Virus record (IMG/VR): IMGVR_UViG_3300029923_000008
Span: 1-64,000 of that record
Strand: one strand, 5' to 3'
Source: a virus
Length of the DNA: 64,000 bases
The position numbers and the translations under genes are program-made. This document shows positions 1 to 64,000 of this stretch, piece by piece. The notes under the pieces were generated by a model. It saw nothing but the letters and a program-made list of their open reading frames with translations. It did no database searches and had not been told where the DNA came from. Within the stretch, counting starts at the first letter, position 1; each line of letters opens with the position of its first letter.

Positions 1-274
1 AAGAATCACCACTCTCAGAGCCATCAACTATCTGATCACCAATAACCCAAACAACAACTCCTCCATCTTTAGTTATTCTATATAATTCCTCTACCATTGG
101 TATAAATGGAAAACTATAACCATCAAAATGATCTTTATCTTTTATAATTCCTTTGTATGTTCTTAATGAACCATATGGTGGAGATGTAACGGTCAAATCT
201 ATAGAATTATCAGGTATATTTTTCATCACATCAACTGCATCTCCACATATTATTTTATTTAAAAATTTATTCAT
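1..274 (-). CDS. DNA methyltransferase, N4-cytosine/N6-adenine type (partial, runs off the window edge)
   Basis: The first 91 residues of a DNA methyltransferase are visible; the rest lies before position 1. It starts MNKFLNKIICGD. The amino-methyltransferase catalytic motif TSPPYGS is near residues 30-36 and a motif like KDGGVVVWVIGDQ follows, the usual layout of beta-class enzymes that methylate an exocyclic amine. The ATG at 274 follows an A/T-rich leader. No restriction partner is visible, so it may be an orphan phage enzyme that protects DNA from host restriction (inference). Two other methyltransferase genes lie at 20781 and 23338. Confidence 0.85.
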   Translation of the reverse strand, partial: MNKFLNKIICGDAVDVMKNIPDNSIDLTVTSPPYGSLRTYKGIIKDKDHFDGYSFPFIPMVEELYRITKDGGVVVWVIGDQIVDGSESGDS

Positions 275-329
275 AATAATGTTTTTATTTATCTATTATA
301 TAAATAAAAATTGATTATGTTTAACAAAA

Positions 330-362
330 AAAAGAGAATACAAGTTAATGTATTCTCTTTTT
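330..362 (-). terminator. Hairpin terminator downstream of pncB
   Basis: A 13-bp stem (AAAAGAGAATACA paired with its complement, six-base loop) flanked by A and T runs lies just past the pncB stop codon. It fits a rho-independent terminator for the minus-strand pncB transcript. Confidence 0.75.
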
Positions 363-395
363 ATTAAATTTAATGTGATATAATTACTCTAAATA

Positions 396-1595
396 TCATT
401 TTTCATAATTATTTTTTATAATATCAAAATGAATATATTTCATTATTTCAACCATTTTAGAATCTCCAATTGCTTTACCAGGATCATCTGATAATTTAAC
501 ACAAGGAACTCCATTCATACGAGTAAGTTTAATTACCATATTCATTGGTTTACTTTTTAAATTCGTAACACTCTCTTTTTTGAAATCATTTGTAAAATGA
601 GTTCCAATACCAAAAGAGCAAAGAATTTTATTTTTACAATATTCTATCAATTCAATAGCAGAATAAACATCCAATGCATTACTAAAAATAATAGATTTTG
701 TCATTGGATTAATATTTAATTTTTTATAATTTTCAACAATTTTATCAGTGAAAAGGTGAGCATCTCCACTATCATGTCTAACACTATCCCACAATTTTGC
801 ATCTTGTAAAGAAAAATCAGATAAGAAAGATTCAAGTCCAAAAGTATCAGGTAACATTGTACCTAAGTCACCTTGAAATGTTTCTTGCCATCTTTTCATG
901 AAAATCTTATTAGGATGATTAAGACTTTCTAATGCTGCTACACCAGATATAGCCTCATGAGCACATGTTCCTGTAGCTTTAACACCATGCTTCATTGCAA
1001 GAAATGGATTACTTGTACCAACAAATCCTGTATATTTACATAATTCACGAACCACAATATCTTGTGTCATAAAATTACGTCTTCTGCGAGTACCAAAATC
1101 AGCAAATGTCGCTCCAGCATCACTTAATAGTTTTCCTTTTTCGTTGATTAATTCTACTTGTCCATCCATGTTCCAATCTTTATCCATCACTTTGAAATAA
1201 ACTTCTGATATGATAGCCATCAAAGGAACCTCCCAAAGTATTGCATCCCTCCAAAAACCTTCAATTTTTATGTTAAGTTCACCATTTTCTTCGTGAGTGA
1301 TATTAACTTGTGAAGAATTAAATTTATATGCAGCTAAATATTGACGAGCAGAGACAGAAATATAACCTACTTTTTCTTTCAAATAATCATACTCATCATC
1401 AGTCAATTTCAAATTTTCCATCAATTTGATTTGTTTTTTGATAATTTTGATAGATTTACGATTGAAAATCATAGATTTATCACGATTATTAAACGTATAT
1501 TCTCCTTTCGCATCAGGATAATGTTCTATGACAAACTGCATCATACTTAACTTGTAAAGGTCAGTATCTAAAATACTGTTGATAATTTGTTTCAT
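396..1595 (-). CDS. pncB: Nicotinate phosphoribosyltransferase
   Basis: Catalyses nicotinate + PRPP (with ATP) to nicotinate mononucleotide, the entry step of the Preiss-Handler NAD pathway. The 399-residue length matches the bacterial PncB family. Family signatures are visible: start TDLYKLSMMQ, then GTRRRR, GTSNPFLAMKHGVKATGTCAHE-like phosphate/active-site region, and VRHDSGDAHLF near residues 270-280. A Bacteroidota-type promoter lies directly upstream (1625-1654) and a terminator follows, so it is probably a single-gene early unit. With pncA at 3394 it would rebuild NAD from nicotinamide, which could counter NAD-depleting host defences (inference). Confidence 0.93.
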   Translation of the reverse strand: MKQIINSILDTDLYKLSMMQFVIEHYPDAKGEYTFNNRDKSMIFNRKSIKIIKKQIKLMENLKLTDDEYDYLKEKVGYISVSARQYLAAYKFNSSQVNITHEENGELNIKIEGFWRDAILWEVPLMAIISEVYFKVMDKDWNMDGQVELINEKGKLLSDAGATFADFGTRRRRNFMTQDIVVRELCKYTGFVGTSNPFLAMKHGVKATGTCAHEAISGVAALESLNHPNKIFMKRWQETFQGDLGTMLPDTFGLESFLSDFSLQDAKLWDSVRHDSGDAHLFTDKIVENYKKLNINPMTKSIIFSNALDVYSAIELIEYCKNKILCSFGIGTHFTNDFKKESVTNLKSKPMNMVIKLTRMNGVPCVKLSDDPGKAIGDSKMVEIMKYIHFDIIKNNYEK

Positions 1596-1624
1596 TTTAA
1601 TTTGTTTTAATTTGAATTATTTCA

Positions 1625-1654
1625 CAAAGATAATACTTTTATTTTTAAATACAA
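1625..1654 (-). promoter_or_regulatory. Bacteroidota-type promoter for pncB
   Basis: On the minus strand TTG is followed after 19 bases by TATCTTTG, matching the Bacteroidota sigma consensus TTG-N19/20-TAnnTTTG. It sits about 30 bases before the pncB ATG. Confidence 0.75.
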
Positions 1655-1667
1655 TAAAATATTTAGT

Positions 1668-2291
1668 TTATTTTTTAGAATATGGATTTTTACTCAAATA
1701 TGAATTATAATATTCTTTATTTCCAGTAACTTCTTCACCTAACCATTCTGGAATATCATATGATTCATCTTCACTACTAAGTTCAACTTCAGCAATAGTT
1801 AATCCTTCATTCTCACCATGAAATTCATCAACTTCAAATATGTGATTTCCAACTTGAATATTATAACGAGTTTTATCTATTTTACCATCTCCACATAATA
1901 ACATCAATTCTTTTGCTTCATCAACTAATATTTCTTTTTCAAATTCATAGCGAGACACACCAGTTTCATTAGTTTTTCCTTTGATAGTTATATATGCTTT
2001 ATCATTTTTAATGCGAATTCTAACTGCAGGATTAGATGAAATATATCCTTGAATAATTTTATATTCATTAACTGATAATGATTTATATTCACCTTTAACA
2101 AGAAATTTTCTTTCAATTTCTTGAGGCATTGGTTTTCTACCCATTTGAAATAAAATTTTTTGCTGAATATGAACAATAGATAAGCAAATTTCATCTATTC
2201 TATTTTTTATTTCTTCAGTTTGTTCTTGACTTTCAAGATATTTCAACCTTTCATTCATTTCATCATAAATTTCCTTATACATTCCAATCAT
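1668..2291 (-). CDS. CYTH-domain (triphosphate tunnel) protein
   Basis: Residues from about 57 onward form a CYTH domain: the diagnostic EIERKFLV (ExExK, E58/E60/K62) opens the first strand. VRIRIKNDKAYITIKGK, YEFEKEI and FEVDEFHGENEGLTIAEVEL follow, the alternating charged strands that line the tunnel and bind metal-triphosphate. Family members hydrolyse triphosphates such as PPPi or thiamine triphosphate, or act as class IV adenylate cyclases; the substrate cannot be told here. The first 50 residues are an acidic helical extension not typical of the family. The start overlaps the end of the upstream gene by 17 bases, indicating an operon. Confidence 0.85.
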   Translation of the reverse strand: MIGMYKEIYDEMNERLKYLESQEQTEEIKNRIDEICLSIVHIQQKILFQMGRKPMPQEIERKFLVKGEYKSLSVNEYKIIQGYISSNPAVRIRIKNDKAYITIKGKTNETGVSRYEFEKEILVDEAKELMLLCGDGKIDKTRYNIQVGNHIFEVDEFHGENEGLTIAEVELSSEDESYDIPEWLGEEVTGNKEYYNSYLSKNPYSKK

Positions 2292-2598
2292 ACTTTTTTT
2301 TTATTTTATTTAGTTCTTCTAGTTTTTCTTTTCTTATTTCAATTAAAGTTTTTTCTATTTTAGGTTTTATAAACCAACTATTTATTTCACCTGCATTCCA
2401 TCTGCTACTTCTATATAAATCAAATTTTTTCTTTTTTATTTCCAAATATCCTTTCAAGTCAAAAAAATCTACAATTTCACGCATATGTAAATCATAATAC
2501 TTAGTTGGAATATTAGTAATAATATCTGATACAAATGTTTGTTCGCAAATAATATGTCCAGTTAAAGAATTCTTATAATATTTATTTTTTGATTCCAT
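2275..2598 (-). CDS. Unknown small protein with C-terminal RKEKL tag
   Basis: A 107-residue protein with no family I recognise. Near its C-terminus it carries IRKEKLEELNKIKK, a signature shared with at least seven other unrelated small proteins in this window (see findings). It overlaps both neighbours in the minus-strand run from 6.1 to 1.7 kb, so it is very likely translated from a polycistronic message. Confidence 0.7.
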   Translation of the reverse strand: MESKNKYYKNSLTGHIICEQTFVSDIITNIPTKYYDLHMREIVDFFDLKGYLEIKKKKFDLYRSSRWNAGEINSWFIKPKIEKTLIEIRKEKLEELNKIKKKYDWNV

Positions 2599-2851
2599 TT
2601 ATTTCTTCAAGTTTTTCTTTTCTTATTACTAATACTGATTTATTGTAATATTGTGCTACATGTCCTGTGTTTTTTTCATATGAATGTTGCATACAGAATA
2701 TGTATTGTGTTATTGGTTCTTCAAAACCTACAGAATGAAACCAATTATCATAATCTTTAAGATAAAGATGATATGCAAGTTCATCTAAATAACTACAATT
2801 TCCTAAATTCCAACATCCTAACGATTTATCAATATTCATTTTTATCAACAA
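2582..2851 (-). CDS. Unknown small protein with C-terminal RKEKL tag
   Basis: An 89-residue protein rich in aromatic residues and Cys/His, with no recognised domain. It ends VIRKEKLEEINGIKK, almost identical to the tail of the next gene downstream although the bodies differ. The start could be the ATG at 2851 or the in-frame ATG at 2839 (MNIDKSLGCW); both overlap the upstream gene. Confidence 0.65.
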   Translation of the reverse strand: MLIKMNIDKSLGCWNLGNCSYLDELAYHLYLKDYDNWFHSVGFEEPITQYIFCMQHSYEKNTGHVAQYYNKSVLVIRKEKLEEINGIKK

Positions 2852-3158
2852 TACGATTAATTTTCATTTTATCTGCAAGAATCCATGATCCACCTTGAGA
2901 TTCAGGTCTATCGTAAGTTTTTATACCTTCAACTTCAACTTCTACCCATACTCTTATTTCTCCACTTGATAGATTTTCTTTCAAGTGTGGAGCATTTGGA
3001 GTGAAACAGCAATGCCAACCAAATCTTTCAGAAAAACCATTTGTTGGTATAAGCTCAGCATTCATCCAAACATTAAAAGAATATACTTCTTTAGCATTTA
3101 TAAATAAACTACCAAGAGTACCATTCTTTCTTTGTTTCATTAATTTATATGCTATCAT
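2829..3158 (-). CDS. Conserved phage protein of unknown function
   Basis: A 109-residue protein with the stretches GWHCCFTPNAPHL, RVWVEVEVEG and RPESQGGSWILADKM. This pattern recurs in hypothetical proteins of many tailed phages, as far as I recall, but I know of no assigned function. It overlaps genes on both sides by a few to about 20 bases. Unlike its neighbours it has no RKEKL tail. Confidence 0.7.
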   Translation of the reverse strand: MIAYKLMKQRKNGTLGSLFINAKEVYSFNVWMNAELIPTNGFSERFGWHCCFTPNAPHLKENLSSGEIRVWVEVEVEGIKTYDRPESQGGSWILADKMKINRIVDKNEY

Positions 3159-3391
3159 TTTAAATTATTTATTTTTTCAAGTTTTCTTTTTCTATATTCA
3201 GACAATGTTTCAAATTCATCTGACATAAATGGTACGCATGTTTCAAATCCAACCAATACATATAAATCATAACCAGAATGATGGTTTACATATTTTATTG
3301 TATAATTTGAATCAAGAATTAATTCATCATAAACTATTTTATCAGGAGCATAACCAATATATATGACTCTATCACCTGCTTTACCTATCAT
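3155..3391 (-). CDS. Unknown small protein with RKRKL-type tail
   Basis: A 78-residue protein that looks like a small beta barrel (GDRVIYIGYAPD at the start is SH3-like). The tail SEYRKRKLEKINNLK belongs to the RKEKL C-terminal set. It starts three bases after the pncA stop and overlaps the next gene by four bases. Confidence 0.65.
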   Translation of the reverse strand: MIGKAGDRVIYIGYAPDKIVYDELILDSNYTIKYVNHHSGYDLYVLVGFETCVPFMSDEFETLSEYRKRKLEKINNLK

Positions 3392-3393
3392 TT

Positions 3394-4053
3394 TTAAATT
3401 ACTTCAATTTCATCAGCAGAATTTACAACTACAATATTATAATCATTGACTAACATATCTACATAATTATTAATATCTTCATCTGAGCCAATTCCTTTAC
3501 ATCCTCCAAGGTTAAGAATAACATCAAATCCTGCATTTACCAAATCAATAACAGTTGATCCAACACAATAATTTGTAGCTAATCCACCAACTATAACAGT
3601 ATCAATATGTTTAGAAATATACCATTCAATTAGTCCTGTAGATATTTTTTTATTTAAGTCATGATAGCAACTTGAGTAAGGATGTAAATCTGGTTCAAAT
3701 CCCTTTGCTACAAAAAAGTCATAATCACACATTTTAGGAAGTCCTGATATAAGTTCAGATCCAAATGTACCTGATATACAATGAGATTTCCAAGCAATAT
3801 CAACATTTTCTCCTTCTATTGTTGAAAATTGAGGATGTTCATCACTTGCTATCCAAATTGAATTAACAGGATGCATATCTTTTGATACTGTTTTATATTT
3901 AACAAGATTATTCTGTTTATTTAATTCATCTACAATTTTATCACCATCTGTTACAGGTAACTCAGTTGGACACAATGGAGTAAATCCATTTTGAGGATCT
4001 ACATTATGACTTGCTGTTAAATTTTCAAATACTGTTATTTTTTTATCCATCAT
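3394..4053 (-). CDS. pncA: Nicotinamidase
   Basis: Hydrolyses nicotinamide to nicotinate and ammonia. The isochorismatase-fold triad can be read: Asp in NVDPQNGF, a central Lys in FFVAKGFEPDLHPYS, and the nucleophile Cys in GLATNYCVGSTVIDL. SKDMHPVNSIW, with the conserved H, contributes to the metal site. The 219-residue length is normal for PncA. An ATG at 4119 is in frame, but it lies inside the upstream gene. The start at 4053, one base after that gene's stop, gives the natural N-terminus MMDKKITVFEN and is preferred. The product is the substrate of PncB (396-1595), giving nicotinamide to NaMN in two steps. Confidence 0.92.
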   Translation of the reverse strand: MMDKKITVFENLTASHNVDPQNGFTPLCPTELPVTDGDKIVDELNKQNNLVKYKTVSKDMHPVNSIWIASDEHPQFSTIEGENVDIAWKSHCISGTFGSELISGLPKMCDYDFFVAKGFEPDLHPYSSCYHDLNKKISTGLIEWYISKHIDTVIVGGLATNYCVGSTVIDLVNAGFDVILNLGGCKGIGSDEDINNYVDMLVNDYNIVVVNSADEIEVI

Positions 4054-4054
4054 T

Positions 4055-4393
4055 TCATTTTTTAATATTTTTTTTATAATACTCTTCGACTTTTCCAAAA
4101 TGCTCTGACCAATTATCAACTAAATGAACATTTGATAAATCTATTCTTATTTTAATTACTGGTTTATTATTTTTAACTATAAATCTTTTCCTTCTATCTA
4201 TTGAATTTACAGTATTAGTGAATATTGAATTTATATCACAACTATAAATAAAAATAAACTCTTGAAATCTTGAAATATTGTTTTTTGTGTCATGCAAATT
4301 AACAAATCCTAAGTCATGTTTACCAATATTTAGTTGTTCTTTATAATTATTTTCAAATATTTTACGATATTCAAGATATTTTTCTTTTTTCAT
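4055..4393 (-). CDS. Unknown small protein
   Basis: A 112-residue basic protein, unrecognised. It is packed tightly: it begins one base before the next gene upstream ends its reading frame and stops just before the pncA start. Its N-terminus KKEKYLEYRKIF faintly resembles the RKEKL tails of neighbouring proteins, which may be chance. Confidence 0.6.
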   Translation of the reverse strand: MKKEKYLEYRKIFENNYKEQLNIGKHDLGFVNLHDTKNNISRFQEFIFIYSCDINSIFTNTVNSIDRRKRFIVKNNKPVIKIRIDLSNVHLVDNWSEHFGKVEEYYKKNIKK

Positions 4394-4930
4394 TTATTGA
4401 GATATGATATTATAAGTATTTATAAATATTTTTCTTTTTACAATCCAAATATCATTTTTATCTTCTCTATTTCTACAAATGAAGTCACCTATATCTGATC
4501 TCTGAATGTTTATTTTTTTATCAAGAATAGAAACTTCTTCACCCCATAATCCTTTAATAAAAAAATGTTCCTTTTCCGTTACCCAAAAATCTGAATCATC
4601 AACAAATTCTGATAAATCTGTGGTAATTTCTATACATTCTACTGAGTTATCAGGTCTTGGTTCACAAATCATCCAACCATCATTATCAATACTAATAACA
4701 CTATATTTTTGAAGAAGTTTTTTAGGCATTTGTTGCCAAACATCATTACTATCACCAAGACAAATAATAGATCCATCACCAAGAGGTTCTTTACCTTCTA
4801 ATGTATCAACTAAAAATTTTGATAAAACATTTCTATCCACCATTATTGAAATTAGTGGTTTAGCTTTTATTGTTTTTGTCTTTTTAGCTATATTCCATTT
4901 AATTATTTCTTCTACTCTAATTCTTTTCAT
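4394..4930 (-). CDS. Unknown phage protein
   Basis: A 178-residue protein with the segments GDGSIICLGDSNDVWQQMP and DNDGWMICEPRPDN. These resemble hypothetical phage proteins that carry a GDxI...WQQ...DGW pattern; no function is known to me. It overlaps the upstream gene by 14 bases and abuts the downstream one, so it is part of the same operon. Confidence 0.65.
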   Translation of the reverse strand: MKRIRVEEIIKWNIAKKTKTIKAKPLISIMVDRNVLSKFLVDTLEGKEPLGDGSIICLGDSNDVWQQMPKKLLQKYSVISIDNDGWMICEPRPDNSVECIEITTDLSEFVDDSDFWVTEKEHFFIKGLWGEEVSILDKKINIQRSDIGDFICRNREDKNDIWIVKRKIFINTYNIISQ

Positions 4931-5570
4931 TTTTTATTTTTCCACCTTCATATCTAACTCTATAAAAACTTAAATATGATGTTAATGTAATTTTAATAAT
5001 TGTAAGTTTATAAAACATATTTATTCCGAGATTATCAACAAAATATTTTTTTATATCATTCTTATAAAAATTAAAGAATTTTATTGAGTTTTCTGAAAAT
5101 GAAAATGGAATACAATTAAATGTTGAGAATGGTAAACAGTTTAATATATATGAATTTTTTTCAACAACTTCATTATCAATTGTTCTCATTTTAGGTGAAG
5201 TCATTATTTTACCGAATCCACATTCTTCAGCATTTATATAATTATTATCATCATTGGTATTTAGATGAGTTTCACCACTCATTATATAATTTATCATTTC
5301 TTCTGTTGATAATGACTTTATTTTTTCTATTTTTTCATTTTTCAAATCTCCACTTGAGTGTGAAAATTCATAATTATCATAAAACCAAAAAAATCTATCA
5401 TTTTTATCAAAGAAATTTTTCAAATCATCATAAACAGTTTTTAACTCTACTATATCTTTAAATGAAATCCAAACTTCATCTGAATCACTTTTAATACAAT
5501 AAGAAACTAATATAGTTAAAGTTTTTTCGCTTACTGTAACATGATAATTTTTATTTCCAAAATTTTCCAT
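4917..5570 (-). CDS. Unknown protein
   Basis: A 217-residue protein with no recognised domain. The N-terminal half is beta-rich; the central segment is acidic and Asn-rich. It starts immediately after the stop of the small gene at 5571-5744 and overlaps its downstream neighbour. Confidence 0.6.
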   Translation of the reverse strand: MENFGNKNYHVTVSEKTLTILVSYCIKSDSDEVWISFKDIVELKTVYDDLKNFFDKNDRFFWFYDNYEFSHSSGDLKNEKIEKIKSLSTEEMINYIMSGETHLNTNDDNNYINAEECGFGKIMTSPKMRTIDNEVVEKNSYILNCLPFSTFNCIPFSFSENSIKFFNFYKNDIKKYFVDNLGINMFYKLTIIKITLTSYLSFYRVRYEGGKIKNEKN

Positions 5571-5744
5571 TTAAAAATGTGTTTTTCTATATTCTAAATA
5601 ATCATTATAATTTTCATCTAATATATCAATCATAGTACCAAATCCAATATCTTGAAGTGCTATTTTAACACCATCTTTTTCAATAACTTCACCTTTGGTT
5701 AATTTCTGAAAATCTTCTTCATTTAACATTATATTTTTAGCCAT
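5571..5744 (-). CDS. Small protein of 57 residues
   Basis: A short frame starting MAKNIMLNEEDFQKL and ending YLEYRKTHF, with its TAA directly abutting the start of the next gene. The tight packing and the same strand support it as real. The C-terminal EYRK may be a shortened form of the RKEKL tail seen in neighbours. Confidence 0.65.
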   Translation of the reverse strand: MAKNIMLNEEDFQKLTKGEVIEKDGVKIALQDIGFGTMIDILDENYNDYLEYRKTHF

Positions 5745-5756
5745 ATTTTTAATATT

Positions 5757-6092
5757 TTAACAGTAACATGATTCTTTTTGTATTTTATTAATTCTTTCTG
5801 TGTCAGTTATTTTATAAACATCAATATCAATCAAATTTCTCAAATCAAAATCTTTCATACTATCAAATTTTGAATAATATCCTACTTCACAAGCATCTAC
5901 TGATAAGTCTTTACTTTTAATTGAAATATCCATTACTTCAAAACAATGAATTTTATTATCAACTTTAATATCCACATAATTACCAATTATCACATTGACA
6001 TTGGTTTCAAATGTTATATATGTACCATTTTTTACTCTTCTACCTGATGATACTATGAAAGCATTTGATACTTTACCTATTTTATTTTCCAT
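5757..6092 (-). CDS. Unknown protein, first gene of the minus-strand operon
   Basis: A 111-residue, beta-strand-rich protein with no recognised family. It directly follows a Bacteroidota-type promoter (6110-6139), so it leads the operon running down to pncA and beyond. It ends in a Cys-Tyr-Cys after a segment TERINKIQKE. Confidence 0.65.
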   Translation of the reverse strand: MENKIGKVSNAFIVSSGRRVKNGTYITFETNVNVIIGNYVDIKVDNKIHCFEVMDISIKSKDLSVDACEVGYYSKFDSMKDFDLRNLIDIDVYKITDTERINKIQKESCYC

Positions 6093-6109
6093 TTTATATT
6101 TATTTTGTG

Positions 6110-6188
6110 CAAAGATACAATTATTTTTTATAATATCAAAATATTTTGAAATATAATTTTTTTATATGAAAATAAATTATTATATTTG
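6110..6188. promoter_or_regulatory. Divergent promoter region
   Basis: Two opposed TAnnTTTG boxes share this gap. On the minus strand TTG-N19-TATCTTTG (6110-6139) serves the gene ending at 6092. On the plus strand TATATTTG (6181-6188) serves the gene starting at 6208; its upstream element is weak. The plus box lies downstream of an in-frame ATG at 6166 and therefore fixes the start of that gene at 6208. Confidence 0.7.
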
Positions 6189-6207
6189 TAATAAGAAAAT
6201 TAAAAAA

Positions 6208-6594
6208 ATGGAATTAACAAAGAAACAAATAGATAAAATAAACAATGAATGTACAATATCAGATCAAGGTATATTTATTGAACCATATGGATGTGATGGT
6301 ATTAAAGAATTGATTGTGTATATGCGTTGGTCTGAAGGAGGTTCACAAGGTGGTAATTGTTGGAATGATGATGAGTCAGAAGAATATTATGGAGAGGACA
6401 AGCCAAAATTTAAAGCTCTTGATATGGTTTTAGAGCAATTAGCGCCAGGAATAACTTATCTTCAATTTAAAAAAATAGAAGAATCATTAGAATCAACAAC
6501 TAAACATGATTGGGAATACTACGGTAATTATGATGATTATGGTATAGAATACATAAAATTAAAGGATTTGATAGATTTATTAGAATCTTTTTAA
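6208..6594 (+). CDS. Unknown acidic protein
   Basis: A 128-residue protein from ATG 6208 (MELTKKQIDKINNEC). An upstream ATG at 6166 is in frame, but the promoter box at 6181-6188 lies inside that extension, so a transcript would begin after it. The body has MRWSEGGSQGGNCWNDD and is strongly acidic. Similar GGS.GGNCW motifs occur in other phage hypotheticals; function unknown. A terminator follows. Confidence 0.7.
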   Translation: MELTKKQIDKINNECTISDQGIFIEPYGCDGIKELIVYMRWSEGGSQGGNCWNDDESEEYYGEDKPKFKALDMVLEQLAPGITYLQFKKIEESLESTTKHDWEYYGNYDDYGIEYIKLKDLIDLLESF

Positions 6595-6604
6595 TATATT
6601 TAAT

Positions 6605-6635
6605 AAAAAGAGAGCCTAAGTGCTCTCTTTTTTTA
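6605..6635 (+). terminator. Rho-independent terminator
   Basis: An 11-bp stem (AAAAAGAGAGC and complement, short loop) is followed by T residues, directly after the stop at 6594. Confidence 0.85.
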
Positions 6636-6678
6636 TTTATTTAACAAAATATAATTAGATTTTATTTATATAAATGGT

Positions 6679-6686
6679 TATCTTTG
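6679..6686 (+). promoter_or_regulatory. Bacteroidota-type -7 box
   Basis: TATCTTTG lies about 43 bases before ATG 6729 and inside the frame that extends to an earlier ATG at 6684, so it argues for the later start. The upstream TTG is not clear. Confidence 0.6.
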
Positions 6687-6728
6687 CATTGTCAATTAAA
6701 CACAAATAATCATTTAAAATTTAATGTT

Positions 6729-7157
6729 ATGAAAACAAATTTAAAAGGTAAAATTACATTAGAAATTGTACTTAGTTATATGGAAGAAAATAATCTTAGT
6801 GTTTCTGAAACTATTGATGCTATTCAGAAAAATTCTGATGAATATCCAGAAAGACCAATAAAGCCATATCTTACTAAGAAACACTCATTAGATGATGTTA
6901 AATTATATACAGAAAAACTTCAAAGATATGAAGAATCTCTTCCTGAATATAAAAAAATTAATGATGAATATCATAAATATTTTAATGATAGAAATTCTGT
7001 AATTGAAAATTTCATTAAAACTGAAAGTGGTCTTTATGATAATGTACCAGAAAAATATCAAAAAAAAGTATATAGCCTTTCATATTCCAATGGACATTCT
7101 GGTGGCTACAATGAAATCTATAATAACCTTGTAGATATAATAGAGATATTTGAATAA
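6729..7157 (+). CDS. Unknown protein
   Basis: A 142-residue protein from ATG 6729, chosen because the promoter box sits at 6679-6686. It is charged and mostly helical, with YLTKKHSLDDVKLYTEKL in the middle and GHSGGYNEIYNNL near the end. It is not recognised. It is followed 20 bases later by the YopX-like gene. Confidence 0.65.
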   Translation: MKTNLKGKITLEIVLSYMEENNLSVSETIDAIQKNSDEYPERPIKPYLTKKHSLDDVKLYTEKLQRYEESLPEYKKINDEYHKYFNDRNSVIENFIKTESGLYDNVPEKYQKKVYSLSYSNGHSGGYNEIYNNLVDIIEIFE

Positions 7158-7177
7158 TAACACAATAAACTATTAAA

Positions 7178-7594
7178 ATGGAAAAAATTTTTAGAGTAAA
7201 ATTAGAAAACAATGATTGGATATACTATAACCAATTTGGAATAGTATTTTCAGATATTATTACAGAAGAACGTACCTGTAAATACATACCAGAATTCAGT
7301 ATTTTATCTGAAACAGAAGGACAATTCACAGGGATCACTGATAAGAATAATGTTAGAATTTTTGAAAATGATATACTATCTGATGATGATATCATGTACA
7401 TTGTGGAATGGAATCAACAAAATACTTGTTGGTGGATTAATCCAATAAAATCAATAAAAGAAATCAAATCAAAGAATGATGATCTTTTCATATTACTTAC
7501 AACATGTAATAGCAAATTGGGTAATGGTTATTATTCAAGAAAAGATATGGAAATTATAGGAAATATACAAGATAACCTGGATATAACATTATAA
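7178..7594 (+). CDS. YopX-like protein
   Basis: A 138-residue protein with the YopX pattern: FTGITDKNNVRIFENDIL, then a VEWN strand, and a terminal EIIGNIQDN. YopX proteins are common in phages and prophages of Gram-positive bacteria and Bacteroidota; their role is unknown. It probably shares a transcript with the gene before it. Confidence 0.8.
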   Translation: MEKIFRVKLENNDWIYYNQFGIVFSDIITEERTCKYIPEFSILSETEGQFTGITDKNNVRIFENDILSDDDIMYIVEWNQQNTCWWINPIKSIKEIKSKNDDLFILLTTCNSKLGNGYYSRKDMEIIGNIQDNLDITL

Positions 7595-7692
7595 TATATA
7601 AATTAAGTATCTGATATATAGTTAATTAAGATTAATATATAAATATATATAATATATATATCATGATCTTGCATCTTTTTATTTTTATACAT

Positions 7693-7730
7693 GAAAATCA
7701 GGTTGTTATCCTTCCTGATTTTCGTTTTTT
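7693..7730 (+). terminator. Rho-independent terminator
   Basis: GAAAATCAGG pairs with CCTGATTTTC across an 11-base loop, followed by a T run. It separates the YopX-like gene from the primase. The preceding 7600-7680 is a very AT-rich stretch with TATATA repeats that may hold the primase promoter. Confidence 0.85.
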
Positions 7731-7771
7731 ATTTGATTAAACTTTATTAATCATTTTTTATATCATGAGTT

Positions 7772-8989
7772 ATGTCAAAAATAGATATTGAATATATAAA
7801 AAGTAAGATTTCAGAAGTATTAAAAAATGCTCATTCTGATCCCCGTAAATTTCTAATTAAAGATTATAATGATAGAATAAATTTTGCTTGCCCAGTATGT
7901 GGTGATTCACAGAAAGATCCTAATGCAAAAAGAGCAAACATTTACAAGGATAATCCTACATTTATGGTTTGCTTTAATGAAGGTTGCAGAGCTAGTGTTA
8001 CTCATCTATGTAGTGATTTTAAAGTTGATATTGGGTTAGAAGAGAAACAAGCATTATATGATTTTGCGGATTCTCATATGAAATTTGATAGGAAGAAAGA
8101 TGTTTATATTCCTGAAAATTTGAACAAATTAATTGATATTGATGAATTTTCTAATTATGTTAATGAGCATTCAGAACATCAAATATCAAAATTTAAACCT
8201 ATACAATTTAATTCCGCTGCATATCAATATTTGAAATATGAAAGATTAATTGAAGATTTTGAAAATATTTATGAATGCGATTATCATTTGACTGATAGAT
8301 GGACTGAGAAATGTATTGTGATGTTGAATAAGTCAGGTAAAAAAATGTTGGGAATGCAAATTCGAAATATGAAGCCTGGTGATAAGAGATTTTTTAAGAT
8401 TTTTAATTTTGAAAAAGTATATTCAATTTTACATCCTGATGAAATATTAGATGAATTAGAAATGTTATCTTATAATAAGCTTTCTAACTTTTTTAATATA
8501 TTGAATGTTGATTGGAATGAACCAGTGACAATATTTGAAGGAATGTTAGATTCATTATTTATGAATTATGAAAAATCTCATAGTAATTCTATTGGAGCAA
8601 TAGGATTAAATAGTATTGACACTGACTTATCATTTTTATTTGATTCTGACTTAGATATTCAATTCTTTTTAGATCAAGATAATGTTGGTATAAGAAAATC
8701 TCAAACTCTCTTAGATCAAGGATATAAGGTTTTTTTGTGGCAAAAATTGGTAGAAGATTTATTAAAAAATAAGAAAGATAAATACGTTGCTAAGAAATAT
8801 TTAATTAAAATTAAAGATTTGAATAAATTAGTTCAGGAAATAAAAGATATGGAAAAATTCAAAAAAATAAATCTTCAAAAATATTTTTCAAATGATGTTT
8901 TTGATAAATTATATTTAGATGAAACTTTATATCCTAAACCAGAGTATTTTGGTAAAAAACAATACGATAAAAATAAATACAAAAAATAA
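7772..8989 (+). CDS. DNA primase with zinc-binding and Toprim domains
   Basis: Makes RNA primers at the replication fork. The N-terminal zinc module uses CPVC (C40/C43) and C67/C72 in MVCFNEGCRAS, like T4 gp61 and other phage primases. The Toprim core shows IFEGMLDSL near residue 256 (catalytic Glu) and FFLDQDNVG near 299 (the DxD metal site). Length 405 fits a primase without a fused helicase, so a separate replicative helicase is expected outside the window. The C-terminal 100 residues are Lys-rich. The HD-domain gene begins two bases after its stop. Confidence 0.9.
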   Translation: MSKIDIEYIKSKISEVLKNAHSDPRKFLIKDYNDRINFACPVCGDSQKDPNAKRANIYKDNPTFMVCFNEGCRASVTHLCSDFKVDIGLEEKQALYDFADSHMKFDRKKDVYIPENLNKLIDIDEFSNYVNEHSEHQISKFKPIQFNSAAYQYLKYERLIEDFENIYECDYHLTDRWTEKCIVMLNKSGKKMLGMQIRNMKPGDKRFFKIFNFEKVYSILHPDEILDELEMLSYNKLSNFFNILNVDWNEPVTIFEGMLDSLFMNYEKSHSNSIGAIGLNSIDTDLSFLFDSDLDIQFFLDQDNVGIRKSQTLLDQGYKVFLWQKLVEDLLKNKKDKYVAKKYLIKIKDLNKLVQEIKDMEKFKKINLQKYFSNDVFDKLYLDETLYPKPEYFGKKQYDKNKYKK

Positions 8990-8990
8990 A

Positions 8991-9668
8991 ATGAATAAAG
9001 ACATTGAAGAATGGAATGATTTTTTAAATGAGTTGGATAAATCAATTCTAAATATTTATAAAAAACATGAAAATAGTTTTGATGAATATGGAATTCATGG
9101 AAGACGTCACATATCAAGATCTATTATTTTTTCTGAATTTATGTCAAGATTTTATACAAAGGAATTAGGTAAAGATATAGATTTCAATGCAATAAGATAT
9201 GCAGTATCTTTTCATGATAGCGGTAGAAAAGGAAGTGGAATAGATTTATGGGAAGATGATAGTGCAAATAATTGTTTAAAATACTTATTAGAAAATTCTT
9301 TTTATGATGAAGATAAATGTAAATATATTTCATCACTAATTAGTAAGAACTTAACAAATGACATAAATCATAATATAGTTTATGATTCTGATGTTTTGGA
9401 TATTATGAGACCTTGCTGTGGACATGGTGAACTTGATAATTTTAGAAGAAGTGAACTTCGTTTTTTAGGGCAAAAAGATAATTTTTCCAATTATCAATTA
9501 TATGAAGAAATAAGGGAAGAATTGATTTTAGATGCTTGGAAATTAATAGAATATACTGAATATAATGATGTATTATTTAATACTAATGAAAATAATCAAC
9601 TTTATTCTATGATTAATATTATAAATAAAAATAAATTAAATTTTAATATATTTCATAAATATTTTTAA
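8991..9668 (+). CDS. HD-domain phosphohydrolase-like protein
   Basis: From ATG 8991 it encodes 225 residues. HD metal ligands are visible: IHGRRHISR near residues 35-42, SFHDSGRKGSG near 75, and a distal Asp in YDSDVLDIMRP. Such proteins hydrolyse phosphate esters, often nucleotides or cyclic dinucleotides; the substrate here is unknown. An upstream in-frame ATG at 8919 lies inside the primase gene and is less likely. Co-transcribed with the primase. Confidence 0.8.
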   Translation: MNKDIEEWNDFLNELDKSILNIYKKHENSFDEYGIHGRRHISRSIIFSEFMSRFYTKELGKDIDFNAIRYAVSFHDSGRKGSGIDLWEDDSANNCLKYLLENSFYDEDKCKYISSLISKNLTNDINHNIVYDSDVLDIMRPCCGHGELDNFRRSELRFLGQKDNFSNYQLYEEIREELILDAWKLIEYTEYNDVLFNTNENNQLYSMINIINKNKLNFNIFHKYF

Positions 9669-9684
9669 TGAAGTATCAATATAT

Positions 9685-9715
9685 TTGGTATATAGAAATA
9701 ATTTTATTATATTTG
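9685..9715 (+). promoter_or_regulatory. Bacteroidota-type promoter for infC
   Basis: TTG-N20-TATATTTG, a full match to the phylum consensus, about 22 bases before the infC ATG. It gives IF3 its own promoter. Confidence 0.8.
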
Positions 9716-9736
9716 CACAAATAATTAATAATAAAT

Positions 9737-10264
9737 ATGAGTAAACCAGAAAATCAAAACAAGATTAATAGATTTATTACCAATCAAAGTGTTAGATTAG
9801 TAGGAGATAACGTCGAAAATTGTGTTTTAGATACTAGAAAGGCTATTAGACTTGCAGATGAAATGGAATTAGATTTAGTAGAAATATCATCTAATAATAA
9901 TATTTCTATATGTAGAATAGTTGATTATGAAAAATTTCTTTATGATAAAAAGAAAAAAGATAAAGAACAAAAGAAAACTCAAAAACAAAATCAGATTGAA
10001 GTCAAAGAGATTAGAATGACTCCTAATATTGATGAACATGATTTCAATTTTAAATTGACACACGCAAAAAACTTTTTATCTGAAGGAAATAAAGTATTAT
10101 TATCAGTATTTTTCAAAGGAAGAGAGATAGTATATCAAGATCAAGGTAAAGTTAAATTATTGAAGTTTGTTGAAGAATTAGATGGAATTGGAATAGCAGA
10201 GTCTATGCCAAAATTAGAAGGTAAAAGAATGCAAATGACAATAAAACCAAAAAAAACAAAATAA
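9737..10264 (+). CDS. infC: Translation initiation factor IF-3
   Basis: Binds the 30S subunit, prevents premature 50S joining and proofreads the start codon and initiator tRNA. At 175 residues it matches cellular IF3. The N-domain (NQSVRLVGDNVENCV, ADEMELDLVEIS, CRIVDYEKFLYDKKKK), the Lys-rich linker and the C-domain (VKEIRMTPNIDEHDF, FLSEGNKVLLSVFFKGREI, KRMQMTIKPKK) are all present. It starts with ATG rather than the rare AUU used for autoregulation in some bacteria. It heads an operon with an unknown gene and pepF. The array at 53422 also contains a probable initiator tRNA, so the phage may adjust initiation itself. Confidence 0.95.
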   Translation: MSKPENQNKINRFITNQSVRLVGDNVENCVLDTRKAIRLADEMELDLVEISSNNNISICRIVDYEKFLYDKKKKDKEQKKTQKQNQIEVKEIRMTPNIDEHDFNFKLTHAKNFLSEGNKVLLSVFFKGREIVYQDQGKVKLLKFVEELDGIGIAESMPKLEGKRMQMTIKPKKTK

Positions 10265-10990
10265 ATGGAAAAAACAGAAATGCTAAATAAGATTATTCAT
10301 CTTACAAAAGAAACTGGTCAAGGCTTGGCACTATCAATCATTAGAGCAAAATCAAGTGAATATGCTAAATTAGTAGATGAACTTATTGAAGAAGGTAAAG
10401 CTGATATTTATGTTAAATCATTTTCATTCTTACCATCTGATGAATGGGTTGTTCCTGCTGGTTGTTATTTTGCTATTAAAGATGATGATACAACCCATCC
10501 AGGCGCTTTAATTTTTATTAGAATGTATCTTGGAAAGGAAGATTTAGGAATAGGAGTTAAAATATCTGATATGTTGAAAAACGTTGGTAATATGGAACGA
10601 TATACTAAATGGCTAAAAGATAATGAAAATAAATTAATTGATTTGACTAATATGAAAGAAGTTGAATTAACATCAGAGCAATTTCAAATAGATGATGATA
10701 CAAAAAAATGGATAACACAAAAAACTTGGTATATAAATAATGATGATGTAAAAACATGCTTGATTCAATCAACTAAGATGCTGAATGATGGTAATGATAA
10801 AAGTCAATTAGATTTATATAATGAGCTTATGCCTTTATATAATTCTGATAAAGAAAGATTTCATAAAGAAATTGAAGATTCCAAAAAAAAGATTAAAGAG
10901 ATTAAAGATAGCATAAAATATAGAAAAATTACAAATAAATGGTTGCAAAATCAAACACAAACGGATAAAATTCAAACAATTATAAAATAA
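10265..10990 (+). CDS. Unknown protein between infC and pepF
   Basis: A 241-residue protein starting directly after the infC stop. The N-terminal 140 residues look globular (SFLPSDEWVVPAGCYFAI, HPGALIFIRMYLGKEDLG); the C-terminal third is a Lys-rich coiled coil (KEIEDSKKKIKEIKDSIK). No family recognised. Gene order suggests co-expression with IF3. Confidence 0.7.
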   Translation: MEKTEMLNKIIHLTKETGQGLALSIIRAKSSEYAKLVDELIEEGKADIYVKSFSFLPSDEWVVPAGCYFAIKDDDTTHPGALIFIRMYLGKEDLGIGVKISDMLKNVGNMERYTKWLKDNENKLIDLTNMKEVELTSEQFQIDDDTKKWITQKTWYINNDDVKTCLIQSTKMLNDGNDKSQLDLYNELMPLYNSDKERFHKEIEDSKKKIKEIKDSIKYRKITNKWLQNQTQTDKIQTIIK

Positions 10991-10992
10991 AA

Positions 10993-12792
10993 ATGGAAAC
11001 AAAATTAAGAAAAGACATTCCCGAAGAGTTTAAATGGAATTTGACTCATATTTACGAAAATAGATCAGATTTTGATAGTGATTGTAATAAAATTGTTGGA
11101 TTCACTGAAAAAATTGAATTATTTAATGGAAAATTATCAAATCCAAAAGAACTGAAAGATTGCTTAGATTTAATGGGAGATGTAAGAAAAATGATCACAA
11201 AACTTTTTTGTTATGCTAACATGTATTTAGATCAAGAGCAAAATAATGAAGATGCAGATAAGTTGGTTCAGAAAGTGAAAGATGCGTCTGTTAAAATAAG
11301 TTCAAAATGCGCATTCATCACTGATGAAATTATTCATTTTGATGATGAAACAATTTCTATAATATTATCAAATGATGATTTGAAGCTTTATCATTTTGAT
11401 ATTAAAGATACCTTAAAAAATAAGAGTCATATTTTATCTAAAATAGAAGAAGAACTTCTTACTAAAATCTCGGATGTTTTTTCTACGTCAAGTGATGTTT
11501 ATACTATATTCAAAAATACTGAACTGAAATATTCAACTGTAAAATTATCTAATGGAGAAGATGTTTTGGTTGATGATAGGAATTATAGAGTATTAATTGA
11601 GTCAAGTAATAGAGATGACCGTAAATTAGTTTATGATACTTTCTATAAGACATTTGATGAATATAAGAACACACTATCTAAATTGATGTTCAAATTTATT
11701 AAGAGTTCAACAACAGGAAGTAAAATTAGAAATTATAAATCATCTTTAGATCAATCTTTATCATCAGAAAATATTCCAACATCTATTTATGACGGATTGA
11801 TTGAAAACGTTTCTAATAATCTTGATAAAATGTTTGATTATCTTAATCTTAGAAAAGATATTTTAGGATATGAAGATTTGAATTATTATGATTTGTATAA
11901 TCCTATTGTTGATGATGTTGATTATGAATATTCGTATGATAACGCTAAGAAATTACTTATTGAATCTACTGCAATTCTTGGTGAAGAATATACAGATATT
12001 ATGAATAGAGCAATAAGTGAAAGTTGGATAGATATTTATCCAAATCAATTTAAAGATACTGGTGCTTATATGAATGGTTCTGTGTATGATGTTCATCCTT
12101 ATATTCTATTGAACTATAAAGGTAAATATGATGATGTTTCAACTATGCTTCATGAAGCTGGACACGCTGGACATTCTGTTCTAAGTAATGAAAATCAACC
12201 ATACAATAAAGCAAGTTACTCAACATTCATTGCTGAAATTGCATCAACAACAAATGAGTTATTGCTTCTTAATCATATGCTAACTACAACAGATGATAAG
12301 CAATTGAAAATTTTCTTGTTGAATAATTATATTGAACATTTTAGGACTACTGTATTCAGACAAACCATGTTCGCTGAATTTGAAAAATTTATGTATGAAT
12401 CAGTAGAAAATGAAGAGGTTCTAACATCATCAATGATGAATGATAAGTATTATGAATTACTTAAAAAGTATCATGGTGAAGATAAAAACATCATAAAAAT
12501 TGATAAACTATATGCAAATGAATGGTCACGTATTCCACATTTCTATTATGATTTTTATGTATTTCAATATTCAACTAGCTTTATTTCTGCAGTTATTCTT
12601 TCGACTAGAATTTTGAATGGAGATAAAGAACAATTAGAAAAATATATGGAATTATTGAAATCTGGTGGTAGTGATTATCCTGTAGATTTGCTTAAAAAAG
12701 CTGGTATTGATTTGACTGATGGAGAATGTTATAAAGATGCATTCAAACAATTCTCTGATTATTTAGAAGAATTGAAATCTTTGCTTAAATGA
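10993..12792 (+). CDS. pepF: Oligoendopeptidase F (M3B metallopeptidase)
   Basis: A 599-residue zinc peptidase that cleaves short peptides in the cytoplasm; full length for PepF. The active site is MLHEAGHAGHSVLS near residue 385 (HExxH), followed by the third ligand Glu in TFIAEIASTTNE about 25 residues later. The N-terminal EFKWNLTHIYEN and the C-terminal QFSDYLEEL are also typical. The start is two bases after the previous gene, and the stop overlaps the next start. A complete PepF is unusual in a phage; it may recycle peptides or process a specific substrate (inference). Confidence 0.93.
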   Translation: METKLRKDIPEEFKWNLTHIYENRSDFDSDCNKIVGFTEKIELFNGKLSNPKELKDCLDLMGDVRKMITKLFCYANMYLDQEQNNEDADKLVQKVKDASVKISSKCAFITDEIIHFDDETISIILSNDDLKLYHFDIKDTLKNKSHILSKIEEELLTKISDVFSTSSDVYTIFKNTELKYSTVKLSNGEDVLVDDRNYRVLIESSNRDDRKLVYDTFYKTFDEYKNTLSKLMFKFIKSSTTGSKIRNYKSSLDQSLSSENIPTSIYDGLIENVSNNLDKMFDYLNLRKDILGYEDLNYYDLYNPIVDDVDYEYSYDNAKKLLIESTAILGEEYTDIMNRAISESWIDIYPNQFKDTGAYMNGSVYDVHPYILLNYKGKYDDVSTMLHEAGHAGHSVLSNENQPYNKASYSTFIAEIASTTNELLLLNHMLTTTDDKQLKIFLLNNYIEHFRTTVFRQTMFAEFEKFMYESVENEEVLTSSMMNDKYYELLKKYHGEDKNIIKIDKLYANEWSRIPHFYYDFYVFQYSTSFISAVILSTRILNGDKEQLEKYMELLKSGGSDYPVDLLKKAGIDLTDGECYKDAFKQFSDYLEELKSLLK

Positions 12793-13052
12793 TAAAAGTT
12801 GGAGATAAATTATGTTGTTATAAATCTGAATGTGGTTCATCAATTTTAACTTGTGGTTCATTATATGAAATCATAAGTATTGATATTGATACAGATTATA
12901 TGAGATTATGTATTTTAGATGATAATGATGAAAATTCATTTTTTACAATAAATAAAGATAACTTTGGATTGTCATATAAAAATTGGTTTTATCTAAAAGA
13001 TATATCATATGAAAGAAAAATAAAAATTTTAGAAATAGAACATAATATTTAA
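12789..13052 (+). CDS. Small SH3-like protein
   Basis: An 87-residue protein overlapping the pepF stop in an ATGA arrangement. MIKVGDKLCC...GSLYEIISID suggests a small beta barrel of the kind found in many phage hypotheticals. Its tail ISYERKIKILEIEHNI may be a divergent RKEKL-type tail. Confidence 0.65.
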   Translation: MIKVGDKLCCYKSECGSSILTCGSLYEIISIDIDTDYMRLCILDDNDENSFFTINKDNFGLSYKNWFYLKDISYERKIKILEIEHNI

Positions 13053-13055
13053 CAT

Positions 13056-13093
13056 AAAAAATCTGAATTACTTTTGTAGTTCAGATTTTTTTA
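13056..13093 (+). terminator. Rho-independent terminator
   Basis: AAAAATCTGAA pairs with TTCAGATTTTT across a 13-base loop and a T run follows. It ends the infC-pepF operon. The TTG element of the next promoter lies inside the loop. Confidence 0.85.
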
Positions 13094-13103
13094 TATACCT
13101 TTG
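13074..13103 (+). promoter_or_regulatory. Bacteroidota-type promoter overlapping a terminator
   Basis: TTG-N19-TACCTTTG. The upstream element is in the terminator loop and the -7 box just beyond its T tract, so one operon ends where the next transcript begins. Confidence 0.7.
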
Positions 13104-13141
13104 TATTCAATTAATTATAAAACAATCTAAAAATTAAAAAA

Positions 13142-13282
13142 ATGAATGAACAATTAATTTCTTTTTACAATGGTTATGTTTCAACTGGATCAAACATTGC
13201 TGAATATGCAGAGAAAAATGGCATTACACCTACTCAGTGCTTTCAATTGGTTACAATGGGTGAGTTTTATAGCAAAAACTAA
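13142..13282 (+). CDS. Tiny protein of 46 residues
   Basis: Starts MNEQLISFYNGYVSTGSN and ends MGEFYSKN. It has its own promoter 40 bases upstream and a strong terminator 20 bases downstream, so it is a complete monocistronic unit despite its size. The helical AEYAEKNGITPTQCFQL could be a small helix-turn-helix fold; function unknown. Confidence 0.75.
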   Translation: MNEQLISFYNGYVSTGSNIAEYAEKNGITPTQCFQLVTMGEFYSKN

Positions 13283-13302
13283 TTTCAATATTAGTTTATA
13301 TA

Positions 13303-13336
13303 AAAAAACCAACATTAATAATGTTGGTTTTTTTTG
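13303..13336. terminator. Bidirectional terminator
   Basis: AAAAAACCAACATT and its complement, three-base loop, with A and T runs on both flanks, between convergent genes ending at 13282 (+) and 13340 (-). Confidence 0.85.
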
Positions 13337-13339
13337 TTT

Positions 13340-13561
13340 TTAATTCTTATATAGAACTTTGTGAGTTCGTCCTATGTGGGCTAATGGAGTGTCATTATAG
13401 AATTCTTTAATTTCTTTTGAGTGTAATTTATTATATATTGATTCAAATTTATCTAAAAATTTAATGTCATCATTTGATAAATTAAAAATGTTTGATAATT
13501 TGTTATATCTGTTGAAATTCTCAGATACCCAAATATTTCTACTTTTATTTGTGAGTATCAT
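13340..13561 (-). CDS. Small unknown protein
   Basis: A 73-residue protein ending PLAHIGRTHKVLYKN, with a helical middle (LSNDDIKFLDKFESIYNKL). It follows the HAD gene by four bases on the same strand and presumably shares its transcript. Confidence 0.6.
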   Translation of the reverse strand: MILTNKSRNIWVSENFNRYNKLSNIFNLSNDDIKFLDKFESIYNKLHSKEIKEFYNDTPLAHIGRTHKVLYKN

Positions 13562-13565
13562 AATT

Positions 13566-14423
13566 TTACATTACCTTTTTTACTCTTTTATCACCACCTG
13601 TATCAAATACTGAATATGTTACATTCTTAGTTGATAATCTTAATTCTAAAAATTGATCCATTGCAGCCTTAACAAAATTAGGATCATCATCTGAAAAACC
13701 ATATTCAACATTTATTCCTAATTTATTTGCATATTTATTAACTAATACATTAAAATCTTGAAGAGCAACTTTTTTTGATTCTTCTATTGGCATTATTCCA
13801 TATTTTTCAATGAAATAATCAGATGATACAGTATAAATTGGACATAATTCAATATAATAATCAATTACTTGGTGAGATTCAGTTCCAAATATTTTGTGAT
13901 ATTTCAAAAGATTGTTTATCATTTGAGTTTTGAAATCAACATCTTTATTCACATTTTCAATTTGTAAATCTTTGAAATTTTCTAAACCATACTCATATAT
14001 AAGCCAATATAACGCTTTTTTTATGTTTTTTGGCGAGTGACCTCTTGATGTTACAATAGAGAATATATTACCATTTATGATACATTCTATAAATGTTGTC
14101 CAAGAAGGTGCAAATTTCTTATTCATTACAGCATCTTTGAATGCAACGATGAATGTCTCATCTTTTAGTTTACCCCAATCTCTAAAATTTGCAAATGATA
14201 GTTGTCCTGACTTATACCGCCATCCTTCAGCACTTCTGACTTTAGCAAACATTTCTGTGTCTACTTCTTCATCAATCCATTCATTATTTACTAAATGTTC
14301 CATGATGATTTTAGTGTTTGTGTATAGCAAATTATCATCAATATCAAATGAATAATATTTGAATGTTTTCTCGTTAATTTTAGCGTTCTTTTTGATTTTT
14401 AAATTTTCAACTTTTGTATTCAT
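13566..14423 (-). CDS. HAD-superfamily phosphatase-like protein
   Basis: A 285-residue protein with HAD motifs in order: motif I YSFDIDDNLLYT (nucleophile Asp, residues 25-30), motif II IVTSRGHSP near residue 125, and motif IV GFSDDDPNFVK near residue 243. A large helical cap separates them. Substrate unknown; relatives of this length occur in T4-like phages. A TATATTTG promoter box lies 40 bases upstream. Confidence 0.8.
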   Translation of the reverse strand: MNTKVENLKIKKNAKINEKTFKYYSFDIDDNLLYTNTKIIMEHLVNNEWIDEEVDTEMFAKVRSAEGWRYKSGQLSFANFRDWGKLKDETFIVAFKDAVMNKKFAPSWTTFIECIINGNIFSIVTSRGHSPKNIKKALYWLIYEYGLENFKDLQIENVNKDVDFKTQMINNLLKYHKIFGTESHQVIDYYIELCPIYTVSSDYFIEKYGIMPIEESKKVALQDFNVLVNKYANKLGINVEYGFSDDDPNFVKAAMDQFLELRLSTKNVTYSVFDTGGDKRVKKVM

Positions 14424-14461
14424 TATATACCTTTTTAAGTGAGTTATTATAATTCCGAATA

Positions 14462-14469
14462 CAAATATA
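14462..14469 (-). promoter_or_regulatory. Bacteroidota-type -7 box for the HAD gene
   Basis: TATATTTG on the minus strand in the gap before the HAD-like gene; the upstream TTG is not at the expected spacing. Confidence 0.55.
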
Positions 14470-14493
14470 CAAATAATAATTTGAATAAAAAAA

Positions 14494-14769
14494 TTATATG
14501 TTATATTTTTTTGAAGATAAGTGTATTTTTATTTCAGGAATCATATTCAAGTCTACAATCTCTTCTGTTACTTTTTTTATCCACATATTATTATCATAAC
14601 CTTTATAATCTAAGTATAATTGAACAATTTCATTTAAATCAAATGGATTTACATCACTCTCAATTTCTTCTGAGTCTCCATTTGAATGAATCTGCATTAG
14701 TCTGTATTCAGGATCTTGTATAAAAGGCTCAATTTTATTTTCGTATTTTTCAAATTTTCTAATTTCCAT
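14494..14769 (-). CDS. Small bookend-tagged protein
   Basis: A 91-residue acidic protein. It starts MEIRKFEKYENK and ends SSKKYNI, matching both ends of a set of unrelated proteins in this window (leader M-x-x-[KR]-F-x-x-[FY]-E and tail K-[FY]-N-[ILV]). The interior is unrecognised. Last gene of the minus-strand run 16437-14494. Confidence 0.7.
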   Translation of the reverse strand: MEIRKFEKYENKIEPFIQDPEYRLMQIHSNGDSEEIESDVNPFDLNEIVQLYLDYKGYDNNMWIKKVTEEIVDLNMIPEIKIHLSSKKYNI

Positions 14770-14771
14770 AT

Positions 14772-15032
14772 TTAATTATTATGTTTATTGTAGTATTTGT
14801 GTACTGTATAATTGAAAAAATTTCTAACTATTAAGTTAGATTCTATTGTATAAATCAATAATTTTTTAATTTTATCAAGAAATGTGCTTGTTGTTTCATT
14901 TTGAAACATCAAATTAGATAATGATCTTGTCATCAGTCCTTCTTCATAATCAAATCCTGTTATTATATTATCATTTATATGTTTTAAATCATATAATTCT
15001 TTAATTTGCATATCTTTTTCTATCATAATCAA
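14772..15032 (-). CDS. Small unknown protein
   Basis: An 86-residue, helical protein starting MIMIEKDMQIKEL. It overlaps the upstream stop by four bases (ATGA) and ends two bases before the next gene. No tag and no recognised domain. Confidence 0.6.
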   Translation of the reverse strand: MIMIEKDMQIKELYDLKHINDNIITGFDYEEGLMTRSLSNLMFQNETTSTFLDKIKKLLIYTIESNLIVRNFFNYTVHKYYNKHNN

Positions 15033-15568
15033 ATATTAAATTTTTTTGTTGAGTCATAAGATTCTATATTATTTATGAAATATATTAATGATTGATATTC
15101 ATCTTTATCGAATGTGTAATCCCTGCTAAGATTGAATACATCATTGTCTGTTATTCCTATTTCTAATGCATCATTTCCAGTTTCAGTATAAGTATAAAAA
15201 TCAACATATTCAGAATCTTTACATAAATTATTAAATTTTAAATATTCAGTAATCCATCCAAATGTATCATTTCTATCTGATATTATTTTTTTATAATTAT
15301 TTATTCCATTTTCTTTTAAATATTTCTTATATTCTATCATTCTATTTTTTGATATTTCAAATTCTTCTTCATTTTCATTACTGTCAGTATATGCTATCAT
15401 ATTATCATCCCAAAAATCAGTTATTTTAACTATATCTTCTATTTCCTCATATATTTTTAAATATTCAATTGTATATTCTAATAATTCATCATACCTATCT
15501 ACTATTTTAGATAATTTATCTTCCCGAATTACACTTTCATTTAATTGAAAAAATCTTTTAATTATCAT
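15029..15568 (-). CDS. Bookend-tagged unknown protein
   Basis: A 179-residue acidic protein starting MIIKRFFQLNESV and ending STKKFNI, so it carries both terminal tags. The interior is rich in Asp/Glu/Tyr. Overlaps both neighbours by four bases. Confidence 0.7.
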   Translation of the reverse strand: MIIKRFFQLNESVIREDKLSKIVDRYDELLEYTIEYLKIYEEIEDIVKITDFWDDNMIAYTDSNENEEEFEISKNRMIEYKKYLKENGINNYKKIISDRNDTFGWITEYLKFNNLCKDSEYVDFYTYTETGNDALEIGITDNDVFNLSRDYTFDKDEYQSLIYFINNIESYDSTKKFNI

Positions 15569-16101
15569 TCAGTTAATTTGTCTTTTTTGTCAGTCCAAAT
15601 ATAATAGCCATTGAATTCATTGTCATATACCATATTACCTAATGTTGATATGACGTTTATTGTTGTGTCAAATGTTATTGTTTGTTGAAATGAATATTTA
15701 ACTTTTTCTTTATCAATAAACGATAAAGGTTTCATCATAATACCAAAAACGTTTAATGAATCAGGTATATCAGAATAGAATTCTGATAATGCAAAAGTTA
15801 CTAAATTTTCTCTAATATTTTCAATATCTTCTTTATCAAAAATACTACATTTAAATACTACTTTTTCTGTACCTAAAATATCTCCTGACATATCATTAAT
15901 TTTGAATTGATGTTTCTTTTTATCCATTAAATCAATATATTGTTCATATGTTTTAAAATAATCAACAAGAGTTTTAGTATATTTAGCAGTAGCTAATTTT
16001 ATGTTATAGAAAAATTCATCCAATTTTACATTAGGTATTTGAAATTCATATAATGGAGACCATTCTGTGAATTTTTTTATATTATTTATTTCATTTATCA
16101 T
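15565..16101 (-). CDS. Unknown protein
   Basis: A 178-residue protein; the N-terminus has a basic IKKFTEW stretch but the C-terminal KFN tag is absent (ends KDKLTE). Strands such as KVVFKCSIFDKEDIENI suggest a ferredoxin-like alpha/beta fold. In the same minus-strand operon. Confidence 0.6.
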   Translation of the reverse strand: MINEINNIKKFTEWSPLYEFQIPNVKLDEFFYNIKLATAKYTKTLVDYFKTYEQYIDLMDKKKHQFKINDMSGDILGTEKVVFKCSIFDKEDIENIRENLVTFALSEFYSDIPDSLNVFGIMMKPLSFIDKEKVKYSFQQTITFDTTINVISTLGNMVYDNEFNGYYIWTDKKDKLTE

Positions 16102-16110
16102 TTTTGATAA

Positions 16111-16437
16111 TTATTTTTTATATTCATATGAGTTGAATTCTTTTATGTGAGTTAGTTTTTTATATTCATCATCTTTTTCTTTTGCTATTAAATCATCTAA
16201 TATATCATTTAATACAGTTCTTACTAAATTTTTATACTCAATATCATCTGTTATTATATTAGCACCTTTGTTTTTTATATCATCTAAAATATCATTAAAC
16301 CTTTTAGAGTTTCTATAATATTTTTTCAATGCTTGTGATGTAGCTCCTTTATTGATATAAAAAATTATAATTGGATATAATTCAGAGAATATATCAGATC
16401 TTGCTTGCTTAGTTAAGTTAGAATTTTCCATATTCAT
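16111..16437 (-). CDS. Unknown helical protein
   Basis: A 108-residue helical protein (QALKKYYRNSKRFNDILDDI), first of the minus-strand run that ends at 14494. Divergent from the plus-strand run starting at 16484; the shared gap holds an AT-rich TTTATATATAA-like promoter candidate. Confidence 0.6.
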   Translation of the reverse strand: MNMENSNLTKQARSDIFSELYPIIIFYINKGATSQALKKYYRNSKRFNDILDDIKNKGANIITDDIEYKNLVRTVLNDILDDLIAKEKDDEYKKLTHIKEFNSYEYKK

Positions 16438-16483
16438 ATATATTAATATTTATTTTCTAAAAATGTTTTTTATATATAATGAC

Positions 16484-16849
16484 ATGATAACTAAATTTAA
16501 ACTATTTGAAGATTCTGATAAAAAATTAGTTTGGAATATTCCAGTAAAAATGCCAGATTTTTATATCTCTCTTAAAAAAATTGGAATGCCAGATAAACAA
16601 ATTATCGATTGGATAAGGCTTCGTAAGAATAAAGTTTTTTCAACTAAAGATACTAATACTAATTTTGAAACTATTTCATTAGTAAAACATCCAGAACATG
16701 AAGACTCATATACATGGTATTGGTATCCAACATCAGAAAGTAATGAATATAATATATTTATGGGTAAATTAGAATGTACTCCAGAAGAAATTCAAGAATA
16801 CTATGACGATATTGAATTTAAAAAAAATACCACTAAATTCAATATATGA
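16484..16849 (+). CDS. Bookend-tagged unknown protein
   Basis: A 121-residue protein taken from ATG 16484, which gives the leader MITKFKLFEDSD identical to that of the next gene; an in-frame ATG at 16463 would hide it. It ends TTKFNI. The interior (SYTWYWYPTSESNEYN, CTPEEIQEYY) is unrecognised. Its stop overlaps the next start. Confidence 0.75.
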   Translation: MITKFKLFEDSDKKLVWNIPVKMPDFYISLKKIGMPDKQIIDWIRLRKNKVFSTKDTNTNFETISLVKHPEHEDSYTWYWYPTSESNEYNIFMGKLECTPEEIQEYYDDIEFKKNTTKFNI

Positions 16850-17163
16850 TAACTAAATTTAAATTGTTTGAAACAATTAGTAAAGATGAGCCAGAAATTG
16901 GAGATTGGGTAGTATGTAATGAATCAGAGTTATATTCTTATTATGACGTTATTAATTTCACATCAAATAATATAGGTAAATATATTAGATATGATACAGA
17001 TTTCATGGGACCATATGTGATATATTATGAAGAAATACCAAAAAATTTAGAAAAATATTTCTCGCACAATGAAAGAAATATGTCATTAGATGAAATAAAA
17101 TATATATCAAAAAATAAAGAAGAATTAGAATATATAATACAAACAAACAAATTTAATTTATGA
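16846..17163 (+). CDS. Bookend-tagged unknown protein with an SH3-like body
   Basis: A 105-residue protein with leader MITKFKLFETIS and tail QTNKFNL. The body EIGDWVVCNESEL...NIGKYIRYD...YVIYYEEIP looks like a small beta barrel, related in pattern to the protein at 22065 (GDYVRCHEL...NIGKIESID). Both ends overlap neighbours by four bases. Confidence 0.75.
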   Translation: MITKFKLFETISKDEPEIGDWVVCNESELYSYYDVINFTSNNIGKYIRYDTDFMGPYVIYYEEIPKNLEKYFSHNERNMSLDEIKYISKNKEELEYIIQTNKFNL

Positions 17164-17672
17164 TAATAAAATTTAATATATTTGAAAATTATTCTGATTA
17201 TTCTGAGATTAGAAAAATTGAATCAACATTAGAATTGATGAAAATTTTAGATGCGAAATCTTTAGATAGTAGAAGCATGGAGCCTTCAATAAAAATGATA
17301 AATTTATTAGATGATGGAGCATATCCAAACATAAAATCTAAAAATGGACAGACTCCTTTGACTTATGCTGCTACGTTATGTTATCATGACTTAATTTATA
17401 AACTAATAGAAGTTGGTGCTGAAATAGAAGCTAAAAATGATAATAATGATACTCCTTTGATGAGATCAGCTATAAATAGTGATGTTGCATCAATGTTTGT
17501 GTTATTATCTGCTGGATCTTCATTATATTGCAAAAATAATCAAGGACATAAACCATTTGATTTTTTAACTGATTATGATATTAATAAAATAGCTATTAAA
17601 TTTCCAGAAAAATATAAAGATTATTTAAAGAAAGATGAGTTTGATAATTCAGTAAAAAAATTTAATTTATAA
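17160..17672 (+). CDS. Ankyrin-repeat protein with both bookend tags
   Basis: A 170-residue protein with leader MIIKFNIFENYSD and tail SVKKFNL. About three ankyrin repeats are visible: NLLDDGAYPNIKSKNGQTPL, YKLIEVGAEIEAKNDNNDTP, and VLLSAGSSLYCKNNQGHKP (each about 33 residues apart). Ankyrin domains bind other proteins, so this phage protein probably has a protein partner. It sits in a four-gene run of tagged proteins. Confidence 0.85.
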   Translation: MIIKFNIFENYSDYSEIRKIESTLELMKILDAKSLDSRSMEPSIKMINLLDDGAYPNIKSKNGQTPLTYAATLCYHDLIYKLIEVGAEIEAKNDNNDTPLMRSAINSDVASMFVLLSAGSSLYCKNNQGHKPFDFLTDYDINKIAIKFPEKYKDYLKKDEFDNSVKKFNL

Positions 17673-17673
17673 T

Positions 17674-18351
17674 ATGAAACATGTTAAAATGTATGAAGAA
17701 AATAGTTATTCTATAATATTATTCAAAAATGAAAAAGAATTGAAAACATTATTATTAAAAAATGAAGATTTTTCAAAAGGTGATGTATTTCACGGTATAA
17801 TTGATGTTTTATATGAAGATTATTCATCTGATATTAATTATGATGATTTTTTAAATTTGGTAAAAGAAAAATATGGAACATTACCGTGTTTTTGTGTTCT
17901 TCTTGGTAACTATAATGGACAAGTTTTTAATGGCGGGCATCTACAATATTATGATAATGGATATGCCAGTTCTAAATCAAAAGGTTATTATAACCGTGGT
18001 GGTAATCCTTATAATAACGTTGATATTCATGAAAAAATGATTATTTTGTTTGAAAAATTAAAAATATCAGAACATATTTCTAAAAAATTAGTATATGATG
18101 CATATTCAATAATGAAAGATTTTAATTTTGATAGTGTTAATTTTAATTGTTACAATGGAGATAACGGAGAATATAGTGAGTATGATAATGATAAAAATGA
18201 AGATTTAGATAAATTAGATCAAAGATGGTATGATATAAATGAAGATTTTATTGATGAATTTAATAATTATCTAAAATCATTAAATTTAGAAGGAGATTCA
18301 ATATCAAAATTAATAGAGTTATCAAACAAAATAAATAAATACAATATATAA
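17674..18351 (+). CDS. DMP19-like protein with bookend tags
   Basis: A 225-residue protein with leader MKHVKMYEENSYS and tail INKYNI. The middle contains GQVFNGGHLQYYDNGYA near residue 95, the characteristic segment of the DMP19/DUF4375 family, in which a Neisseria member acts as a DNA mimic that binds a repressor. Whether this one mimics DNA is not known, but its C-terminal half is strongly acidic. A terminator overlaps its stop. Confidence 0.7.
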   Translation: MKHVKMYEENSYSIILFKNEKELKTLLLKNEDFSKGDVFHGIIDVLYEDYSSDINYDDFLNLVKEKYGTLPCFCVLLGNYNGQVFNGGHLQYYDNGYASSKSKGYYNRGGNPYNNVDIHEKMIILFEKLKISEHISKKLVYDAYSIMKDFNFDSVNFNCYNGDNGEYSEYDNDKNEDLDKLDQRWYDINEDFIDEFNNYLKSLNLEGDSISKLIELSNKINKYNI

Positions 18352-18382
18352 AAAGAGATGATTAATATCATCTCTTTTTTTA
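18351..18382 (+). terminator. Rho-independent terminator
   Basis: AAAAGAGATGAT and complement followed by T7, ending the tagged-protein operon and isolating the downstream polymerase gene. Confidence 0.85.
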
Positions 18383-18452
18383 TATGTCAGTTTAATATTT
18401 TTTATTTAAACCAATTATAAAATAATTGATATAATAAGAAACAATAAATATA

Positions 18453-19814
18453 ATGACAGCACAAGAAAAGAGAGATAAAATAGCAGAATTAAAAACAAAA
18501 ATTGATGTAACTAAGGCTGATTATGATAGAGCAAAAGCAATGCAATTAGCTTTGAAATTGGTTATTAACGGTACATATGGAGCATTCGCTCATCCTAAAT
18601 TTGTATTGTCAAATTCTCATATTGCAAATGCTATTACTGCTCAAGGACGTGATGTTATAAATTATATGCTTAAAAAAATAGAAACATATTTCTATAAAGA
18701 ATGGCACTTAGATGTAAAGACTCATCAACTACTTGGATTAGAATATATTGCTGAAAAAGATGGTAGTTTTTATTTATTAGATAGAAATGGAGATAATATT
18801 CATTATAAATATGAATCAGTTGATAATTTATTAGAAAAATTGAATTACTATCGTAATGATTTAGTTGAAGATAAAAAAGAATTAAATGGTTATAATGTAT
18901 TATTTAGTAGATTTATTCATGATTTCTCTAATGTAACTCAGTTACCAAAAGATGTTCCAATTACAATTTACGGCGATACTGATTCATTATATATTTCATT
19001 CGCTCCTATGATAAAGTCATGTGGATTTAATGGAGATGAATTAGACTTCATTCTTCATATGGATAGAGTTTTTATAGAAAAAAAATATAATGGTTGGCTA
19101 GATGAATATGCTGCAAGATATGGAGTTAAGAATATACACAACTTTGAATTAGAAACAATTAATAGATCAGCATTACACATACAAAAAAAGCATTATATAA
19201 ATAATGTAGCTTGGGAAGATGGCTTATTTTATGAAAGTATGAGTTATTTTTATCCAAAAGGTGTTGAAATTGTTAAATCATCTACCCCTCCATTTGTTAG
19301 AGAAAATATTTATGAGTTTTTGAGATATATATTTTCTAATCCTAATAATTTGAATATTAGAAAAATATTACTAATTGTGAAAGATTTGAAAAAACAATTC
19401 ATGATGGCTAATATTGAAGATATTAGTATGACTTCAAGTTGCACTAATTATCCAATTAAAGTTATTGATGATGTTACTGATGTTTTATGTGTTAAGGGTG
19501 CTCACTTTGCAGTTAAAGCTGCAGCTTTACACAATTACTTATTAAATAAAAACTCTGAATATAAAACAAAGTATGATAATATTAGAGGAGGACGTATAAA
19601 ATATTTTTATTGTAATCATGTTAAAAATAGCGTATTTGCATATCAAAGAGGATTATATCCATATGAAATATGTGAAAAAGAAGGTGTTAAAATAGATTAT
19701 GATGAACAATTTGATGTGACAATGCTTCACATCGTAAATAGGTTTCTTGAACCAATTGGATTACCTACAATAAATAAAAGATTGTCAGTTTTGAATTCAA
19801 TCTTTCAATTTTAA
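18453..19814 (+). CDS. DNA polymerase family B, C-terminal part (palm/thumb) of a split enzyme
   Basis: This 453-residue protein carries only the second half of a family-B polymerase: motif B KLVINGTYGAF (residues 35-45) and motif C ITIYGDTDSLYIS near 172-184 with the two catalytic Asp residues, then the thumb. The 3'-5' exonuclease and motif A (DxxSLYP) are absent, and no gene in the window encodes them. The frame begins with a charged helix just before motif B, so the break lies between motifs A and B. Split gp43 genes are known in some T4-like phages. A terminator precedes it, so the two halves are not co-transcribed here. Confidence 0.88.
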   Translation: MTAQEKRDKIAELKTKIDVTKADYDRAKAMQLALKLVINGTYGAFAHPKFVLSNSHIANAITAQGRDVINYMLKKIETYFYKEWHLDVKTHQLLGLEYIAEKDGSFYLLDRNGDNIHYKYESVDNLLEKLNYYRNDLVEDKKELNGYNVLFSRFIHDFSNVTQLPKDVPITIYGDTDSLYISFAPMIKSCGFNGDELDFILHMDRVFIEKKYNGWLDEYAARYGVKNIHNFELETINRSALHIQKKHYINNVAWEDGLFYESMSYFYPKGVEIVKSSTPPFVRENIYEFLRYIFSNPNNLNIRKILLIVKDLKKQFMMANIEDISMTSSCTNYPIKVIDDVTDVLCVKGAHFAVKAAALHNYLLNKNSEYKTKYDNIRGGRIKYFYCNHVKNSVFAYQRGLYPYEICEKEGVKIDYDEQFDVTMLHIVNRFLEPIGLPTINKRLSVLNSIFQF

Positions 19815-19888
19815 ACAAATATTGTTGTTGATTAATTATCAAACAAATTATCATATTTATAATATATATTTAATAACGTAAAATAAAT

Positions 19889-20734
19889 ATGAAAAAAATA
19901 ACAGGAGATAAATTTCAAGAATCATTTAAAAATGATTTAAGTAAAGTTAATAAAAATACAAATCATGAGCTTAGCTTTGATTTGTTTGGTGTATCACATA
20001 AAGAAGTTAAAGATATAGATTCTAAAAATAAGATAAATAATATTGATAGAAAAATAATTAAATGTGAATATATTAAATTAAAAAAAATAAAGATACCAGG
20101 ACTTAATTGCTGTAGTGCATATCGAGGTGATTTATTAATAACTAATTTTAATAACTTTATAATTGCTGATGTTAAAAATTATTATGATATTAATAATATT
20201 ATGAAATTTCCTAAAGATTTAAATAAAAAAAATTTTTTTAAAGGAGTGGATTCTAATATTAAACCATTAATTTTTTGTGAATTATTGAATATACCTATAT
20301 TAAATAATTTATTTAAAAGTGAATCTGACTTCAATAAAATAAAAAACAATTTTAGTTTATTGACAAAAATTGGAAAAATAACTAGAGAAAAATGTATTGA
20401 TATAATATCATTTTCGGAAATTGGTTATGCATATAAAGAAAAACAACTTGAGAATATTAAATATTTTTTATCAAAATCTGATAGTAGTGATGATATTTTA
20501 TTTTTAAAAAAATTAGATATAAATAATTTTGTTAATTGTGATTACATAACAGTTAAGATGAGAATAGATGATAATGGTTATACTTATATTTATTTTTGTG
20601 ATGATAAAGATGAATGTATTTATGTATTATCACAAAGAAAATATAACAAAAAACACGGATTTGTTGGAAATTGTTCTTTTTTATGCAGAAATATTGTACC
20701 AGAAATTGTCGTTGATTTGTCATCTTATGCATGA
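19889..20734 (+). CDS. Unknown protein
   Basis: A 281-residue Lys/Asn-rich protein starting MKKITGDKFQESF. Cysteines cluster in GLNCCSAYRGD and near the end (GNCSFLCRN). No domain recognised. It lies between the polymerase fragment and a DNA methyltransferase on the same strand. Confidence 0.65.
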   Translation: MKKITGDKFQESFKNDLSKVNKNTNHELSFDLFGVSHKEVKDIDSKNKINNIDRKIIKCEYIKLKKIKIPGLNCCSAYRGDLLITNFNNFIIADVKNYYDINNIMKFPKDLNKKNFFKGVDSNIKPLIFCELLNIPILNNLFKSESDFNKIKNNFSLLTKIGKITREKCIDIISFSEIGYAYKEKQLENIKYFLSKSDSSDDILFLKKLDINNFVNCDYITVKMRIDDNGYTYIYFCDDKDECIYVLSQRKYNKKHGFVGNCSFLCRNIVPEIVVDLSSYA

Positions 20735-20780
20735 TTAAATAATTTATATTATAATTAAAAACAAAAAAAACAAATAATAA

Positions 20781-21527
20781 ATGCTAGAATTTAATAAAAT
20801 ATATCAGATGGATGTATTAGAAGGATTAAGAAAACTAGATGATAATAGTATTGATGCTGGAGTATCTTCACCACCATATAATAAACTTGGACTCATGAAA
20901 GGAAAAAAGCAAAAAGGTGGAGATTGGGATGGATATATCACATATGATAATTTTGAAGATAATATGCCTGAAGATGAGTATCAGAAATGGCAAATAGAAA
21001 TATTAAATGAAATTCAGAGAGTATTAAAACCTGGTGGCTCATTTTTTTATAATCATAAAAATAGAAGATATGATAAAACAGAGTATTCTCCATATGAATG
21101 GGTTAGTAAATCAAATATAAATATTTATCAAACAATTATTTGGGATAGAAAAGCTGATGTTAATAATTCTTTATATTTTTTTCAACCAGTATATGAATTA
21201 GTATATTGGTTAACAAAAGATAATAAAAAAGCACCAATTTTCAATAAAAGAGATTTGATTGAACAAAAAAGTATTTGGAGAATATCACCAAAAATGAATA
21301 TTCCTCATCCAGCTCCTTTTCCAGAAGAATTAGTTGAACATTGTATAAATGCAACTACTAAAGAAGGAGATGTAGTATTAGATCCTTTTATGGGAGTAGG
21401 CACAACTGCTCTTGTTGCAAAAAGATTAGGTAGAAAGTATATCGGTTTTGATATATCAGGAGAATATATTAATATTGCTGAAAAAAATGTAGAGGAAGGC
21501 AAAATTAGAAAAAAAAATGAAATGTAA
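20781..21527 (+). CDS. DNA methyltransferase (beta-class, N4-cytosine or N6-adenine)
   Basis: A complete 248-residue enzyme. The catalytic SSPPYNK is at residues 29-35 and the AdoMet-binding DPFMGVGTTALVAKRLGRKYIGFDIS lies near 205-230, the motif order of beta-class enzymes. The QRVLKPGGSFFYNHK segment is also typical. The specificity cannot be read from sequence. No restriction gene is adjacent. The next gene's start overlaps its stop. Confidence 0.9.
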   Translation: MLEFNKIYQMDVLEGLRKLDDNSIDAGVSSPPYNKLGLMKGKKQKGGDWDGYITYDNFEDNMPEDEYQKWQIEILNEIQRVLKPGGSFFYNHKNRRYDKTEYSPYEWVSKSNINIYQTIIWDRKADVNNSLYFFQPVYELVYWLTKDNKKAPIFNKRDLIEQKSIWRISPKMNIPHPAPFPEELVEHCINATTKEGDVVLDPFMGVGTTALVAKRLGRKYIGFDISGEYINIAEKNVEEGKIRKKNEM

Positions 21528-21751
21528 TGAAAGAAAAAGTCACTGTAGAAAAAGAAAAGAAAAATGTTGAATTTGTTTTTGAAAATTCAGAAGATTTTAA
21601 TAAATATACAGGAAAAATTAAAACATCTGAAATAGATACTGAAGATTGTATATTAACTATTTATAAAAAAGGATCAGTCGTTAGAAAACTTCGTAGAATA
21701 GGAATCAATGAAAATTCAACAAAAAATATTAATTATAGAGAAATAATTTAA
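21527..21751 (+). CDS. Small unknown protein
   Basis: A 74-residue basic/acidic protein overlapping the methyltransferase stop codon by one base. No recognised domain; may be translationally coupled to the methyltransferase. Confidence 0.6.
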   Translation: MKEKVTVEKEKKNVEFVFENSEDFNKYTGKIKTSEIDTEDCILTIYKKGSVVRKLRRIGINENSTKNINYREII

Positions 21752-21753
21752 AA

Positions 21754-22002
21754 ATGAGCATAAAAACAACACATATAGTAACAAGAGAATTCGCAATTAA
21801 TGCAATTATTAAAAAACAATCAGATCTTTATAATTTATCTGATGAAGATCTTTCAAATTTATTAGAAGAAAGTATTCATAATGGTTTTTATAATTTTATC
21901 ATTGTTAGTGAATCTGAAATGATAGAAAACAAAAATAAAAATTGTTCTAGTCCTTATTTGGATGATATTTATTATTTACCAGAAAGTAATGATGCTTGGT
22001 AA
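21754..22002 (+). CDS. Small unknown protein
   Basis: An 82-residue protein with helical LSDEDLSNLLEESIHNG. It resembles short phage proteins containing a DEDL helix, but no function can be stated. A terminator follows at once. Confidence 0.6.
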   Translation: MSIKTTHIVTREFAINAIIKKQSDLYNLSDEDLSNLLEESIHNGFYNFIIVSESEMIENKNKNCSSPYLDDIYYLPESNDAW

Positions 22003-22003
22003 T

Positions 22004-22036
22004 AAAAAATCCACAATTTATTGTGGATTTTTTTAT
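22004..22036 (+). terminator. Rho-independent terminator
   Basis: AAAAAATCCACAA pairs with TTGTGGATTTTTT across a four-base loop, followed by T residues. Confidence 0.88.
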
Positions 22037-22064
22037 ATATAATTATTATAAAATAATTTTTAAT

Positions 22065-22403
22065 ATGAAATTTTTAAAACATTATGAAGATTTAAATTCT
22101 GGATTTAACGTAGGTGATTATGTAAGATGTCATGAATTGACATATTCAAAAGATTTGAAAAACTTTTTTGAGAATAATATCGGAAAAATTGAATCCATAG
22201 ATTATGATAAACATGACAATTTTAAATATTATAATGTCAAATTTGAAAATATTCCTATTGAAATATTAGATTATATAAAAAAATATTATACTAGTAACTT
22301 TGATTATACTATGCCGTTTTCTGATGCAGATTTAATATTAGCTACACCTGATGAAATTAAAGAACAGAAAATTAAAAATTTATCTGATAAATTTAATATT
22401 TAA
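22065..22403 (+). CDS. Bookend-tagged protein with an SH3-like body
   Basis: A 112-residue protein from ATG 22065. The in-frame ATG at 21996 lies across the terminator and is rejected. Leader MKFLKHYEDLNSG and tail SDKFNI are of the tagged set. The body NVGDYVRCHEL...NNIGKIESIDYDKH...VKFENIPIEI parallels the 16846 protein. It converges on and overlaps the SLOG-like gene by 11 bases. Confidence 0.7.
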   Translation: MKFLKHYEDLNSGFNVGDYVRCHELTYSKDLKNFFENNIGKIESIDYDKHDNFKYYNVKFENIPIEILDYIKKYYTSNFDYTMPFSDADLILATPDEIKEQKIKNLSDKFNI

Positions 22404-22926
22404 ATAAACTTATTATTGCATTCATTCCATTTTCATTTATATTTCTTGTTCCAATTCCTGCAAATTTTTCAGTTAATTTTGGAATACCTTCATATATTTC
22501 AAATGCGTTTGACTCATAATCAAAATAATGCCACTGGTTCACATTTTGCTCAAATAAATATACTGGTTTGTGATTGTCAATCGCACAAGAACAAGCATAA
22601 CCTGTTCCACCTCTGACATTAGTTTCATTTTCAAGAGTACCAATTGCAAATATTGTATCAGAACATTTTACTTGAAACCAATCTCTTGATATTAGATATT
22701 TTACATATGAAGAAATATTCTTTATGTTTCTATTTAGTCTTTCATTAGCAATTTTTATATGTTCATAACCTTCTTTTATCTGATTTGTTGATAGAATATA
22801 TTTATTATCTGATTTTGTGTTATGTCCTTCAAAAGAAAAAGATATGACTTTTATTCCTTTTTTAATTGATTCTTGCTCAAATATATAATCTGATCCAGAT
22901 GCACCTCCGCTATAGCATGTTTTCAT
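22393..22926 (-). CDS. SLOG-superfamily (Rossmann-like nucleotide-binding) protein
   Basis: A 177-residue protein with a glycine-rich opening YSGGASGSDYIFE (residues 5-17), then the SLOG-type TNVRGGTGYACSCAIDNHKPVYLFEQ and a final FAGIGTRNINENG. SLOG/DprA-like folds bind nucleotides or nucleotide-derived signals, and some sense signals in anti-phage systems. This phage copy could bind such a molecule, but that is only inference. Confidence 0.7.
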   Translation of the reverse strand: MKTCYSGGASGSDYIFEQESIKKGIKVISFSFEGHNTKSDNKYILSTNQIKEGYEHIKIANERLNRNIKNISSYVKYLISRDWFQVKCSDTIFAIGTLENETNVRGGTGYACSCAIDNHKPVYLFEQNVNQWHYFDYESNAFEIYEGIPKLTEKFAGIGTRNINENGMNAIISLFKY

Positions 22927-23351
22927 ATTGACTTATTTATATTAATTAATTTTTCTTTTCTTTTATGTGTAATTAGGTATTTGTTGAATATGTCTTTTTT
23001 ATTATCCCAATAATCACTTGTCTCTCCAATATTATCATTTTCCATTAAAGAGTTATATCCAGACACTTTTTCATATATTTCACATGGATTATAAAGACAT
23101 ATATCATTTATATAATCTGATTTATGATAATCTATTATTAATTTTATATAATTTCCTGTTCCAAAATTTATATCATTTAAAATATTTATCCAATTATTAA
23201 TAGGTTTTATGATTTTATATATGTGTATTGCATACGGATGAACAGAAATTAAATATTTTTCGTTTAATCCATAATAATCTCTATAGCTCAAGTTATGAAA
23301 TTTTGTTTTTAACATTTCATCTATAATTTTAATGATATCAGTTTCTCTCAT
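22923..23351 (-). CDS. Unknown protein with C-terminal RKEKL tag
   Basis: A 142-residue protein rich in Tyr, Asn and Ile, unrecognised, ending THKRKEKLININKSI, a clear RKEKL tail. It overlaps genes on both sides by 4-14 bases in a four-gene minus-strand run. Confidence 0.65.
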   Translation of the reverse strand: MRETDIIKIIDEMLKTKFHNLSYRDYYGLNEKYLISVHPYAIHIYKIIKPINNWINILNDINFGTGNYIKLIIDYHKSDYINDICLYNPCEIYEKVSGYNSLMENDNIGETSDYWDNKKDIFNKYLITHKRKEKLININKSI

Positions 23352-23850
23352 TTGTTATTATTATTTCATTTCTAAAAATAAAATTATCTCCACTATATTT
23401 ATTAATATTATAATCTTTATATAATTTTCTTATGAATTGGTTATCCTCATATGATATAATAACTTTTCCTTTGAGCTTATCAATTTCATTTTTTAGTTCT
23501 ATATGAAAATTTTCATTATAATTCTCACAATTTTCATATAAAAATTCTTTTTTATAATATGGAGGGTCTAAATACCAAAAAATATTTTCAGTATTATACA
23601 TACTGAAAATTTCTTTATAATCTAAGTGATGAATTATATTAGCATCAATTTTTTTATCATAAGTATTTATGTCATTATAAATTGAAAAATTAGGTTTAAT
23701 TTTTAAATAATTAAAAACACAGTAGTTACCACCAAATGGCTCACAATACATATCAATTTCATTAGGTATGAAATTTATTATAAATGAGTCATATAACTCT
23801 TTCTTTTTATATCCAAATATCATTTCTATTATTTTATTAATGATAACCAT
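23338..23850 (-). CDS. D12-class N6-adenine DNA methyltransferase (small, Dam-like)
   Basis: A compact 170-residue enzyme. Motif I EPFGGNYCVFNYL (residues 37-49), the YNDIN segment, the catalytic WYLDPPYYK (D95-P-P-Y98), and ISYED later match Dam/D12 enzymes that methylate adenine, typically in GATC. It is shorter than Dam (about 270 residues), because the helical recognition insert between motifs is reduced. An alternative start is the ATG at 23823. Overlaps the upstream gene by 22 bases. Confidence 0.82.
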   Translation of the reverse strand: MVIINKIIEMIFGYKKKELYDSFIINFIPNEIDMYCEPFGGNYCVFNYLKIKPNFSIYNDINTYDKKIDANIIHHLDYKEIFSMYNTENIFWYLDPPYYKKEFLYENCENYNENFHIELKNEIDKLKGKVIISYEDNQFIRKLYKDYNINKYSGDNFIFRNEIIITNERN

Positions 23851-24551
23851 TCATTGAAAAAATTTCTAAAATTTTGATCTCCTCCAAGCTCTCTTTTAAA
23901 TATCTCAAACACTTTACTATCTTTGTATAGTCTATGTTCAATACTTGGAACTTCTTCAATATTATTATTAGTTATTTTTATTTTTTTAAAGTTTAAAAAT
24001 TTTTTAAATCCAAATGGTTCATCTGATAATATACGATAATCTGTATTACCATTTAAAACTCCATTTAATTCACTATCAGATAGAATTTTCAAATATACAG
24101 AAGCATCTGCCAATGCTGCATATTCAATATTTTCTAAATTTTCTGGTAAAAATACAGAGAATTCTATTTCTGCTTCATCATTAACGAATCCTCTATTTTC
24201 AAATTCCTCGTCTATCTTCTTTTGTTCATTTTCAGGTAAATCATCATATTCGTATCCATTATCATCTAGAAAATCTTCCCATGACTGTTTTTTTCCAACT
24301 TCAACTCTATTTTCAATAAAATTTGTTTCATCTGACAGTAACAGATGCTGTTTTTTCATCCAATCAAATACATTTACATTAATATCAAATCCGTAATTAT
24401 TAAACAACTCTAAAACTTTAGAACCTAATTTTAAATCTAATTCTTTATTGCCTATTTTAATTTTTGGCTGTAGTATATTATTAACACTCCATTTATCAAT
24501 TTTTGAGAATGGTACTGTTTTTATTTCTTCGTTAAATCTTTTTATTTCCAT
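23829..24551 (-). CDS. Unknown protein with N-terminal leader
   Basis: A 240-residue acidic protein starting MEIKRFNEEIKTV, the bookend-type leader, but lacking the KFN tail (ends EWLSLIK). No domain recognised. First gene of the minus-strand run 24551-22393. Confidence 0.6.
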   Translation of the reverse strand: MEIKRFNEEIKTVPFSKIDKWSVNNILQPKIKIGNKELDLKLGSKVLELFNNYGFDINVNVFDWMKKQHLLLSDETNFIENRVEVGKKQSWEDFLDDNGYEYDDLPENEQKKIDEEFENRGFVNDEAEIEFSVFLPENLENIEYAALADASVYLKILSDSELNGVLNGNTDYRILSDEPFGFKKFLNFKKIKITNNNIEEVPSIEHRLYKDSKVFEIFKRELGGDQNFRNFFNEWLSLIK

Positions 24552-24635
24552 AATTTCCTTGTTTTTTGTGAAAGTATATATTAATTTTTTGATGAATTTT
24601 TTTTTATATATACTTGAAAATATAATATAATATTA
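24552..24635. promoter_or_regulatory. Divergent promoter region
   Basis: On the minus strand a TATACTTTC box about 25 bases before the 24551 start deviates slightly from TAnnTTTG. On the plus strand TTTTATATATACTT precedes ATG 24636 and matches the AT-rich motif seen before other genes (see findings). Confidence 0.4.
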
Positions 24636-26051
24636 ATGAAAATCTACTCTAATGAATATATTACAGATTTTAACAAATTAAAAAATTCTGTTATAGGGTT
24701 TGAATTTGAATTTTATACCGATAAATCATATTTTAAATTAATTGAATTATTAAATAATACTCTTGCTCCTATTCAGGTACATGGTTATAGAAAATATCAC
24801 TCAACTTTTACTCCAGATGAAAATAATTTTAAAATTGAACCAGATTTATCAGGTGGTGCTGATCTTGTAGAATTAATTACTGGACCAATACCTTATGTAA
24901 ATTCTAAAATAATTTTATTGAAAATTTTAAAAGTTCTTGATAAATATGCTAGAACTGATGAAAAATGCTCTATTCACATCAATATATCTTTTGATGATAT
25001 AGGTAATGGTAAAGTATTAGATAATTTAAATAAGTTAAAATTAATTTTATCTGTAGATGAAGAACGAATATACAACTTTTTTCCTGAAAGAAAAAATAAT
25101 ATCTATGCAAAAAGTGTTAAAACATTAATTCCATTCAAAGGTTTTGATTTTTCTACTAATGCAGTAGATATATTACAGAATAATGTACAAATAGGAAATA
25201 CTAAATATTATGGAATAAATTTTATACCAGCAGAAAATATTGAAGCATCTGGACAAAGATTAGAGTGGAGATATATTGGAGGAGATAATTATAATCAGAA
25301 ATCATCTGAGATATTATCATTAATGGATTATTTTATAGCAATTACTTGGAATTGTTGTGATGCTAAATTGGATGATAATGATTTAAAAAAATTACAAAAA
25401 TATTTATTTGAAAATATTAATATATTCAAAACATTTTCAAATTATAATGATTTTATTGCAGAATTTCCAACAATTGATATTCAAGTAGATAAATTGAATG
25501 ATTATAGTATAGTGAAAGCTTATTATGATACTATTTATACTAAGATATTTGACATGGTTAGAAATATTTATAATCTTAAAGATTGTATTATAAATTTAGA
25601 TACTGAAGTTAATAGAATTGAATTGGTTGATGCAACTTTTAAAACAATATTTGATTTATATGATTTAGATTTTATTGAATGCTCTATGAATAATGGTAGA
25701 TATACAAGCTGTAATTTTATCTCATCAGAATTAGTTAATGGTACTATTCATGGCGGAGAAATTTCTGATACTGATATATTGAATTCTAAAATTGAAAGTG
25801 CTACGATTGATTTAGATTCAGAAGTTAGTGATTGTTATTTATATCAATGTATGATTAACTGTAGAGTAAAAGGAAATTCTGTTATAAGAATGTGTAAGCT
25901 TGGACCAAATGCAATTATAGATGATTCTGTTAAGATTGCAACTGATACTAACAATTATTTTCACACTACACCAACTGGAGAAGATATTAAAAAAGGACCA
26001 GAAGATTTGAAAGATATGAAAATACCATTCACAAAAGGAAAAAAATGGTAA
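24636..26051 (+). CDS. Amidoligase-like protein with a C-terminal beta-helix-like region
   Basis: A 471-residue protein. Residues 20-30 (SVIGFEFEFYTD) and CSIHINISFDD near 120 match the amidoligase family (carboxylate-amine ligases of the glutamine-synthetase-like fold), with the acidic EFE and the HxN motifs expected for metal/ATP binding. Residues 350-440 are a run of short strands (CSMNNGRYTSCNFISSELVNG and on) resembling a pentapeptide or beta-helix. Family members are thought to add amino acids or peptides to proteins or cell-wall material. It leads a plus-strand operon of tagged small proteins, which could be substrates or partners (speculative). Confidence 0.72.
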   Translation: MKIYSNEYITDFNKLKNSVIGFEFEFYTDKSYFKLIELLNNTLAPIQVHGYRKYHSTFTPDENNFKIEPDLSGGADLVELITGPIPYVNSKIILLKILKVLDKYARTDEKCSIHINISFDDIGNGKVLDNLNKLKLILSVDEERIYNFFPERKNNIYAKSVKTLIPFKGFDFSTNAVDILQNNVQIGNTKYYGINFIPAENIEASGQRLEWRYIGGDNYNQKSSEILSLMDYFIAITWNCCDAKLDDNDLKKLQKYLFENINIFKTFSNYNDFIAEFPTIDIQVDKLNDYSIVKAYYDTIYTKIFDMVRNIYNLKDCIINLDTEVNRIELVDATFKTIFDLYDLDFIECSMNNGRYTSCNFISSELVNGTIHGGEISDTDILNSKIESATIDLDSEVSDCYLYQCMINCRVKGNSVIRMCKLGPNAIIDDSVKIATDTNNYFHTTPTGEDIKKGPEDLKDMKIPFTKGKKW

Positions 26052-26052
26052 T

Positions 26053-26385
26053 ATGAAAATAGAAAAATTTAATGAAAATAATAGAGAAGATTATGACAAT
26101 TTTGTAAATAAAGTTAAATCTTTGTTTTTAGAATTATGGGACGATAAATTAGGAATTTCAAGTTTTAAAATAGATACTAATGTCAGATTTAATCTATCTT
26201 TTAATATTAGTATGTCTATTACGAGTGATAATTTTGTAGAATATAATGAACTGTGTAATGTTTTAAACGATTCTGATTCAAGATTTCAATTAATTTCTGG
26301 CGTTATGTATGCAAGCATAACAGATTTTAATAAACTTATTGATAATATTAAACTATTGCTAAATTCAAGAAAATTTAATGTATAA
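26053..26385 (+). CDS. Bookend-tagged protein, paralogue of the 26819 protein
   Basis: A 110-residue protein with leader MKIEKFNENNRED and tail NSRKFNV. Its FVNKVKSLFLELWDDKLG helix is clearly related to LADEAKELFLDLWDDSLK of the protein at 26819, so the two are diverged duplicates. Function unknown. Confidence 0.7.
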   Translation: MKIEKFNENNREDYDNFVNKVKSLFLELWDDKLGISSFKIDTNVRFNLSFNISMSITSDNFVEYNELCNVLNDSDSRFQLISGVMYASITDFNKLIDNIKLLLNSRKFNV

Positions 26386-26387
26386 TA

Positions 26388-26819
26388 ATGAAAATAGATA
26401 AATTCAATGAAGGTTTTTTTAGTAAAAAAGATAAAATTTCATTGAAAAAAATAGGAGATTCTAAAGTTATAGATGATAGGATAAAGAAATGTGAAGAATA
26501 TATATCTTTATTAAAAAAAACATTTTTTAGTGATTTAAAATGCTTCATTAAATACGAATATTTTGAAGAATATGACAATTTATTATTAATAATTAATGTT
26601 TCAGATAAGATAAGTAATTTTTCCAGTGATAAATTAAGGTTATCTAATAATTATAATAATTTTAAACTATTTTTGACTTACATAGAAGACCGTTGTGATT
26701 TCGTGATATATCCTGGGAGTAATTCATCAACAAAAATTTCTTTGACATTTCATAACAATGTTGAAATATGTTTAGATGATTTATACACAAAAATAGATTC
26801 AAAAAAATTCAACATATAA
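26388..26819 (+). CDS. Bookend-tagged unknown protein
   Basis: A 143-residue protein with leader MKIDKFNEGFFSK and tail DSKKFNI. The interior alternates strands and helices with no recognised family. It starts two bases after the previous stop and overlaps the next start by one base. Confidence 0.7.
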   Translation: MKIDKFNEGFFSKKDKISLKKIGDSKVIDDRIKKCEEYISLLKKTFFSDLKCFIKYEYFEEYDNLLLIINVSDKISNFSSDKLRLSNNYNNFKLFLTYIEDRCDFVIYPGSNSSTKISLTFHNNVEICLDDLYTKIDSKKFNI

Positions 26820-27157
26820 TGGAAATAGATAGATTTCAAAGTGAAGGTAAAAATTTAGCTGATGAAGCTAAAGAATTATTTTTAGATTTATGGGATGATT
26901 CGTTAAAATTGTATCAAATGACATGCTATTCTTATATAGATACATCTGATAATATTTTTTATGAAATAAACACTAAAACTCGTGTAGCCATTACAAAAGA
27001 ATCTTATATTGATTATAAAGATATGTTTGATCTTATTCTAAGATGCGGAGAAAATTTTAAATATGAAAAGGATACATTACTGGTAAATTTTGATGATATT
27101 AAACCTTTTATAAAGGAAATGAAAATATTAAAAAACTCAAAAAAATATAATTTATAA
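26819..27157 (+). CDS. Bookend-tagged protein, paralogue of the 26053 protein
   Basis: A 112-residue protein with leader MEIDRFQSEGKNL and tail NSKKYNL. It shares the LFLDLWDD segment with the 26053 protein. One-base overlaps on both sides indicate translational coupling. Confidence 0.7.
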   Translation: MEIDRFQSEGKNLADEAKELFLDLWDDSLKLYQMTCYSYIDTSDNIFYEINTKTRVAITKESYIDYKDMFDLILRCGENFKYEKDTLLVNFDDIKPFIKEMKILKNSKKYNL

Positions 27158-27582
27158 TGATTACAAGCTTTGATACTAAATCAACAGATCATAATTTTTA
27201 TTTTCCATCTGTTGCAGGGCCAGAAGGTAAAATTCCTTTTGCTGGAACTAATTATGGGGAGGAACCAAGGATAAAGAACTTCAAGCAATATTTTGGAGAA
27301 TATCGAAAAGGATCTGATAAATTTGGCAAATTAGTTGAAAGAATAATGGAATTTTTAAGATTACCAGAATTTAAAGATCGTCTTAGTGAGAACGATGGAC
27401 TAAAATTTTTAATTTATGACTTTGAATCAAGATCACATATTAAAGTAGAAAAAATTAAACAATTATTAAGTAATGATACAAACCTTTATAGCTTTGATAT
27501 TAAGATAGATGATAAATTCATAACATTTTCTAATATAAACAAAACTAGAAAAGGTAGATATGTATCAGGTAGAAAAGATTAA
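27157..27582 (+). CDS. Unknown protein in the tagged operon
   Basis: A 141-residue basic protein starting MITSFDTKSTDHN; the leader is only loosely similar to the tagged set and the KFN tail is absent (ends KGRYVSGRKD). FPSVAGPEGKIPFAGTNYGE suggests an ordered N-terminal part. It sits between tagged genes. Confidence 0.6.
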   Translation: MITSFDTKSTDHNFYFPSVAGPEGKIPFAGTNYGEEPRIKNFKQYFGEYRKGSDKFGKLVERIMEFLRLPEFKDRLSENDGLKFLIYDFESRSHIKVEKIKQLLSNDTNLYSFDIKIDDKFITFSNINKTRKGRYVSGRKD

Positions 27583-27587
27583 ATCAT

Positions 27588-28058
27588 ATGATAAAAAATT
27601 ATAGTGACTATTCTCAAAAATTAAAAACTAATAATTTAGCAAAATCTATATGTGATACATTTACATCTGATACTAATTTTAAAGATTTTGATTGTTTAAT
27701 ATATAAGGATATACCAACAATATCAAAAAAAGATTATTCTTGTAATATAGAATTCTTTACTAAAGATGAAAAACAGTTAATATATAATTTAGATATTAGT
27801 TTTTGTTTAGATTCTGATAATTATTATATAATATGGATTCGTGATTCTTGGGTAGATTTAGAATATAAATATTTGAAAGTTTTTATGATTTTCATTCAAT
27901 TCTTAATATATTCATTTCATTCAATTTCTGGTGGTAGTAAATCATATTTTTCATTTCAAGGTAAATCAGATGATGTTAATGATTTGGACGAAATAATAAC
28001 TAATATTAACCCTGAAAGATATGAAATTTTTAAACAATCAAAAAAATTTAATGTATAA
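27588..28058 (+). CDS. Tagged unknown protein
   Basis: A 156-residue protein starting MIKNYSDYSQKL and ending QSKKFNV. FKDFDCLIYKDIP and WVDLEYKYLKVFMIFIQ are visible; the latter is hydrophobic but short for a membrane segment. Last of the tagged genes before the membrane protein. Confidence 0.65.
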   Translation: MIKNYSDYSQKLKTNNLAKSICDTFTSDTNFKDFDCLIYKDIPTISKKDYSCNIEFFTKDEKQLIYNLDISFCLDSDNYYIIWIRDSWVDLEYKYLKVFMIFIQFLIYSFHSISGGSKSYFSFQGKSDDVNDLDEIITNINPERYEIFKQSKKFNV

Positions 28059-28075
28059 CTTTTTAATAAATATTT

Positions 28076-29383
28076 ATGAATAAAAATTTAACTTTTGTGA
28101 TATTATTATCAATTGCTGCATTATCACTAGCAGGTACTGCAGCATATTTTTCGATATTTGGATTGACAAAATTATTTGCATCTGCAGGATTAGGTATAAC
28201 TATATTAGCAGCAGCTTTAGAATTTTCTAAGTTAGTCACAGTATCTTACGTTTATCGTTATTGGAAAAATATAAAGCCAATACTAAGAGCATTCTATGTT
28301 TTTGCTGTTGTGTTTATTATGTTTTTGACATCAGTAGGTATATATGGATTTTTGACTGGTGCTTATCAGCAATCTGCCAATAAATTAGAAAGTAGAGATT
28401 CTCAAATAAAAATAGTTGAAAGTAAAAAATCACTATTTAAAGTTCAGTTAGATATGATAAATAAATCTATTGAGAGTTCAAATAATAGAATTAATACATT
28501 ATCTGGATTGAGAACACAGCAAGAAAAACGTTTAGATGATTTATATACTAAAAAAAATAATAGTATCGCAAAAAGTGCAGAAAGTCATATAACAGGATCA
28601 GATAATCAGATAAATATGATTAATTCTGATATCACCTTAAAAATGAAGCAAGCAAGTGTATATAATGACTCTATTTCATATTACGAGCAGAAGATTATTA
28701 ATCTTAAGTCATCTGATGCAACAAATGAAATAGGTCCTTATAAATTTGTCGCAAAATTAACAGGAATACCTATTGATAATTTAGTTAATATAGTAGCATT
28801 ACTTATTATATGCGTGTTTGATCCATTGGCGATTACTTTATTAATAGGTATTAATCAATTAACAGAAAAAAAGGAGGACGATGAAGTTGAAGAAGATGAA
28901 GAAGTTGAAGAAGTTGAAAAAGAAAAATATAATAAAATAGTTATAGATGTTATAAACTATATTATTAATAATCCTAAATCTTTTGATATAAATACCAATA
29001 TTGTAGAACCTATTGTAGAACCTATTGTAGAACCTATTGTAGAACCTATTGTAGAACCTATTGTAGAACCTATTGTAGAACCTATTGTAGAACCTATTGT
29101 AGAACCTATTGTAGAACCTATTGTAGAACCTATTGATTATATGGATGAAATATACAATGAAATACGTGAGGAATGGTATAATGAAGAATTAGAATATCAT
29201 TTTGATAAATTGAATAATACTGAATTGGATGAAGAACCATTGGTAGAGGAATTAGAAGAATTTATGACTTTGTTTGATAATAATAATAACAACGATGATG
29301 ATCTTATAACAGTAATAAAAAGAGATGATTCTATAACTGAGTATTACTACGAAAATAATAAAAAGAAAAAACCACTCAATTGA
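28076..29383 (+). CDS. Membrane protein with coiled coil and C-terminal EPIV repeats
   Basis: A 435-residue protein. Hydrophobic segments lie near residues 6-25, 30-55 and 70-95, then a soluble coiled coil (about 100-210), then another membrane segment near 235-260. The cytoplasmic tail is acidic and contains ten EPIV units plus EPID (residues about 308-352), encoded by a 12-bp tandem repeat. Similar membrane-plus-coil proteins occur in phages, but I know no function. A bidirectional terminator overlaps the stop. Confidence 0.7.
   Translation: MNKNLTFVILLSIAALSLAGTAAYFSIFGLTKLFASAGLGITILAAALEFSKLVTVSYVYRYWKNIKPILRAFYVFAVVFIMFLTSVGIYGFLTGAYQQSANKLESRDSQIKIVESKKSLFKVQLDMINKSIESSNNRINTLSGLRTQQEKRLDDLYTKKNNSIAKSAESHITGSDNQINMINSDITLKMKQASVYNDSISYYEQKIINLKSSDATNEIGPYKFVAKLTGIPIDNLVNIVALLIICVFDPLAITLLIGINQLTEKKEDDEVEEDEEVEEVEKEKYNKIVIDVINYIINNPKSFDINTNIVEPIVEPIVEPIVEPIVEPIVEPIVEPIVEPIVEPIVEPIVEPIDYMDEIYNEIREEWYNEELEYHFDKLNNTELDEEPLVEELEEFMTLFDNNNNNDDDLITVIKRDDSITEYYYENNKKKKPLN
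29000..29131 (+). repeat. 12-bp tandem repeat, 11 units
   Basis: The unit ATTGTAGAACCT is repeated 11 times without visible change, encoding IVEP/EPIV units. Perfect conservation at DNA level points to recent slippage or expansion; copy number probably varies between isolates. Confidence 0.9.
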
Positions 29384-29397
29384 GTGGTTTATTTTTT
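29370..29397. terminator. Bidirectional terminator
   Basis: AACCACTCAA and complement form a tight palindromic stem with flanking A and T runs between convergent genes at 28076 (+) and 29397 (-); it covers the last codons of the plus gene. Confidence 0.8.
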
Positions 29398-30149
29398 TAT
29401 CTATCCATAATGAACCAGCCTGTGTTTGTTTCTGATCTAACTTTTTCTACTATAGCATCCATTTTTTCTTTACCTTGAGTAATCATATCAGCAGCGTTAT
29501 ATTGAAAACTTCCAGGCATATTGAAATTGAATCTTCCAACTGCTTGACCCATTCTCATTTGACATAATCCAATAAGATATTGCTTGAAATATACATTATC
29601 AAAAAGTTCTTCTTCTTCAATTCTTGCATATATCTCTAACATCATATCAGTATCAATCATAGTTAATAAATTTAGATGCTTATTTATGTGATTAAAATTA
29701 AATCTTAATGTATTAGTGGTCATTTTATTTATTTGATCTGCAAATGCACTAATAACTGATCTATATACTCCTAATTCACCTGCTGTTGTTACAAAACTTG
29801 TTAAAAATGGTTGATTAGTTACACCAAGATTTATTGATAATTGCGGAGCTTGTATACCAAGTCTAAACATATTAGGATTATCTATCTTTACAATTCTAAC
29901 CAAATCTTCAACTTCTGGAGGTAAAACAATCGTTTTATTTCTATGATATTCATCCGTGTATATGAAATCTTTTTTTAGATAATAAAACATTTTTATTTTA
30001 GAGAATTGATAGTTTTTATAGAACCAATCTAATGCTTCTTCTCTAACTAAACGAATTATTTCCATGTCAGGTAAAATTTTATCAAAAAGTCCTGATATTG
30101 TCAAATCACCTTGAACTATATCGACTAATTGATCAATTGTCATTGCCAT
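29397..30149 (-). CDS. Probable virion neck or connector protein
   Basis: A 250-residue protein. The pattern VLPPEVEDLVRIVKID near residue 78 is typical of phage head-completion/neck proteins, in which LPP..V.DLVRV starts a strand after a helical N-terminus (EIIRLVREEALDWFYKN). The rest, including NFNMPGSFQYNAADMI near 215, is helical. This assignment is by pattern only. An AT-rich TTTATATATAA element lies upstream. Confidence 0.5.
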   Translation of the reverse strand: MAMTIDQLVDIVQGDLTISGLFDKILPDMEIIRLVREEALDWFYKNYQFSKIKMFYYLKKDFIYTDEYHRNKTIVLPPEVEDLVRIVKIDNPNMFRLGIQAPQLSINLGVTNQPFLTSFVTTAGELGVYRSVISAFADQINKMTTNTLRFNFNHINKHLNLLTMIDTDMMLEIYARIEEEELFDNVYFKQYLIGLCQMRMGQAVGRFNFNMPGSFQYNAADMITQGKEKMDAIVEKVRSETNTGWFIMDR

Positions 30150-30383
30150 AATTATATATTATTATTTTTTATTATATATAAATTTTAAACTTTAATAAAT
30201 TAAAAGTAAATTCATATTCTTATTTCATTATTATATTTTTTGATAACATATAGTATTTATGTGTAGATATTTATCATTATATATATTTCAATAATGATTG
30301 CTACATGTGCTAATTCCCTGAGTTTTTTGATATTCACAAATTTATATATAAAAAATAAGTTAATAAATTATATATATAAATCT

Positions 30384-31025
30384 ATGAAGATATTTAAATT
30401 TGAAAATTTTGCTATAAATGAAAATATATCACTAATTAATCATGACGGAATATTATTAATCGTTGATGTTCAGTCTAATTTTAAGAAATATTTTCCTACT
30501 GATCCTAATGGTTTCATTAAAAAAATTGACAAATATTGTTTGGATTTTCCATCAGATGAAACAGGAAAAGGAGTGTATCAAATATGGGATTCAAATCAAG
30601 GTTCTAAGCCTACTTATAAATTTAAAAATGAGATAGATTTGATAGAAAAAAAATATGGAGTTAAAAAATTTTATTCTAAATATAAAGGAGGGTTTAAAGA
30701 ATGGATAACACATATTTTTGATAAAAAAACACTTGAAGAATTCAAATCAAGAAATAATGTATTTAAGAAAGGAGATGCATTTAGATTAAAGGAACAAAAT
30801 GAATTCTTAATATATATAGGAAATAATCATCAATGGTTTTATGTCAATGATGAATTGGTAGAACTATTTAAAAAATTAAGAAATAAAAAGGTTATAATAT
30901 GTGGAGGAGCAGAAGATGAATGCTTAGACGATGTATATATAGCATTAAAGTCGTTTAATGTTAATGTAATTAAAAATCATCAATATATCTATAGTGCTGA
31001 AACAGGTAACTATTTGAAGAAATAA
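30384..31025 (+). CDS. Isochorismatase-like hydrolase with leader
   Basis: From ATG 30384 it encodes 213 residues starting MKIFKFENFAINENIS, a bookend-type leader; the in-frame ATG at 30294 would add an implausible extension. The fold of cysteine hydrolases can be recognised: ILLIVDVQSNFKKYF (catalytic Asp) near residue 22 and KKVIICGGAEDECLDDVYIAL near 170 (nucleophile Cys). The substrate is unknown. PncA at 3394 belongs to the same superfamily, but the two share little beyond the motifs. Confidence 0.7.
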   Translation: MKIFKFENFAINENISLINHDGILLIVDVQSNFKKYFPTDPNGFIKKIDKYCLDFPSDETGKGVYQIWDSNQGSKPTYKFKNEIDLIEKKYGVKKFYSKYKGGFKEWITHIFDKKTLEEFKSRNNVFKKGDAFRLKEQNEFLIYIGNNHQWFYVNDELVELFKKLRNKKVIICGGAEDECLDDVYIALKSFNVNVIKNHQYIYSAETGNYLKK

Positions 31026-31042
31026 AAAACAAATAAATTAAA

Positions 31043-31747
31043 ATGTTAAATTCAATACTAGCAGTAAATATCGTCAATATATTTCAAGATTATGGTTTTA
31101 TAATTACAGTTTTTTTAATAATAATACTAATTGCATATATGTTGATAAATAGTTCAGCAAAAAGAATAAAAGAACAAGAAGATAAGATTGATTCATTATA
31201 TAATAGATTGGATAATATGATGAAAAAAATGCCAAATGATGACCATTCAGATTTACCAGCAAAATTCATGAATTTTGCTGAAAATGCGAATAAAATACAA
31301 ATACAAATGTACCATTTGTTGCAAATATTTGATAGTGAGAGAATATCAATTTTTGAATTTCATAATGGAGGTAAAAATTTAGCAGGAATAGAATTTAAAA
31401 AATGTAGTAATACATACGAAGCAGTATCATTAGAAACTAAACCAATGATAAAAGAGATGCAAAATATGCCATTGAGTATAAATCCTCTTTGGAATCGAAT
31501 ATTAGCAACAAGAGAAGAAATTTTTATTCCATTAGTATCTAATTTGAAAGACCAATTTTTAAAAGATTATTTAACATCATTAGGAATAAAAACTTACTAT
31601 TCAACAATTTTAGAAGATTATGATAATACTCCAATTGGATTAATAACAATGGAATATTATAATCACACAAAAGAATTGACAACTGAACAATTTTCTGAAT
31701 TTGCTGAAACAGCCATAAAAATAGCGGTGTTAATAAATAAAAAATAA
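31043..31747 (+). CDS. Membrane-anchored GAF-like protein
   Basis: A 234-residue protein. A single hydrophobic segment (FIITVFLIIILIAYMLI, residues 19-35) is followed by a short coil and a domain resembling phage GAF-like domains: SIFEFHNGGKNLAGIEFKK then YYSTILEDYDNTPIGLITMEY. Ligand unknown. The next gene encodes a similar arrangement. Confidence 0.6.
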   Translation: MLNSILAVNIVNIFQDYGFIITVFLIIILIAYMLINSSAKRIKEQEDKIDSLYNRLDNMMKKMPNDDHSDLPAKFMNFAENANKIQIQMYHLLQIFDSERISIFEFHNGGKNLAGIEFKKCSNTYEAVSLETKPMIKEMQNMPLSINPLWNRILATREEIFIPLVSNLKDQFLKDYLTSLGIKTYYSTILEDYDNTPIGLITMEYYNHTKELTTEQFSEFAETAIKIAVLINKK

Positions 31748-31758
31748 TTCATAAGAGT

Positions 31759-32406
31759 ATGAATGAAATAGTTATCTGTGTATTTATTACTTTAGTTATT
31801 GTTGTATTTATTATTATTAGAAAAAATCATAATGCTAACAAAAAAAAATATAGTTCAATAATCGAAATTTTATCAAAAAATATTGAAAAATTATCAAATC
31901 ATGAAGATTTGAATTATATGAAAATATTAAAAGAAACTAGTGATATGTTTTCTAATGGCAAAGATTATAACGGTAATGAGTCATCATACAATTCACAATT
32001 TAATTATATGAGTTTTTTTAAATATAATTATAAAAACGATTATATATCATTAGATTTATTGTTTACAATTAATAATTCTGGTGTAGTTATTGATAATTTT
32101 TTATTAGATGATTTAACCGTTACTGCCAATATAATATCATCATCTATTTTAAAAAGTGATGACAATTTAAATTATATATTTATTGATGATATTAAATCAA
32201 TTAAATATAACAAATCTATATATAGTATTATAAAAGAAAGAGATATATATAAAATATACTTAAAAAAGAATTATGAAGATTTAGAATATGCTGAATCAGA
32301 TTGCTTAGGCTTTTTTTATGCTACATATTCAGATGATTATATCATATCAGATAATGAGGAAGAAGTGCTATCAGATGTTGTTTCACAAGTAGTAGAATTG
32401 ATTTAA
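31759..32406 (+). CDS. Membrane-anchored protein, likely paralogue of the 31043 protein
   Basis: A 215-residue protein with an N-terminal membrane segment (VICVFITLVIVVFIIIR) and a soluble domain. The end ESDCLGFFYATYSDDYIISDNEEE parallels the GAF-like end of the preceding protein, though it is more diverged. A terminator follows. Confidence 0.55.
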   Translation: MNEIVICVFITLVIVVFIIIRKNHNANKKKYSSIIEILSKNIEKLSNHEDLNYMKILKETSDMFSNGKDYNGNESSYNSQFNYMSFFKYNYKNDYISLDLLFTINNSGVVIDNFLLDDLTVTANIISSSILKSDDNLNYIFIDDIKSIKYNKSIYSIIKERDIYKIYLKKNYEDLEYAESDCLGFFYATYSDDYIISDNEEEVLSDVVSQVVELI

Positions 32407-32431
32407 ATATTAAAATATATTAAATATTTAT

Positions 32432-32466
32432 AATCCTTGATAATATATGTATCAAGGATTTTTTAT
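32432..32466 (+). terminator. Rho-independent terminator
   Basis: AATCCTTGAT pairs with ATCAAGGATT across a nine-base loop, followed by T6. Confidence 0.85.
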
Positions 32467-32481
32467 TAGTCTAAAATGTTG

Positions 32482-32489
32482 TATCTTTG
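32482..32489 (+). promoter_or_regulatory. Bacteroidota-type -7 box
   Basis: TATCTTTG about 23 bases before ATG 32512. It lies just downstream of an in-frame ATG at 32476, which argues for the later start. Confidence 0.65.
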
Positions 32490-32511
32490 TACTATAATTA
32501 AAAACAAAGAT

Positions 32512-33015
32512 ATGAAAAAAGAAACTCTTTATCAGTTTGAAAATGTCGAAGACATTAAAAATTTCATAGTTGGAGGTAATGCAATTTTAACATTAGAAAG
32601 CAAAGTGACTGGTAATTGGTTTACTTATAAAGTCAGAAAAATGAAAGATGATGATGAAAAATCACCATTATTTGTATATGTACTTACAGGAAGCGATAAT
32701 GAAGGCGCATATACTTATATGGGTGCTATTTTTAATTATATTACATTGAGGTTTAAATTAACTCAAAAATCTAAAATTGGTACAGATGCATTATCTTACA
32801 AAGCATTCACATTTTTCTTTAACTTACTGATGATGAATAAAACTCATAAAGATATGGTAATATATCACAAAGGAATTTGTGGAAGGTGCGGTCGGACGCT
32901 CACCACACCAGATAGTTTATTAAGAGGTTTAGGACCAGAGTGTTACTCTTTGACTAATAAAGTTTATGAAGTTGGTAATAAAAAATTAAATAGAAAGATT
33001 ATCAAGTATGCATGA
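32512..33015 (+). CDS. DUF6011-type zinc protein
   Basis: A 167-residue protein starting MKKETLYQFENVED. The C-terminal CGRCGRTLTTPDSLLRGLGPEC (Cys-x2-Cys ... GxGPxC) is the hallmark of DUF6011, a small zinc-binding module found in many phage and actinobacterial proteins. The N-terminal part (GNWFTYKVRK) is a beta-rich domain often found with it. Role unknown. Monocistronic, with its own promoter. Confidence 0.8.
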   Translation: MKKETLYQFENVEDIKNFIVGGNAILTLESKVTGNWFTYKVRKMKDDDEKSPLFVYVLTGSDNEGAYTYMGAIFNYITLRFKLTQKSKIGTDALSYKAFTFFFNLLMMNKTHKDMVIYHKGICGRCGRTLTTPDSLLRGLGPECYSLTNKVYEVGNKKLNRKIIKYA

Positions 33016-33104
33016 TTTGATATAGTAACCTTTAAATTTTTTGTTTTTATCGCAAAAAATAAAAATATGGCATTGGACTAAAATGTTATTAATTAAAAAT
33101 AAAC

Positions 33105-33147
33105 TAATAGTCTTTTTTCTTATATTATAAGAAAAAGACTATTTTTT
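33105..33147 (+). terminator. Hairpin immediately before a start codon
   Basis: AATAGTCTTTTTTCTTATA pairs almost perfectly with the following bases, and T6 runs straight into ATG 33148. It looks like a terminator for the DUF6011 gene that also forms the 5' leader of the next gene. Confidence 0.65.
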
Positions 33148-33357
33148 ATGTGGAAATTCCTTATTATATCACTTTTTTTCAACGTAATATTATTTTCTAC
33201 TTATAAAACATTTGGATTTGAAGTGACAATTATATTTGCGTTAGCTATTATATGTTCAAGCCTTATTAATCCAACAATTTTAAATAAAAAGAAAAAAATA
33301 ATTCAAAGACCACCCCAACAATTTTATTCTGCTAATAAAAAACAAGTTAGACGTTAA
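33148..33357 (+). CDS. Small membrane protein
   Basis: A 69-residue protein with two hydrophobic segments (FLIISLFFNVILFSTY and VTIIFALAIICSSLI) and a basic tail KKKKIIQRPPQQ. The start abuts the T tract of a hairpin; the stop overlaps the next start by one base, so the two genes are coupled. Confidence 0.65.
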   Translation: MWKFLIISLFFNVILFSTYKTFGFEVTIIFALAIICSSLINPTILNKKKKIIQRPPQQFYSANKKQVRR

Positions 33358-34019
33358 TGCTAAGAGATTATCAAAAATGCGCATTCAATAAAATTATTGA
33401 ATATGATAAATCTATAATAATATGGCCAAGACAAACAGGAAAGAGTTTATTAATAAATAAAATTATAGAAAATTTTGTTTTAAATAATAATAATAAGATA
33501 ATGTTATTTATTACTGATTTGAAAAGTTATTTTAGTAATTCGATATCAAGAATACAAACAGATATAGATAATGTTGTTGTTAGATATAAAAAAAATGATA
33601 TTAATTTTATAAATAATAACAAATTAATATTTTTATCAATAAAAGATGATATACCAACAATATTATTAAAATATAAACCAGAATTGATAGTATATGATGG
33701 TTATATGGGTGTGTATAAGGATGTTAATAAATTTTTAGAATTTAATTCATATTATAGTATTATAAAGTGTAAATTAGTTTTTACTTTTTTTTATAATATA
33801 GATTTAATCAAGACTGCAGATTGTAATAATGATTTTTATATAAATATATTTCCATATGATAAAAATACTAAATCTATATTTGATTCAATCGACTCCAATC
33901 TAAATTCTGATGTATTAAAAGACTTGAGTTATAAATCTTGTTATTTATTGGATTATTATGATGAATCATATATTAGAAAACAGAAAATACAAGCATTAAA
34001 TAGTTTAAATTCTATTTAA
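33357..34019 (+). CDS. Terminase/SF2-like ATPase fragment with RKQK tail
   Basis: A 220-residue protein. It opens LRDYQKCAFNKII (Q-motif-like), then a Walker A IIWPRQTGKSLLINKI (residues 21-36), and a Walker B-like LIVYDGYMG near 117, where the expected acidic pair is altered (DG rather than DE). This matches the N-terminal ATPase of large terminases or of SF2 helicases, but the second half is missing. It could be a shortened accessory ATPase or a decayed copy. The tail YIRKQKIQALNSLNSI is of the RKEKL set. Confidence 0.6.
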   Translation: MLRDYQKCAFNKIIEYDKSIIIWPRQTGKSLLINKIIENFVLNNNNKIMLFITDLKSYFSNSISRIQTDIDNVVVRYKKNDINFINNNKLIFLSIKDDIPTILLKYKPELIVYDGYMGVYKDVNKFLEFNSYYSIIKCKLVFTFFYNIDLIKTADCNNDFYINIFPYDKNTKSIFDSIDSNLNSDVLKDLSYKSCYLLDYYDESYIRKQKIQALNSLNSI

Positions 34020-34035
34020 TACTTGTATTTTTTTA
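33984..34035. terminator. Bidirectional terminator built into two C-terminal tails
   Basis: A 20-bp near-perfect inverted repeat (AAAATACAAG...CTTGTATTTT, eight-base loop) covers the last codons of both convergent genes (ending 34019 and 34005), with A and T runs outside. The stem encodes the KIQ-LN tails of both proteins. Confidence 0.75.
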
Positions 34036-34379
34036 TTCCTGATTATTGAATTGCTTTTTTTGCTCCATTCATTCATATCAAAATATTCTTTACCATAAAT
34101 ACACCAGTTATTATAATACCAACCAGTAGAAGGTTTTCTAGATATACATGATGAACCGTAAATATTATGCTCTTTTCTATTGCGATAATATGCAATTATT
34201 ATATCAAGATTATTGTGTTTATTATTTATTATAAATTTAATATCTTTATATTTTTTGTATTTTTTAGGAATTTTATACCAAAAATTGTGTTCAATGATAT
34301 TTTCCCAATTAGAACAACCATCTTCTTCTATTACTAAATAATTTATTCGGTTTTCTACTATTTTATAAATTTTCTTCAT
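34005..34379 (-). CDS. Unknown protein with RKEKL-like tail
   Basis: A 124-residue basic, aromatic-rich protein (GWYYNNWCIYGKEYFDMNEW) ending SIIRNKKIQVLNRI. The tail mirrors that of the convergent gene, with which it overlaps by 15 bases. It overlaps the upstream gp46-like gene by 17 bases and is probably co-transcribed. Confidence 0.6.
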   Translation of the reverse strand: MKKIYKIVENRINYLVIEEDGCSNWENIIEHNFWYKIPKKYKKYKDIKFIINNKHNNLDIIIAYYRNRKEHNIYGSSCISRKPSTGWYYNNWCIYGKEYFDMNEWSKKSNSIIRNKKIQVLNRI

Positions 34380-36105
34380 TTATTACTGAGAATGACATTT
34401 TTTTGTTTATTTTTAATATTCTATCAAAATAACTACTCATTGGAGAACTTTCAGTGAAATATACTTTTGGATCCAATATAATTATATTAAGATTAAATTC
34501 CTTAGTGAAATCTTTAAGAACTTTCAAAGCAAATTCAACATTTACTGGACCCATACTTGAAAATACTTCATCTAAAAATAAAATATTAAGTTTTCTAAAT
34601 TTTAATATTAATTTTAAATAAGATAGAGCTATACCAATATTTATTTTCTTTGATTCACCCATTGATAAACTTTCTGAATGTATCTCAGTAGTTAATCTTT
34701 CATATATTTTGACATTAAAATTTTCATCTATTTTTACACTATATGTAGATTTCATGTCATCTAAAATTTCTTTTAAATAAACATTTATAGGTTTTACTAT
34801 ATTTTTAACAATACTTTTTCTAACTCCATTAGTAGAAAAAACTATTTTTAATTCTTCATACACCTGATTTTTTCCTTTTATTTCTAATATTTTTTCGTTA
34901 TTTTTGATATTATTATTTTTAAGTTCTATAATGTTTTTTTCTAATTCTGAAATTGATACATGTTCAGTTATTTCTATTAAATCTGATATTTTTTTAGTTA
35001 TTATTTTTAAGTCAGAAATCAAATTGTTATATACTAAACTTGTTATATTTTTCTTTTTGTATAATGAATCTCTATTGTTTGAAATCTGAGTCAATTTTAA
35101 TGTCAATTCATTTTTTTCTAAATTTAGTTTTTTGAATTTTTCTTTTTCAATTATAAATTTAGAATTAATTTTACTCAAGTCATGCTTATGATTTTCATCA
35201 CTCAAATTAGTACTACATAATGGACAAGTTCCAGATTCATATATCTCAAGTTTCTCCTCTATATTTTTTATTTCAAATTTTATTTCAATGATATTATTAG
35301 ATATTATATTTCTTTGATTCTCAAAATCCTGCCTTTCTATCTCTAATTTTTTAAATTTTTCTGCATATGATAGCATTTCTTTTTTAGAATTTATATATGG
35401 TTCTCTTTTAGAATTTTTTTCTATCTCTAATTTTTCTTTTTCTTTCTCCTTATCTAATATTCCACTTTTTTTTATATTTTCAATATTTTTACTCAGTGTT
35501 ATAATCGTTTGATTATTAGTTTCTATTATAGATGATAATTTTAATTCTTCTTCTTTGTTTTGCCTAATTAATCCGTTACTTAACGATAGATATTCATCTA
35601 AGTCTTGTAAATTGAATAATCTATTTATTATACTTCTTTTTTCCTCAGGATTTAAGTCTATGAAATTTGCAAAATCAGATACTGACATAGATATAAAACT
35701 CTTGTATGTATCATAATCAAATCCTATTAATTTATCTCTATCTTCTTTTTTTAAATTTTTAAATTTCCTTGTTTCATCTACGTCATTAATAAAAACTTTT
35801 GCATGATTTGGCTCCAAACATCTCTGAATTCTGATGTTATCAGACATATTATTGACAAAATGTATTTCAGTTTCTAAATTCTTATTAATTCTATTGGATA
35901 ATATTGCTTGTGGAACTCTTTTTCCGCTTTTTCCTCTTACAATACCAAATAGCGAAAAATCAAATGATTGTTGAAAAGATGACTTACCACCACCGTTATC
36001 TGCTGTTAATAATATTAAATCAGATGAATTATCTTCAAATTTTACTGATTGTGTGTTGTTTCCAAATGATTTGAAATTTCTAAGAGATATGGATTTAATT
36101 ATCAT
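34363..36105 (-). CDS. Recombination ATPase of the SbcC/Rad50/T4 gp46 family
   Basis: A 580-residue SMC-like protein that should pair with a gp47/SbcD nuclease for DNA end processing. In order: Walker A TADNGGGKSSF (residues 34-44), long coiled coils, a zinc hook CPLC near 294, a returning coil, the ABC signature SLSMGESKKINIGIA near 478 and Walker B ILFLDEVFSSM near 505. The short length matches gp46 (about 560) rather than bacterial SbcC. The gp47 partner is not in the window. The start lies 47 bases from a palindromic operator shared with the divergent 36232 gene. Confidence 0.93.
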   Translation of the reverse strand: MIIKSISLRNFKSFGNNTQSVKFEDNSSDLILLTADNGGGKSSFQQSFDFSLFGIVRGKSGKRVPQAILSNRINKNLETEIHFVNNMSDNIRIQRCLEPNHAKVFINDVDETRKFKNLKKEDRDKLIGFDYDTYKSFISMSVSDFANFIDLNPEEKRSIINRLFNLQDLDEYLSLSNGLIRQNKEEELKLSSIIETNNQTIITLSKNIENIKKSGILDKEKEKEKLEIEKNSKREPYINSKKEMLSYAEKFKKLEIERQDFENQRNIISNNIIEIKFEIKNIEEKLEIYESGTCPLCSTNLSDENHKHDLSKINSKFIIEKEKFKKLNLEKNELTLKLTQISNNRDSLYKKKNITSLVYNNLISDLKIITKKISDLIEITEHVSISELEKNIIELKNNNIKNNEKILEIKGKNQVYEELKIVFSTNGVRKSIVKNIVKPINVYLKEILDDMKSTYSVKIDENFNVKIYERLTTEIHSESLSMGESKKINIGIALSYLKLILKFRKLNILFLDEVFSSMGPVNVEFALKVLKDFTKEFNLNIIILDPKVYFTESSPMSSYFDRILKINKKMSFSVINEENL

Positions 36106-36151
36106 ATATAATTATATAATACTATAATAAAAAAGTTTTCTATAAAAAATG

Positions 36152-36185
36152 TTAATATTATTAATAATATTATTAATAATATTAA
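36152..36185. promoter_or_regulatory. Perfect 34-bp AT palindrome, candidate operator
   Basis: The 34 bases are identical to their reverse complement and contain two tandem 12-bp palindromic units ATTATTAATAAT. The element lies between the divergent gp46-like gene and a gene whose product starts with a ribbon-helix-helix domain, a DNA-binding fold that commonly recognises tandem short palindromes. Confidence 0.6.
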
Positions 36186-36231
36186 TTTGAACAATAAAAT
36201 ATTTATATATAAACTAAAAACAACTAAAAAC

Positions 36232-36909
36232 ATGAAAACAATAAAAACTTATTCAATTGATGAAACGTTGTATAATGCTTTTGATACATTAGCGACAGAG
36301 AAAAATATTAATAAAAGTTCTTTTTTTGAAGATGCTATTAAAAAATATTTAAAAGAAAATAATTTAGAAATAGTCGGAGAAGATTATAGATTAAAAACAA
36401 ATGATGCATATATTGTAACAATTCTATCTCAAAATGATAAAATGTGTAATTTGAGTAATGGAGATAAAATTCAAAGAGGACTATTTTATGATTTGTTTAT
36501 GCCAGTTGATGGTGTTGATCCAGATGAATTTTTTGGTCGTAGTAATAAAGTATTAGAAGAAGTATTTAGTAAAGTTAAAACATTAAATCCAGATGAAGTA
36601 GGAGATATTAATTGTGTTCCTACTAATGAACTTTATAGAAAAAGTTTGTTTAATTCGATTAATTCTGAAACTAAATCTGATAATTGTATAGTGTCTATAA
36701 TTAAAGAAACTGCAGAAGATGTAAAGGAATTATTTAATATGAATCATAATTATCATACAAAAGAGTATTTTAAATATACAAAACGTGAAATATGTGAAAT
36801 AATAATTAAATTAAAGAAAATGAAATTTGATATGGATAATTCATCAGATAATTTGAGAAATTTGTTAGTAGATATTTATGTGATTTATAAAGACACTATT
36901 ATAGAATAA
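36232..36909 (+). CDS. Ribbon-helix-helix domain protein
   Basis: From ATG 36232 it encodes 225 residues starting MKTIKTYSIDETLYNAF. Residues 1-45 (IDETLYNAFDTLATEKNINKSSFFEDAIKKYLKE) match CopG/Arc-type ribbon-helix-helix proteins, which dimerise and place a beta strand in the major groove. The remaining 180 residues are of unknown fold. It could regulate itself and the divergent gp46-like gene through the adjoining palindrome (inference). An in-frame ATG at 36187 is less likely because it abuts the palindrome. Confidence 0.7.
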   Translation: MKTIKTYSIDETLYNAFDTLATEKNINKSSFFEDAIKKYLKENNLEIVGEDYRLKTNDAYIVTILSQNDKMCNLSNGDKIQRGLFYDLFMPVDGVDPDEFFGRSNKVLEEVFSKVKTLNPDEVGDINCVPTNELYRKSLFNSINSETKSDNCIVSIIKETAEDVKELFNMNHNYHTKEYFKYTKREICEIIIKLKKMKFDMDNSSDNLRNLLVDIYVIYKDTIIE

Positions 36910-36911
36910 AT

Positions 36912-36940
36912 AAAAAGAGATTCATTTGAATCTCTTTTTA
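36912..36940. terminator. Bidirectional terminator
   Basis: AAAAAGAGATTCA and its complement, two-base loop, with A and T flanks, between convergent genes at 36232 (+) and 36942 (-). Confidence 0.88.
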
Positions 36941-36941
36941 T

Positions 36942-37709
36942 TTATTTCAATTTCTCAAATCTCCATTTAAAGTAATAATAGTCATTGTTTTCTATATGAT
37001 AAGTATCTTCATTTACTTTCATTATAATATATGGCTTGTTATTACTATTGATATTATATCCTAAAATCTCAACTACTTTATTTTCATTTATTTCGTATAA
37101 TTTACCAATATTATTTTTTACTTTAGTTTCATTTTTCATATTTTTATAAAAACCTTGATCTGGAATGAACCATTTTTCCAATTTCTTATAAAAATAATTA
37201 CTTAATTTTAGTTTATACTCACTATCAAATCTATATAAGTATTCTGGATCAAAATATACTTCAGATTCAAGTGTTGGCCTTATTAATCCATTATAGTTTC
37301 TGAACACTCCAAAGTATTCTTCTTTATCAAATTCAAATGATATAAACACATCTAATTTTAAACTATTATTTTCATATATTCTTAAAATTTTGATATTATC
37401 GTATAATTCGATATCTTCTAAAAAAGGATTACTATCTTTATAAATTAAATTATTTTGACCACGTAAGCTTTTTATTACTCTATCTAAATTCGATACTAAT
37501 CCAGATTGTCTTGCATAAAAATCAGTGTAAGGACTGTCTTGATAATTATAATATGAAGCACCTGGATCCATAGCAAATGCAAAGTCTCCTCCCCCTCCAG
37601 CTGTACCCATTGGTTCGATTCCGAATTGAAATTGTTGAAATTCAGAATCTTCTGTTATAAGATTTGCTTCCTTTAAAAATGAATATCTACTATATTTTAA
37701 TACTTTCAT
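36942..37709 (-). CDS. Probable virion-associated protein with capsid-targeting-like leader
   Basis: A 255-residue protein starting MKVLKYSRYSFLKEANLITE, which resembles the T4 internal-protein leader (aromatic residues spaced before an E, then a protease cut). A Gly-rich segment GTAGGGGDFAFAMDPGASYY follows near residues 36-55. The C-terminal 60 residues (NKVVEILGYNINSNNKPYIIMKV) look like an SH3-type barrel. It is next to the plus-strand virion-like block; the role is inferred. Confidence 0.5.
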   Translation of the reverse strand: MKVLKYSRYSFLKEANLITEDSEFQQFQFGIEPMGTAGGGGDFAFAMDPGASYYNYQDSPYTDFYARQSGLVSNLDRVIKSLRGQNNLIYKDSNPFLEDIELYDNIKILRIYENNSLKLDVFISFEFDKEEYFGVFRNYNGLIRPTLESEVYFDPEYLYRFDSEYKLKLSNYFYKKLEKWFIPDQGFYKNMKNETKVKNNIGKLYEINENKVVEILGYNINSNNKPYIIMKVNEDTYHIENNDYYYFKWRFEKLK

Positions 37710-37798
37710 AATGTTATATATAAATTTTTAGATTTATTATTTTAATATATATTTAAAGGAATAATTAATATTAATATATAAAGATAAAAAGAATATTT

Positions 37799-38287
37799 AT
37801 GTCAGAAGAATTAGATAATAATCAAGAAAATAATAAAAATATCAATAATAATAAAAAATTTGATATTGTTGAAAAATATCAATTTAAAGATGATTCTGCT
37901 GAGCTAATAACTGATTCTCCTTCAGAATCATCAATTAAGAAGCATATTAATGATGAATTAATTCAAGATATTCCATCTAAATCACTTAATAAAAAAAGTG
38001 AAAATAAAAAAAACGAAAAAATCTCAGAAGTGAAAAAAATAGAAAATATTGAATCATCAGTAGTAAAACCTGAAAAAAAATATACTATTATGAAATCTAA
38101 TAAAGAATTATATGGATCTTTTATAAATGAATTAAAAAATTATTCATTAAGCATCAATGATGTTATTATTTATGATTCAAGTATAGATAAATCTAAAGAT
38201 TGCCCTGTTAAATTTGAAAATGATTATTTTGTATTATTTGGTAAAAAATATTCATATAATGGTCTAAAAATTAAAAAATTAATATAA
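37799..38287 (+). CDS. Unknown low-complexity protein
   Basis: A 162-residue protein. The first 100 residues are low-complexity Asn/Lys/Glu/Ser (disordered); the last 60 (GSFINELKNYSLSINDVIIYDS, FVLFGKKYSYNGLKIKKL) look folded. It leads the plus-strand virion-like block to 44892. Confidence 0.6.
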   Translation: MSEELDNNQENNKNINNNKKFDIVEKYQFKDDSAELITDSPSESSIKKHINDELIQDIPSKSLNKKSENKKNEKISEVKKIENIESSVVKPEKKYTIMKSNKELYGSFINELKNYSLSINDVIIYDSSIDKSKDCPVKFENDYFVLFGKKYSYNGLKIKKLI

Positions 38288-38292
38288 AATAA

Positions 38293-40242
38293 ATGGAATT
38301 TAAAAATATTCAAAGTCGTAAAGATTTTATTAAAATGAATGAAATATTTGGCGGTACTCAAGGTGGAGTTGGAGCTAGAGATGGATTTGCTAATAATGCT
38401 GATTTGAAAGATACATATTTAGGAAAATTGATGAATGGTTTATTCAAAGGTTTGAGTTGGCTATGGAGAAAGGGTAAAGAAAATTTCATAATTAATAGAT
38501 TGATTGCAAAATTAATAAATGAATTGGTACGTGGAGTTATAATATATTGTTTTATTAAAAAAATTAATTTGCAATCAGGTAAAATTGAAGGAGGAGAAGA
38601 AAATACTAATTCTGATTCATCTGAAAATAAAAATGATGTTAATTTTGAAGCAATTAAAAAAGATATTGGAGAAGATTTATTTAATAGGATGATGAATGGC
38701 ACAGAAGGTGAAGATGTTGAAGAATTGATTAAAAAATCAGGAATAAAAACAGATAATGATAGACCTATAATAAAAAATATTAATGATGTAAAAGAAGTTG
38801 TAGATAAAGAAGAATATGATAGAATGGAATCTGAGACATACGAATTTTTGAAAAAAAATATTCAATATTTTGATGAAATTAAGAAAAACGCAGATGAAGG
38901 TGACGAAGATGCTAAAAAGAAACTTGATATGATAAAAGCTATATATGTTAATTATGAGATAGTTAGAAAATTAAAAGAAAAAGAATCTAAAAGTAAAGGT
39001 GCATCAGAAGCAACATCTACAAATGAAGCATTAGCTCAACTTAAGACAGATTCAAGCGCAGGTAAAATAGGATTAGGATCAAATTCACCAACTATCAGAC
39101 CAAAATCAGGAGTCAAGAGTTGGGTTAGTGTTAAAAGTATAATAACTAAAAGAGATCAAGATAAATATAAAGAACGAGAAGAAGATTTTTCTCTTCCAAT
39201 ATCAGATATAAATTTAGCAGAAATAGAAAAAACAATTAATAGAAAAACTGATGTTATGAAAGAAGTTGCATCAAATGTAAATTCAGAAAGCTTGAAAGTT
39301 ATTCAACTTACTGCAAAAGAATTATTTGTCCCAGAAAATCAAGGTCAAGATGTTGAAAAACAAAAATTGAAATTGAGATGGGATAAAGAATTATCAAAAG
39401 TATATGCAAGTTTTTCTTTGCTTATGGACATACCAATTGTTGATATAAGAGAAGGTAACTATGGATCAACTGTAAATTTATCAGGATCTACATTAAAAGC
39501 AAATAAAGAAGTAAAAAAACTTGGAAGTGACACTGAATCATTAGAGATTGGTGATCAACTTGGTGATTCATTAAATCAATATGAAACTAAGATTGGTGGT
39601 TTGGAAGGAAATTGGCAATATTGTATATTTGATTATCAAGGAATAAATTATAATTCTACAATTGCACCAATTAGTTCAGCGCCATCAAATGGCTTCTATA
39701 TGTTTATGATCACTCAGACAATAAAGAAAATTGAAAATAATATAGTTACATCAAATTTTAAAGAATTTCAAAATATATTTTCATCTACTAATTTTGCAAA
39801 TGTGACTCTTAAAAAAGATGATGTCGTTAATGTATATTTTATGCTAAAGAAAGGTGCAAGCTTACCATCAGGTACAAGTGCAAATACTAATGGACAAAGT
39901 AATAGTTTTTTAGTTTTTAATAATTATATTAGCTCCGATAATAAGACAAATAAATTATTTTTGTGCGAGCCATCAGGTGAAAAATTCATAGCTGATTTAG
40001 ATCTAAGTAATCCTAGTAATTCATTTGATGGTGTAATAGCTAGTAATTATCAAAAAGATAAAATAAATATTAAGAGCTGTCGTAAAATTGATAGAGTTAA
40101 GTTTTGGTGGAAAGCATTAAATTTAATATCAGATTCCAATGATAAAAAATTTAGTGCATTTAAAGATGAGGAAAGTAATCCTAATTTTTGGGATAATAAA
40201 GTAGTATTAGATAATTTGAAAAAAATTGCATCTAAATTTTAA
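38293..40242 (+). CDS. Large probable internal or structural protein
   Basis: A 649-residue protein with the N-terminal stretch QSRKDFIKMNEIFGGTQGG, similar in style to T4 capsid-targeting leaders. A basic hydrophobic segment (LIAKLINELVRGVIIYCFIKK) near residue 75 is followed by acidic and Lys-rich linkers. The C-terminal half is folded (WQYCIFDYQGINYNSTIAPIS; FYMFMITQTIKKIENN). No homologue recognised. The genes at 38293-41895 are adjacent and co-oriented and share leader style, so they may be packaged together (inference). Confidence 0.55.
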   Translation: MEFKNIQSRKDFIKMNEIFGGTQGGVGARDGFANNADLKDTYLGKLMNGLFKGLSWLWRKGKENFIINRLIAKLINELVRGVIIYCFIKKINLQSGKIEGGEENTNSDSSENKNDVNFEAIKKDIGEDLFNRMMNGTEGEDVEELIKKSGIKTDNDRPIIKNINDVKEVVDKEEYDRMESETYEFLKKNIQYFDEIKKNADEGDEDAKKKLDMIKAIYVNYEIVRKLKEKESKSKGASEATSTNEALAQLKTDSSAGKIGLGSNSPTIRPKSGVKSWVSVKSIITKRDQDKYKEREEDFSLPISDINLAEIEKTINRKTDVMKEVASNVNSESLKVIQLTAKELFVPENQGQDVEKQKLKLRWDKELSKVYASFSLLMDIPIVDIREGNYGSTVNLSGSTLKANKEVKKLGSDTESLEIGDQLGDSLNQYETKIGGLEGNWQYCIFDYQGINYNSTIAPISSAPSNGFYMFMITQTIKKIENNIVTSNFKEFQNIFSSTNFANVTLKKDDVVNVYFMLKKGASLPSGTSANTNGQSNSFLVFNNYISSDNKTNKLFLCEPSGEKFIADLDLSNPSNSFDGVIASNYQKDKINIKSCRKIDRVKFWWKALNLISDSNDKKFSAFKDEESNPNFWDNKVVLDNLKKIASKF

Positions 40243-40262
40243 ATAAAAATATAAAACATAAA

Positions 40263-41459
40263 ATGAAAAAAACGTATTCAGATTTCATGTTAAATGAAGC
40301 AGAAACATCAACAGTAATTGCTCCTAGTGTCACAAAAAAAGAAGATACATCTAATAATACAACTTCCACTAATACAATCAAACCAGATGAGTCAGGTGAA
40401 GAAAAAACAGATGAACAATCACCTGATGAAACAAAAAAAAATGATGATACACCAGATACTGTAAGTTCAAGTTTTGATAATATAAAAGGTGAGGAAATAA
40501 TAAAAGAAATTCATGATTTTTGGACAAATAAAATAATAACAGAAAATGAATTAAATTTTTCTGGTAATACACTAAAGATTCTTTATGTGAAACAAAAAAA
40601 TTCAAAATACACTAAATATAAAGAAAGAATCAATGAAGTTATTAATGATAAGACAGCAGATTGTCAAAAACGATTGGATGATTCTGAAGTAGGAGACTTG
40701 TTTTTCTATAATGAATACCCAGTTAAATTAGAAAAAAAAGGATTAGGAGGAAAACCTAGTATTATTTCATTTTTTGAAAGAAAAAATGACGAAAATTATA
40801 ATTCAAAAATAAAAGAAATAATAAATAGTAAAGATTATGTTGATAGTTCAAAATTGAAGGCATTTGAAAAAGGATTACGATTGGATGAATTTGAATTATT
40901 AACTGATATAGATGAAAATCAAACATATCTATATGATGAACAGCCAGTTGAATTCACATTTGAAAATCATGCTATAAAAACTATGGTTAACGCTGATACA
41001 AATCAATCAATTAGTTTAGTAGATAAAAACAATGACCCTATATTTGATATTACTAAATTGAAAATATATAATGAATCTAATAAATCAAATAATACCACTA
41101 CAACAACTACAACAGATAGTCAAAAACTGACATTAGTTAAAAACCCAGGTACAGGAACATCAGGAGCAAGTACAGTTGCAACAGGAACATCAGGAACAAG
41201 TACAGTTGAGCCAGGAACATCAGGAACAAGTACAGTTGAGCCAGGAACATCAGGGACAAGTACAGTTGCACCAGGAACATCAGGAGTGAGTAAAGGTACA
41301 TCAGGTACAAGTACAGTTGAAGCAGGAACATCAGGAGTGAGTAAAGGTACATCAGGAACAAGTACAGTAACAAATTCTGATAACCCCCATGTTATGTCTA
41401 GTAAAGAATTTAAAAATAGTGAAACTCTACGTAGAGCTAAAAATAAACATCAAAATTAA
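40263..41459 (+). CDS. Probable internal protein with GTSGTSTV repeats
   Basis: A 398-residue protein starting MKKTYSDFMLNEAETS, a close look-alike of the T4 internal-protein leader MKTYQEFIAEA (cut after the E by the prohead protease). A disordered Thr/Asp/Glu-rich segment, a folded middle (residues 75-270) and a C-terminal repeat region with about eight GTSG-type units follow. Packaging into the head is inferred from the leader. Confidence 0.55.
   Translation: MKKTYSDFMLNEAETSTVIAPSVTKKEDTSNNTTSTNTIKPDESGEEKTDEQSPDETKKNDDTPDTVSSSFDNIKGEEIIKEIHDFWTNKIITENELNFSGNTLKILYVKQKNSKYTKYKERINEVINDKTADCQKRLDDSEVGDLFFYNEYPVKLEKKGLGGKPSIISFFERKNDENYNSKIKEIINSKDYVDSSKLKAFEKGLRLDEFELLTDIDENQTYLYDEQPVEFTFENHAIKTMVNADTNQSISLVDKNNDPIFDITKLKIYNESNKSNNTTTTTTTDSQKLTLVKNPGTGTSGASTVATGTSGTSTVEPGTSGTSTVEPGTSGTSTVAPGTSGVSKGTSGTSTVEAGTSGVSKGTSGTSTVTNSDNPHVMSSKEFKNSETLRRAKNKHQN
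41150..41373 (+). repeat. Imperfect tandem repeats (about 30 bp) encoding GTSGTSTVEP
   Basis: Units such as CAGGAACATCAGGAACAAG recur with small changes (EP, AP, EA, and a GVSK variant), giving a Gly/Thr/Ser/Val-rich C-terminal region of the 40263 protein. It probably arose by slippage. Confidence 0.85.
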
Positions 41460-41460
41460 A

Positions 41461-41895
41461 ATGATACATATAAATAATTACGAAATTTTTTTAGAAAACG
41501 GAATGAATAATCCTAACACTACACAAGGTTATATAAATTCATTATCAAATAAAACAAAATTAAAACCAGTTCAAAATAACAATAATCATCAGACAAATAA
41601 CAATAAACCAACAGATGGTGTGGATAATATTTTAATAGATACTGAACAACAAAAACAAACCATTTTAGCAAAGAAAGATGTTATTGAAAAAGGATTGTTA
41701 CAAAATATTCAAGATCTAGAGCCAGAAAATCAAAAAGAAGTAAAAACACAAGTTCAAGATTATAAAAATCAAGTACAAGAATTTGATAAAACAGTACAGC
41801 AAATAGATAAATTAAATCAAACACTTAAAAAATCTAATATTAACTCAGTTCCAAACCCTAATATGAAAAAAGTAAGAACCCAAAATAATCTTTAA
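41461..41895 (+). CDS. Probable internal protein with capsid-targeting-like leader
   Basis: A 144-residue Gln/Asn/Lys-rich protein from ATG 41461. The start MIHINNYEIFLENGMNN has the aromatic-x-x-x-LE spacing of the leader. An in-frame ATG at 41389 lies inside the previous gene. The rest is disordered or coiled coil (VQDYKNQVQEFDKTVQQIDKL). Confidence 0.55.
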   Translation: MIHINNYEIFLENGMNNPNTTQGYINSLSNKTKLKPVQNNNNHQTNNNKPTDGVDNILIDTEQQKQTILAKKDVIEKGLLQNIQDLEPENQKEVKTQVQDYKNQVQEFDKTVQQIDKLNQTLKKSNINSVPNPNMKKVRTQNNL

Positions 41896-41901
41896 TTATA
41901 A

Positions 41902-44892
41902 ATGTCTAAAATAGATGAAAAATACATAGAATCATTAGATACATTCACTACCGCATTAGAGAAAATTGTGGAAATATTAAAAGAACAGCAAAAAACTGGC
42001 AAATCAGACGTCGTTAATGATTTTTTAAAGACTCCTATGAATGATTTGAGTCATGTAGTAAAGGATTTACAGAAAATTACAGAAGACGGATTTAAAAATG
42101 TCAAAACTGATAATGAAAAAATATTACAGAAAATTGATGGAATAAAGAAGCAAAAAGAATCTGGAATGTTTGGTAGCATAGAAGATCCTAAGAACAAAAA
42201 TAAGATTGTTGATGGTATAAAAGTTGTTGTTTTAATTGCTGCAGGAGTTTTAGCGTTAGGATTGGCATTTAAAATAATAGGAAAAGTAGATTTTCTATCA
42301 GTTGTCGCGTTATCAGTATCTATGATAGCTATGTCATTGGCATATAGTAAAATAGCGGACATAAAAAATTTAAAATATACTAATATACTGTTAATTTCAT
42401 CTATTATGCCATTGATGGCAATTGGCTTAGCATTGTCTGGCTACATATTAAAAGGAATGCCAGACTTTTCAGTAATGCAATCAATGTCAATTCTTCTAAT
42501 TAGTACCGCAATGGGATTAGCTGCGTATCTTATAATGAAATCAGTGTCTAAAATTAGTAGTTCATCATTAAAAATGGTACCATTGCTACCTTTAATATTA
42601 CCAATGATAGCATGGGGCATTGTAAAATCTTCTCATATTTTAAAAGGGGTTGAAAATATATCTTTTATGCAAGTATTATCTGTAGGTATGATAGGATTGG
42701 CTTTGGGTGTAGCAACTATTGGAATTTCTTTAGCATTAAAAGGATTAAAAAATGTGACATATAAAGAAATGTTGGCATTGCCTTTTATGATACCATTAAT
42801 AGCAGGAGGTATAGTTTTAGCAAGTGAAATATTTAAAGGATTTGTTCCAATTAGTAATCCATTAGATTTATTAATTGGTAGTGCTGTTATTGGATTATCG
42901 TTGCTGTTTTTTACTCCCGCAATTTATTTTTTAGGTAAAATGAAATTGGAAGATGTTATTACTGGAACATTAATGATTTTGCCAATGTCTATTGCTATTA
43001 CACAATCTAGTATAATTTTTAGTGAATTTATATCTCTTTCTGATCCATTAAATGTTGTATTAAGTACATTAGCAATGGGTATATCAATATTAATTTTTAC
43101 ACCTACAGTTATGTTGTTAGGTAAATTATCTCTTTCTGATTTGCTTGTTGGTATAGCAGGAAGTATATTAACATCTATTGCTATTGTAGTCGTTGCTAAT
43201 ATATTTTCATCATTGCCTACTAATATGATAGCACCTGATTTTATGTGGACATTATCTGCTGGATTAGCAATTGGAGGATTTGCTCTTATTGCTGCTGGAG
43301 TTGGATTATTTGCTGGAACTAATCCATTTTTCTGGATTGGTCTTGCTGCTATTCTTGCTGTTGCTGGAATTATGGTTCTTGTTTCACATATAATACCAAC
43401 TGGTGATTATACTAAATATCCACCTTTGGATTGGGCATTAGGAGTAGGTGGATCATTAATTGCGTTTAGTTCTGCTATGGTGATAGCATCCGCTGGTAGT
43501 ATTGCAGGAGCGATATCAAAAATATTTACTGGTGAAGAAAACCCTTTAATTAAAATAGCAAATACAATGGTTGAAGTATCTTTATTATTACAAAGTGGTA
43601 AATGGGATAGTGGTTATCCAAAATTGGAATGGTCATTGGGAGTTGGTACAGCACTCACATTATTCGCTGCTGCTTATGTTGCTATTACAGGATTGCAAGG
43701 AATTAATAAAGTATTTTCATTTTTGACTGGTACCAAAGCCCAAAGTTTTAATGATTTTGTAATATCAGCAGCAGGAGCAATGAAAACTGCAAATTCAGAA
43801 TTATCTGGTGTTAATTGGAGTACAGCAGGTAGTTATCCATCTAAAGATTATGCTGATGGAGTTGGTGAATTATTAAAATCATTCGCTGAAACATATGCAA
43901 TAGTATCTATCGCAGGCGCTAATATATTTAGTGTGAATCCTGAAAGTTTCAATGTATTTGTTAAAAACGCTGCTTCTTCTATGGTTACAGCAAAAACAAT
44001 ATTAGATTCTACAAATTGGAATAATGCTGGACATCCAACTAAAGAATATTCAGAAGGAATTGGTAGCTTTCTTATATCTATGGCTACAGCATATTCTAAA
44101 GTTAATGATATAGGAATAATGGATATTATAGCTAGATTATTTAATGTTGGTGGTAATAAAATGACAATAACAGATTTTGTGAGAGAATCATCAAATTCAA
44201 TAGTTTTAGCATCAAATATATTATCAGACGGTAATTTTACTAATATTCCAGATGCAACTTATTTAACAAATTTTAATAATTTTATAGTTTCAATGGCTAA
44301 AAATATAAATGATTTTGCAGTAAATATAAATGATGTGATGAATTTTACAAATAATTTAGGTATGCTATTTCCATCTTTAATATTATTGTCAAATGCAACA
44401 CAAAATCCTTTATCAGAACTTTATATTCAAGGATTTGATAAATTAGTTAAATTATTAGATAATATGCCAGATAAAAGTGTTCAAATACATAAATTGGCAG
44501 ACTCGTTTGTTGATTTATCTAATTCTTTGAAAGATATTACAACATTTGATAATTTATCAAAAGTTTCAGCTAGTGTTGTTTTATTGAGTGCTGTTGATGA
44601 TGCAAAATTGCAAATAGTTCTTGATAAATTAAAAGATAATCAAGATACAATAAAAACTATTTATGGTAACTCTGATTCTACTCCTAATTTAATGAAAACA
44701 ATTGGTAATGCATTTAATAACTTAACAGGATCCGATAAAATAGAAGATGAGAAAAAAGCAAAAGAACCTATGGTAGTTGTCACTAAAATTGAACCTCAAT
44801 TTTATTCTGAAATATCTGAGGTTAGAAAATTATTAAAATCAATTAAAAATTCTTTAGATAAGCCAGCACCAGCATCTAGCTTTCATAGATAA
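41902..44892 (+). CDS. 996-residue polytopic protein with C-terminal 70-residue repeats (tape-measure-like or injected virion protein)
   Basis: Residues 1-100 are a soluble coiled coil. About 14 hydrophobic segments follow between roughly 105 and 540, mostly paired. Residues 490-800 hold about five repeats spaced 66-72 residues apart with a YP...(W/Y)..G[VI]G core (near 499, 565, 634, 702 and a weak one near 774). The C-terminus is helical. Large hydrophobic phage proteins of this kind are often tape measures or proteins ejected into the host envelope; no conserved motif settles which. It closes the virion-like block. Confidence 0.55.
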   Translation: MSKIDEKYIESLDTFTTALEKIVEILKEQQKTGKSDVVNDFLKTPMNDLSHVVKDLQKITEDGFKNVKTDNEKILQKIDGIKKQKESGMFGSIEDPKNKNKIVDGIKVVVLIAAGVLALGLAFKIIGKVDFLSVVALSVSMIAMSLAYSKIADIKNLKYTNILLISSIMPLMAIGLALSGYILKGMPDFSVMQSMSILLISTAMGLAAYLIMKSVSKISSSSLKMVPLLPLILPMIAWGIVKSSHILKGVENISFMQVLSVGMIGLALGVATIGISLALKGLKNVTYKEMLALPFMIPLIAGGIVLASEIFKGFVPISNPLDLLIGSAVIGLSLLFFTPAIYFLGKMKLEDVITGTLMILPMSIAITQSSIIFSEFISLSDPLNVVLSTLAMGISILIFTPTVMLLGKLSLSDLLVGIAGSILTSIAIVVVANIFSSLPTNMIAPDFMWTLSAGLAIGGFALIAAGVGLFAGTNPFFWIGLAAILAVAGIMVLVSHIIPTGDYTKYPPLDWALGVGGSLIAFSSAMVIASAGSIAGAISKIFTGEENPLIKIANTMVEVSLLLQSGKWDSGYPKLEWSLGVGTALTLFAAAYVAITGLQGINKVFSFLTGTKAQSFNDFVISAAGAMKTANSELSGVNWSTAGSYPSKDYADGVGELLKSFAETYAIVSIAGANIFSVNPESFNVFVKNAASSMVTAKTILDSTNWNNAGHPTKEYSEGIGSFLISMATAYSKVNDIGIMDIIARLFNVGGNKMTITDFVRESSNSIVLASNILSDGNFTNIPDATYLTNFNNFIVSMAKNINDFAVNINDVMNFTNNLGMLFPSLILLSNATQNPLSELYIQGFDKLVKLLDNMPDKSVQIHKLADSFVDLSNSLKDITTFDNLSKVSASVVLLSAVDDAKLQIVLDKLKDNQDTIKTIYGNSDSTPNLMKTIGNAFNNLTGSDKIEDEKKAKEPMVVVTKIEPQFYSEISEVRKLLKSIKNSLDKPAPASSFHR

Positions 44893-44957
44893 TTAACTAC
44901 AATAATACGTCTTTCAAGTAAACTTTAAATTATTTTTAATCTATATGTAATTGAAGT

Positions 44958-45024
44958 AAATAATTTGATATTAATAAATATCAAATTATTTATTGATATA
45001 GGCACATTTGAACCTATATCAATA
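44958..45024 (+). terminator. Two adjacent hairpins
   Basis: The first hairpin (44958-44991) has a 14-bp AT stem built on AATTTGATAT; the second (44991-45024) has a TATTGATATAGG stem with a ten-base loop. Neither ends in a long T run. They lie in the 155-base gap after the large membrane protein, and may terminate or stabilise its transcript. Confidence 0.5.
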
Positions 45025-45047
45025 AATATATAAATAAAAAATAAGAC

Positions 45048-45473
45048 ATGAAAAGATTTTTATATTTGATAAGATATTTTAAGCTTCTTAAGAAGAATAA
45101 AAAAGTTTTGGAAGAATCAAGAATTAATAAAAATATTAATCCTTACGGTATTCAGTATGATTGGATAGGTAGATTATATACAGTATTAAACTTACCTTTA
45201 GATGATAAAGAAAATATTGATAAGTATGGCTACTATTATGTTGATAATATGGTTAGAAATCATGTGATTGAAATTAATAATTTTTTATTTGAATTAGGAA
45301 TGCTAGAATATGTTGAATTAGATACAGATAATATTCAACAAATTGATGATTTAAATATAAGAATAGTATTGAAGTTTAAATATCTAAATACTAAATTTAT
45401 TGCAAGATTCATTATAGTATCAATAATCTCATTAATTTTATTTGGAATGTTTTCTTTATTATTTTTATTATAA
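45048..45473 (+). CDS. Small protein with a C-terminal membrane anchor
   Basis: A 141-residue protein; the basic N-terminus (RYFKLLKKNKKVL) and a soluble middle precede one C-terminal hydrophobic segment (FIIVSIISLILFGMFSLLFLL). No family recognised. Confidence 0.6.
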   Translation: MKRFLYLIRYFKLLKKNKKVLEESRINKNINPYGIQYDWIGRLYTVLNLPLDDKENIDKYGYYYVDNMVRNHVIEINNFLFELGMLEYVELDTDNIQQIDDLNIRIVLKFKYLNTKFIARFIIVSIISLILFGMFSLLFLL

Positions 45474-45514
45474 ACTTTATTAAATAATTACAATATATTT
45501 AAAAAACAAAAAAC

Positions 45515-45952
45515 ATGGCAAAAGAACAATATCACGAATTAGCAGATTATATTATAGACTATTTTAAAGTCTTAGAAGAAAAATTGTGCATCCCAATAAA
45601 TTTAAAATTTGTATTTCAAGCGGATGATAAACAAAAAACATTAATAAAAATAGTTAAAATTAATGATAGATATGTAAGTTTATTAAATGCTGAACTTTTA
45701 GTCAGTTTTAATGAAAATTTTTATGACGCATTTGATGATGAAATAAAAAACATTTTAATTGATCAAGAGTTGGCATTAATTGAAACAGATCTTGATAAAG
45801 GAACTATAAAATTAGGTAAAGCAGATTTAGTAACATCATACGGTATTATTAATAGATATGGAGTTGAAGCAGTTGAAAGAGCAAATAAATGTAGAGATTT
45901 ATATAATAGTCAACAAGCTGAAAAAGAAAAAGAAACAAAAGCAAATAGATAA
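45515..45952 (+). CDS. Possible inactive relative of phage metallopeptidases
   Basis: A 145-residue protein. The segment ILIDQELALIETDLDKG...LGKADLVTSYGIINRYG resembles the putative phage metallopeptidase family, in which AHELxHI binds zinc, followed by a DLxDF...YG segment. Here the His positions are replaced (DQELAL), so zinc binding is doubtful. If the relationship is right, this is a catalytically dead fold; it may instead be unrelated. Confidence 0.5.
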   Translation: MAKEQYHELADYIIDYFKVLEEKLCIPINLKFVFQADDKQKTLIKIVKINDRYVSLLNAELLVSFNENFYDAFDDEIKNILIDQELALIETDLDKGTIKLGKADLVTSYGIINRYGVEAVERANKCRDLYNSQQAEKEKETKANR

Positions 45953-45976
45953 AATAAAAACAAAAAACAAAAATAA

Positions 45977-46762
45977 ATGATAATGGAAGAAAAAAAATTT
46001 TTTAATTTTAACGGTGATGAAGCATTCGATTTAAATACAGAATATACAAATTTATTTGTAGATGGAGATAACCAAAAAATTAGTACAAACGATAATAAAA
46101 TTAAAGATGCTGAAAAGATTATTTCAGAAACAGGACAGAAATATATTGAAAGTAAATCCCTTCAAAAATATGAATACCTATTTACCAATTTAGATTTATT
46201 TTTAAATAGATTTCAAACTGATTCAGTAGAAGTAAAATCTATGACTAAAGAAGATAGAGATAAATTGTTTGGATATGGTAGAGAACTATTCTCAACATAT
46301 CAAACTCAATATAGTTCATTGAATTTTAATTTTGAACTCTCTATTAAAGAGTGGAATTATATGGATAATATATTAACAAAAAAATTGTCATATAATGGAA
46401 ATGAACTTTTCAATTTTTGGGAACTTTTCACCAAATTTATTGATCCAACAAGAAATTATATCAAAAGTTTACCAAAAGGAATCGAATCATTCGTTCCAGC
46501 TTGCTCAATACAAAGTTTAGTTTTAGTTAGTCACTTGTTGATGAAACATGAAGAAAAAGGATCAACTGATCATTTCTTTTATTTTAAAAATGTATTAACT
46601 GAAGTTGGTTTGATGACAAGACTTTTTAATGCTTATGGAGTAGTATTAGAAAGATACACCAATATGTTTAACAATTGGGTAGATGCATTAAATACTATGG
46701 ACGGATATAATAACATAGATAGAATAGATGAACCAGGAACAGTATCAGAAACACAGCAATAA
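45977..46762 (+). CDS. Unknown protein, possibly structural
   Basis: A 261-residue helical, aromatic-rich protein (FNFELSIKEWNYMDNIL, FWELFTKFIDPTRNYIKSLPKG). No domain recognised. It continues the plus-strand run after the virion-like block. The second ATG at 45983 could be the true start. Confidence 0.55.
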   Translation: MIMEEKKFFNFNGDEAFDLNTEYTNLFVDGDNQKISTNDNKIKDAEKIISETGQKYIESKSLQKYEYLFTNLDLFLNRFQTDSVEVKSMTKEDRDKLFGYGRELFSTYQTQYSSLNFNFELSIKEWNYMDNILTKKLSYNGNELFNFWELFTKFIDPTRNYIKSLPKGIESFVPACSIQSLVLVSHLLMKHEEKGSTDHFFYFKNVLTEVGLMTRLFNAYGVVLERYTNMFNNWVDALNTMDGYNNIDRIDEPGTVSETQQ

Positions 46763-47090
46763 TAAGGAGATTTTTGATGAAATAAGAGACATAATATATA
46801 ATAATAGCGAAAATGCTATTGATATAAGTGATGTTAAGATATCTTCATTGAAAAATCTTTATATTATTGATGAGATAAAAAATCTCAAGGTTATCGAATT
46901 AGATAACCTTGATGATTTTATGTCTTATGTAAATTATGATCACTACTTGATATTTAAATATAATAATTCTTATTATTTCTGTGATACAGAACTTGCATCG
47001 TATTTAGATAAACTTAGTTTAATTAAAATAACTGATTTTAGCTTATATCTCAGAAAAGATAAAATAAATAAAATAGAGAATTTTAATTGA
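46728..47090 (+). CDS. Unknown small protein overlapping the previous gene
   Basis: A 120-residue protein overlapping the 3' end of the gene at 45977 by 35 bases in another frame. Downstream of the overlap it has a regular coding pattern (DIIYNNSENAIDISDVKI, YLIFKYNNSYYFCD). An alternative, later start would remove the overlap, so the exact start is uncertain. Confidence 0.5.
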   Translation: MNQEQYQKHSNNKEIFDEIRDIIYNNSENAIDISDVKISSLKNLYIIDEIKNLKVIELDNLDDFMSYVNYDHYLIFKYNNSYYFCDTELASYLDKLSLIKITDFSLYLRKDKINKIENFN

Positions 47091-47124
47091 TTAATCAATT
47101 AATATAAAATAAAAACATAAAAAT

Positions 47125-47451
47125 ATGCCAAAATCAAAAAATAGAAAAGGACACGATTCTAAAGTTAGAAAATATAACGAAAATAAGAAAGTACAGCAAG
47201 AAATATTGAAGAAGAAAATGATGGAAAATTATATTAAACTTCAACAGGAGATTATGGCTGGACAAGCACATACATCAACAGAAGATGCTATTGATTCAGA
47301 TATAAATATTGATGAATTGAATACTATAGATGATATATCATTAATTGATATTGATAATCTAAGTGTTATACCAGAAGTAGTTGAAGAAAGTATAATTTCT
47401 CCTGAATCGGTAGAAATTGTTGATGCTGAATTAGTCGATACTAATAAATAA
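47125..47451 (+). CDS. Unknown small protein with basic N-terminus and acidic C-terminus
   Basis: A 108-residue protein: a strongly basic start (MPKSKNRKGHDSKVRKYNENKK) followed by a coil and an Asp/Ile/Glu-rich tail. The polarity suggests nucleic-acid or protein binding, but no family is recognised. Confidence 0.6.
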   Translation: MPKSKNRKGHDSKVRKYNENKKVQQEILKKKMMENYIKLQQEIMAGQAHTSTEDAIDSDINIDELNTIDDISLIDIDNLSVIPEVVEESIISPESVEIVDAELVDTNK

Positions 47452-47460
47452 TTTAATTAT

Positions 47461-48501
47461 ATGATAACCATAACAAACAATAAAATCTATTATAGCGAAG
47501 AATCAATTTTATACCTAGATTCAATAGATAATGCTGATGTTATTGACCCAAACGATATATTACTTTTTTTGTCAGATACTGTTGAATTAGGTGAGAATTT
47601 AATATTTAAAAGATTGTTTGATATTATATCACATAATGTTAATGATTTTAATGATATTTTTTATTCATCATTAGATGGATATTATATTGATCCATTTTTA
47701 CAAGAAATTGAAAATAATCCAACTGACAAACTTGATATGGATTATCTAGAAGTTAATTGGAGCTGTAATAAGTATGATAATGAATTAAATGTAACATCTA
47801 CAATTCACGGCGTATCAAATAACAATTCTGATTTTTATTCAATAGACTTTGTATCTCTTAATAATTTAAAAAAATTAAACATTTCACTCAATAAAAATTT
47901 CACTGTATATGATTATAATAAATTGATAGAGGGTAAAAATGAAGAAGATTCAAAATTTGAGTTAGGAGAAAAAACATTTACATTATTTGATTTGTATAAC
48001 GCAATATTTAGTGAAATAACATTTCATGGTGGTCCTCTTGATAAAAAAGAAAGATTTGAAGAGCTAGAAAAATGTATTGAAGACGAAGATATTAATCCTG
48101 AAGAATATAAAGAATTGAAAAGTTCTACACTAAATGATTTGATTGACAAATATGAAAAAGAGGATAAATATTTGGTTAAATATAAAGAGTTTAGAAGTAG
48201 AGTTGATGAGAATAGAATTCAAATTAATGAAAATTTATCAAAATTGAAAGATTGTTTGTTAAATAAATTGAAGATTTATGATGATATTTATAACTGTGAA
48301 GGTAGTATAAAAAAATATTATAAAAAACTAACTAATATTGAATTTAATATGCAAACTCTTTACGGAGAAGATGAAGATATATTATTTCATAAATTTTGGC
48401 AAACTCCAAGATGTACATGTCCAAAAATTAATAATATTGAAATTTATCCTTCAAAAAAATGTTTAATTGATGATAACTGTCCTATTCATGGTAAAAATTA
48501 A
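47461..48501 (+). CDS. Unknown protein with a C-terminal cysteine cluster
   Basis: A 346-residue acidic protein. The C-terminus RCTCPKINN...KKCLIDDNCPIHGK holds four Cys and a His, a likely zinc-binding module. The middle is helical (EKCIEDEDINPEEYKELKSS). TFHGGPLDKKERFEELEKCI resembles segments in other phage hypotheticals. A terminator follows and is shared with the convergent 48523 gene. Confidence 0.6.
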   Translation: MITITNNKIYYSEESILYLDSIDNADVIDPNDILLFLSDTVELGENLIFKRLFDIISHNVNDFNDIFYSSLDGYYIDPFLQEIENNPTDKLDMDYLEVNWSCNKYDNELNVTSTIHGVSNNNSDFYSIDFVSLNNLKKLNISLNKNFTVYDYNKLIEGKNEEDSKFELGEKTFTLFDLYNAIFSEITFHGGPLDKKERFEELEKCIEDEDINPEEYKELKSSTLNDLIDKYEKEDKYLVKYKEFRSRVDENRIQINENLSKLKDCLLNKLKIYDDIYNCEGSIKKYYKKLTNIEFNMQTLYGEDEDILFHKFWQTPRCTCPKINNIEIYPSKKCLIDDNCPIHGKN

Positions 48502-48507
48502 AAAATT

Positions 48508-48541
48508 AAAAAAGCTTCATATTTAAATATGAAGCTTTTTT
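48508..48541. terminator. Bidirectional terminator
   Basis: AAAAAAGCTTCATATTT and its complement form a long stem with A and T flanks between convergent genes. It overlaps the last codons (KLHI) of the minus-strand gene ending at 48523. Confidence 0.85.
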
Positions 48542-48804
48542 AATTTCTCTTTTCTTGTGTGCTTAATAGAAAACTCTAAACATTCTTCTGAAATACTTTC
48601 ATAAGTTACTCCATTTATTGTCTTATTTGTCATCATTCCTATGTTATCAGAGTCCCAATAATCAGTATAGTAACAATTACCATATTCTGAAAATCCAATA
48701 ATTGACATAGGAATTTTATGATACCAAGGATATTCTTTAATGTCATTGCAAATTTCAGAACAAATAACAATGTCACCTATTTTAAATTTTCTTTCCATTT
48801 TCAA
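48523..48804 (-). CDS. Small protein with C-terminal RKEKL tag
   Basis: A 93-residue protein with SH3-like FKIGDIVICSEI at its start and a tail KHTRKEKLKKLHI of the RKEKL set. It overlaps the upstream gene's end by 23 bases; the in-frame ATG at 48798 is a possible alternative start. Confidence 0.65.
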   Translation of the reverse strand: MKMERKFKIGDIVICSEICNDIKEYPWYHKIPMSIIGFSEYGNCYYTDYWDSDNIGMMTNKTINGVTYESISEECLEFSIKHTRKEKLKKLHI

Positions 48805-49078
48805 TTGAATCTAAATGCTCTTTTTCAACTTCAGTCCATTTTTGAATAGGACATGTTCCTCCGATATCTTGATATGTTTTAGGTGTGAATATTTTTGCTT
48901 TTAACGCACAGCCACATAAATTACATCTTGCAAATATATCAATCTCTCCTATATTTAACATCTCTTTATGCTCACACCCATCACATATTTCAATTCTTTT
49001 ACTTGCAAGATCTGATTGCTCATCATTTGGGTTGAATGATATTCTCCAAGATTTGAAAATTTCTTCAATTTTATTCAT
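48782..49078 (-). CDS. Small zinc-finger-like protein
   Basis: A 98-residue protein with two Cys pairs: EICDGCEHKE and ARCNLCGCALKAKI, and a later TCPIQKW. This CxxC...CxxC arrangement is widespread in small phage proteins; function unknown. It pairs with the 48523 gene as a two-gene operon. Confidence 0.7.
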   Translation of the reverse strand: MNKIEEIFKSWRISFNPNDEQSDLASKRIEICDGCEHKEMLNIGEIDIFARCNLCGCALKAKIFTPKTYQDIGGTCPIQKWTEVEKEHLDSIENGKKI

Positions 49079-49153
49079 TTATTTAATTTTTTAATTTTAA
49101 GTTTATTAATTAACTTATATATAAAATTAAATTAGTCCAAATTGATTTTTTTG

Positions 49154-49225
49154 TATGCCTAGAAGGACTCGAACCTTCAACTCATCATCCGTAGTGATAC
49201 GTGTTATCCATTACACTATAAGCAC
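49154..49225 (-). tRNA. tRNA-Arg(ACG)
   Basis: A 72-base cloverleaf folds by eye: acceptor GTGCTTA/TAGGCAT, D stem GTGT/ACAC, anticodon stem TATCA/TGATG with loop CTACGGA (anticodon ACG), and T arm GAAGG-TTCGAGT-CCTTC. CCA is not encoded. ACG reads CGN codons after A-to-I editing by TadA. Confidence 0.85.
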
Positions 49226-49239
49226 ATGTAAGTATTTAC

Positions 49240-49725
49240 TCATTTATTTTTAATGACTTGATTAATGTTTTTTAATTTTTCTTTTCTTGAGTATGCTAAT
49301 TTGTATTTCATAACTCCTTCTATTTTATTATTTAAACATTGTTCCATTAAATATTCAGATTGATGTATTACATATTCTTTAGAACATTTTTCAATACTAT
49401 CTCCATAATGATTAGTATCAAATCCTATCATCCAATAATTATCTAATTTTTTATAATTATCTATTGTTACATCACCATCAATTTCTAAATTATCAATCCA
49501 TTCTAAAAATGATTTAGAATCAAAAAATTGACCATATGTTAATCCTCCATGTACACTTATTGTATTCATATCATCATATGAAACTCCATATGATGGATGA
49601 TTATTAGGTATTAATATATAACCATTACCCCATCCGAATTCCATTTTTAATGAAAATGTACTTAGTAGAGGTAAATTTTTAGTGATATAATTCTCAATTA
49701 CTAATGTGTAAATTCCGTATTTCAT
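49240..49725 (-). CDS. Unknown protein with C-terminal RKEKL tag
   Basis: A 161-residue protein with a Trp/Gly/Tyr-rich body (GWGNGYILIPNNHPSYG, ISVHGGLTYG, WMIGFDTNHYGDS) resembling a phage hypothetical family with a GYxxIP...HGG pattern. The tail AYSRKEKLKNINQVIKNK is of the RKEKL set. It has its own full Bacteroidota promoter and sits between the Arg tRNA and the coiled-coil genes. Confidence 0.7.
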   Translation of the reverse strand: MKYGIYTLVIENYITKNLPLLSTFSLKMEFGWGNGYILIPNNHPSYGVSYDDMNTISVHGGLTYGQFFDSKSFLEWIDNLEIDGDVTIDNYKKLDNYWMIGFDTNHYGDSIEKCSKEYVIHQSEYLMEQCLNNKIEGVMKYKLAYSRKEKLKNINQVIKNK

Positions 49726-49745
49726 GTTGATTTTTTAAATAAAAA

Positions 49746-49775
49746 CAAAGATACACAATTTTTTTGTATATTCAA
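49746..49775 (-). promoter_or_regulatory. Bacteroidota-type promoter
   Basis: TTG-N19-TATCTTTG on the minus strand, 20 bases before the 49725 start codon. Confidence 0.75.
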
Positions 49776-49788
49776 TATTAAAAATTTT

Positions 49789-50169
49789 TTATTGTTGAAT
49801 AACTACATTATATGTAATTCCACCAGATTTCTTTTTTATTGCGTTTTTTAATTCTTCACTGTCTTTAATATCTTCCAAATTATCATTTTTAATATCATCT
49901 TTGATTTTACTAATATCAGAATCAACATCCTTTAATTCTCCTTTTATTTCACCTACATTACCTACTATATTATCAACATCAGTATCAACATTTTTTATAT
50001 TTTGTTGTATGTCATAAATAATATTTTTTATTTCACTAACTTCATTTGTTATTTGTGCAGTTATTGTGTCTATTTTTTTAGATAACTCTTCTATCTTTGT
50101 AATAATATCATCAGTTCTTAATGATATATTTTCTTGCTCCGACTTAATATTTTCTACTAAATTATCCAT
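49789..50169 (-). CDS. Coiled-coil protein with 21-residue repeats
   Basis: From ATG 50169 it encodes 126 residues starting MDNLVENIKSEQENIS, which aligns with the start of the next protein (MNKLVEKFKSSQEKF) and so fixes the start over an in-frame ATG at 50199. The body has Val/Ile-Asp repeats of 21 residues (KNVDTDVDNI, KDVDSDISKI), a long coiled coil. No membrane segment. Paralogue of the 50241 protein. Confidence 0.65.
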   Translation of the reverse strand: MDNLVENIKSEQENISLRTDDIITKIEELSKKIDTITAQITNEVSEIKNIIYDIQQNIKNVDTDVDNIVGNVGEIKGELKDVDSDISKIKDDIKNDNLEDIKDSEELKNAIKKKSGGITYNVVIQQ

Positions 50170-50240
50170 ATCATTTGTCTTTATGTATAAATAGTACAAA
50201 TTATATTAAAATTTTTATACAATGATAATTTTAATGTAAA

Positions 50241-50780
50241 TTATTTTTTTTCTTTTTCTATATTATCTTGAATGTTATTTATGTCAAAGTCTACATTTTT
50301 TAAATCTTCTTGTATATTATCAACATGATTTTGTATTTCATTAACGTCTGTGTCAGCATACTTTAACTCAATATCTATATCATCAACATGACTTTTTATG
50401 TCACTAACATCAGTATCTACATCTTTTAATTCAATATCAATATCAACTACATGAGTTTTTATGTCATCAACATCAACATTTATATGCTCTGTCATAGCTT
50501 CTATTTTTTCGGATAATTCTTCAATCTTTGATATTATTGCATCAGTTCTACTTCCACTTATCTTAGCAATATATCCTAAAACTGGTAATGCTACTCCTTG
50601 AAAGAAAACTGATACTAAATATTGCATCCATGCAACTAAACCTGATGGCTGACTAAAAAATAATGGAAATATAACTAATATTGTAATTATCCAAAACATT
50701 GTCATACTAGATAATGAATCTGATAAAAATATTGCAAATTTTTCTTGTGATGATTTAAATTTCTCGACTAATTTATTCAT
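50241..50780 (-). CDS. Membrane-anchored coiled-coil protein, DUF1003-like, with 21-residue repeats
   Basis: A 179-residue protein. Two hydrophobic segments (MFWIITILVIFPLFF and LVSVFFQGVALPVLGYIAKIS, residues 28-70) resemble the DUF1003 membrane domain. A coiled coil with about four 21-residue repeats (DVDDIKTHVVDIDIELKDVD and variants) follows. It probably places the coil at the membrane; paralogue of the 49789 protein. Confidence 0.6.
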   Translation of the reverse strand: MNKLVEKFKSSQEKFAIFLSDSLSSMTMFWIITILVIFPLFFSQPSGLVAWMQYLVSVFFQGVALPVLGYIAKISGSRTDAIISKIEELSEKIEAMTEHINVDVDDIKTHVVDIDIELKDVDTDVSDIKSHVDDIDIELKYADTDVNEIQNHVDNIQEDLKNVDFDINNIQDNIEKEKK

Positions 50781-50846
50781 ATTTTTTTTATTTATATATA
50801 AATAGTGATAATTATATAAATAATATAAATTGTATTAAATATTTTT

Positions 50847-50931
50847 TGTGGTACTAGTTGGGCTCGAACCCACAACCTCCGAAGAGATCAGTTTTACATA
50901 CTGACATGACTACCTGTGTCATATTAATCAC
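50847..50931 (-). tRNA. tRNA-Tyr(GTA)-like, possibly degenerate
   Basis: Anticodon arm TCAGT-ATGTAAA-ACTGA gives anticodon GTA. D stem ATGAC/GTCAT encloses ACAGGTA, and a class II variable arm CTC-TTCG-GAG is present, all fitting tRNA-Tyr. The acceptor stem pairs poorly (about four of seven) and the T stem has a mismatch, so it may be decaying. Canonical Tyr genes lie at 51564 and 52984. Confidence 0.55.
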
Positions 50932-50940
50932 ATATTTTTG

Positions 50941-51065
50941 TGGTAGCAGATGGACTCGAACCATCAACTTCTGAGACATCGGCCCAGCACTCTATCCTTC
51001 GCTCGTTTCAAATTATTTATTCTAGTTTCATAATTATCCCCTTTGTGCTTTTGAGTTACACTACC
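50941..51065 (-). tRNA. tRNA-Ile(GAT)-like gene with a 60-base D loop
   Basis: Acceptor GGTAGTG/TGCTACC pairs completely (with wobbles). D stem ACTC/GAGT encloses 60 bases rather than the usual 8-11; the 3' part GGATA looks like the normal D-loop end. Anticodon arm CTGGG-CCGATGT-CTCAG gives GAT, and the T arm is GATGG-TTCGAGT-CCATC. Position 33 is C and 37 is G, both unusual. Total 125 bases. It may contain a small insertion or be a fused pseudogene. Confidence 0.5.
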
Positions 51066-51078
51066 TTGTTGTTTATTG

Positions 51079-51157
51079 TACTGCCGAAGGGACTTGAACC
51101 CTCATACACCAATTACCTTGTTAATGACTGGATATAAGCCAGTGGGGATACGACAGT
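51079..51157 (-). tRNA. tRNA-Ile(TAT)-like gene lacking a normal D arm
   Basis: Acceptor ACTGTCG/CGGCAGT and T arm GAGGG-TTCAAGT-CCCTT pair well. The anticodon arm ACTGG-CTTATAT-CCAGT gives TAT. Only seven bases separate the acceptor from the anticodon stem, so there is no room for a D arm; 23 bases lie between the anticodon and T arms. The total of 79 is near normal. Confidence 0.5.
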
Positions 51158-51170
51158 GTGTTTTTTATTG

Positions 51171-51247
51171 TTGGTGAAGTGGGAATTGAACCCACATGTG
51201 ACCAATTAACCTTTCTACTACTTATCAGGCAGAGGGTATATTCACCA
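51171..51247 (-). tRNA. tRNA-Ile(GAT)-like gene lacking a normal D arm
   Basis: Acceptor TGGTGAA/TTCACCA and T stem GTGGG/CCCAC are perfect. The loop CTGATAA is the canonical Ile GAT loop on a four-bp CTGC/GTAG stem. As in the 51079 gene, only eight bases precede the anticodon stem and 22 follow it, including AAGGTTAATTGGT, which is shared in similar form by that gene. Confidence 0.5.
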
Positions 51248-51258
51248 ATGTTATTTAG

Positions 51259-51332
51259 TAGTCCTGGTGAGACTTGAACTCACGACCTCCATCTTATCAG
51301 GATGACAATCTAACCGACTGATATACAAGACT
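51259..51332 (-). tRNA. tRNA-Ile(GAT)
   Basis: Canonical 74-base cloverleaf: acceptor AGTCTTG/CAGGACT, D loop AGTCGGTTA, anticodon arm TCATC-CTGATAA-GATGG (GAT), T arm GTGAG-TTCAAGT-CTCAC. No encoded CCA. Confidence 0.9.
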
Positions 51333-51399
51333 ATTTTAGTTTATTTTTATTAATCATAACATACTATTAGTATGATACTAGTCATAATAATAAACTCTG

Positions 51400-51469
51400 T
51401 ACCGAATATGAGGTTCGAACTCATTTGGATTTCCTTATGAGAGAAATCTCTTTTCCACTAAGCTTCGGC
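51400..51469 (-). tRNA. tRNA-Met(CAT), elongator type (or Ile2)
   Basis: Anticodon arm TTTCT-CTCATAA-GGAAA (CAT) and T arm ATGAG-TTCGAAC-CTCAT are clear; acceptor GCCGAAG/ATTCGGT pairs at six of seven, and the D arm is short. It lacks initiator features. A CAT anticodon could also be an Ile tRNA modified by TilS; sequence alone does not settle it. Confidence 0.75.
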
Positions 51470-51482
51470 ATAATGTTCATTG

Positions 51483-51556
51483 AGGCCAAGGTGGGACTCG
51501 AACCCACACAATATAGTTTTGCAGACTATCCCTTTATTCCATTCGGGCACTCGGTC
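51483..51556 (-). tRNA. tRNA-Cys(GCA)
   Basis: Acceptor GACCGAG/CTTGGCC (one mismatch), D stem CCC/GGG, anticodon arm ATAGT-CTGCAAA-ACTAT (GCA), T arm GTGGG-TTCGAGT-CCCAC. The discriminator base is U, the identity element of tRNA-Cys. Confidence 0.88.
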
Positions 51557-51563
51557 ATTTTTG

Positions 51564-51645
51564 TGGAAATAGAGGGACTCGAACCCACGAACTTGTGAAA
51601 GAACTGATTTACAGTCAGTTGCAATTGCCACTATGCGATATTTCC
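51564..51645 (-). tRNA. tRNA-Tyr(GTA)
   Basis: An 82-base class II tRNA: acceptor GGAAATA/TATTTCC, D stem GCA/TGC, anticodon arm ACTGA-CTGTAAA-TCAGT (GTA), a 14-base variable arm, T loop TTCGAGT, discriminator A. Confidence 0.88.
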
Positions 51646-51655
51646 ATTATCTTTG

Positions 51656-51741
51656 CGGTTCTGAGGAAAGTCGAATTCCCTATATCCCTTACGAGAAGCC
51701 TGAGTGACAGTCAGGTACACCAGCCGTTATGCGCCAGAACC
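51656..51741 (-). tRNA. Class II tRNA with Asp anticodon GTC
   Basis: An 86-base tRNA: acceptor GGTTCTG/CAGAACC, D stem GCAT/GTGT, anticodon arm CCTGA-CTGTCAC-TCAGG. The loop is that of tRNA-Asp, yet there is an 18-base variable region with a TCTC-GTAA-GGGA hairpin, as in Ser/Leu tRNAs, and discriminator G. A normal class I Asp tRNA lies at 52821. Its 5' end overlaps the 3' end of the HNH gene. Confidence 0.7.
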
Positions 51742-52551
51742 ATTTTTATTTTTTATTTCATAATGTATTTCTGTGTGACAATTTTTACACACTAACATAC
51801 ATTTATCAACTTCTTTTTTTAATCTTTCATATGAATAAGATTTTGCACTTATTCCAAAATCTTTTTGAGTAGGATCTTTATGATGAAAATCAAATACATC
51901 TATACATTTATCATATCCACACCTTTCGCATTTTCCTCCTTTATATTCAACAAGTTTCCTTTTTTTATCTTTTCTCCAACTAATAACATTATTTACAATA
52001 TCATTTTTTCTTTTTATTTTATACTCTTCTTTAGATAATTTTTCTTTTTTATTTATAATTAAAATTTTAGATATTTGATATCTACCAATATTGAATTTTT
52101 TAGATACTTTTCTTGTACTTTTACATTCATCATAGTATTTTTGCATTTCAATAACGTCATCATTATTAACGTTTTCATATATTTTACAATAATTATTTTT
52201 TTTATAATTACCATCATTGATATTATTTAATCTGCATATTTTTTTAATTTTATCTAAAGATAATTTAGTTTTTTCTATTATTTCTTCATATGTATTACCA
52301 TTTATTCGATATTCAATAACTTTTTTAAAAATCTCATCAGATATCTCATCACCAAAATCTATATTTGGTATATTTTTTAATTTTTTTAAATTTGATAATT
52401 TTGTGTTTTTTTTATTTAATTCAATATTATTATATAATTTTTTACAATGATAAGATATTGTACCTTTTGAACAATTTAATAATTCTGATATTTCATTGTA
52501 TGTTTTTCCTTCTTTTCTTAATGATAATATTTTAGTTTTAATGCTTTCCAT
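51727..52551 (-). CDS. HNH endonuclease, likely homing, inserted in the tRNA array
   Basis: A 274-residue protein. The N-terminal half has helix-turn-helix-like segments (TYNEISELLNCSKGTISYHCKKL; STRKVSKKFNIGRYQISKIL), probable DNA recognition. The C-terminal HNH domain reads CERCGYDKC, FDFHHKDPTQKDFGIS (catalytic HH) and CMLVCKNCHTEIHYE, with two Cys pairs for zinc. The last codons GSGA and stop lie inside the 5' end of the 51656 tRNA, so insertion is adjacent to a tRNA gene. Free-standing homing endonucleases of this kind spread between related phages. Confidence 0.88.
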   Translation of the reverse strand: MESIKTKILSLRKEGKTYNEISELLNCSKGTISYHCKKLYNNIELNKKNTKLSNLKKLKNIPNIDFGDEISDEIFKKVIEYRINGNTYEEIIEKTKLSLDKIKKICRLNNINDGNYKKNNYCKIYENVNNDDVIEMQKYYDECKSTRKVSKKFNIGRYQISKILIINKKEKLSKEEYKIKRKNDIVNNVISWRKDKKRKLVEYKGGKCERCGYDKCIDVFDFHHKDPTQKDFGISAKSYSYERLKKEVDKCMLVCKNCHTEIHYEIKNKNGSGA

Positions 52552-52631
52552 AATTTATTTATATTTTTATTGTATATATAAAAATATATAATATTAAAAA
52601 AGATTAAAGTTTAAAGTTAATCATTTATTCG

Positions 52632-52703
52632 CGGGAGTGGGGAATTGCGACATCCCAACACTTTCGTTAACAGCGAAACGCTCTACCTTTGAGCTACACT
52701 CCC
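52632..52703 (-). tRNA. tRNA-Asn(GTT)
   Basis: Acceptor GGGAGTG/CACTCCC, D arm GCTC-AAAGGTA-GAGC, anticodon arm TTTCG-CTGTTAA-CGAAA (GTT), five-base variable loop, discriminator G. The T arm GGGAT-GTCGCAA-TTCCC is unusual: the standard TTCRA is replaced. Confidence 0.82.
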
Positions 52704-52709
52704 TTTTTG

Positions 52710-52797
52710 CGCACTGGATAGGATTCGAACCTACGTTGAAGATTACTCTTACTGGTTTAACAGACCAGACTTTTCGACCGACTAAAGCAACCAATGC
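52710..52797 (-). tRNA. Class II tRNA with Asn anticodon GTT
   Basis: An 88-base tRNA: acceptor GCATTGG/CCAGTGC, D arm with GTCGGTCGA typical of Ser tRNAs, anticodon arm CTGGT-CTGTTAA-ACCAG (GTT), variable arm with AAGA-GTAA-TCTT hairpin, T arm GTAGG-TTCGAAT-CCTAT, discriminator G. The body is Ser-like; one change (C35 to U) would turn a Ser GCT loop into this one. Confidence 0.7.
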
Positions 52798-52820
52798 ATT
52801 TTTAATTTTTTGATAATAAG

Positions 52821-52893
52821 CGGGATATACGAGATTCGAACTCGCTCCGTGCACCGTGACGGGGTGACATCTTAACCATTTGACCTATATCCC
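52821..52893 (-). tRNA. tRNA-Asp(GTC)
   Basis: Acceptor GGGATAT/ATATCCC, D stem GTC/GAT, anticodon arm TCACC-CCGTCAC-GGTGC (GTC, with C33), T arm GCGAG-TTCGAAT-CTCGT, discriminator G as required for Asp. Confidence 0.85.
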
Positions 52894-52901
52894 ATTTTTT
52901 G

Positions 52902-52973
52902 TAATGCGTATGAGAGTTGAACTCATCTTGCTAGGTTGAAAACCTAGAGTACTTTCCGATATACGAACGCATC
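52902..52973 (-). tRNA. tRNA-Glu(TTC)
   Basis: Acceptor GATGCGT/ACGCATT, D stem GTA/TAC, anticodon arm CTAGG-TTTTCAA-CCTAG (TTC), T arm ATGAG-TTCAACT-CTCAT. Confidence 0.88.
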
Positions 52974-52983
52974 GTGTTTTTTG

Positions 52984-53066
52984 TGGGAGCAGCCAGATTC
53001 GAACTGACGACCTAAAAGGTTACAAAATTTACAGTTTTGCGCCTGACCAATTTGAGCATTACTCCC
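52984..53066 (-). tRNA. tRNA-Tyr(GTA), second copy
   Basis: An 83-base class II tRNA: acceptor GGGAGTA/TGCTCCC, anticodon arm CAAAA-CTGTAAA-TTTTG (GTA), variable arm of 14, T loop TTCGAAT, discriminator A. Confidence 0.85.
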
Positions 53067-53109
53067 ATTTATTATTCATTATCTAGTATTTCAAAGAGCA
53101 TTTAAAAAT

Positions 53110-53149
53110 AAAAAACTCAGTTCTTATTTTTAAGAACTGAGTTTTTTTA
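53110..53149. terminator. Strong hairpin terminator
   Basis: AAAAAACTCAGTTCTTA and its complement with a T7 run, in the gap before the Tyr tRNA. Symmetric, so it could act on either strand. Confidence 0.85.
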
Positions 53150-53173
53150 TTATTCACATAATAATTTTTTAAC

Positions 53174-53308
53174 TTATCCAGTTCTTCCTACATTATTTTC
53201 ATCATCATTAATATAATCATTATTAATCATATTAATACATATCTCTTCCATATTGTAATTAATATTACAATTGCGATAAATGCTGTATATGTTATTAATG
53301 TTATTCAT
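53174..53308 (-). CDS. Tiny Asn-rich protein of 44 residues
   Basis: Starts MNNINNIYSIYRNCNIN and continues MEEICINMINN. The motif YRNxxIN..EE.C also occurs in the tiny protein at 53797 (MYRNLYINEEMC), so the two appear to be diverged copies. A terminator hairpin follows. Confidence 0.5.
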   Translation of the reverse strand: MNNINNIYSIYRNCNINYNMEEICINMINNDYINDDENNVGRTG

Positions 53309-53341
53309 GATATTTACTTTTAATTTATTATTTTTAAAAAA

Positions 53342-53410
53342 ACTATTTTGAGTTTAGCTGCTAGTGTACTCGCATTGTCCCCATTACCAGTGAGGTGCTG
53401 TTCAATATAG
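53342..53410 (-). other. tRNA-Thr(GGT)-like element without normal D and T arms
   Basis: Ends CTATATT and AAAATAG pair (six of seven). The anticodon-like arm CCTCA-CTGGTAA-TGGGG has a perfect Thr GGT loop. Only eight bases precede it and no TTCRA T loop is present; a GAGT/ACTC stem with a 14-base loop takes its place. It may be a pseudogene or a tRNA-like RNA. Confidence 0.4.
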
Positions 53411-53421
53411 TTTTTTAATTG

Positions 53422-53493
53422 TTGCGCAGGCTGGACTCAAACCAGCGTTCTCAAGGTTATGAGCCTTGCGGGGTATCACTTCCCTACCGCGCG
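53422..53493 (-). tRNA. Initiator-type tRNA-fMet(CAT)
   Basis: Acceptor CGCGCGG/CTGCGCA pairs except for the first pair, C1-A72, the mismatch that marks bacterial initiator tRNAs and permits formylation. D stem GGG/CCC is purine-11:pyrimidine-24, also initiator-like. Anticodon arm CAAGG-CTCATAA-CCTTG (CAT); T arm GCTGG-TTTGAGT-CCAGC. The three G-C pairs usual in the initiator anticodon stem are only partly present. Confidence 0.85.
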
Positions 53494-53500
53494 ATATATT

Positions 53501-53734
53501 TTAATCTTTTTCTTTATCTATTTTCTTATAAAGTTTCTTAGCAATCTCTTTTGCTTTTGAATTCATTCCTTTTTCTGTTTTAGGAACTTCACTATAATCA
53601 ATTTTGATTTTATCAGCAAACATTATAAATTTTTCAGTTCTATCAGATTTCCTTTTCAGTTCATCATAATTTTTTTGAATTTTATTTACTACTTCTGCTG
53701 ATTCATCAATTTTATTTTCTTTAACTTTTTTCAT
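53501..53734 (-). CDS. Small basic helical protein
   Basis: From ATG 53734 it encodes 77 residues (MKKVKENKIDESAE), Lys/Glu-rich, helical. An ATG at 53752 is in frame but lies inside the terminator hairpin of the upstream gene, so the later start is preferred. It ends eight bases before the fMet tRNA on the same strand and may share its transcript. Confidence 0.6.
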   Translation of the reverse strand: MKKVKENKIDESAEVVNKIQKNYDELKRKSDRTEKFIMFADKIKIDYSEVPKTEKGMNSKAKEIAKKLYKKIDKEKD

Positions 53735-53740
53735 AACAAA

Positions 53741-53772
53741 AAATCCAGTCATTTTTTAATTGACTGGATTTA
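53741..53772 (-). terminator. Rho-independent terminator
   Basis: AAATCCAGTCA pairs with TGACTGGATTT across a nine-base loop, followed by T6 on the minus strand. It ends the tiny gene at 53797 and runs directly into the next start. Confidence 0.75.
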
Positions 53773-53796
53773 TAATTATAGGCATAAGCCTTAATT

Positions 53797-53886
53797 TTAT
53801 TTCTCAGTCAATTGGGATGTATCATCAATATTATTGATAATTTCGTTGTTACACATTTCCTCATTTATATATAGATTACGATACAT
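53797..53886 (-). CDS. Tiny protein of 29 residues
   Basis: MYRNLYINEEMCNNEI... resembles the 53174 protein. It is preceded within 250 bases by two near-identical Bacteroidota promoters (54001 and 54100) and followed by a terminator, so it looks like a transcribed unit; coding status is uncertain because of size. Confidence 0.4.
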   Translation of the reverse strand: MYRNLYINEEMCNNEIINNIDDTSQLTEK

Positions 53887-54000
53887 CTTGTTTTGCTTTT
53901 TTATATTAGTTTTTATTTTCTATAAAGTTTATTCTTTGTTATATATAATAGAAAAAAAGTCATTTTTTTCTATTTTTTATTTTCTTTTAATATGATAGTA

Positions 54001-54031
54001 CAAAAGTAATAAAAAGTTTTCATTCTACCAA
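54001..54031 (-). promoter_or_regulatory. Bacteroidota-type promoter (copy 1)
   Basis: TTG-N20-TACTTTTG on the minus strand. About 50 bases around it are repeated almost exactly at 54084-54133. Confidence 0.7.
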
Positions 54032-54099
54032 ACATTTTTCAATCTTTTTTTTATATTAATGAAAAACTATCATTTTTTTCTACTTTTAATATGATAGTA

Positions 54100-54130
54100 C
54101 AAAAGTAATAAAAAGTTTTTAATCTACCAA
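54100..54130 (-). promoter_or_regulatory. Bacteroidota-type promoter (copy 2)
   Basis: TTG-N20-TACTTTTG on the minus strand, a direct repeat of the 54001 promoter about 100 bases away. No gene lies between the copies, so transcription may start at either. Confidence 0.7.
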
Positions 54131-54164
54131 ATGTTTCTAAACTTATTATTTAAATAAATAAAAA

Positions 54165-54401
54165 TTATAATATTGGTTCAATGACTATTGAATTTTCATA
54201 ATTTTTTAATTCATCATAATATTCTTCTTCATCACATTCGTTTAGTTCACAATATTCTTCTTTTGATTCTCCCATATACACTTTTATGTACTCTGTTTTT
54301 GCATCACTGGCTTCTTTAGGAGTATTAAATATACCTATGAAATCATTGTCTGACATTGTACCAGTGCTTGTGTAATAATCTACTTTATATTTCATATTCA
54401 A
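54165..54401 (-). CDS. Small acidic protein
   Basis: A 78-residue acidic protein (MKYKVDYYTSTGTMSDND from the third codon; ESKEEYCELNECDEEEYYDEL). The pattern resembles small phage proteins with an alpha/beta fold. A promoter (54421-54450) with box TACTTTTA lies 20 bases upstream. The first ATG 54401 or the ATG two codons later may be used. Confidence 0.65.
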   Translation of the reverse strand: MNMKYKVDYYTSTGTMSDNDFIGIFNTPKEASDAKTEYIKVYMGESKEEYCELNECDEEEYYDELKNYENSIVIEPIL

Positions 54402-54420
54402 TTATTTTTAATTTGGAGTA

Positions 54421-54450
54421 TAAAAGTAATAAAAAATTATCAATTTACAA
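54421..54450 (-). promoter_or_regulatory. Bacteroidota-like promoter
   Basis: TTG-N19-TACTTTTA, one base off the consensus, before the 54165 gene. Confidence 0.55.
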
Positions 54451-54477
54451 AATGTTTATAATCTTATTTTTATAAAA

Positions 54478-54519
54478 ATAACCTTTCTTTTCAATTAAGA
54501 AAAAAAGGTTATTTTTTAT
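54478..54519. terminator. Hairpin terminator
   Basis: AATAACCTTTCTTTTC pairs with its near-complement, followed by T6; it closes the 54538 gene on the minus strand. Confidence 0.75.
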
Positions 54520-54537
54520 ACTATATTATTTTTTATA

Positions 54538-54708
54538 TTACATTGCAAGTTCTTTTTCTTTCTTTGCATAAAATGAGAAGCCACCAACTTCTTTATTTAT
54601 TCCTGGAACTCTGGTGAAATTTTTAAGGTTTACTACCTCTTTAATAACATTATACTCATTTTGAGTCAAAAAGAAAACTTTTGTTGATTTACTTGAATTA
54701 GTTGTCAT
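54538..54708 (-). CDS. Small protein of 56 residues, duplicate of 54802
   Basis: MTTNSSKSTKVFFLTQNEY...NFTRVPGINKEVGGFSFYAKKEKELAM. It is about 80 percent identical by eye to the protein at 54802, including the promoter context. Function unknown; the pattern FFLT..EY..IKEVVNL suggests a small alpha/beta domain. Confidence 0.8.
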   Translation of the reverse strand: MTTNSSKSTKVFFLTQNEYNVIKEVVNLKNFTRVPGINKEVGGFSFYAKKEKELAM

Positions 54709-54755
54709 AATGTTTAATTTAAATGATTTAAATGATTATTGTTTTATTTTCAATA

Positions 54756-54785
54756 CAAAATTACTATATTTTTTTAAATTGTCAA
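54756..54785 (-). promoter_or_regulatory. Bacteroidota-type promoter
   Basis: TTG-N19-TAATTTTG, about 48 bases before the 54708 start. The leader sequence between box and start is similar to that of the 54966 gene. Confidence 0.75.
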
Positions 54786-54801
54786 AATATTTTATGATTT
54801 T

Positions 54802-54966
54802 TTATAGAACATTTTCTTTCTTTGCATAAAATGAGAAGCCACCAACTTCTTTATTTGCACCTGGAACTCTGGTGAAATTTTTTAGATTTACAACTTCTTT
54901 AATTCCATTGTATTCTGATTTAGTCAAAAAGAAAACTTTTTCTGATTTACTTGAATTAGTAGTCAT
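54802..54966 (-). CDS. Small protein of 54 residues, duplicate of 54538
   Basis: From ATG 54966: MTTNSSKSEKVFFLTKSEY...NFTRVPGANKEVGGFSFYAKKENVL. A longer frame to 55044 is rejected because the promoter box at 55014-55021 lies inside it and because the paralogue at 54538 starts at the equivalent codon. Confidence 0.82.
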   Translation of the reverse strand: MTTNSSKSEKVFFLTKSEYNGIKEVVNLKNFTRVPGANKEVGGFSFYAKKENVL

Positions 54967-55013
54967 AATTTTTAATTTAGATGATTTAAATGATTGTTGT
55001 TTTAATTTCAATA

Positions 55014-55044
55014 CAAATGTACTTCGGTTTGAATTGTTTACCAA
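55014..55044 (-). promoter_or_regulatory. Bacteroidota-type promoter
   Basis: TTG-N20-TACATTTG, about 48 bases before ATG 54966. Confidence 0.78.
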
Positions 55045-55144
55045 ATATTTTATTGTTTTTTAATATTTTACTTATATTTTCATTTATATTTTATAGTTTG
55101 ATAACATTACAATATAAATATATACTGAAAATGATATTATAAAC

Positions 55145-55387
55145 ATGAAAATGATGAAAAATTTTATAGATTATAAATCTATGAATGAAAAATGGGATGA
55201 GAAAGTTAAAGTTAAACATACTGGTGAACATGCAGGTAAAACTATTGATGAGTTGGAGAGTGAATTATCATCACTTAAAAAAAGAAGTAAGAAATATCAA
55301 GATGAAGGCAAAGATGTTCCAAAGAGTATTATTGATCAAGAACAAGAAATTAATTTTGCTATTAGAGCAAAAAGAAATTGGAAATAA
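55145..55387 (+). CDS. Small helical protein with leader-like N-terminus
   Basis: An 80-residue Lys/Glu-rich coiled coil starting MKMMKNFIDYKSMNEKW, which has the spacing of the bookend/capsid-type leaders. TIDELESELSSLKKRSKKYQ is a clear coil. The end lacks the KFN tail. It is isolated on the plus strand and followed by a terminator. Confidence 0.65.
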   Translation: MKMMKNFIDYKSMNEKWDEKVKVKHTGEHAGKTIDELESELSSLKKRSKKYQDEGKDVPKSIIDQEQEINFAIRAKRNWK

Positions 55388-55413
55388 AAAAAGCTTCTTT
55401 TTAGAAGCTTTTT
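55386..55413. terminator. Bidirectional terminator
   Basis: AAAAAAGCTTCT and its complement, four-base loop, between convergent genes ending at 55387 (+) and 55421 (-). Confidence 0.88.
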
Positions 55414-55420
55414 TATTTAA

Positions 55421-55945
55421 TCAATGACAATTGACAGTTATATTTTTTAATTTGTTGAATATTCCATCATGTTCAAGTGCACTATAATATTCTCCATCAT
55501 TATCTGAAAAACTAAAACAATACATCACTCCATCATTTACCTCTTTACCATCAATAACTTGAAGTTTTAATTTTCTTACATTGAAAAATTCTTTAAGTAA
55601 TTTTTTTGAATATTTATCTTTAGCTTCTGCAAATGCTTCCCATCTTTCATTTCTATCTTCAATATATTTAAAATCATCAAAATCAGGAGCATCATTTTCC
55701 ATTTCCAAATATCCATTCGATATTATTTCACTTGCCTTATCAATATCATTCTTAGTTTGATCACATATATCATTCCAGATAGTTTCTGAAACTTTATTTA
55801 CAGAATAATTTTCATCTCCATAATATAACTGTTCTTCCCTAAAAAGAATTTTTTTTACATCTTCCATACATTTCGGTTCAAATGGGAAGATAACTACAAA
55901 ACTACTTGATGATGAATTGCTTACAAATCCAGTTCTTATTTTCAT
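55421..55945 (-). CDS. FVSNSSSSSF-family protein (1 of 7)
   Basis: A 174-residue protein starting MKIRTGFVSNSSSSSFVV. The first 16 residues are nearly identical in seven genes between 55.4 and 60.4 kb, while the rest differ. The body is acidic and aromatic (DDFKYIEDRNERWEAFAEAK) and ends CH. The tag is familiar from other phage hypotheticals, but I know no function. Confidence 0.8.
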   Translation of the reverse strand: MKIRTGFVSNSSSSSFVVIFPFEPKCMEDVKKILFREEQLYYGDENYSVNKVSETIWNDICDQTKNDIDKASEIISNGYLEMENDAPDFDDFKYIEDRNERWEAFAEAKDKYSKKLLKEFFNVRKLKLQVIDGKEVNDGVMYCFSFSDNDGEYYSALEHDGIFNKLKNITVNCH

Positions 55946-55946
55946 A

Positions 55947-56138
55947 CTATTTTTTATTATCTGTTTTATCTGTTTTATCTGGTTTATCTTTTTTATCTGT
56001 TAAATCTATTCTAATCTCTGACTTTTTAAAAATTGCGTTGAATATTTCCACTATAAAACTTCCAATTACAGAAATTATGAAAAAACAAAATATAAATGTC
56101 CAAAAATCTGAAGTAGCATATTTTAATAATTCTAACAT
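55947..56138 (-). CDS. Small membrane protein
   Basis: A 63-residue protein with one hydrophobic segment (FWTFIFCFFIISVIGSFIVEIF) and a charged tail of DKxDKxD repeats. It lies between two FVSNSSSSSF genes and ends one base before the next start. Confidence 0.65.
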   Translation of the reverse strand: MLELLKYATSDFWTFIFCFFIISVIGSFIVEIFNAIFKKSEIRIDLTDKKDKPDKTDKTDNKK

Positions 56139-56210
56139 ATATTTTTATTTTTATTTTTATTTACAAAATTATAAAAAATATTTGATATTATAATATTTTA
56201 ATCAAAAATA

Positions 56211-56849
56211 TTATAAATTTTTAGTTATTTCATCTAATTTATCTTTTCTTTTATATACTGTATTACATACTGGACATATAAGACCGTGCTTTTTTGTTTC
56301 CCACATATAATTAAAATCTCCTTTTTTATCACATATTGGACAAGATTCATAACTTTCTTTTCCTAATAATTGATAATCTAAAGAATAATAATCATTATCA
56401 AAAGAATAAAATTCACTATCACCATCAAGTAGACTGGTTATGCTGCACCATTCATCATCATCTTCCTTATATTTTTGTAATAATATTCGTAATTCTGATT
56501 TTGCATCATCAGTTAATTTAGTGCTAAATTGCCATAAATCCCAATCTTCGTTATTACTAGTAGAAACTAAATAGCAATCTGCTACTTTTTTTATATAAGT
56601 ATCATAGTTACAACTTTGAAATGTTATTGCCTGATTTTTGTCTATATTTTTTAGCCCATTAATGTATAAATCATGCTCTTTTATTCTATATTTATCATAT
56701 TGTTTATCTCTTCCAGTATTACCCATATAATCATCATATTTCGATTTAATCATATGCGTAGCAAGATCACGTAAACTTTCAAAATTGTTGTTAGAAATTA
56801 TAAAGCTACTAGATGATGAGTTACTTACAAATCCATTTCTTATTTTCAT
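56211..56849 (-). CDS. FVSNSSSSSF-family protein with zinc ribbon and RKDKL tail (2 of 7)
   Basis: A 212-residue protein starting MKIRNGFVSNSSSSSFII. Its C-terminus holds a zinc ribbon CPICDKKGDF...GLICPVCNTVY followed by KRKDKLDEITKNL, so it carries both the FVSN N-tag and an RKEKL-type C-tag. It is the only protein here that links those two sets. Confidence 0.8.
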   Translation of the reverse strand: MKIRNGFVSNSSSSSFIISNNNFESLRDLATHMIKSKYDDYMGNTGRDKQYDKYRIKEHDLYINGLKNIDKNQAITFQSCNYDTYIKKVADCYLVSTSNNEDWDLWQFSTKLTDDAKSELRILLQKYKEDDDEWCSITSLLDGDSEFYSFDNDYYSLDYQLLGKESYESCPICDKKGDFNYMWETKKHGLICPVCNTVYKRKDKLDEITKNL

Positions 56850-56866
56850 ATTTTATATTATTTATA

Positions 56867-57169
56867 TTAACAATATCTAGTTCCAGTTATTAATTCTACT
56901 TCACTAATATCAACATTTAATGTTTCTGCTACTATTTTTGACTTTTCCATTATAACAGATATTGGTGTTATACTAGAATTTAATTCTTCACCATTTGAAA
57001 TTATATATCCAACAATATATCCATAATTAGACATTTCAACATCAAGTGCTTCTATTCCATTTTCAAATCCATTTTCAACTTCTTCTTCTGTACAATCTAA
57101 TCTTTTGACTCCAATTATAACAAAACTACTTGATGATGAATTGCTAACAAATCCATTTCTTATTTTCAT
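56867..57169 (-). CDS. FVSNSSSSSF-family protein (3 of 7)
   Basis: A 100-residue protein starting MKIRNGFVSNSSSSSFVI. After the tag come a short acidic region (CTEEEVENGFENGIEAL) and strands (NYGYIVGYIISNG) ending ELITGTRYC. Function unknown. Confidence 0.78.
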   Translation of the reverse strand: MKIRNGFVSNSSSSSFVIIGVKRLDCTEEEVENGFENGIEALDVEMSNYGYIVGYIISNGEELNSSITPISVIMEKSKIVAETLNVDISEVELITGTRYC

Positions 57170-57190
57170 ATTTTATTTTTATTTTATTTT

Positions 57191-57652
57191 TTATCCATTT
57201 CGACCTGCACCAAAATAAACTTCTGATTTATTTAAGTCCAATCCCGATTTATTACTATAAAATGCATTATAAACGTTTTTATCATTTTTATTAAAGAATG
57301 ACATATCAATATCATAATCAATATCATCATAATCAGATGTCATAAAATCTGAATCACCTTCATTATTACATATATTAACAACTAAAAATAAATCTTCATC
57401 TTTACAATCTTTAATATCTAAATTTGCATCTGTTTGAAATGAATCTACATAAATTTTATTGTTATTAAAATGTATATCATAATTAGTACTTTCTTTAATA
57501 TTAGATAAGGTTAATACTTTAACATCATAATCTAATTTAATATTATTATCTTTTGTGTATTGTGTAAATTCATTGTAATCATTAATCTTGGCTATGCCAA
57601 CAATAAAACTACTTGATGATGAATTACTAACAAATCCATTTCTTATTTTCAT
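57191..57652 (-). CDS. FVSNSSSSSF-family protein (4 of 7)
   Basis: A 153-residue protein starting MKIRNGFVSNSSSSSFIV with an Asp/Asn-rich, otherwise unrecognised body ending VYFGAGRNG. It follows the IMPDH-like gene by 18 bases on the same strand. Confidence 0.78.
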   Translation of the reverse strand: MKIRNGFVSNSSSSSFIVGIAKINDYNEFTQYTKDNNIKLDYDVKVLTLSNIKESTNYDIHFNNNKIYVDSFQTDANLDIKDCKDEDLFLVVNICNNEGDSDFMTSDYDDIDYDIDMSFFNKNDKNVYNAFYSNKSGLDLNKSEVYFGAGRNG

Positions 57653-57670
57653 GTTATCATGTTTTTATTT

Positions 57671-58708
57671 TTATAATAAATGTGGTCTTGCTTCAGCAAT
57701 TCCAGCATTTGTTACTTGATACCATTTAGGGTGATATTCAGATAAATTTTTTGCACCTCCATAAGATAATGCAGAACGAACACCGTTTATTAATCCTTCA
57801 ATTACAAATTTGACTCCTCCTTTAAATGGAATTGTTGTTGACTCTCCTTCCACATTTCTTTCCGCTTGACCATGAACAGTTTTTGTTTCTAATGATGCAG
57901 AGCCTCTATATCGTTTATATAAGCCATTAGGACTCTCTATAACCTTTCCTGGTGATTCTTCTGTTCCAGCTAATAGTGAGCCTAACATAATAGTAGATGA
58001 ACCTAATGCAAGAGCCTTTGATATATCTCCACTTGTTCTAATTCCACCATCAGCCATAACTGGTACTTTTGCAACATTTAAAATTTCTATTAAACTTGTA
58101 ACATTTGGAACACCAAATCCTGTCTTGATTCTAGTTGTACAAAGACTTCCGCCACCAATACCACATCTTAGTCCATCAGCTCCCCAATTTTGCAAATCAA
58201 TTGCGGCTTCTGCAGTTGCAATATTACCTGCAATTATATCCACTCCTAAATTCAATCCTTTTATTTCTTTAATCGCTTTTTTGACATTTATGTGATGTCC
58301 ATGAGCAACATCAATAAGAATTACATTTACTCCAGATTCTATTAATGATTTAGACCTTTCTAAAAAATCTCCATTTGAGCCTACTGATGCCATTATTGGA
58401 ATATTCTGTACATTAATAAAAGGATTATATAAACTATAATCAATTAATTTTTTTAATTTTTTGATTTCATCAACTTGTTCTTCAATAGTCATGAATCTAT
58501 GAATACATCCTACTCCTCCTAATTGAAACATTTTAAACGCCATTTCATGCTCACAAACGGTATCCATAGGTGATGCTACCAATGGTATCATCAACTCATA
58601 ATTTGTAGATAGTTTTGTTGTTAATGAAATTTTATTTCTATGTTCTACTTCACTATAAAATGGTATAAGTTGAATATCATCATACGTTAACGCTATATTA
58701 TTTGTCAT
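57671..58708 (-). CDS. IMP dehydrogenase / GMP reductase-like enzyme
   Basis: A 345-residue TIM-barrel enzyme of purine metabolism. TYDDIQLIPFYS, ASPMDTVCEHEMA, the catalytic-Cys loop GIGGGSLCTTRIKTGFGVP (Cys near 190), the phosphate site VMADGGIRTSGDISKAL and the flap LYKRYRGSASLETK are all visible. It lacks the CBS (Bateman) domain of normal IMPDH and has GMP-reductase length (about 345). IMPDH makes XMP from IMP; GMP reductase converts GMP to IMP. The flap does not settle which. It lies in the middle of the FVSNSSSSSF cluster. Confidence 0.88.
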   Translation of the reverse strand: MTNNIALTYDDIQLIPFYSEVEHRNKISLTTKLSTNYELMIPLVASPMDTVCEHEMAFKMFQLGGVGCIHRFMTIEEQVDEIKKLKKLIDYSLYNPFINVQNIPIMASVGSNGDFLERSKSLIESGVNVILIDVAHGHHINVKKAIKEIKGLNLGVDIIAGNIATAEAAIDLQNWGADGLRCGIGGGSLCTTRIKTGFGVPNVTSLIEILNVAKVPVMADGGIRTSGDISKALALGSSTIMLGSLLAGTEESPGKVIESPNGLYKRYRGSASLETKTVHGQAERNVEGESTTIPFKGGVKFVIEGLINGVRSALSYGGAKNLSEYHPKWYQVTNAGIAEARPHLL

Positions 58709-58728
58709 TCTTTTATTTTCTTTTGTTT

Positions 58729-59175
58729 TTATTTTAGTGATAATAACTTTAAATATCTACTATCAAAATCAATACTTTTATTTATATGTATTAATAATGT
58801 TGGATGCAATTTAAAACTCAAATCTAAATCAGGAATGATATTAATATCTCCAATATATTTTTTAAAGTTTTGAATCACATTTTTAGTATCAGTAATATTT
58901 GAATTTAATATAAAATTAATAATATTTAACAATTCAAAATTGTTTTTATCAATATGCCATATTTGACAATATGATAACCAAAATTCAGTAGTGTAATCTA
59001 GTTTTTGAGAACGATATATATTTTTAATATTAGATATAAATTCATCTTTTCCTAATTTACTAAAAAATGCATTAGCTTTTTCTATTAAATAATCAGGTGA
59101 TGTATTTATAATTTTATTATCATTTATCATAATTCCAAGAAAGTAAAATATGTTATGAGTTTGATTATTTGTCAT
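58729..59175 (-). CDS. Unknown helical protein
   Basis: A 148-residue Asn/Ile-rich helical protein starting MTNNQTHNIFYFLGIMI, unrecognised. It precedes the IMPDH-like gene by 20 bases on the same strand. Confidence 0.55.
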   Translation of the reverse strand: MTNNQTHNIFYFLGIMINDNKIINTSPDYLIEKANAFFSKLGKDEFISNIKNIYRSQKLDYTTEFWLSYCQIWHIDKNNFELLNIINFILNSNITDTKNVIQNFKKYIGDINIIPDLDLSFKLHPTLLIHINKSIDFDSRYLKLLSLK

Positions 59176-59203
59176 AATATTATTAATTCTATTTTAAACT
59201 GGT

Positions 59204-59596
59204 TTAATAATTGTCGTTACTCACCATTTGAATATATGTGTTAATTACTCCTGTAATTCCATATTTTTCAAATTTTTGACGTAATGCATCATCTTCTTCT
59301 GTTGTACGATCTTTAAATTCTGTTACTTCTCCATCTTCTAATCCACCTAGTGAATCACCTACAATAAGAGTATTGTAATCTTTTTCTCCAAAATAATTAC
59401 CATCTGCTTCAATTCTAAATTCATCATCAAGTTTATTTGAAAAAAATTCAAATTTATCATAATCATCTTCAATTTCTTCAAATTCTTCATTTTTTATATT
59501 CAAGCATTTTGCTAAATCATATATTGTAAGTTTAATTCCTCTTACTACAAATGATGAACTACTTGAATTACTTACAAATCCATTTCTTATTTTCAT
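59204..59596 (-). CDS. FVSNSSSSSF-family protein (5 of 7)
   Basis: A 130-residue protein starting MKIRNGFVSNSSSSSFVV. The body (FRIEADGNYFGEKDYNTLIVGDSLGGLEDGEVTEF) resembles phage hypotheticals with a GDxLGxLxDGxV segment. Function unknown. Confidence 0.78.
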   Translation of the reverse strand: MKIRNGFVSNSSSSSFVVRGIKLTIYDLAKCLNIKNEEFEEIEDDYDKFEFFSNKLDDEFRIEADGNYFGEKDYNTLIVGDSLGGLEDGEVTEFKDRTTEEDDALRQKFEKYGITGVINTYIQMVSNDNY

Positions 59597-59613
59597 ATTT
59601 TTAATTTATTTTT

Positions 59614-60054
59614 TTAATAATCTCCTCCACTTTGAATGTGAATTAAATCATTGTTGACATTTATTCCTGTTTCACATAAATAAGTTTCTAATCCATCTCC
59701 AGAATCATCAGATGCTGAACCTTCATAATAACGATATTCTTTTCTTAATATTCTTAACAAATCTTCTCTAGATATATTAGGATATCCTTGTTCAATTATT
59801 TCATCTATCATTTCTTCATCTGATAAATTCTTACCTGAATCACAATAATTTTCAAATATATCTTTAATGCTCATTTCTTTAAGATTGTTAATCATCCAAT
59901 CCGATAATCCATTTGCAAAGTTGAATAATATAGAATTTTCGTCTAAATCAAATAACTTCATAAGAATATTTTTTGATATTTTTTCTCCATTTTTAATAGT
60001 AACAATAAAAGAACTACTGCTACTATTACTTACAAATCCATTTCTTACTTTCAT
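59614..60054 (-). CDS. FVSNSSSSSF-family protein (6 of 7)
   Basis: A 146-residue protein starting MKVRNGFVSNSSSSSFIV, mostly helical and acidic, ending IHIQSGGDY. The serine run is spelled with different synonymous codons from the other copies, so selection acts on the peptide. Confidence 0.78.
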   Translation of the reverse strand: MKVRNGFVSNSSSSSFIVTIKNGEKISKNILMKLFDLDENSILFNFANGLSDWMINNLKEMSIKDIFENYCDSGKNLSDEEMIDEIIEQGYPNISREDLLRILRKEYRYYEGSASDDSGDGLETYLCETGINVNNDLIHIQSGGDY

Positions 60055-60058
60055 AATT

Positions 60059-60412
60059 TTATTTCTTTTTTAAAATTTCATTGATTTTTTTAGTATCAGC
60101 AATAATAATTTGTCCTTCATCTGGACCACCTTCAACCTCTGCAATTATGTATGGACGAATAACATCATTTAAACTATCAGGTAAATCATAATCTTCCACG
60201 TCATTAGATATTATATACTCATAAATATCATAATTATATAATCCATTTTCATCAATAAGTTTTTTCAATAATTCTTTAAACGTGTCTAATGGAAAATCTT
60301 CATCACCATCAGTAATTTTATCATAATCAACAATTTCAAGAAAATTCTCAGGTAATAAAATTACAAAAGATGAGCTACTTGAGTTACTCACAAATCCACT
60401 TCTTATTTTCAT
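60059..60412 (-). CDS. FVSNSSSSSF-family protein (7 of 7)
   Basis: A 117-residue protein starting MKIRSGFVSNSSSSSFVI, then an acidic helical domain (DFPLDTFKELLKKLIDE) ending GPDEGQIIIADTKKINEILKKK. It lies downstream of the HisRS-like gene. Confidence 0.75.
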   Translation of the reverse strand: MKIRSGFVSNSSSSSFVILLPENFLEIVDYDKITDGDEDFPLDTFKELLKKLIDENGLYNYDIYEYIISNDVEDYDLPDSLNDVIRPYIIAEVEGGPDEGQIIIADTKKINEILKKK

Positions 60413-60457
60413 ATTATTTTTAATTTAATTATTTATATTCAATATTTTATTTATAGT

Positions 60458-61096
60458 TTATATTAATCTGTCAATTCCTATTGCAAATCCAACTCCTCCA
60501 TCATATTCTCCTCCTCCACAAATCTGTTTTGATGATCCTAATTTTTCGCAAGTTATTTCAAATCCCTTACCATTTTTGTAATAATCAAGTCCTCTTTTTA
60601 CATCATTGTTAATAACATAATCATCAATATTATCAGTGAAATTTTTTGTTAATAATTTCATTGCTAAATGTTGTAAGTTTGCTCCTTCTGATAGATAATC
60701 ATGAGTAGGATTTAATATTTCAACTCCAAATTGAGTGAATTGACGAAATCTTCCATGCTGTGGTTTTTCTCCACGAAAGCATTCACAAACATAGAATAAT
60801 AATACATCTTTTTCATTTTTGTATGTTGTTTTAGATAGTTTTTGAACAACTGCAGTATATTCAGGAGCTAAGCATAAATCTCTATCTCCTCTATCTTTAA
60901 AATTGTACATCATATTGTTATTTTCTTCTCCTACCTTATTTTGAAACAATTCTTGAAATTGAATGATTGGTATTTGAATTTCCTGAAAATGATATTCATC
61001 AATTAATATTTTAATCATTGAATTTATTAATTCTCTTTTTTCTCCTCCGACTAAAATTCTAGTTCCTTTATAACAAGTTTCTTTTATTATTTTCAT
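60458..61096 (-). CDS. Minimal HisRS-like class II synthetase core
   Basis: A 212-residue protein resembling the catalytic core of histidyl-tRNA synthetase. Motif 2 is FYVCECFRGEKPQHGRFRQF with TQFGVEI, the His-binding loop is RGLDYYKNGKGFEI, and motif 3 is GGGEYDGGVGFAIGIDRL at the very end. Full HisRS has about 420 residues; the insertion domain is mostly missing and there is no anticodon-binding domain. Similar stand-alone cores exist as HisZ-type regulators or paralogues with other roles. It could charge a tRNA, activate histidine, or do neither; no tRNA-His was found in the window. Confidence 0.78.
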   Translation of the reverse strand: MKIIKETCYKGTRILVGGEKRELINSMIKILIDEYHFQEIQIPIIQFQELFQNKVGEENNNMMYNFKDRGDRDLCLAPEYTAVVQKLSKTTYKNEKDVLLFYVCECFRGEKPQHGRFRQFTQFGVEILNPTHDYLSEGANLQHLAMKLLTKNFTDNIDDYVINNDVKRGLDYYKNGKGFEITCEKLGSSKQICGGGEYDGGVGFAIGIDRLI

Positions 61097-61980
61097 TTAT
61101 TGATTTCACTCCATTCTTTAAGTAAACTACCATATTTCCAACATTGTACAAGAATTGATTGAGCTGCATAAAACATTGATCCTGATATTCCTAAAAAATC
61201 CATTTCAAATGATGTTTTACTTGCAATTTCTTTTAGTAATTCAATATCAATTTCTTTACTTTTTGATTTTGCTTCTGATTGCATTAATTTAGCCCATCCT
61301 TCAGCATATTCAAATACACAATTTCCGTATGAATCTTTATTTTTTAACTTCCAATCATCCCAATCTTTTTGATTTAATAGTTCAATATCAATTCCTTTTA
61401 TTTTTTCTTTATACTTTCTTTTAACTTCAATATCTTTTTTGTGTTCTTCAATTCTTCTTTTTATAGATTTTTCCTCAGATATTTTTAATTTTTTTTCATA
61501 CTCAATTTTAGTTTTATCATCATATTCATCATCACATATAGGACCAATTTTAGCCCATTCCATCAAATGAGCATCATTATAATACTTATATAAATTATTG
61601 AGATTTGTACTTTTGTCAATTAAACAAATTATACCATTAAAATTGAAACTGCAAATTACGTTGTTTGTATTTGAGAAATTTTTTGCTGTTTCAGAAGTGT
61701 GATTAAAATCAGAACCACACATAACATCCATTCTCACACCTGGTGTAGACTGACTAATAATTTCTAAAATTTGTTGTTCTTCATAACTAATTTTTATGTT
61801 ATTTAGAACTTTTAATTTTAATTTTCTTGGAATGTTATTATTAACACTGAAAGTTATATACTCACCATATTCGCATTCATGATAACTTGAAAATTTTATA
61901 TTAGTTACAATAAGATATTTAATAAAAAGATAATTTTTATCTTTTTTGTCTTTTATTGTATATGTGAAATATTTATTCAT
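61093..61980 (-). CDS. Unknown protein
   Basis: A 295-residue protein with a beta-rich N-terminal half, a Lys/Glu-rich helix (residues 165-200) and a helical C-terminus (YGNCVFEYAEGWAKLM, GSMFYAAQSILVQCWKYG) that resembles a recurrent phage hypothetical domain. Overlaps the HisRS-like start by four bases, so it is co-translated with it. Confidence 0.65.
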   Translation of the reverse strand: MNKYFTYTIKDKKDKNYLFIKYLIVTNIKFSSYHECEYGEYITFSVNNNIPRKLKLKVLNNIKISYEEQQILEIISQSTPGVRMDVMCGSDFNHTSETAKNFSNTNNVICSFNFNGIICLIDKSTNLNNLYKYYNDAHLMEWAKIGPICDDEYDDKTKIEYEKKLKISEEKSIKRRIEEHKKDIEVKRKYKEKIKGIDIELLNQKDWDDWKLKNKDSYGNCVFEYAEGWAKLMQSEAKSKSKEIDIELLKEIASKTSFEMDFLGISGSMFYAAQSILVQCWKYGSLLKEWSEINK

Positions 61981-62262
61981 CTATTTTAATTTTATTAATC
62001 CTAATCCTGAATCATCAGTATTCCACAATTCAAATTGTATTTTTTTAATATTAATTATAATCTCTTTATCAATATCATAATCTTTATTTAGGATTATAAT
62101 TAAATTATCATAAGCGTCAGATTGAGCTTTTTTGCAGATATAAACTGCATCACTTCTATCTAAAAATTTTCTATTATCAAAATCATTATTTAGTAAATTT
62201 TTCCAAAATCTACCAGAACCAATTTGTCTAATAAAAATATCTTTCCATGTATCTTCTTTCAT
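61981..62262 (-). CDS. Unknown small protein
   Basis: A 93-residue protein, start MKEDTWKDIFIRQIGSG, unrecognised, abutting the next gene with no gap. Part of the minus-strand operon 63533-60458. Confidence 0.6.
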   Translation of the reverse strand: MKEDTWKDIFIRQIGSGRFWKNLLNNDFDNRKFLDRSDAVYICKKAQSDAYDNLIIILNKDYDIDKEIIINIKKIQFELWNTDDSGLGLIKLK

Positions 62263-62265
62263 AAA

Positions 62266-62718
62266 TTATCTACGATAGTTTCTGTTATTGTTGTATTGTT
62301 TTATTTTTTGACTATACATTTTTGATTTGTTTTTGTTGCTTTCTAATTTTTCAACTCTTAACATTTCTCTTTCTTCAAATAGTATATCATTTCCAACATC
62401 TGAGTTATACCAATAATTAGGATTAGGATAATGAAATTCTTTTTTATCATTAAGAGTCTTTGATTTTTCAATAAAACTTAATATTAAATCTTCTTTGCTA
62501 TTATGTTTTATTTGATTTGCTACACTCATCAATTTCAATTTACGTATCAATTTAATATCAATACTATAATTTACAACACAGGTAAATGTGCTATTAAATT
62601 TCAGACCAGGATATTCTATTTTTACAAACTTATAAATTTCTCCTTTATAATATTTAAGACGAGGACCATTAAATCCTGATGCATCGAAAGTTAAAAATAA
62701 AACATTTTCATCAATCAT
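62266..62718 (-). CDS. Unknown protein with basic C-terminus
   Basis: A 150-residue protein; the first half is beta-rich (FLTFDASGFNGPRLKYYKGEIYKFVKI) and the end is strongly basic (KNKSKMYSQKIKQYNNNRNYRR), suggesting nucleic-acid contact. It overlaps the upstream gene by four bases. Confidence 0.6.
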   Translation of the reverse strand: MIDENVLFLTFDASGFNGPRLKYYKGEIYKFVKIEYPGLKFNSTFTCVVNYSIDIKLIRKLKLMSVANQIKHNSKEDLILSFIEKSKTLNDKKEFHYPNPNYWYNSDVGNDILFEEREMLRVEKLESNKNKSKMYSQKIKQYNNNRNYRR

Positions 62719-63017
62719 TTTTCTAAATCTTTTTTAGCGATATATTCAACAACTTCTTTTGATTTTTTAATCTCAGATATTACCAATAAATATAATGAAT
62801 CTTTGATAACTATTTTTTCTCCGTCAGATGAACTTTCTAACATTGTTAATAAATTATATATAGGACTTAATTTATTTCGAACAGACGCAAGTTCTTCAAA
62901 TTGAATTTTTTCAATCTCTTTTAATAAGTCTTGTTTATCATTCCAGCTTGATGATGGTTGTTGTTCAGAATCAAATTTCCAAAAACTATTTACTAAATTT
63001 AAAATATTTTTTTGCAT
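62715..63017 (-). CDS. Unknown small helical protein
   Basis: A 100-residue, mostly helical protein (SEQQPSSSWNDKQDLLKEI; EVVEYIAKKDLEK). No family recognised; in the same operon. Confidence 0.6.
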   Translation of the reverse strand: MQKNILNLVNSFWKFDSEQQPSSSWNDKQDLLKEIEKIQFEELASVRNKLSPIYNLLTMLESSSDGEKIVIKDSLYLLVISEIKKSKEVVEYIAKKDLEK

Positions 63018-63024
63018 ATGATTA

Positions 63025-63279
63025 TTATTTTGTGAGTTCTAATTCTTTTAATTTTTTATATCTCAATATCTTAATATTATAATCTTTCATTTTTTTAATA
63101 AATATTTCTTCATCAGTAAAGCTTCCTAGATAATTATCGTAACCTCCGTAATATAAATGAAATTCGTTATGTGTCTGAAATTCCACAAACTTTACTCTAA
63201 AACTATTATATCTATGATAAAAAATATTATCTTCAATATCGAAAAAGAAATTATTAAGACTTAGTGTAAATATTGTCAT
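63025..63279 (-). CDS. Unknown small protein
   Basis: An 84-residue aromatic-rich protein (FRVKFVEFQTHNEFHLYYGGYDNYLG) ending LRYKKLKELELTK. The tail may be a weak relative of the RKEKL tag. A promoter-like TTG-N20-TATCTTTA lies upstream (63292-63322). Confidence 0.6.
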   Translation of the reverse strand: MTIFTLSLNNFFFDIEDNIFYHRYNSFRVKFVEFQTHNEFHLYYGGYDNYLGSFTDEEIFIKKMKDYNIKILRYKKLKELELTK

Positions 63280-63291
63280 TTATAATATTAT

Positions 63292-63322
63292 TAAAGATAC
63301 AAACTATTTTTGTAATTACCAA
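63292..63322 (-). promoter_or_regulatory. Bacteroidota-like promoter
   Basis: TTG-N20-TATCTTTA on the minus strand, one base off the consensus, before the gene starting at 63279. Confidence 0.55.
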
Positions 63323-63323
63323 A

Positions 63324-63533
63324 TTATTTTTCAATTTTTTTTATTTCGTACCCTATTTTATTCAATTCACTTACTATATCTTCCACCATCTTCTCAGCTT
63401 CTTCTACTTGAAGTACTGCATATAATCCTTCTTTGTTTTCTGTCCATCTCATAATATAAATAGCATTATAAAGTGCAGAATCAATTAATTCCAATTCTTC
63501 TTTAAAAGATAAATCTTCTATTTTTATTTTCAT
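63324..63533 (-). CDS. Unknown small acidic protein
   Basis: A 69-residue protein starting MKIKIEDLSFKEELELID, helical, with VEEAEKMVEDIVSELNKIGYEI. No domain recognised. Confidence 0.6.
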   Translation of the reverse strand: MKIKIEDLSFKEELELIDSALYNAIYIMRWTENKEGLYAVLQVEEAEKMVEDIVSELNKIGYEIKKIEK

Positions 63534-63582
63534 TTTTTAAAAAATTAAATTTGATAATAAATATATACAATAAAAATAAACT

Positions 63583-64000
63583 ATGAATAATTTAATTTTA
63601 TATTTAATTATGAATACTTTTTTCATTTCATATGTATTATCAATGTTTTTAACATATGGAGTATTGTCATCAGTTTCATTGAGTTATTATAAACTTCCAA
63701 GAAATTTACAATTTCTTTTTACTATTGCGATGTGGGGATATGCAATTCCTGCTATTATGATTGGAGTTCCGTTATCTGGATTGATGTTTTTAGCTGGATC
63801 AGGTATATGCTTTGTTGGTGCTGCTCCTGCTTTTAAAGATTTAAAAATGGAAAATACAGTTCACTCAATTGGAGCTATAGTTGGTATATTTTTCTCCCAA
63901 ATATTTATTACATTCATTATGAATCAATGGTATTTAACTGCAGGCTTATTGTTATTGACTGCTATAACATATTTAATACCAAAAATGAAGCCAAATATAG
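63583..64000 (+). CDS. Polytopic membrane protein (partial, runs off the window edge)
   Basis: The first 139 residues are visible from ATG 63583 (MNNLILYLIMNTFFISYVL). At least four hydrophobic segments follow one another (to LTYGVLSSV; FTIAMWGYAIPAIMIGVPL; GLMFLAGSGICFVGAAPAF; SIGAIVGIFFSQIFITFIM), separated by short charged loops, so it is an integral membrane protein. AT-rich TAATAAATATATACAATAAA lies just up from the start. No family assigned. Confidence 0.65.
   Translation, partial: MNNLILYLIMNTFFISYVLSMFLTYGVLSSVSLSYYKLPRNLQFLFTIAMWGYAIPAIMIGVPLSGLMFLAGSGICFVGAAPAFKDLKMENTVHSIGAIVGIFFSQIFITFIMNQWYLTAGLLLLTAITYLIPKMKPNI

What the first reader, a model, noticed from the sequence alone, without database searches (positions are those of the whole stretch)
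18453..19814. DNA polymerase split between motifs A and B, with the halves apart
Only the half from motif B onward is present and starts with its own ATG after a terminator. The first half (exonuclease and motif A) is not in the 64 kb. Splits in T4-like gp43 are usually close together; here the halves must be far apart or the first half lies elsewhere in the genome. The break often marks a past homing-endonuclease or intron event.
Basis: partly seen in the sequence, partly recalled or inferred. Interest (0 to 1): 0.6.

Follow-up and report, generated by a model that had tools for sequence, protein, structure and literature searches.

The report
DNA polymerase in two distant genes
A giant phage makes its DNA-copying enzyme as two proteins from genes 85,000 bases apart on opposite strands, broken at a spot where related phages have broken theirs several times independently; some relatives also carry what looks like a rare 'ribosome hop' inside one of the halves.

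Summary
Window 18453-19814 (+) encodes the C-terminal half (453 aa) of a T4-type family B DNA polymerase. The missing half is in the same 143-kb record at 105214-106695 (-): 493 aa with all exonuclease motifs, motif A and the first fingers helix. The halves lie 85.4 kb apart on opposite strands. The break is at the fingers tip, so catalytic and dNTP-binding residues come from both proteins. Both are under purifying selection (dN/dS 0.06-0.20). No intact polymerase was found in the record or in kin up to 735 kb. All huge-phage relatives are split, mostly 80-280 kb apart; smaller relatives keep the halves 0.05-3.5 kb apart. The N-half tree needs at least three separate splits. Homing endonucleases abut the broken ends in kin, not in the window. 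Aeromonas phage 25 gp43A/gp43B is the known functional precedent, so this is a new variant of a known kind.

Unexpected: in about 19 relative lineages the C-half frame is interrupted next to motif B by a 38-44-nt, frame-independent hairpin insert with matching codons either side. This resembles T4 gene 60 ribosome bypassing. The window gene lacks it.

The parts
18453..19814 (+). C-terminal half of split family B DNA polymerase, 453 aa: second fingers helix, palm, thumb. Its partner, the 493-aa N-terminal half, lies outside the window at G000:C1 105214-106695 (-)
   Evidence: Pfam DNA_pol_B 3.6e-14; PHROG 262 and 1918; dN/dS 0.06-0.17; partner:
18459..18584 (+). N-terminal helix (aa 3-44), predicted as one unbroken helix running into motif B; second strand of the fingers
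   Evidence: AlphaFold model, H3-44, confidence low from residue 25 on
18555..18581 (+). Motif B KLVINGTYG (aa 35-43); Lys35 corresponds to RB69 Lys560
   Evidence: Lys35 invariant in A5
18969..18986 (+). Motif C YGDTDS (aa 173-178), two catalytic Asp; intact, no intein here
   Evidence: a split intein sits here in relatives L014, L017, L019
19797..19811 (+). C-terminal SIFQF, a possible clamp-binding peptide (inference from its resemblance to the gp43 C-terminus, from memory)
   Evidence: not tested
18350..18379 (.). Bidirectional intrinsic-terminator-like hairpin between the upstream gene and the C-half
   Evidence: 2 found, 0.1 expected; z -6.2
19889..20734 (+). 281-aa ORF just downstream of the C-half; no Pfam, NCBIfam or PHROG match
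20781..21527 (+). DNA methylase (N6_N4_Mtase) gene downstream; also downstream of the C-half in L014
   Evidence: 6e-44

Best explanation
This is the replicative family B (gp43-type) DNA polymerase of a huge tailed phage, made as two proteins. The N-half carries the exonuclease, motif A and the first fingers helix. The C-half carries the second fingers helix, motif C and the thumb. The gene was broken in the loop at the tip of the fingers. The two helices, which are antiparallel neighbours in intact polymerases, probably pair again without a covalent bond, so that the active site (Asp394 and Arg464/Lys468 from the N-half; Lys35, Asp175/Asp177 from the C-half) forms in trans. The break is ancient in this lineage. 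In smaller relatives the halves are still neighbours; in the huge-phage clade rearrangements have moved them apart, mostly to opposite strands. A homing endonuclease probably occupied or made the break in an ancestor. Shown: both halves, their motifs, selection, distance, conservation, absence of another polymerase in what was searched. Inferred: assembly, activity and the endonuclease origin.
For: N-half found where predicted with exonuclease and polymerase Pfam domains. Conserved across about 90 split N-half ORFs, all ending 85-125 aa after motif A; none of the huge-phage relatives is intact. Only split pieces and no PolA or PolIII alpha in large records up to 735 kb. dN/dS 0.10-0.20 (N) and 0.06-0.17 (C). 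N and C distances correlate, rho 0.86-0.93. The fingers gap is not shortened: 63 residues here, 76 in split 44RR against 77 in intact RB69, 58 in split S-CREM2 against 51 in intact S-B68 (the RB69 value from residue numbers 482 and 560). Models: N-half ends in a 41-residue helix, C-half starts with a 42-residue helix; both match RB69 gp43. Precedent: gp43A and gp43B of Aeromonas phage 25 co-purify and are active (PMC2988022).
Against: No experiment on these proteins. The C-half model is poor around motif B (pLDDT below 50 at 25-61) and its PDB match is weak in TM-score (0.36). The record is a 143-kb fragment, so an intact polymerase in the missing part is not excluded for this individual phage. 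No endonuclease stands at either broken end in this record. Endonucleases are also common at unbroken ends in kin (8 of 69 against 18 of 69), and the loci are related, so that test is weak.
Confidence: 0.88

Rival explanations
1. The two halves are joined covalently, by trans-splicing of RNA (a split intron) or of protein (a split intein).
For: Split inteins do exist in this gene family, at motif C, in relatives and in phage MIJ3 (PMC6892783).
Against: The N-half ends and the C-half begins in plain polymerase-like helix; Pfam finds no intein in either. No Rfam intron at either end even at E 0.1. Split gp43A and gp43B work without joining.
Confidence: 0.04
2. The C-half is a redundant or decaying fragment; the phage replicates with another polymerase.
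For: The record is incomplete (143 kb of what may be a genome of several hundred kb).
Against: dN/dS 0.06-0.17; all catalytic residues kept; only split halves, and no other polymerase family, in large relatives.
Confidence: 0.04
3. Assembly artefact: the halves were joined or separated wrongly by the assembler.
For: Metagenomic assembly.
Against: The same orientation and nearly the same distance (81-95 kb, C-half and N-half facing each other) recur in independent contigs of 330, 141 and 130 kb, and the split state recurs in complete isolates of related jumbo phages.
Confidence: 0.02
4. The separation is itself regulatory: two transcription units must both be on before polymerase forms. (A possible addition to the best explanation, not an alternative to it.)
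For: Opposite strands in 14 of 16 huge-phage records; the C-half has its own start behind a terminator.
Against: Distance and relative orientation vary across the clade, and in LR756500 the pieces are on one strand 10 kb apart, as drift would give.
Confidence: 0.12

Closest known systems
Split gp43A/gp43B of Aeromonas phages 25 and 44RR (Petrov, Ratnayaka and Karam 2010, as reported in PMC2988022)
   Same: Family B polymerase broken at the fingers tip; N-part 498 aa there, 493 aa here; endonuclease between the parts in phage 25
   Different: Parts adjacent on one strand (49-850 bp) and an independent split: they group with intact RB69. Here 85.4 kb apart on opposite strands.
Split polymerase of Bacteroidetes jumbo phages (Chryseobacterium MA9V-2, Sphingomonas PAU, Tenacibaculum pT24 and PTm1; PTm1 annotated 'intein-containing split DNA polymerase precursor')
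   Same: All split; they form one group with the window's clade on the N-half tree, 100/100
   Different: Halves 1.2-3.5 kb apart on one strand
Prevotella Lak megaphages and LR7565xx huge phages
   Same: Split, with distant halves in all but one
   Different: Lak-A2 and LR756500 also carry a split intein at motif C. In the papers found and read I saw no description of the polymerase split.
Split B-type polymerase of Methanobacterium thermoautotrophicum (Kelman 1999, title seen in the references of PMC2643942)
   Same: Family B polymerase from two genes
   Different: Archaeal; break site and distance known to me only from memory, not tested
Fractured genes with split inteins and nested endonucleases (Dassa 2009; MIJ3, PMC6892783)
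   Same: Describes the third break, at motif C, in relatives L014, L017, L019
   Different: Not present in the window; the fingers break has no intein

Membership tests
T4-type family B DNA polymerase (gp43) | Exonuclease carboxylates (Exo I, II, III) | tested here: met
   DIE 98, GWNFIGYD 189 (Asp196), YNAVD 300 (Asp304) in the N-half, the carboxylates invariant in A6
T4-type family B DNA polymerase (gp43) | Motif A Asp, motif B Lys, motif C DTD | tested here: met
   Asp394 in the N-half; Lys35 and Asp175/Asp177 in the C-half
T4-type family B DNA polymerase (gp43) | Fold like RB69 gp43 | tested here: inconclusive
   N-half clear (E 3e-21, TM 0.65-0.69); C-half best match is RB69 gp43 but TM only 0.36
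Split gp43A/gp43B polymerase | Break between the two fingers helices, no residues lost | tested here: met
   63 residues Arg to Lys here, 76 in 44RR; 77 in RB69, 51-54 in intact cyanophage enzymes
Split gp43A/gp43B polymerase | Parts adjacent in one operon | tested here: not met
   85.4 kb apart, opposite strands
Split gp43A/gp43B polymerase | Parts co-purify and are active together | not testable with these tools
   Shown only for Aeromonas phage 25 (PMC2988022)
Fractured gene with split intein | Intein halves at the break | tested here: not met
   No intein in the window's halves; met at motif C in relatives (PF14890 8.9e-11 in L014)
T4 gene 60-type translational bypass (relatives only) | Matching take-off and landing codons around an untranslated gap, stop close to take-off, hairpin in the gap | tested here: met
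   18 of 18 matched at the first site, any length mod 3; hairpins covary; in L183 no stop directly after take-off
T4 gene 60-type translational bypass (relatives only) | Ribosomes actually hop; nascent-peptide signal | not testable with these tools
   Needs protein or ribosome data; RNA removal of the gap is not excluded
T4 gene 60-type translational bypass | Present in the window gene | tested here: not met
   Window reads straight through MQLALKLVINGTYG; no such hairpin in the record

The most novel reading that the evidence does not exclude
In the huge-phage clade to which this gene belongs, the replicative polymerase is assembled from two or three separately encoded proteins, and in many members the C-half gene itself needs a programmed ribosome hop. 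A 38-44-nt hairpin insert with matching codons at both edges sits at Ala33/Leu34 or Gly40/Ser41, next to motif B. This would be a second, widespread case of T4 gene 60-type bypassing in phages, in an essential enzyme and at more than one site. The window gene is the uninterrupted form.
Probability: 0.55. Interest if true: 0.9.

Novelty: new variant of a known kind. Interest (0 to 1): 0.6.

Why it matters
The fingers tip of family B polymerases turns out to be a place where evolution can cut the enzyme in two again and again, and the pieces can then drift 80-280 kb apart and to opposite strands while staying under selection. That gives natural pairs for studying how a polymerase active site assembles from two chains, and natural break points for engineering controllable polymerases. 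It also warns that annotation can miss or misjudge the polymerase in huge phages. The hairpin inserts next to motif B in relatives would, if they are bypassed by ribosomes, give many natural variants of a mechanism that has been studied mainly in one T4 gene.

Tried and rejected
An alignment of all N-halves was too divergent to scan with; a narrower one was used. Intein or intron joining of the fingers break: searched, none. PolA and PolIII alpha as replacement polymerases: none; the split PolIII reported for group 2.2 jumbo phages (PMC7824862) was not seen with PF07733. Promoter at 18426-18454 (11 of 12 matches): its -10 box overlaps the start codon, so it cannot drive this ATG. I first took the stops before motif B in relatives for TAG recoding; reading the DNA showed they are hairpin inserts instead. 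The breaks near motif B in L173, L178, L181 and L186 stayed unresolved.

Full report
What is there. ORF 18453-19814 (+) encodes 453 aa matching the second part of family B DNA polymerase. It starts 34 residues before the motif B lysine. Upstream is a strong bidirectional terminator-like hairpin at 18350-18379. The finding's observation is correct.

The other half. Searching the whole 143,429-base record with PF00136 gave a second family B piece at 105 kb on the minus strand. It is a 493-aa ORF, 105214-106695, with the exonuclease domain (PF03104, 6.9e-10) and the first part of DNA_pol_B (1.9e-9). It has all three exonuclease motifs, motif A and the fingers Arg/Lys, and it ends 29 residues after the Arg that corresponds to RB69 Arg482. 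The halves are complementary, 85.4 kb apart, on opposite strands.

Where the break lies. Arg482 and Lys560 of RB69 gp43 sit on the two antiparallel fingers helices, with 77 residues between them. The split pairs add up to similar numbers: 63 here, 76 in Aeromonas 44RR, 58 in cyanophage S-CREM2 (intact sister S-B68: 51). Nothing was lost; the chain is cut at the fingers tip. Models give a 41-residue helix at the end of the N-half and a 42-residue helix at the start of the C-half. The N-half matches RB69 gp43 well, the C-half weakly, with low confidence around motif B, the part that would touch the missing partner.

Both halves are maintained. dN/dS between kin is 0.10-0.20 (N) and 0.06-0.17 (C). 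Distances of the two halves between genomes correlate (rho 0.93 for 12 pairs, 0.86 without the three jumbo isolates), as expected of co-inherited genes. In the records searched there is never an intact family B polymerase, and in 11 of them no family A or PolIII alpha polymerase.

How far apart in relatives. Huge-phage clade: 86 kb (330-kb contig), 95 kb, 81 kb, 112 kb, 171 kb, 95 kb, 95 kb, 108 kb, 132 kb, LR756501 115 kb if the genome is circular or permuted (618 kb in the record as printed), LR756502 132 kb, LR745206 101 kb, LR756504 281 kb, Lak-A2 221 kb; LR756500 only 10 kb. With the window that is 16 records; all but LR756500 and IMGVR 023174_33 have the halves on opposite strands. In smaller phages the halves are neighbours on one strand: MA9V-2 3.5 kb, PAU 2.4, PTm1 2.0, pT24 1.2, Vibrio 2.058 1.0, Aeromonas 25 0.85, S-CREM2 0.38, 44RR 0.05 kb. 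The tree of N-halves (32 rows) needs at least three changes between split and intact on starred branches: Aeromonas beside intact RB69, S-CREM2 beside intact S-B68, and the Bacteroidetes jumbo/huge group, 100/100. Long branches are present there, but they do not affect the two shallow cases.

Endonucleases. In close kin, genes of PHROG 3339 (homing endonuclease, E 1e-90 to 1e-136) start within 50 bp of the N-half stop (L024, L028, L031) or end next to the C-half start (L011, L013, L017). Among 69 N-half representatives, 18 have an endonuclease-like gene at the broken end (13 in the same direction) and 8 at the unbroken end (none in the same direction) (Fisher p 0.049 and 1.3e-4; relatedness not corrected). 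The order N-endonuclease-C is what Aeromonas phage 25 still shows. The window has none at either broken end. This makes an endonuclease origin plausible, not shown.

A third break in relatives. In L014, L017, L019 and others the C-half is cut again at YGDTD/S by a split intein with endonuclease ORFs between the intein halves (PF14890 8.9e-11). The polymerase there comes from three genes. This is the known fractured-gene layout (MIJ3; PTm1 annotation). The window has an intact motif C.

An unexpected feature of relatives. Among the C-half relatives, many are interrupted just before motif B. In 18 distinct sequences the frame ...NALQLA-L meets a 38-44-nt insert, after which KLVLNGSYG resumes. 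The last codon before the insert (CTT, or GCT) and the last codon of the insert (CTA, or GCA/GCT) encode the same residue in 18 of 18. A stop codon stands 0-1 codon after take-off in all 18 (not in L183, read separately). Insert length takes all values modulo 3; two near-identical genomes (L187, L192) differ by one G. This argues against frameshifting and calls for hopping or removal. The insert holds a hairpin. A C5...G5 hairpin of this kind occurs at just one place per genome in nine AT-rich relatives; in eight of them that place is the insert (in G019 it lies elsewhere, as its insert has C4...G4), and there is none in the window's record. Directly upstream the coding strand forms a second long stem-loop: 48-nt energy -17.9 against -4.3 kcal/mol in gapless relatives, p 1.7e-6 (a few rows in the gap group are second-site or unclassified, which works against the difference). 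Both helices covary: 11 pairs changed on both sides against 5.2 in shuffles, 89.5% paired against at most 52% when slid. A collection-wide scan with the site pattern found 19 hits, 16 in this gene. Further inserts sit 6-7 residues on, with Ser TCT/TCA (L161) and Gly GGT/GGT (L177, L188) at the edges (read). The likeliest reading is programmed ribosome bypassing as in T4 gene 60; excision at RNA level is not excluded. Separate expression of the tail is unlikely because no start codon precedes the essential lysine in the sequences inspected. The window gene is the uninterrupted form, so this is reported as a lead from relatives and not as a property of the window.

Verdict. The finding is right, and the first half is found. 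The split itself is a known kind; the dispersal to distant opposite-strand genes across a huge-phage clade, the recurrence of the break and the three-gene relatives make it a new variant.

Noticed in passing
L163, L164, L165, L167, L171, L175, L179, L182, L183, L185, L187, L193, L199, L202, L203, L205, L215 (C-half, just before motif B); L161, L177, L188 (second site): 38-44-nt frame-independent hairpin inserts with matching take-off and landing codons inside the C-half gene of relatives; candidate translational bypass elements. Not in the window gene.
   Followed up: partly
L014:1879-5834, L017:2849-5834, L019, LR756500, Lak-A2, PTm1: Split intein at motif C (YGDTD/S) with endonuclease ORFs between its halves, so the polymerase comes from three genes.
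   Followed up: partly
L024:6506-8146, L028:6529-8178, L011:3326-4885, L017:1433-2824: Homing endonucleases of PHROG 3339 and kin directly abutting the broken ends of the polymerase halves in relatives.
   Followed up: partly
window 49153-53493 (-): Cluster of 8-10 tRNA genes.
   Followed up: no
window 57671-58708 (-): IMP dehydrogenase / GMP reductase gene (7.6e-100).
   Followed up: no
window 61093-61980 (-): C-terminal domain like Tad4, an inhibitor of type I Thoeris defence (5.7e-20).
   Followed up: no
window 10993-12792 (+): M3-family oligopeptidase gene (8e-64).
   Followed up: no
L185:2374-2573: Group I intron near the C-half in a relative (6.9e-10).
   Followed up: no
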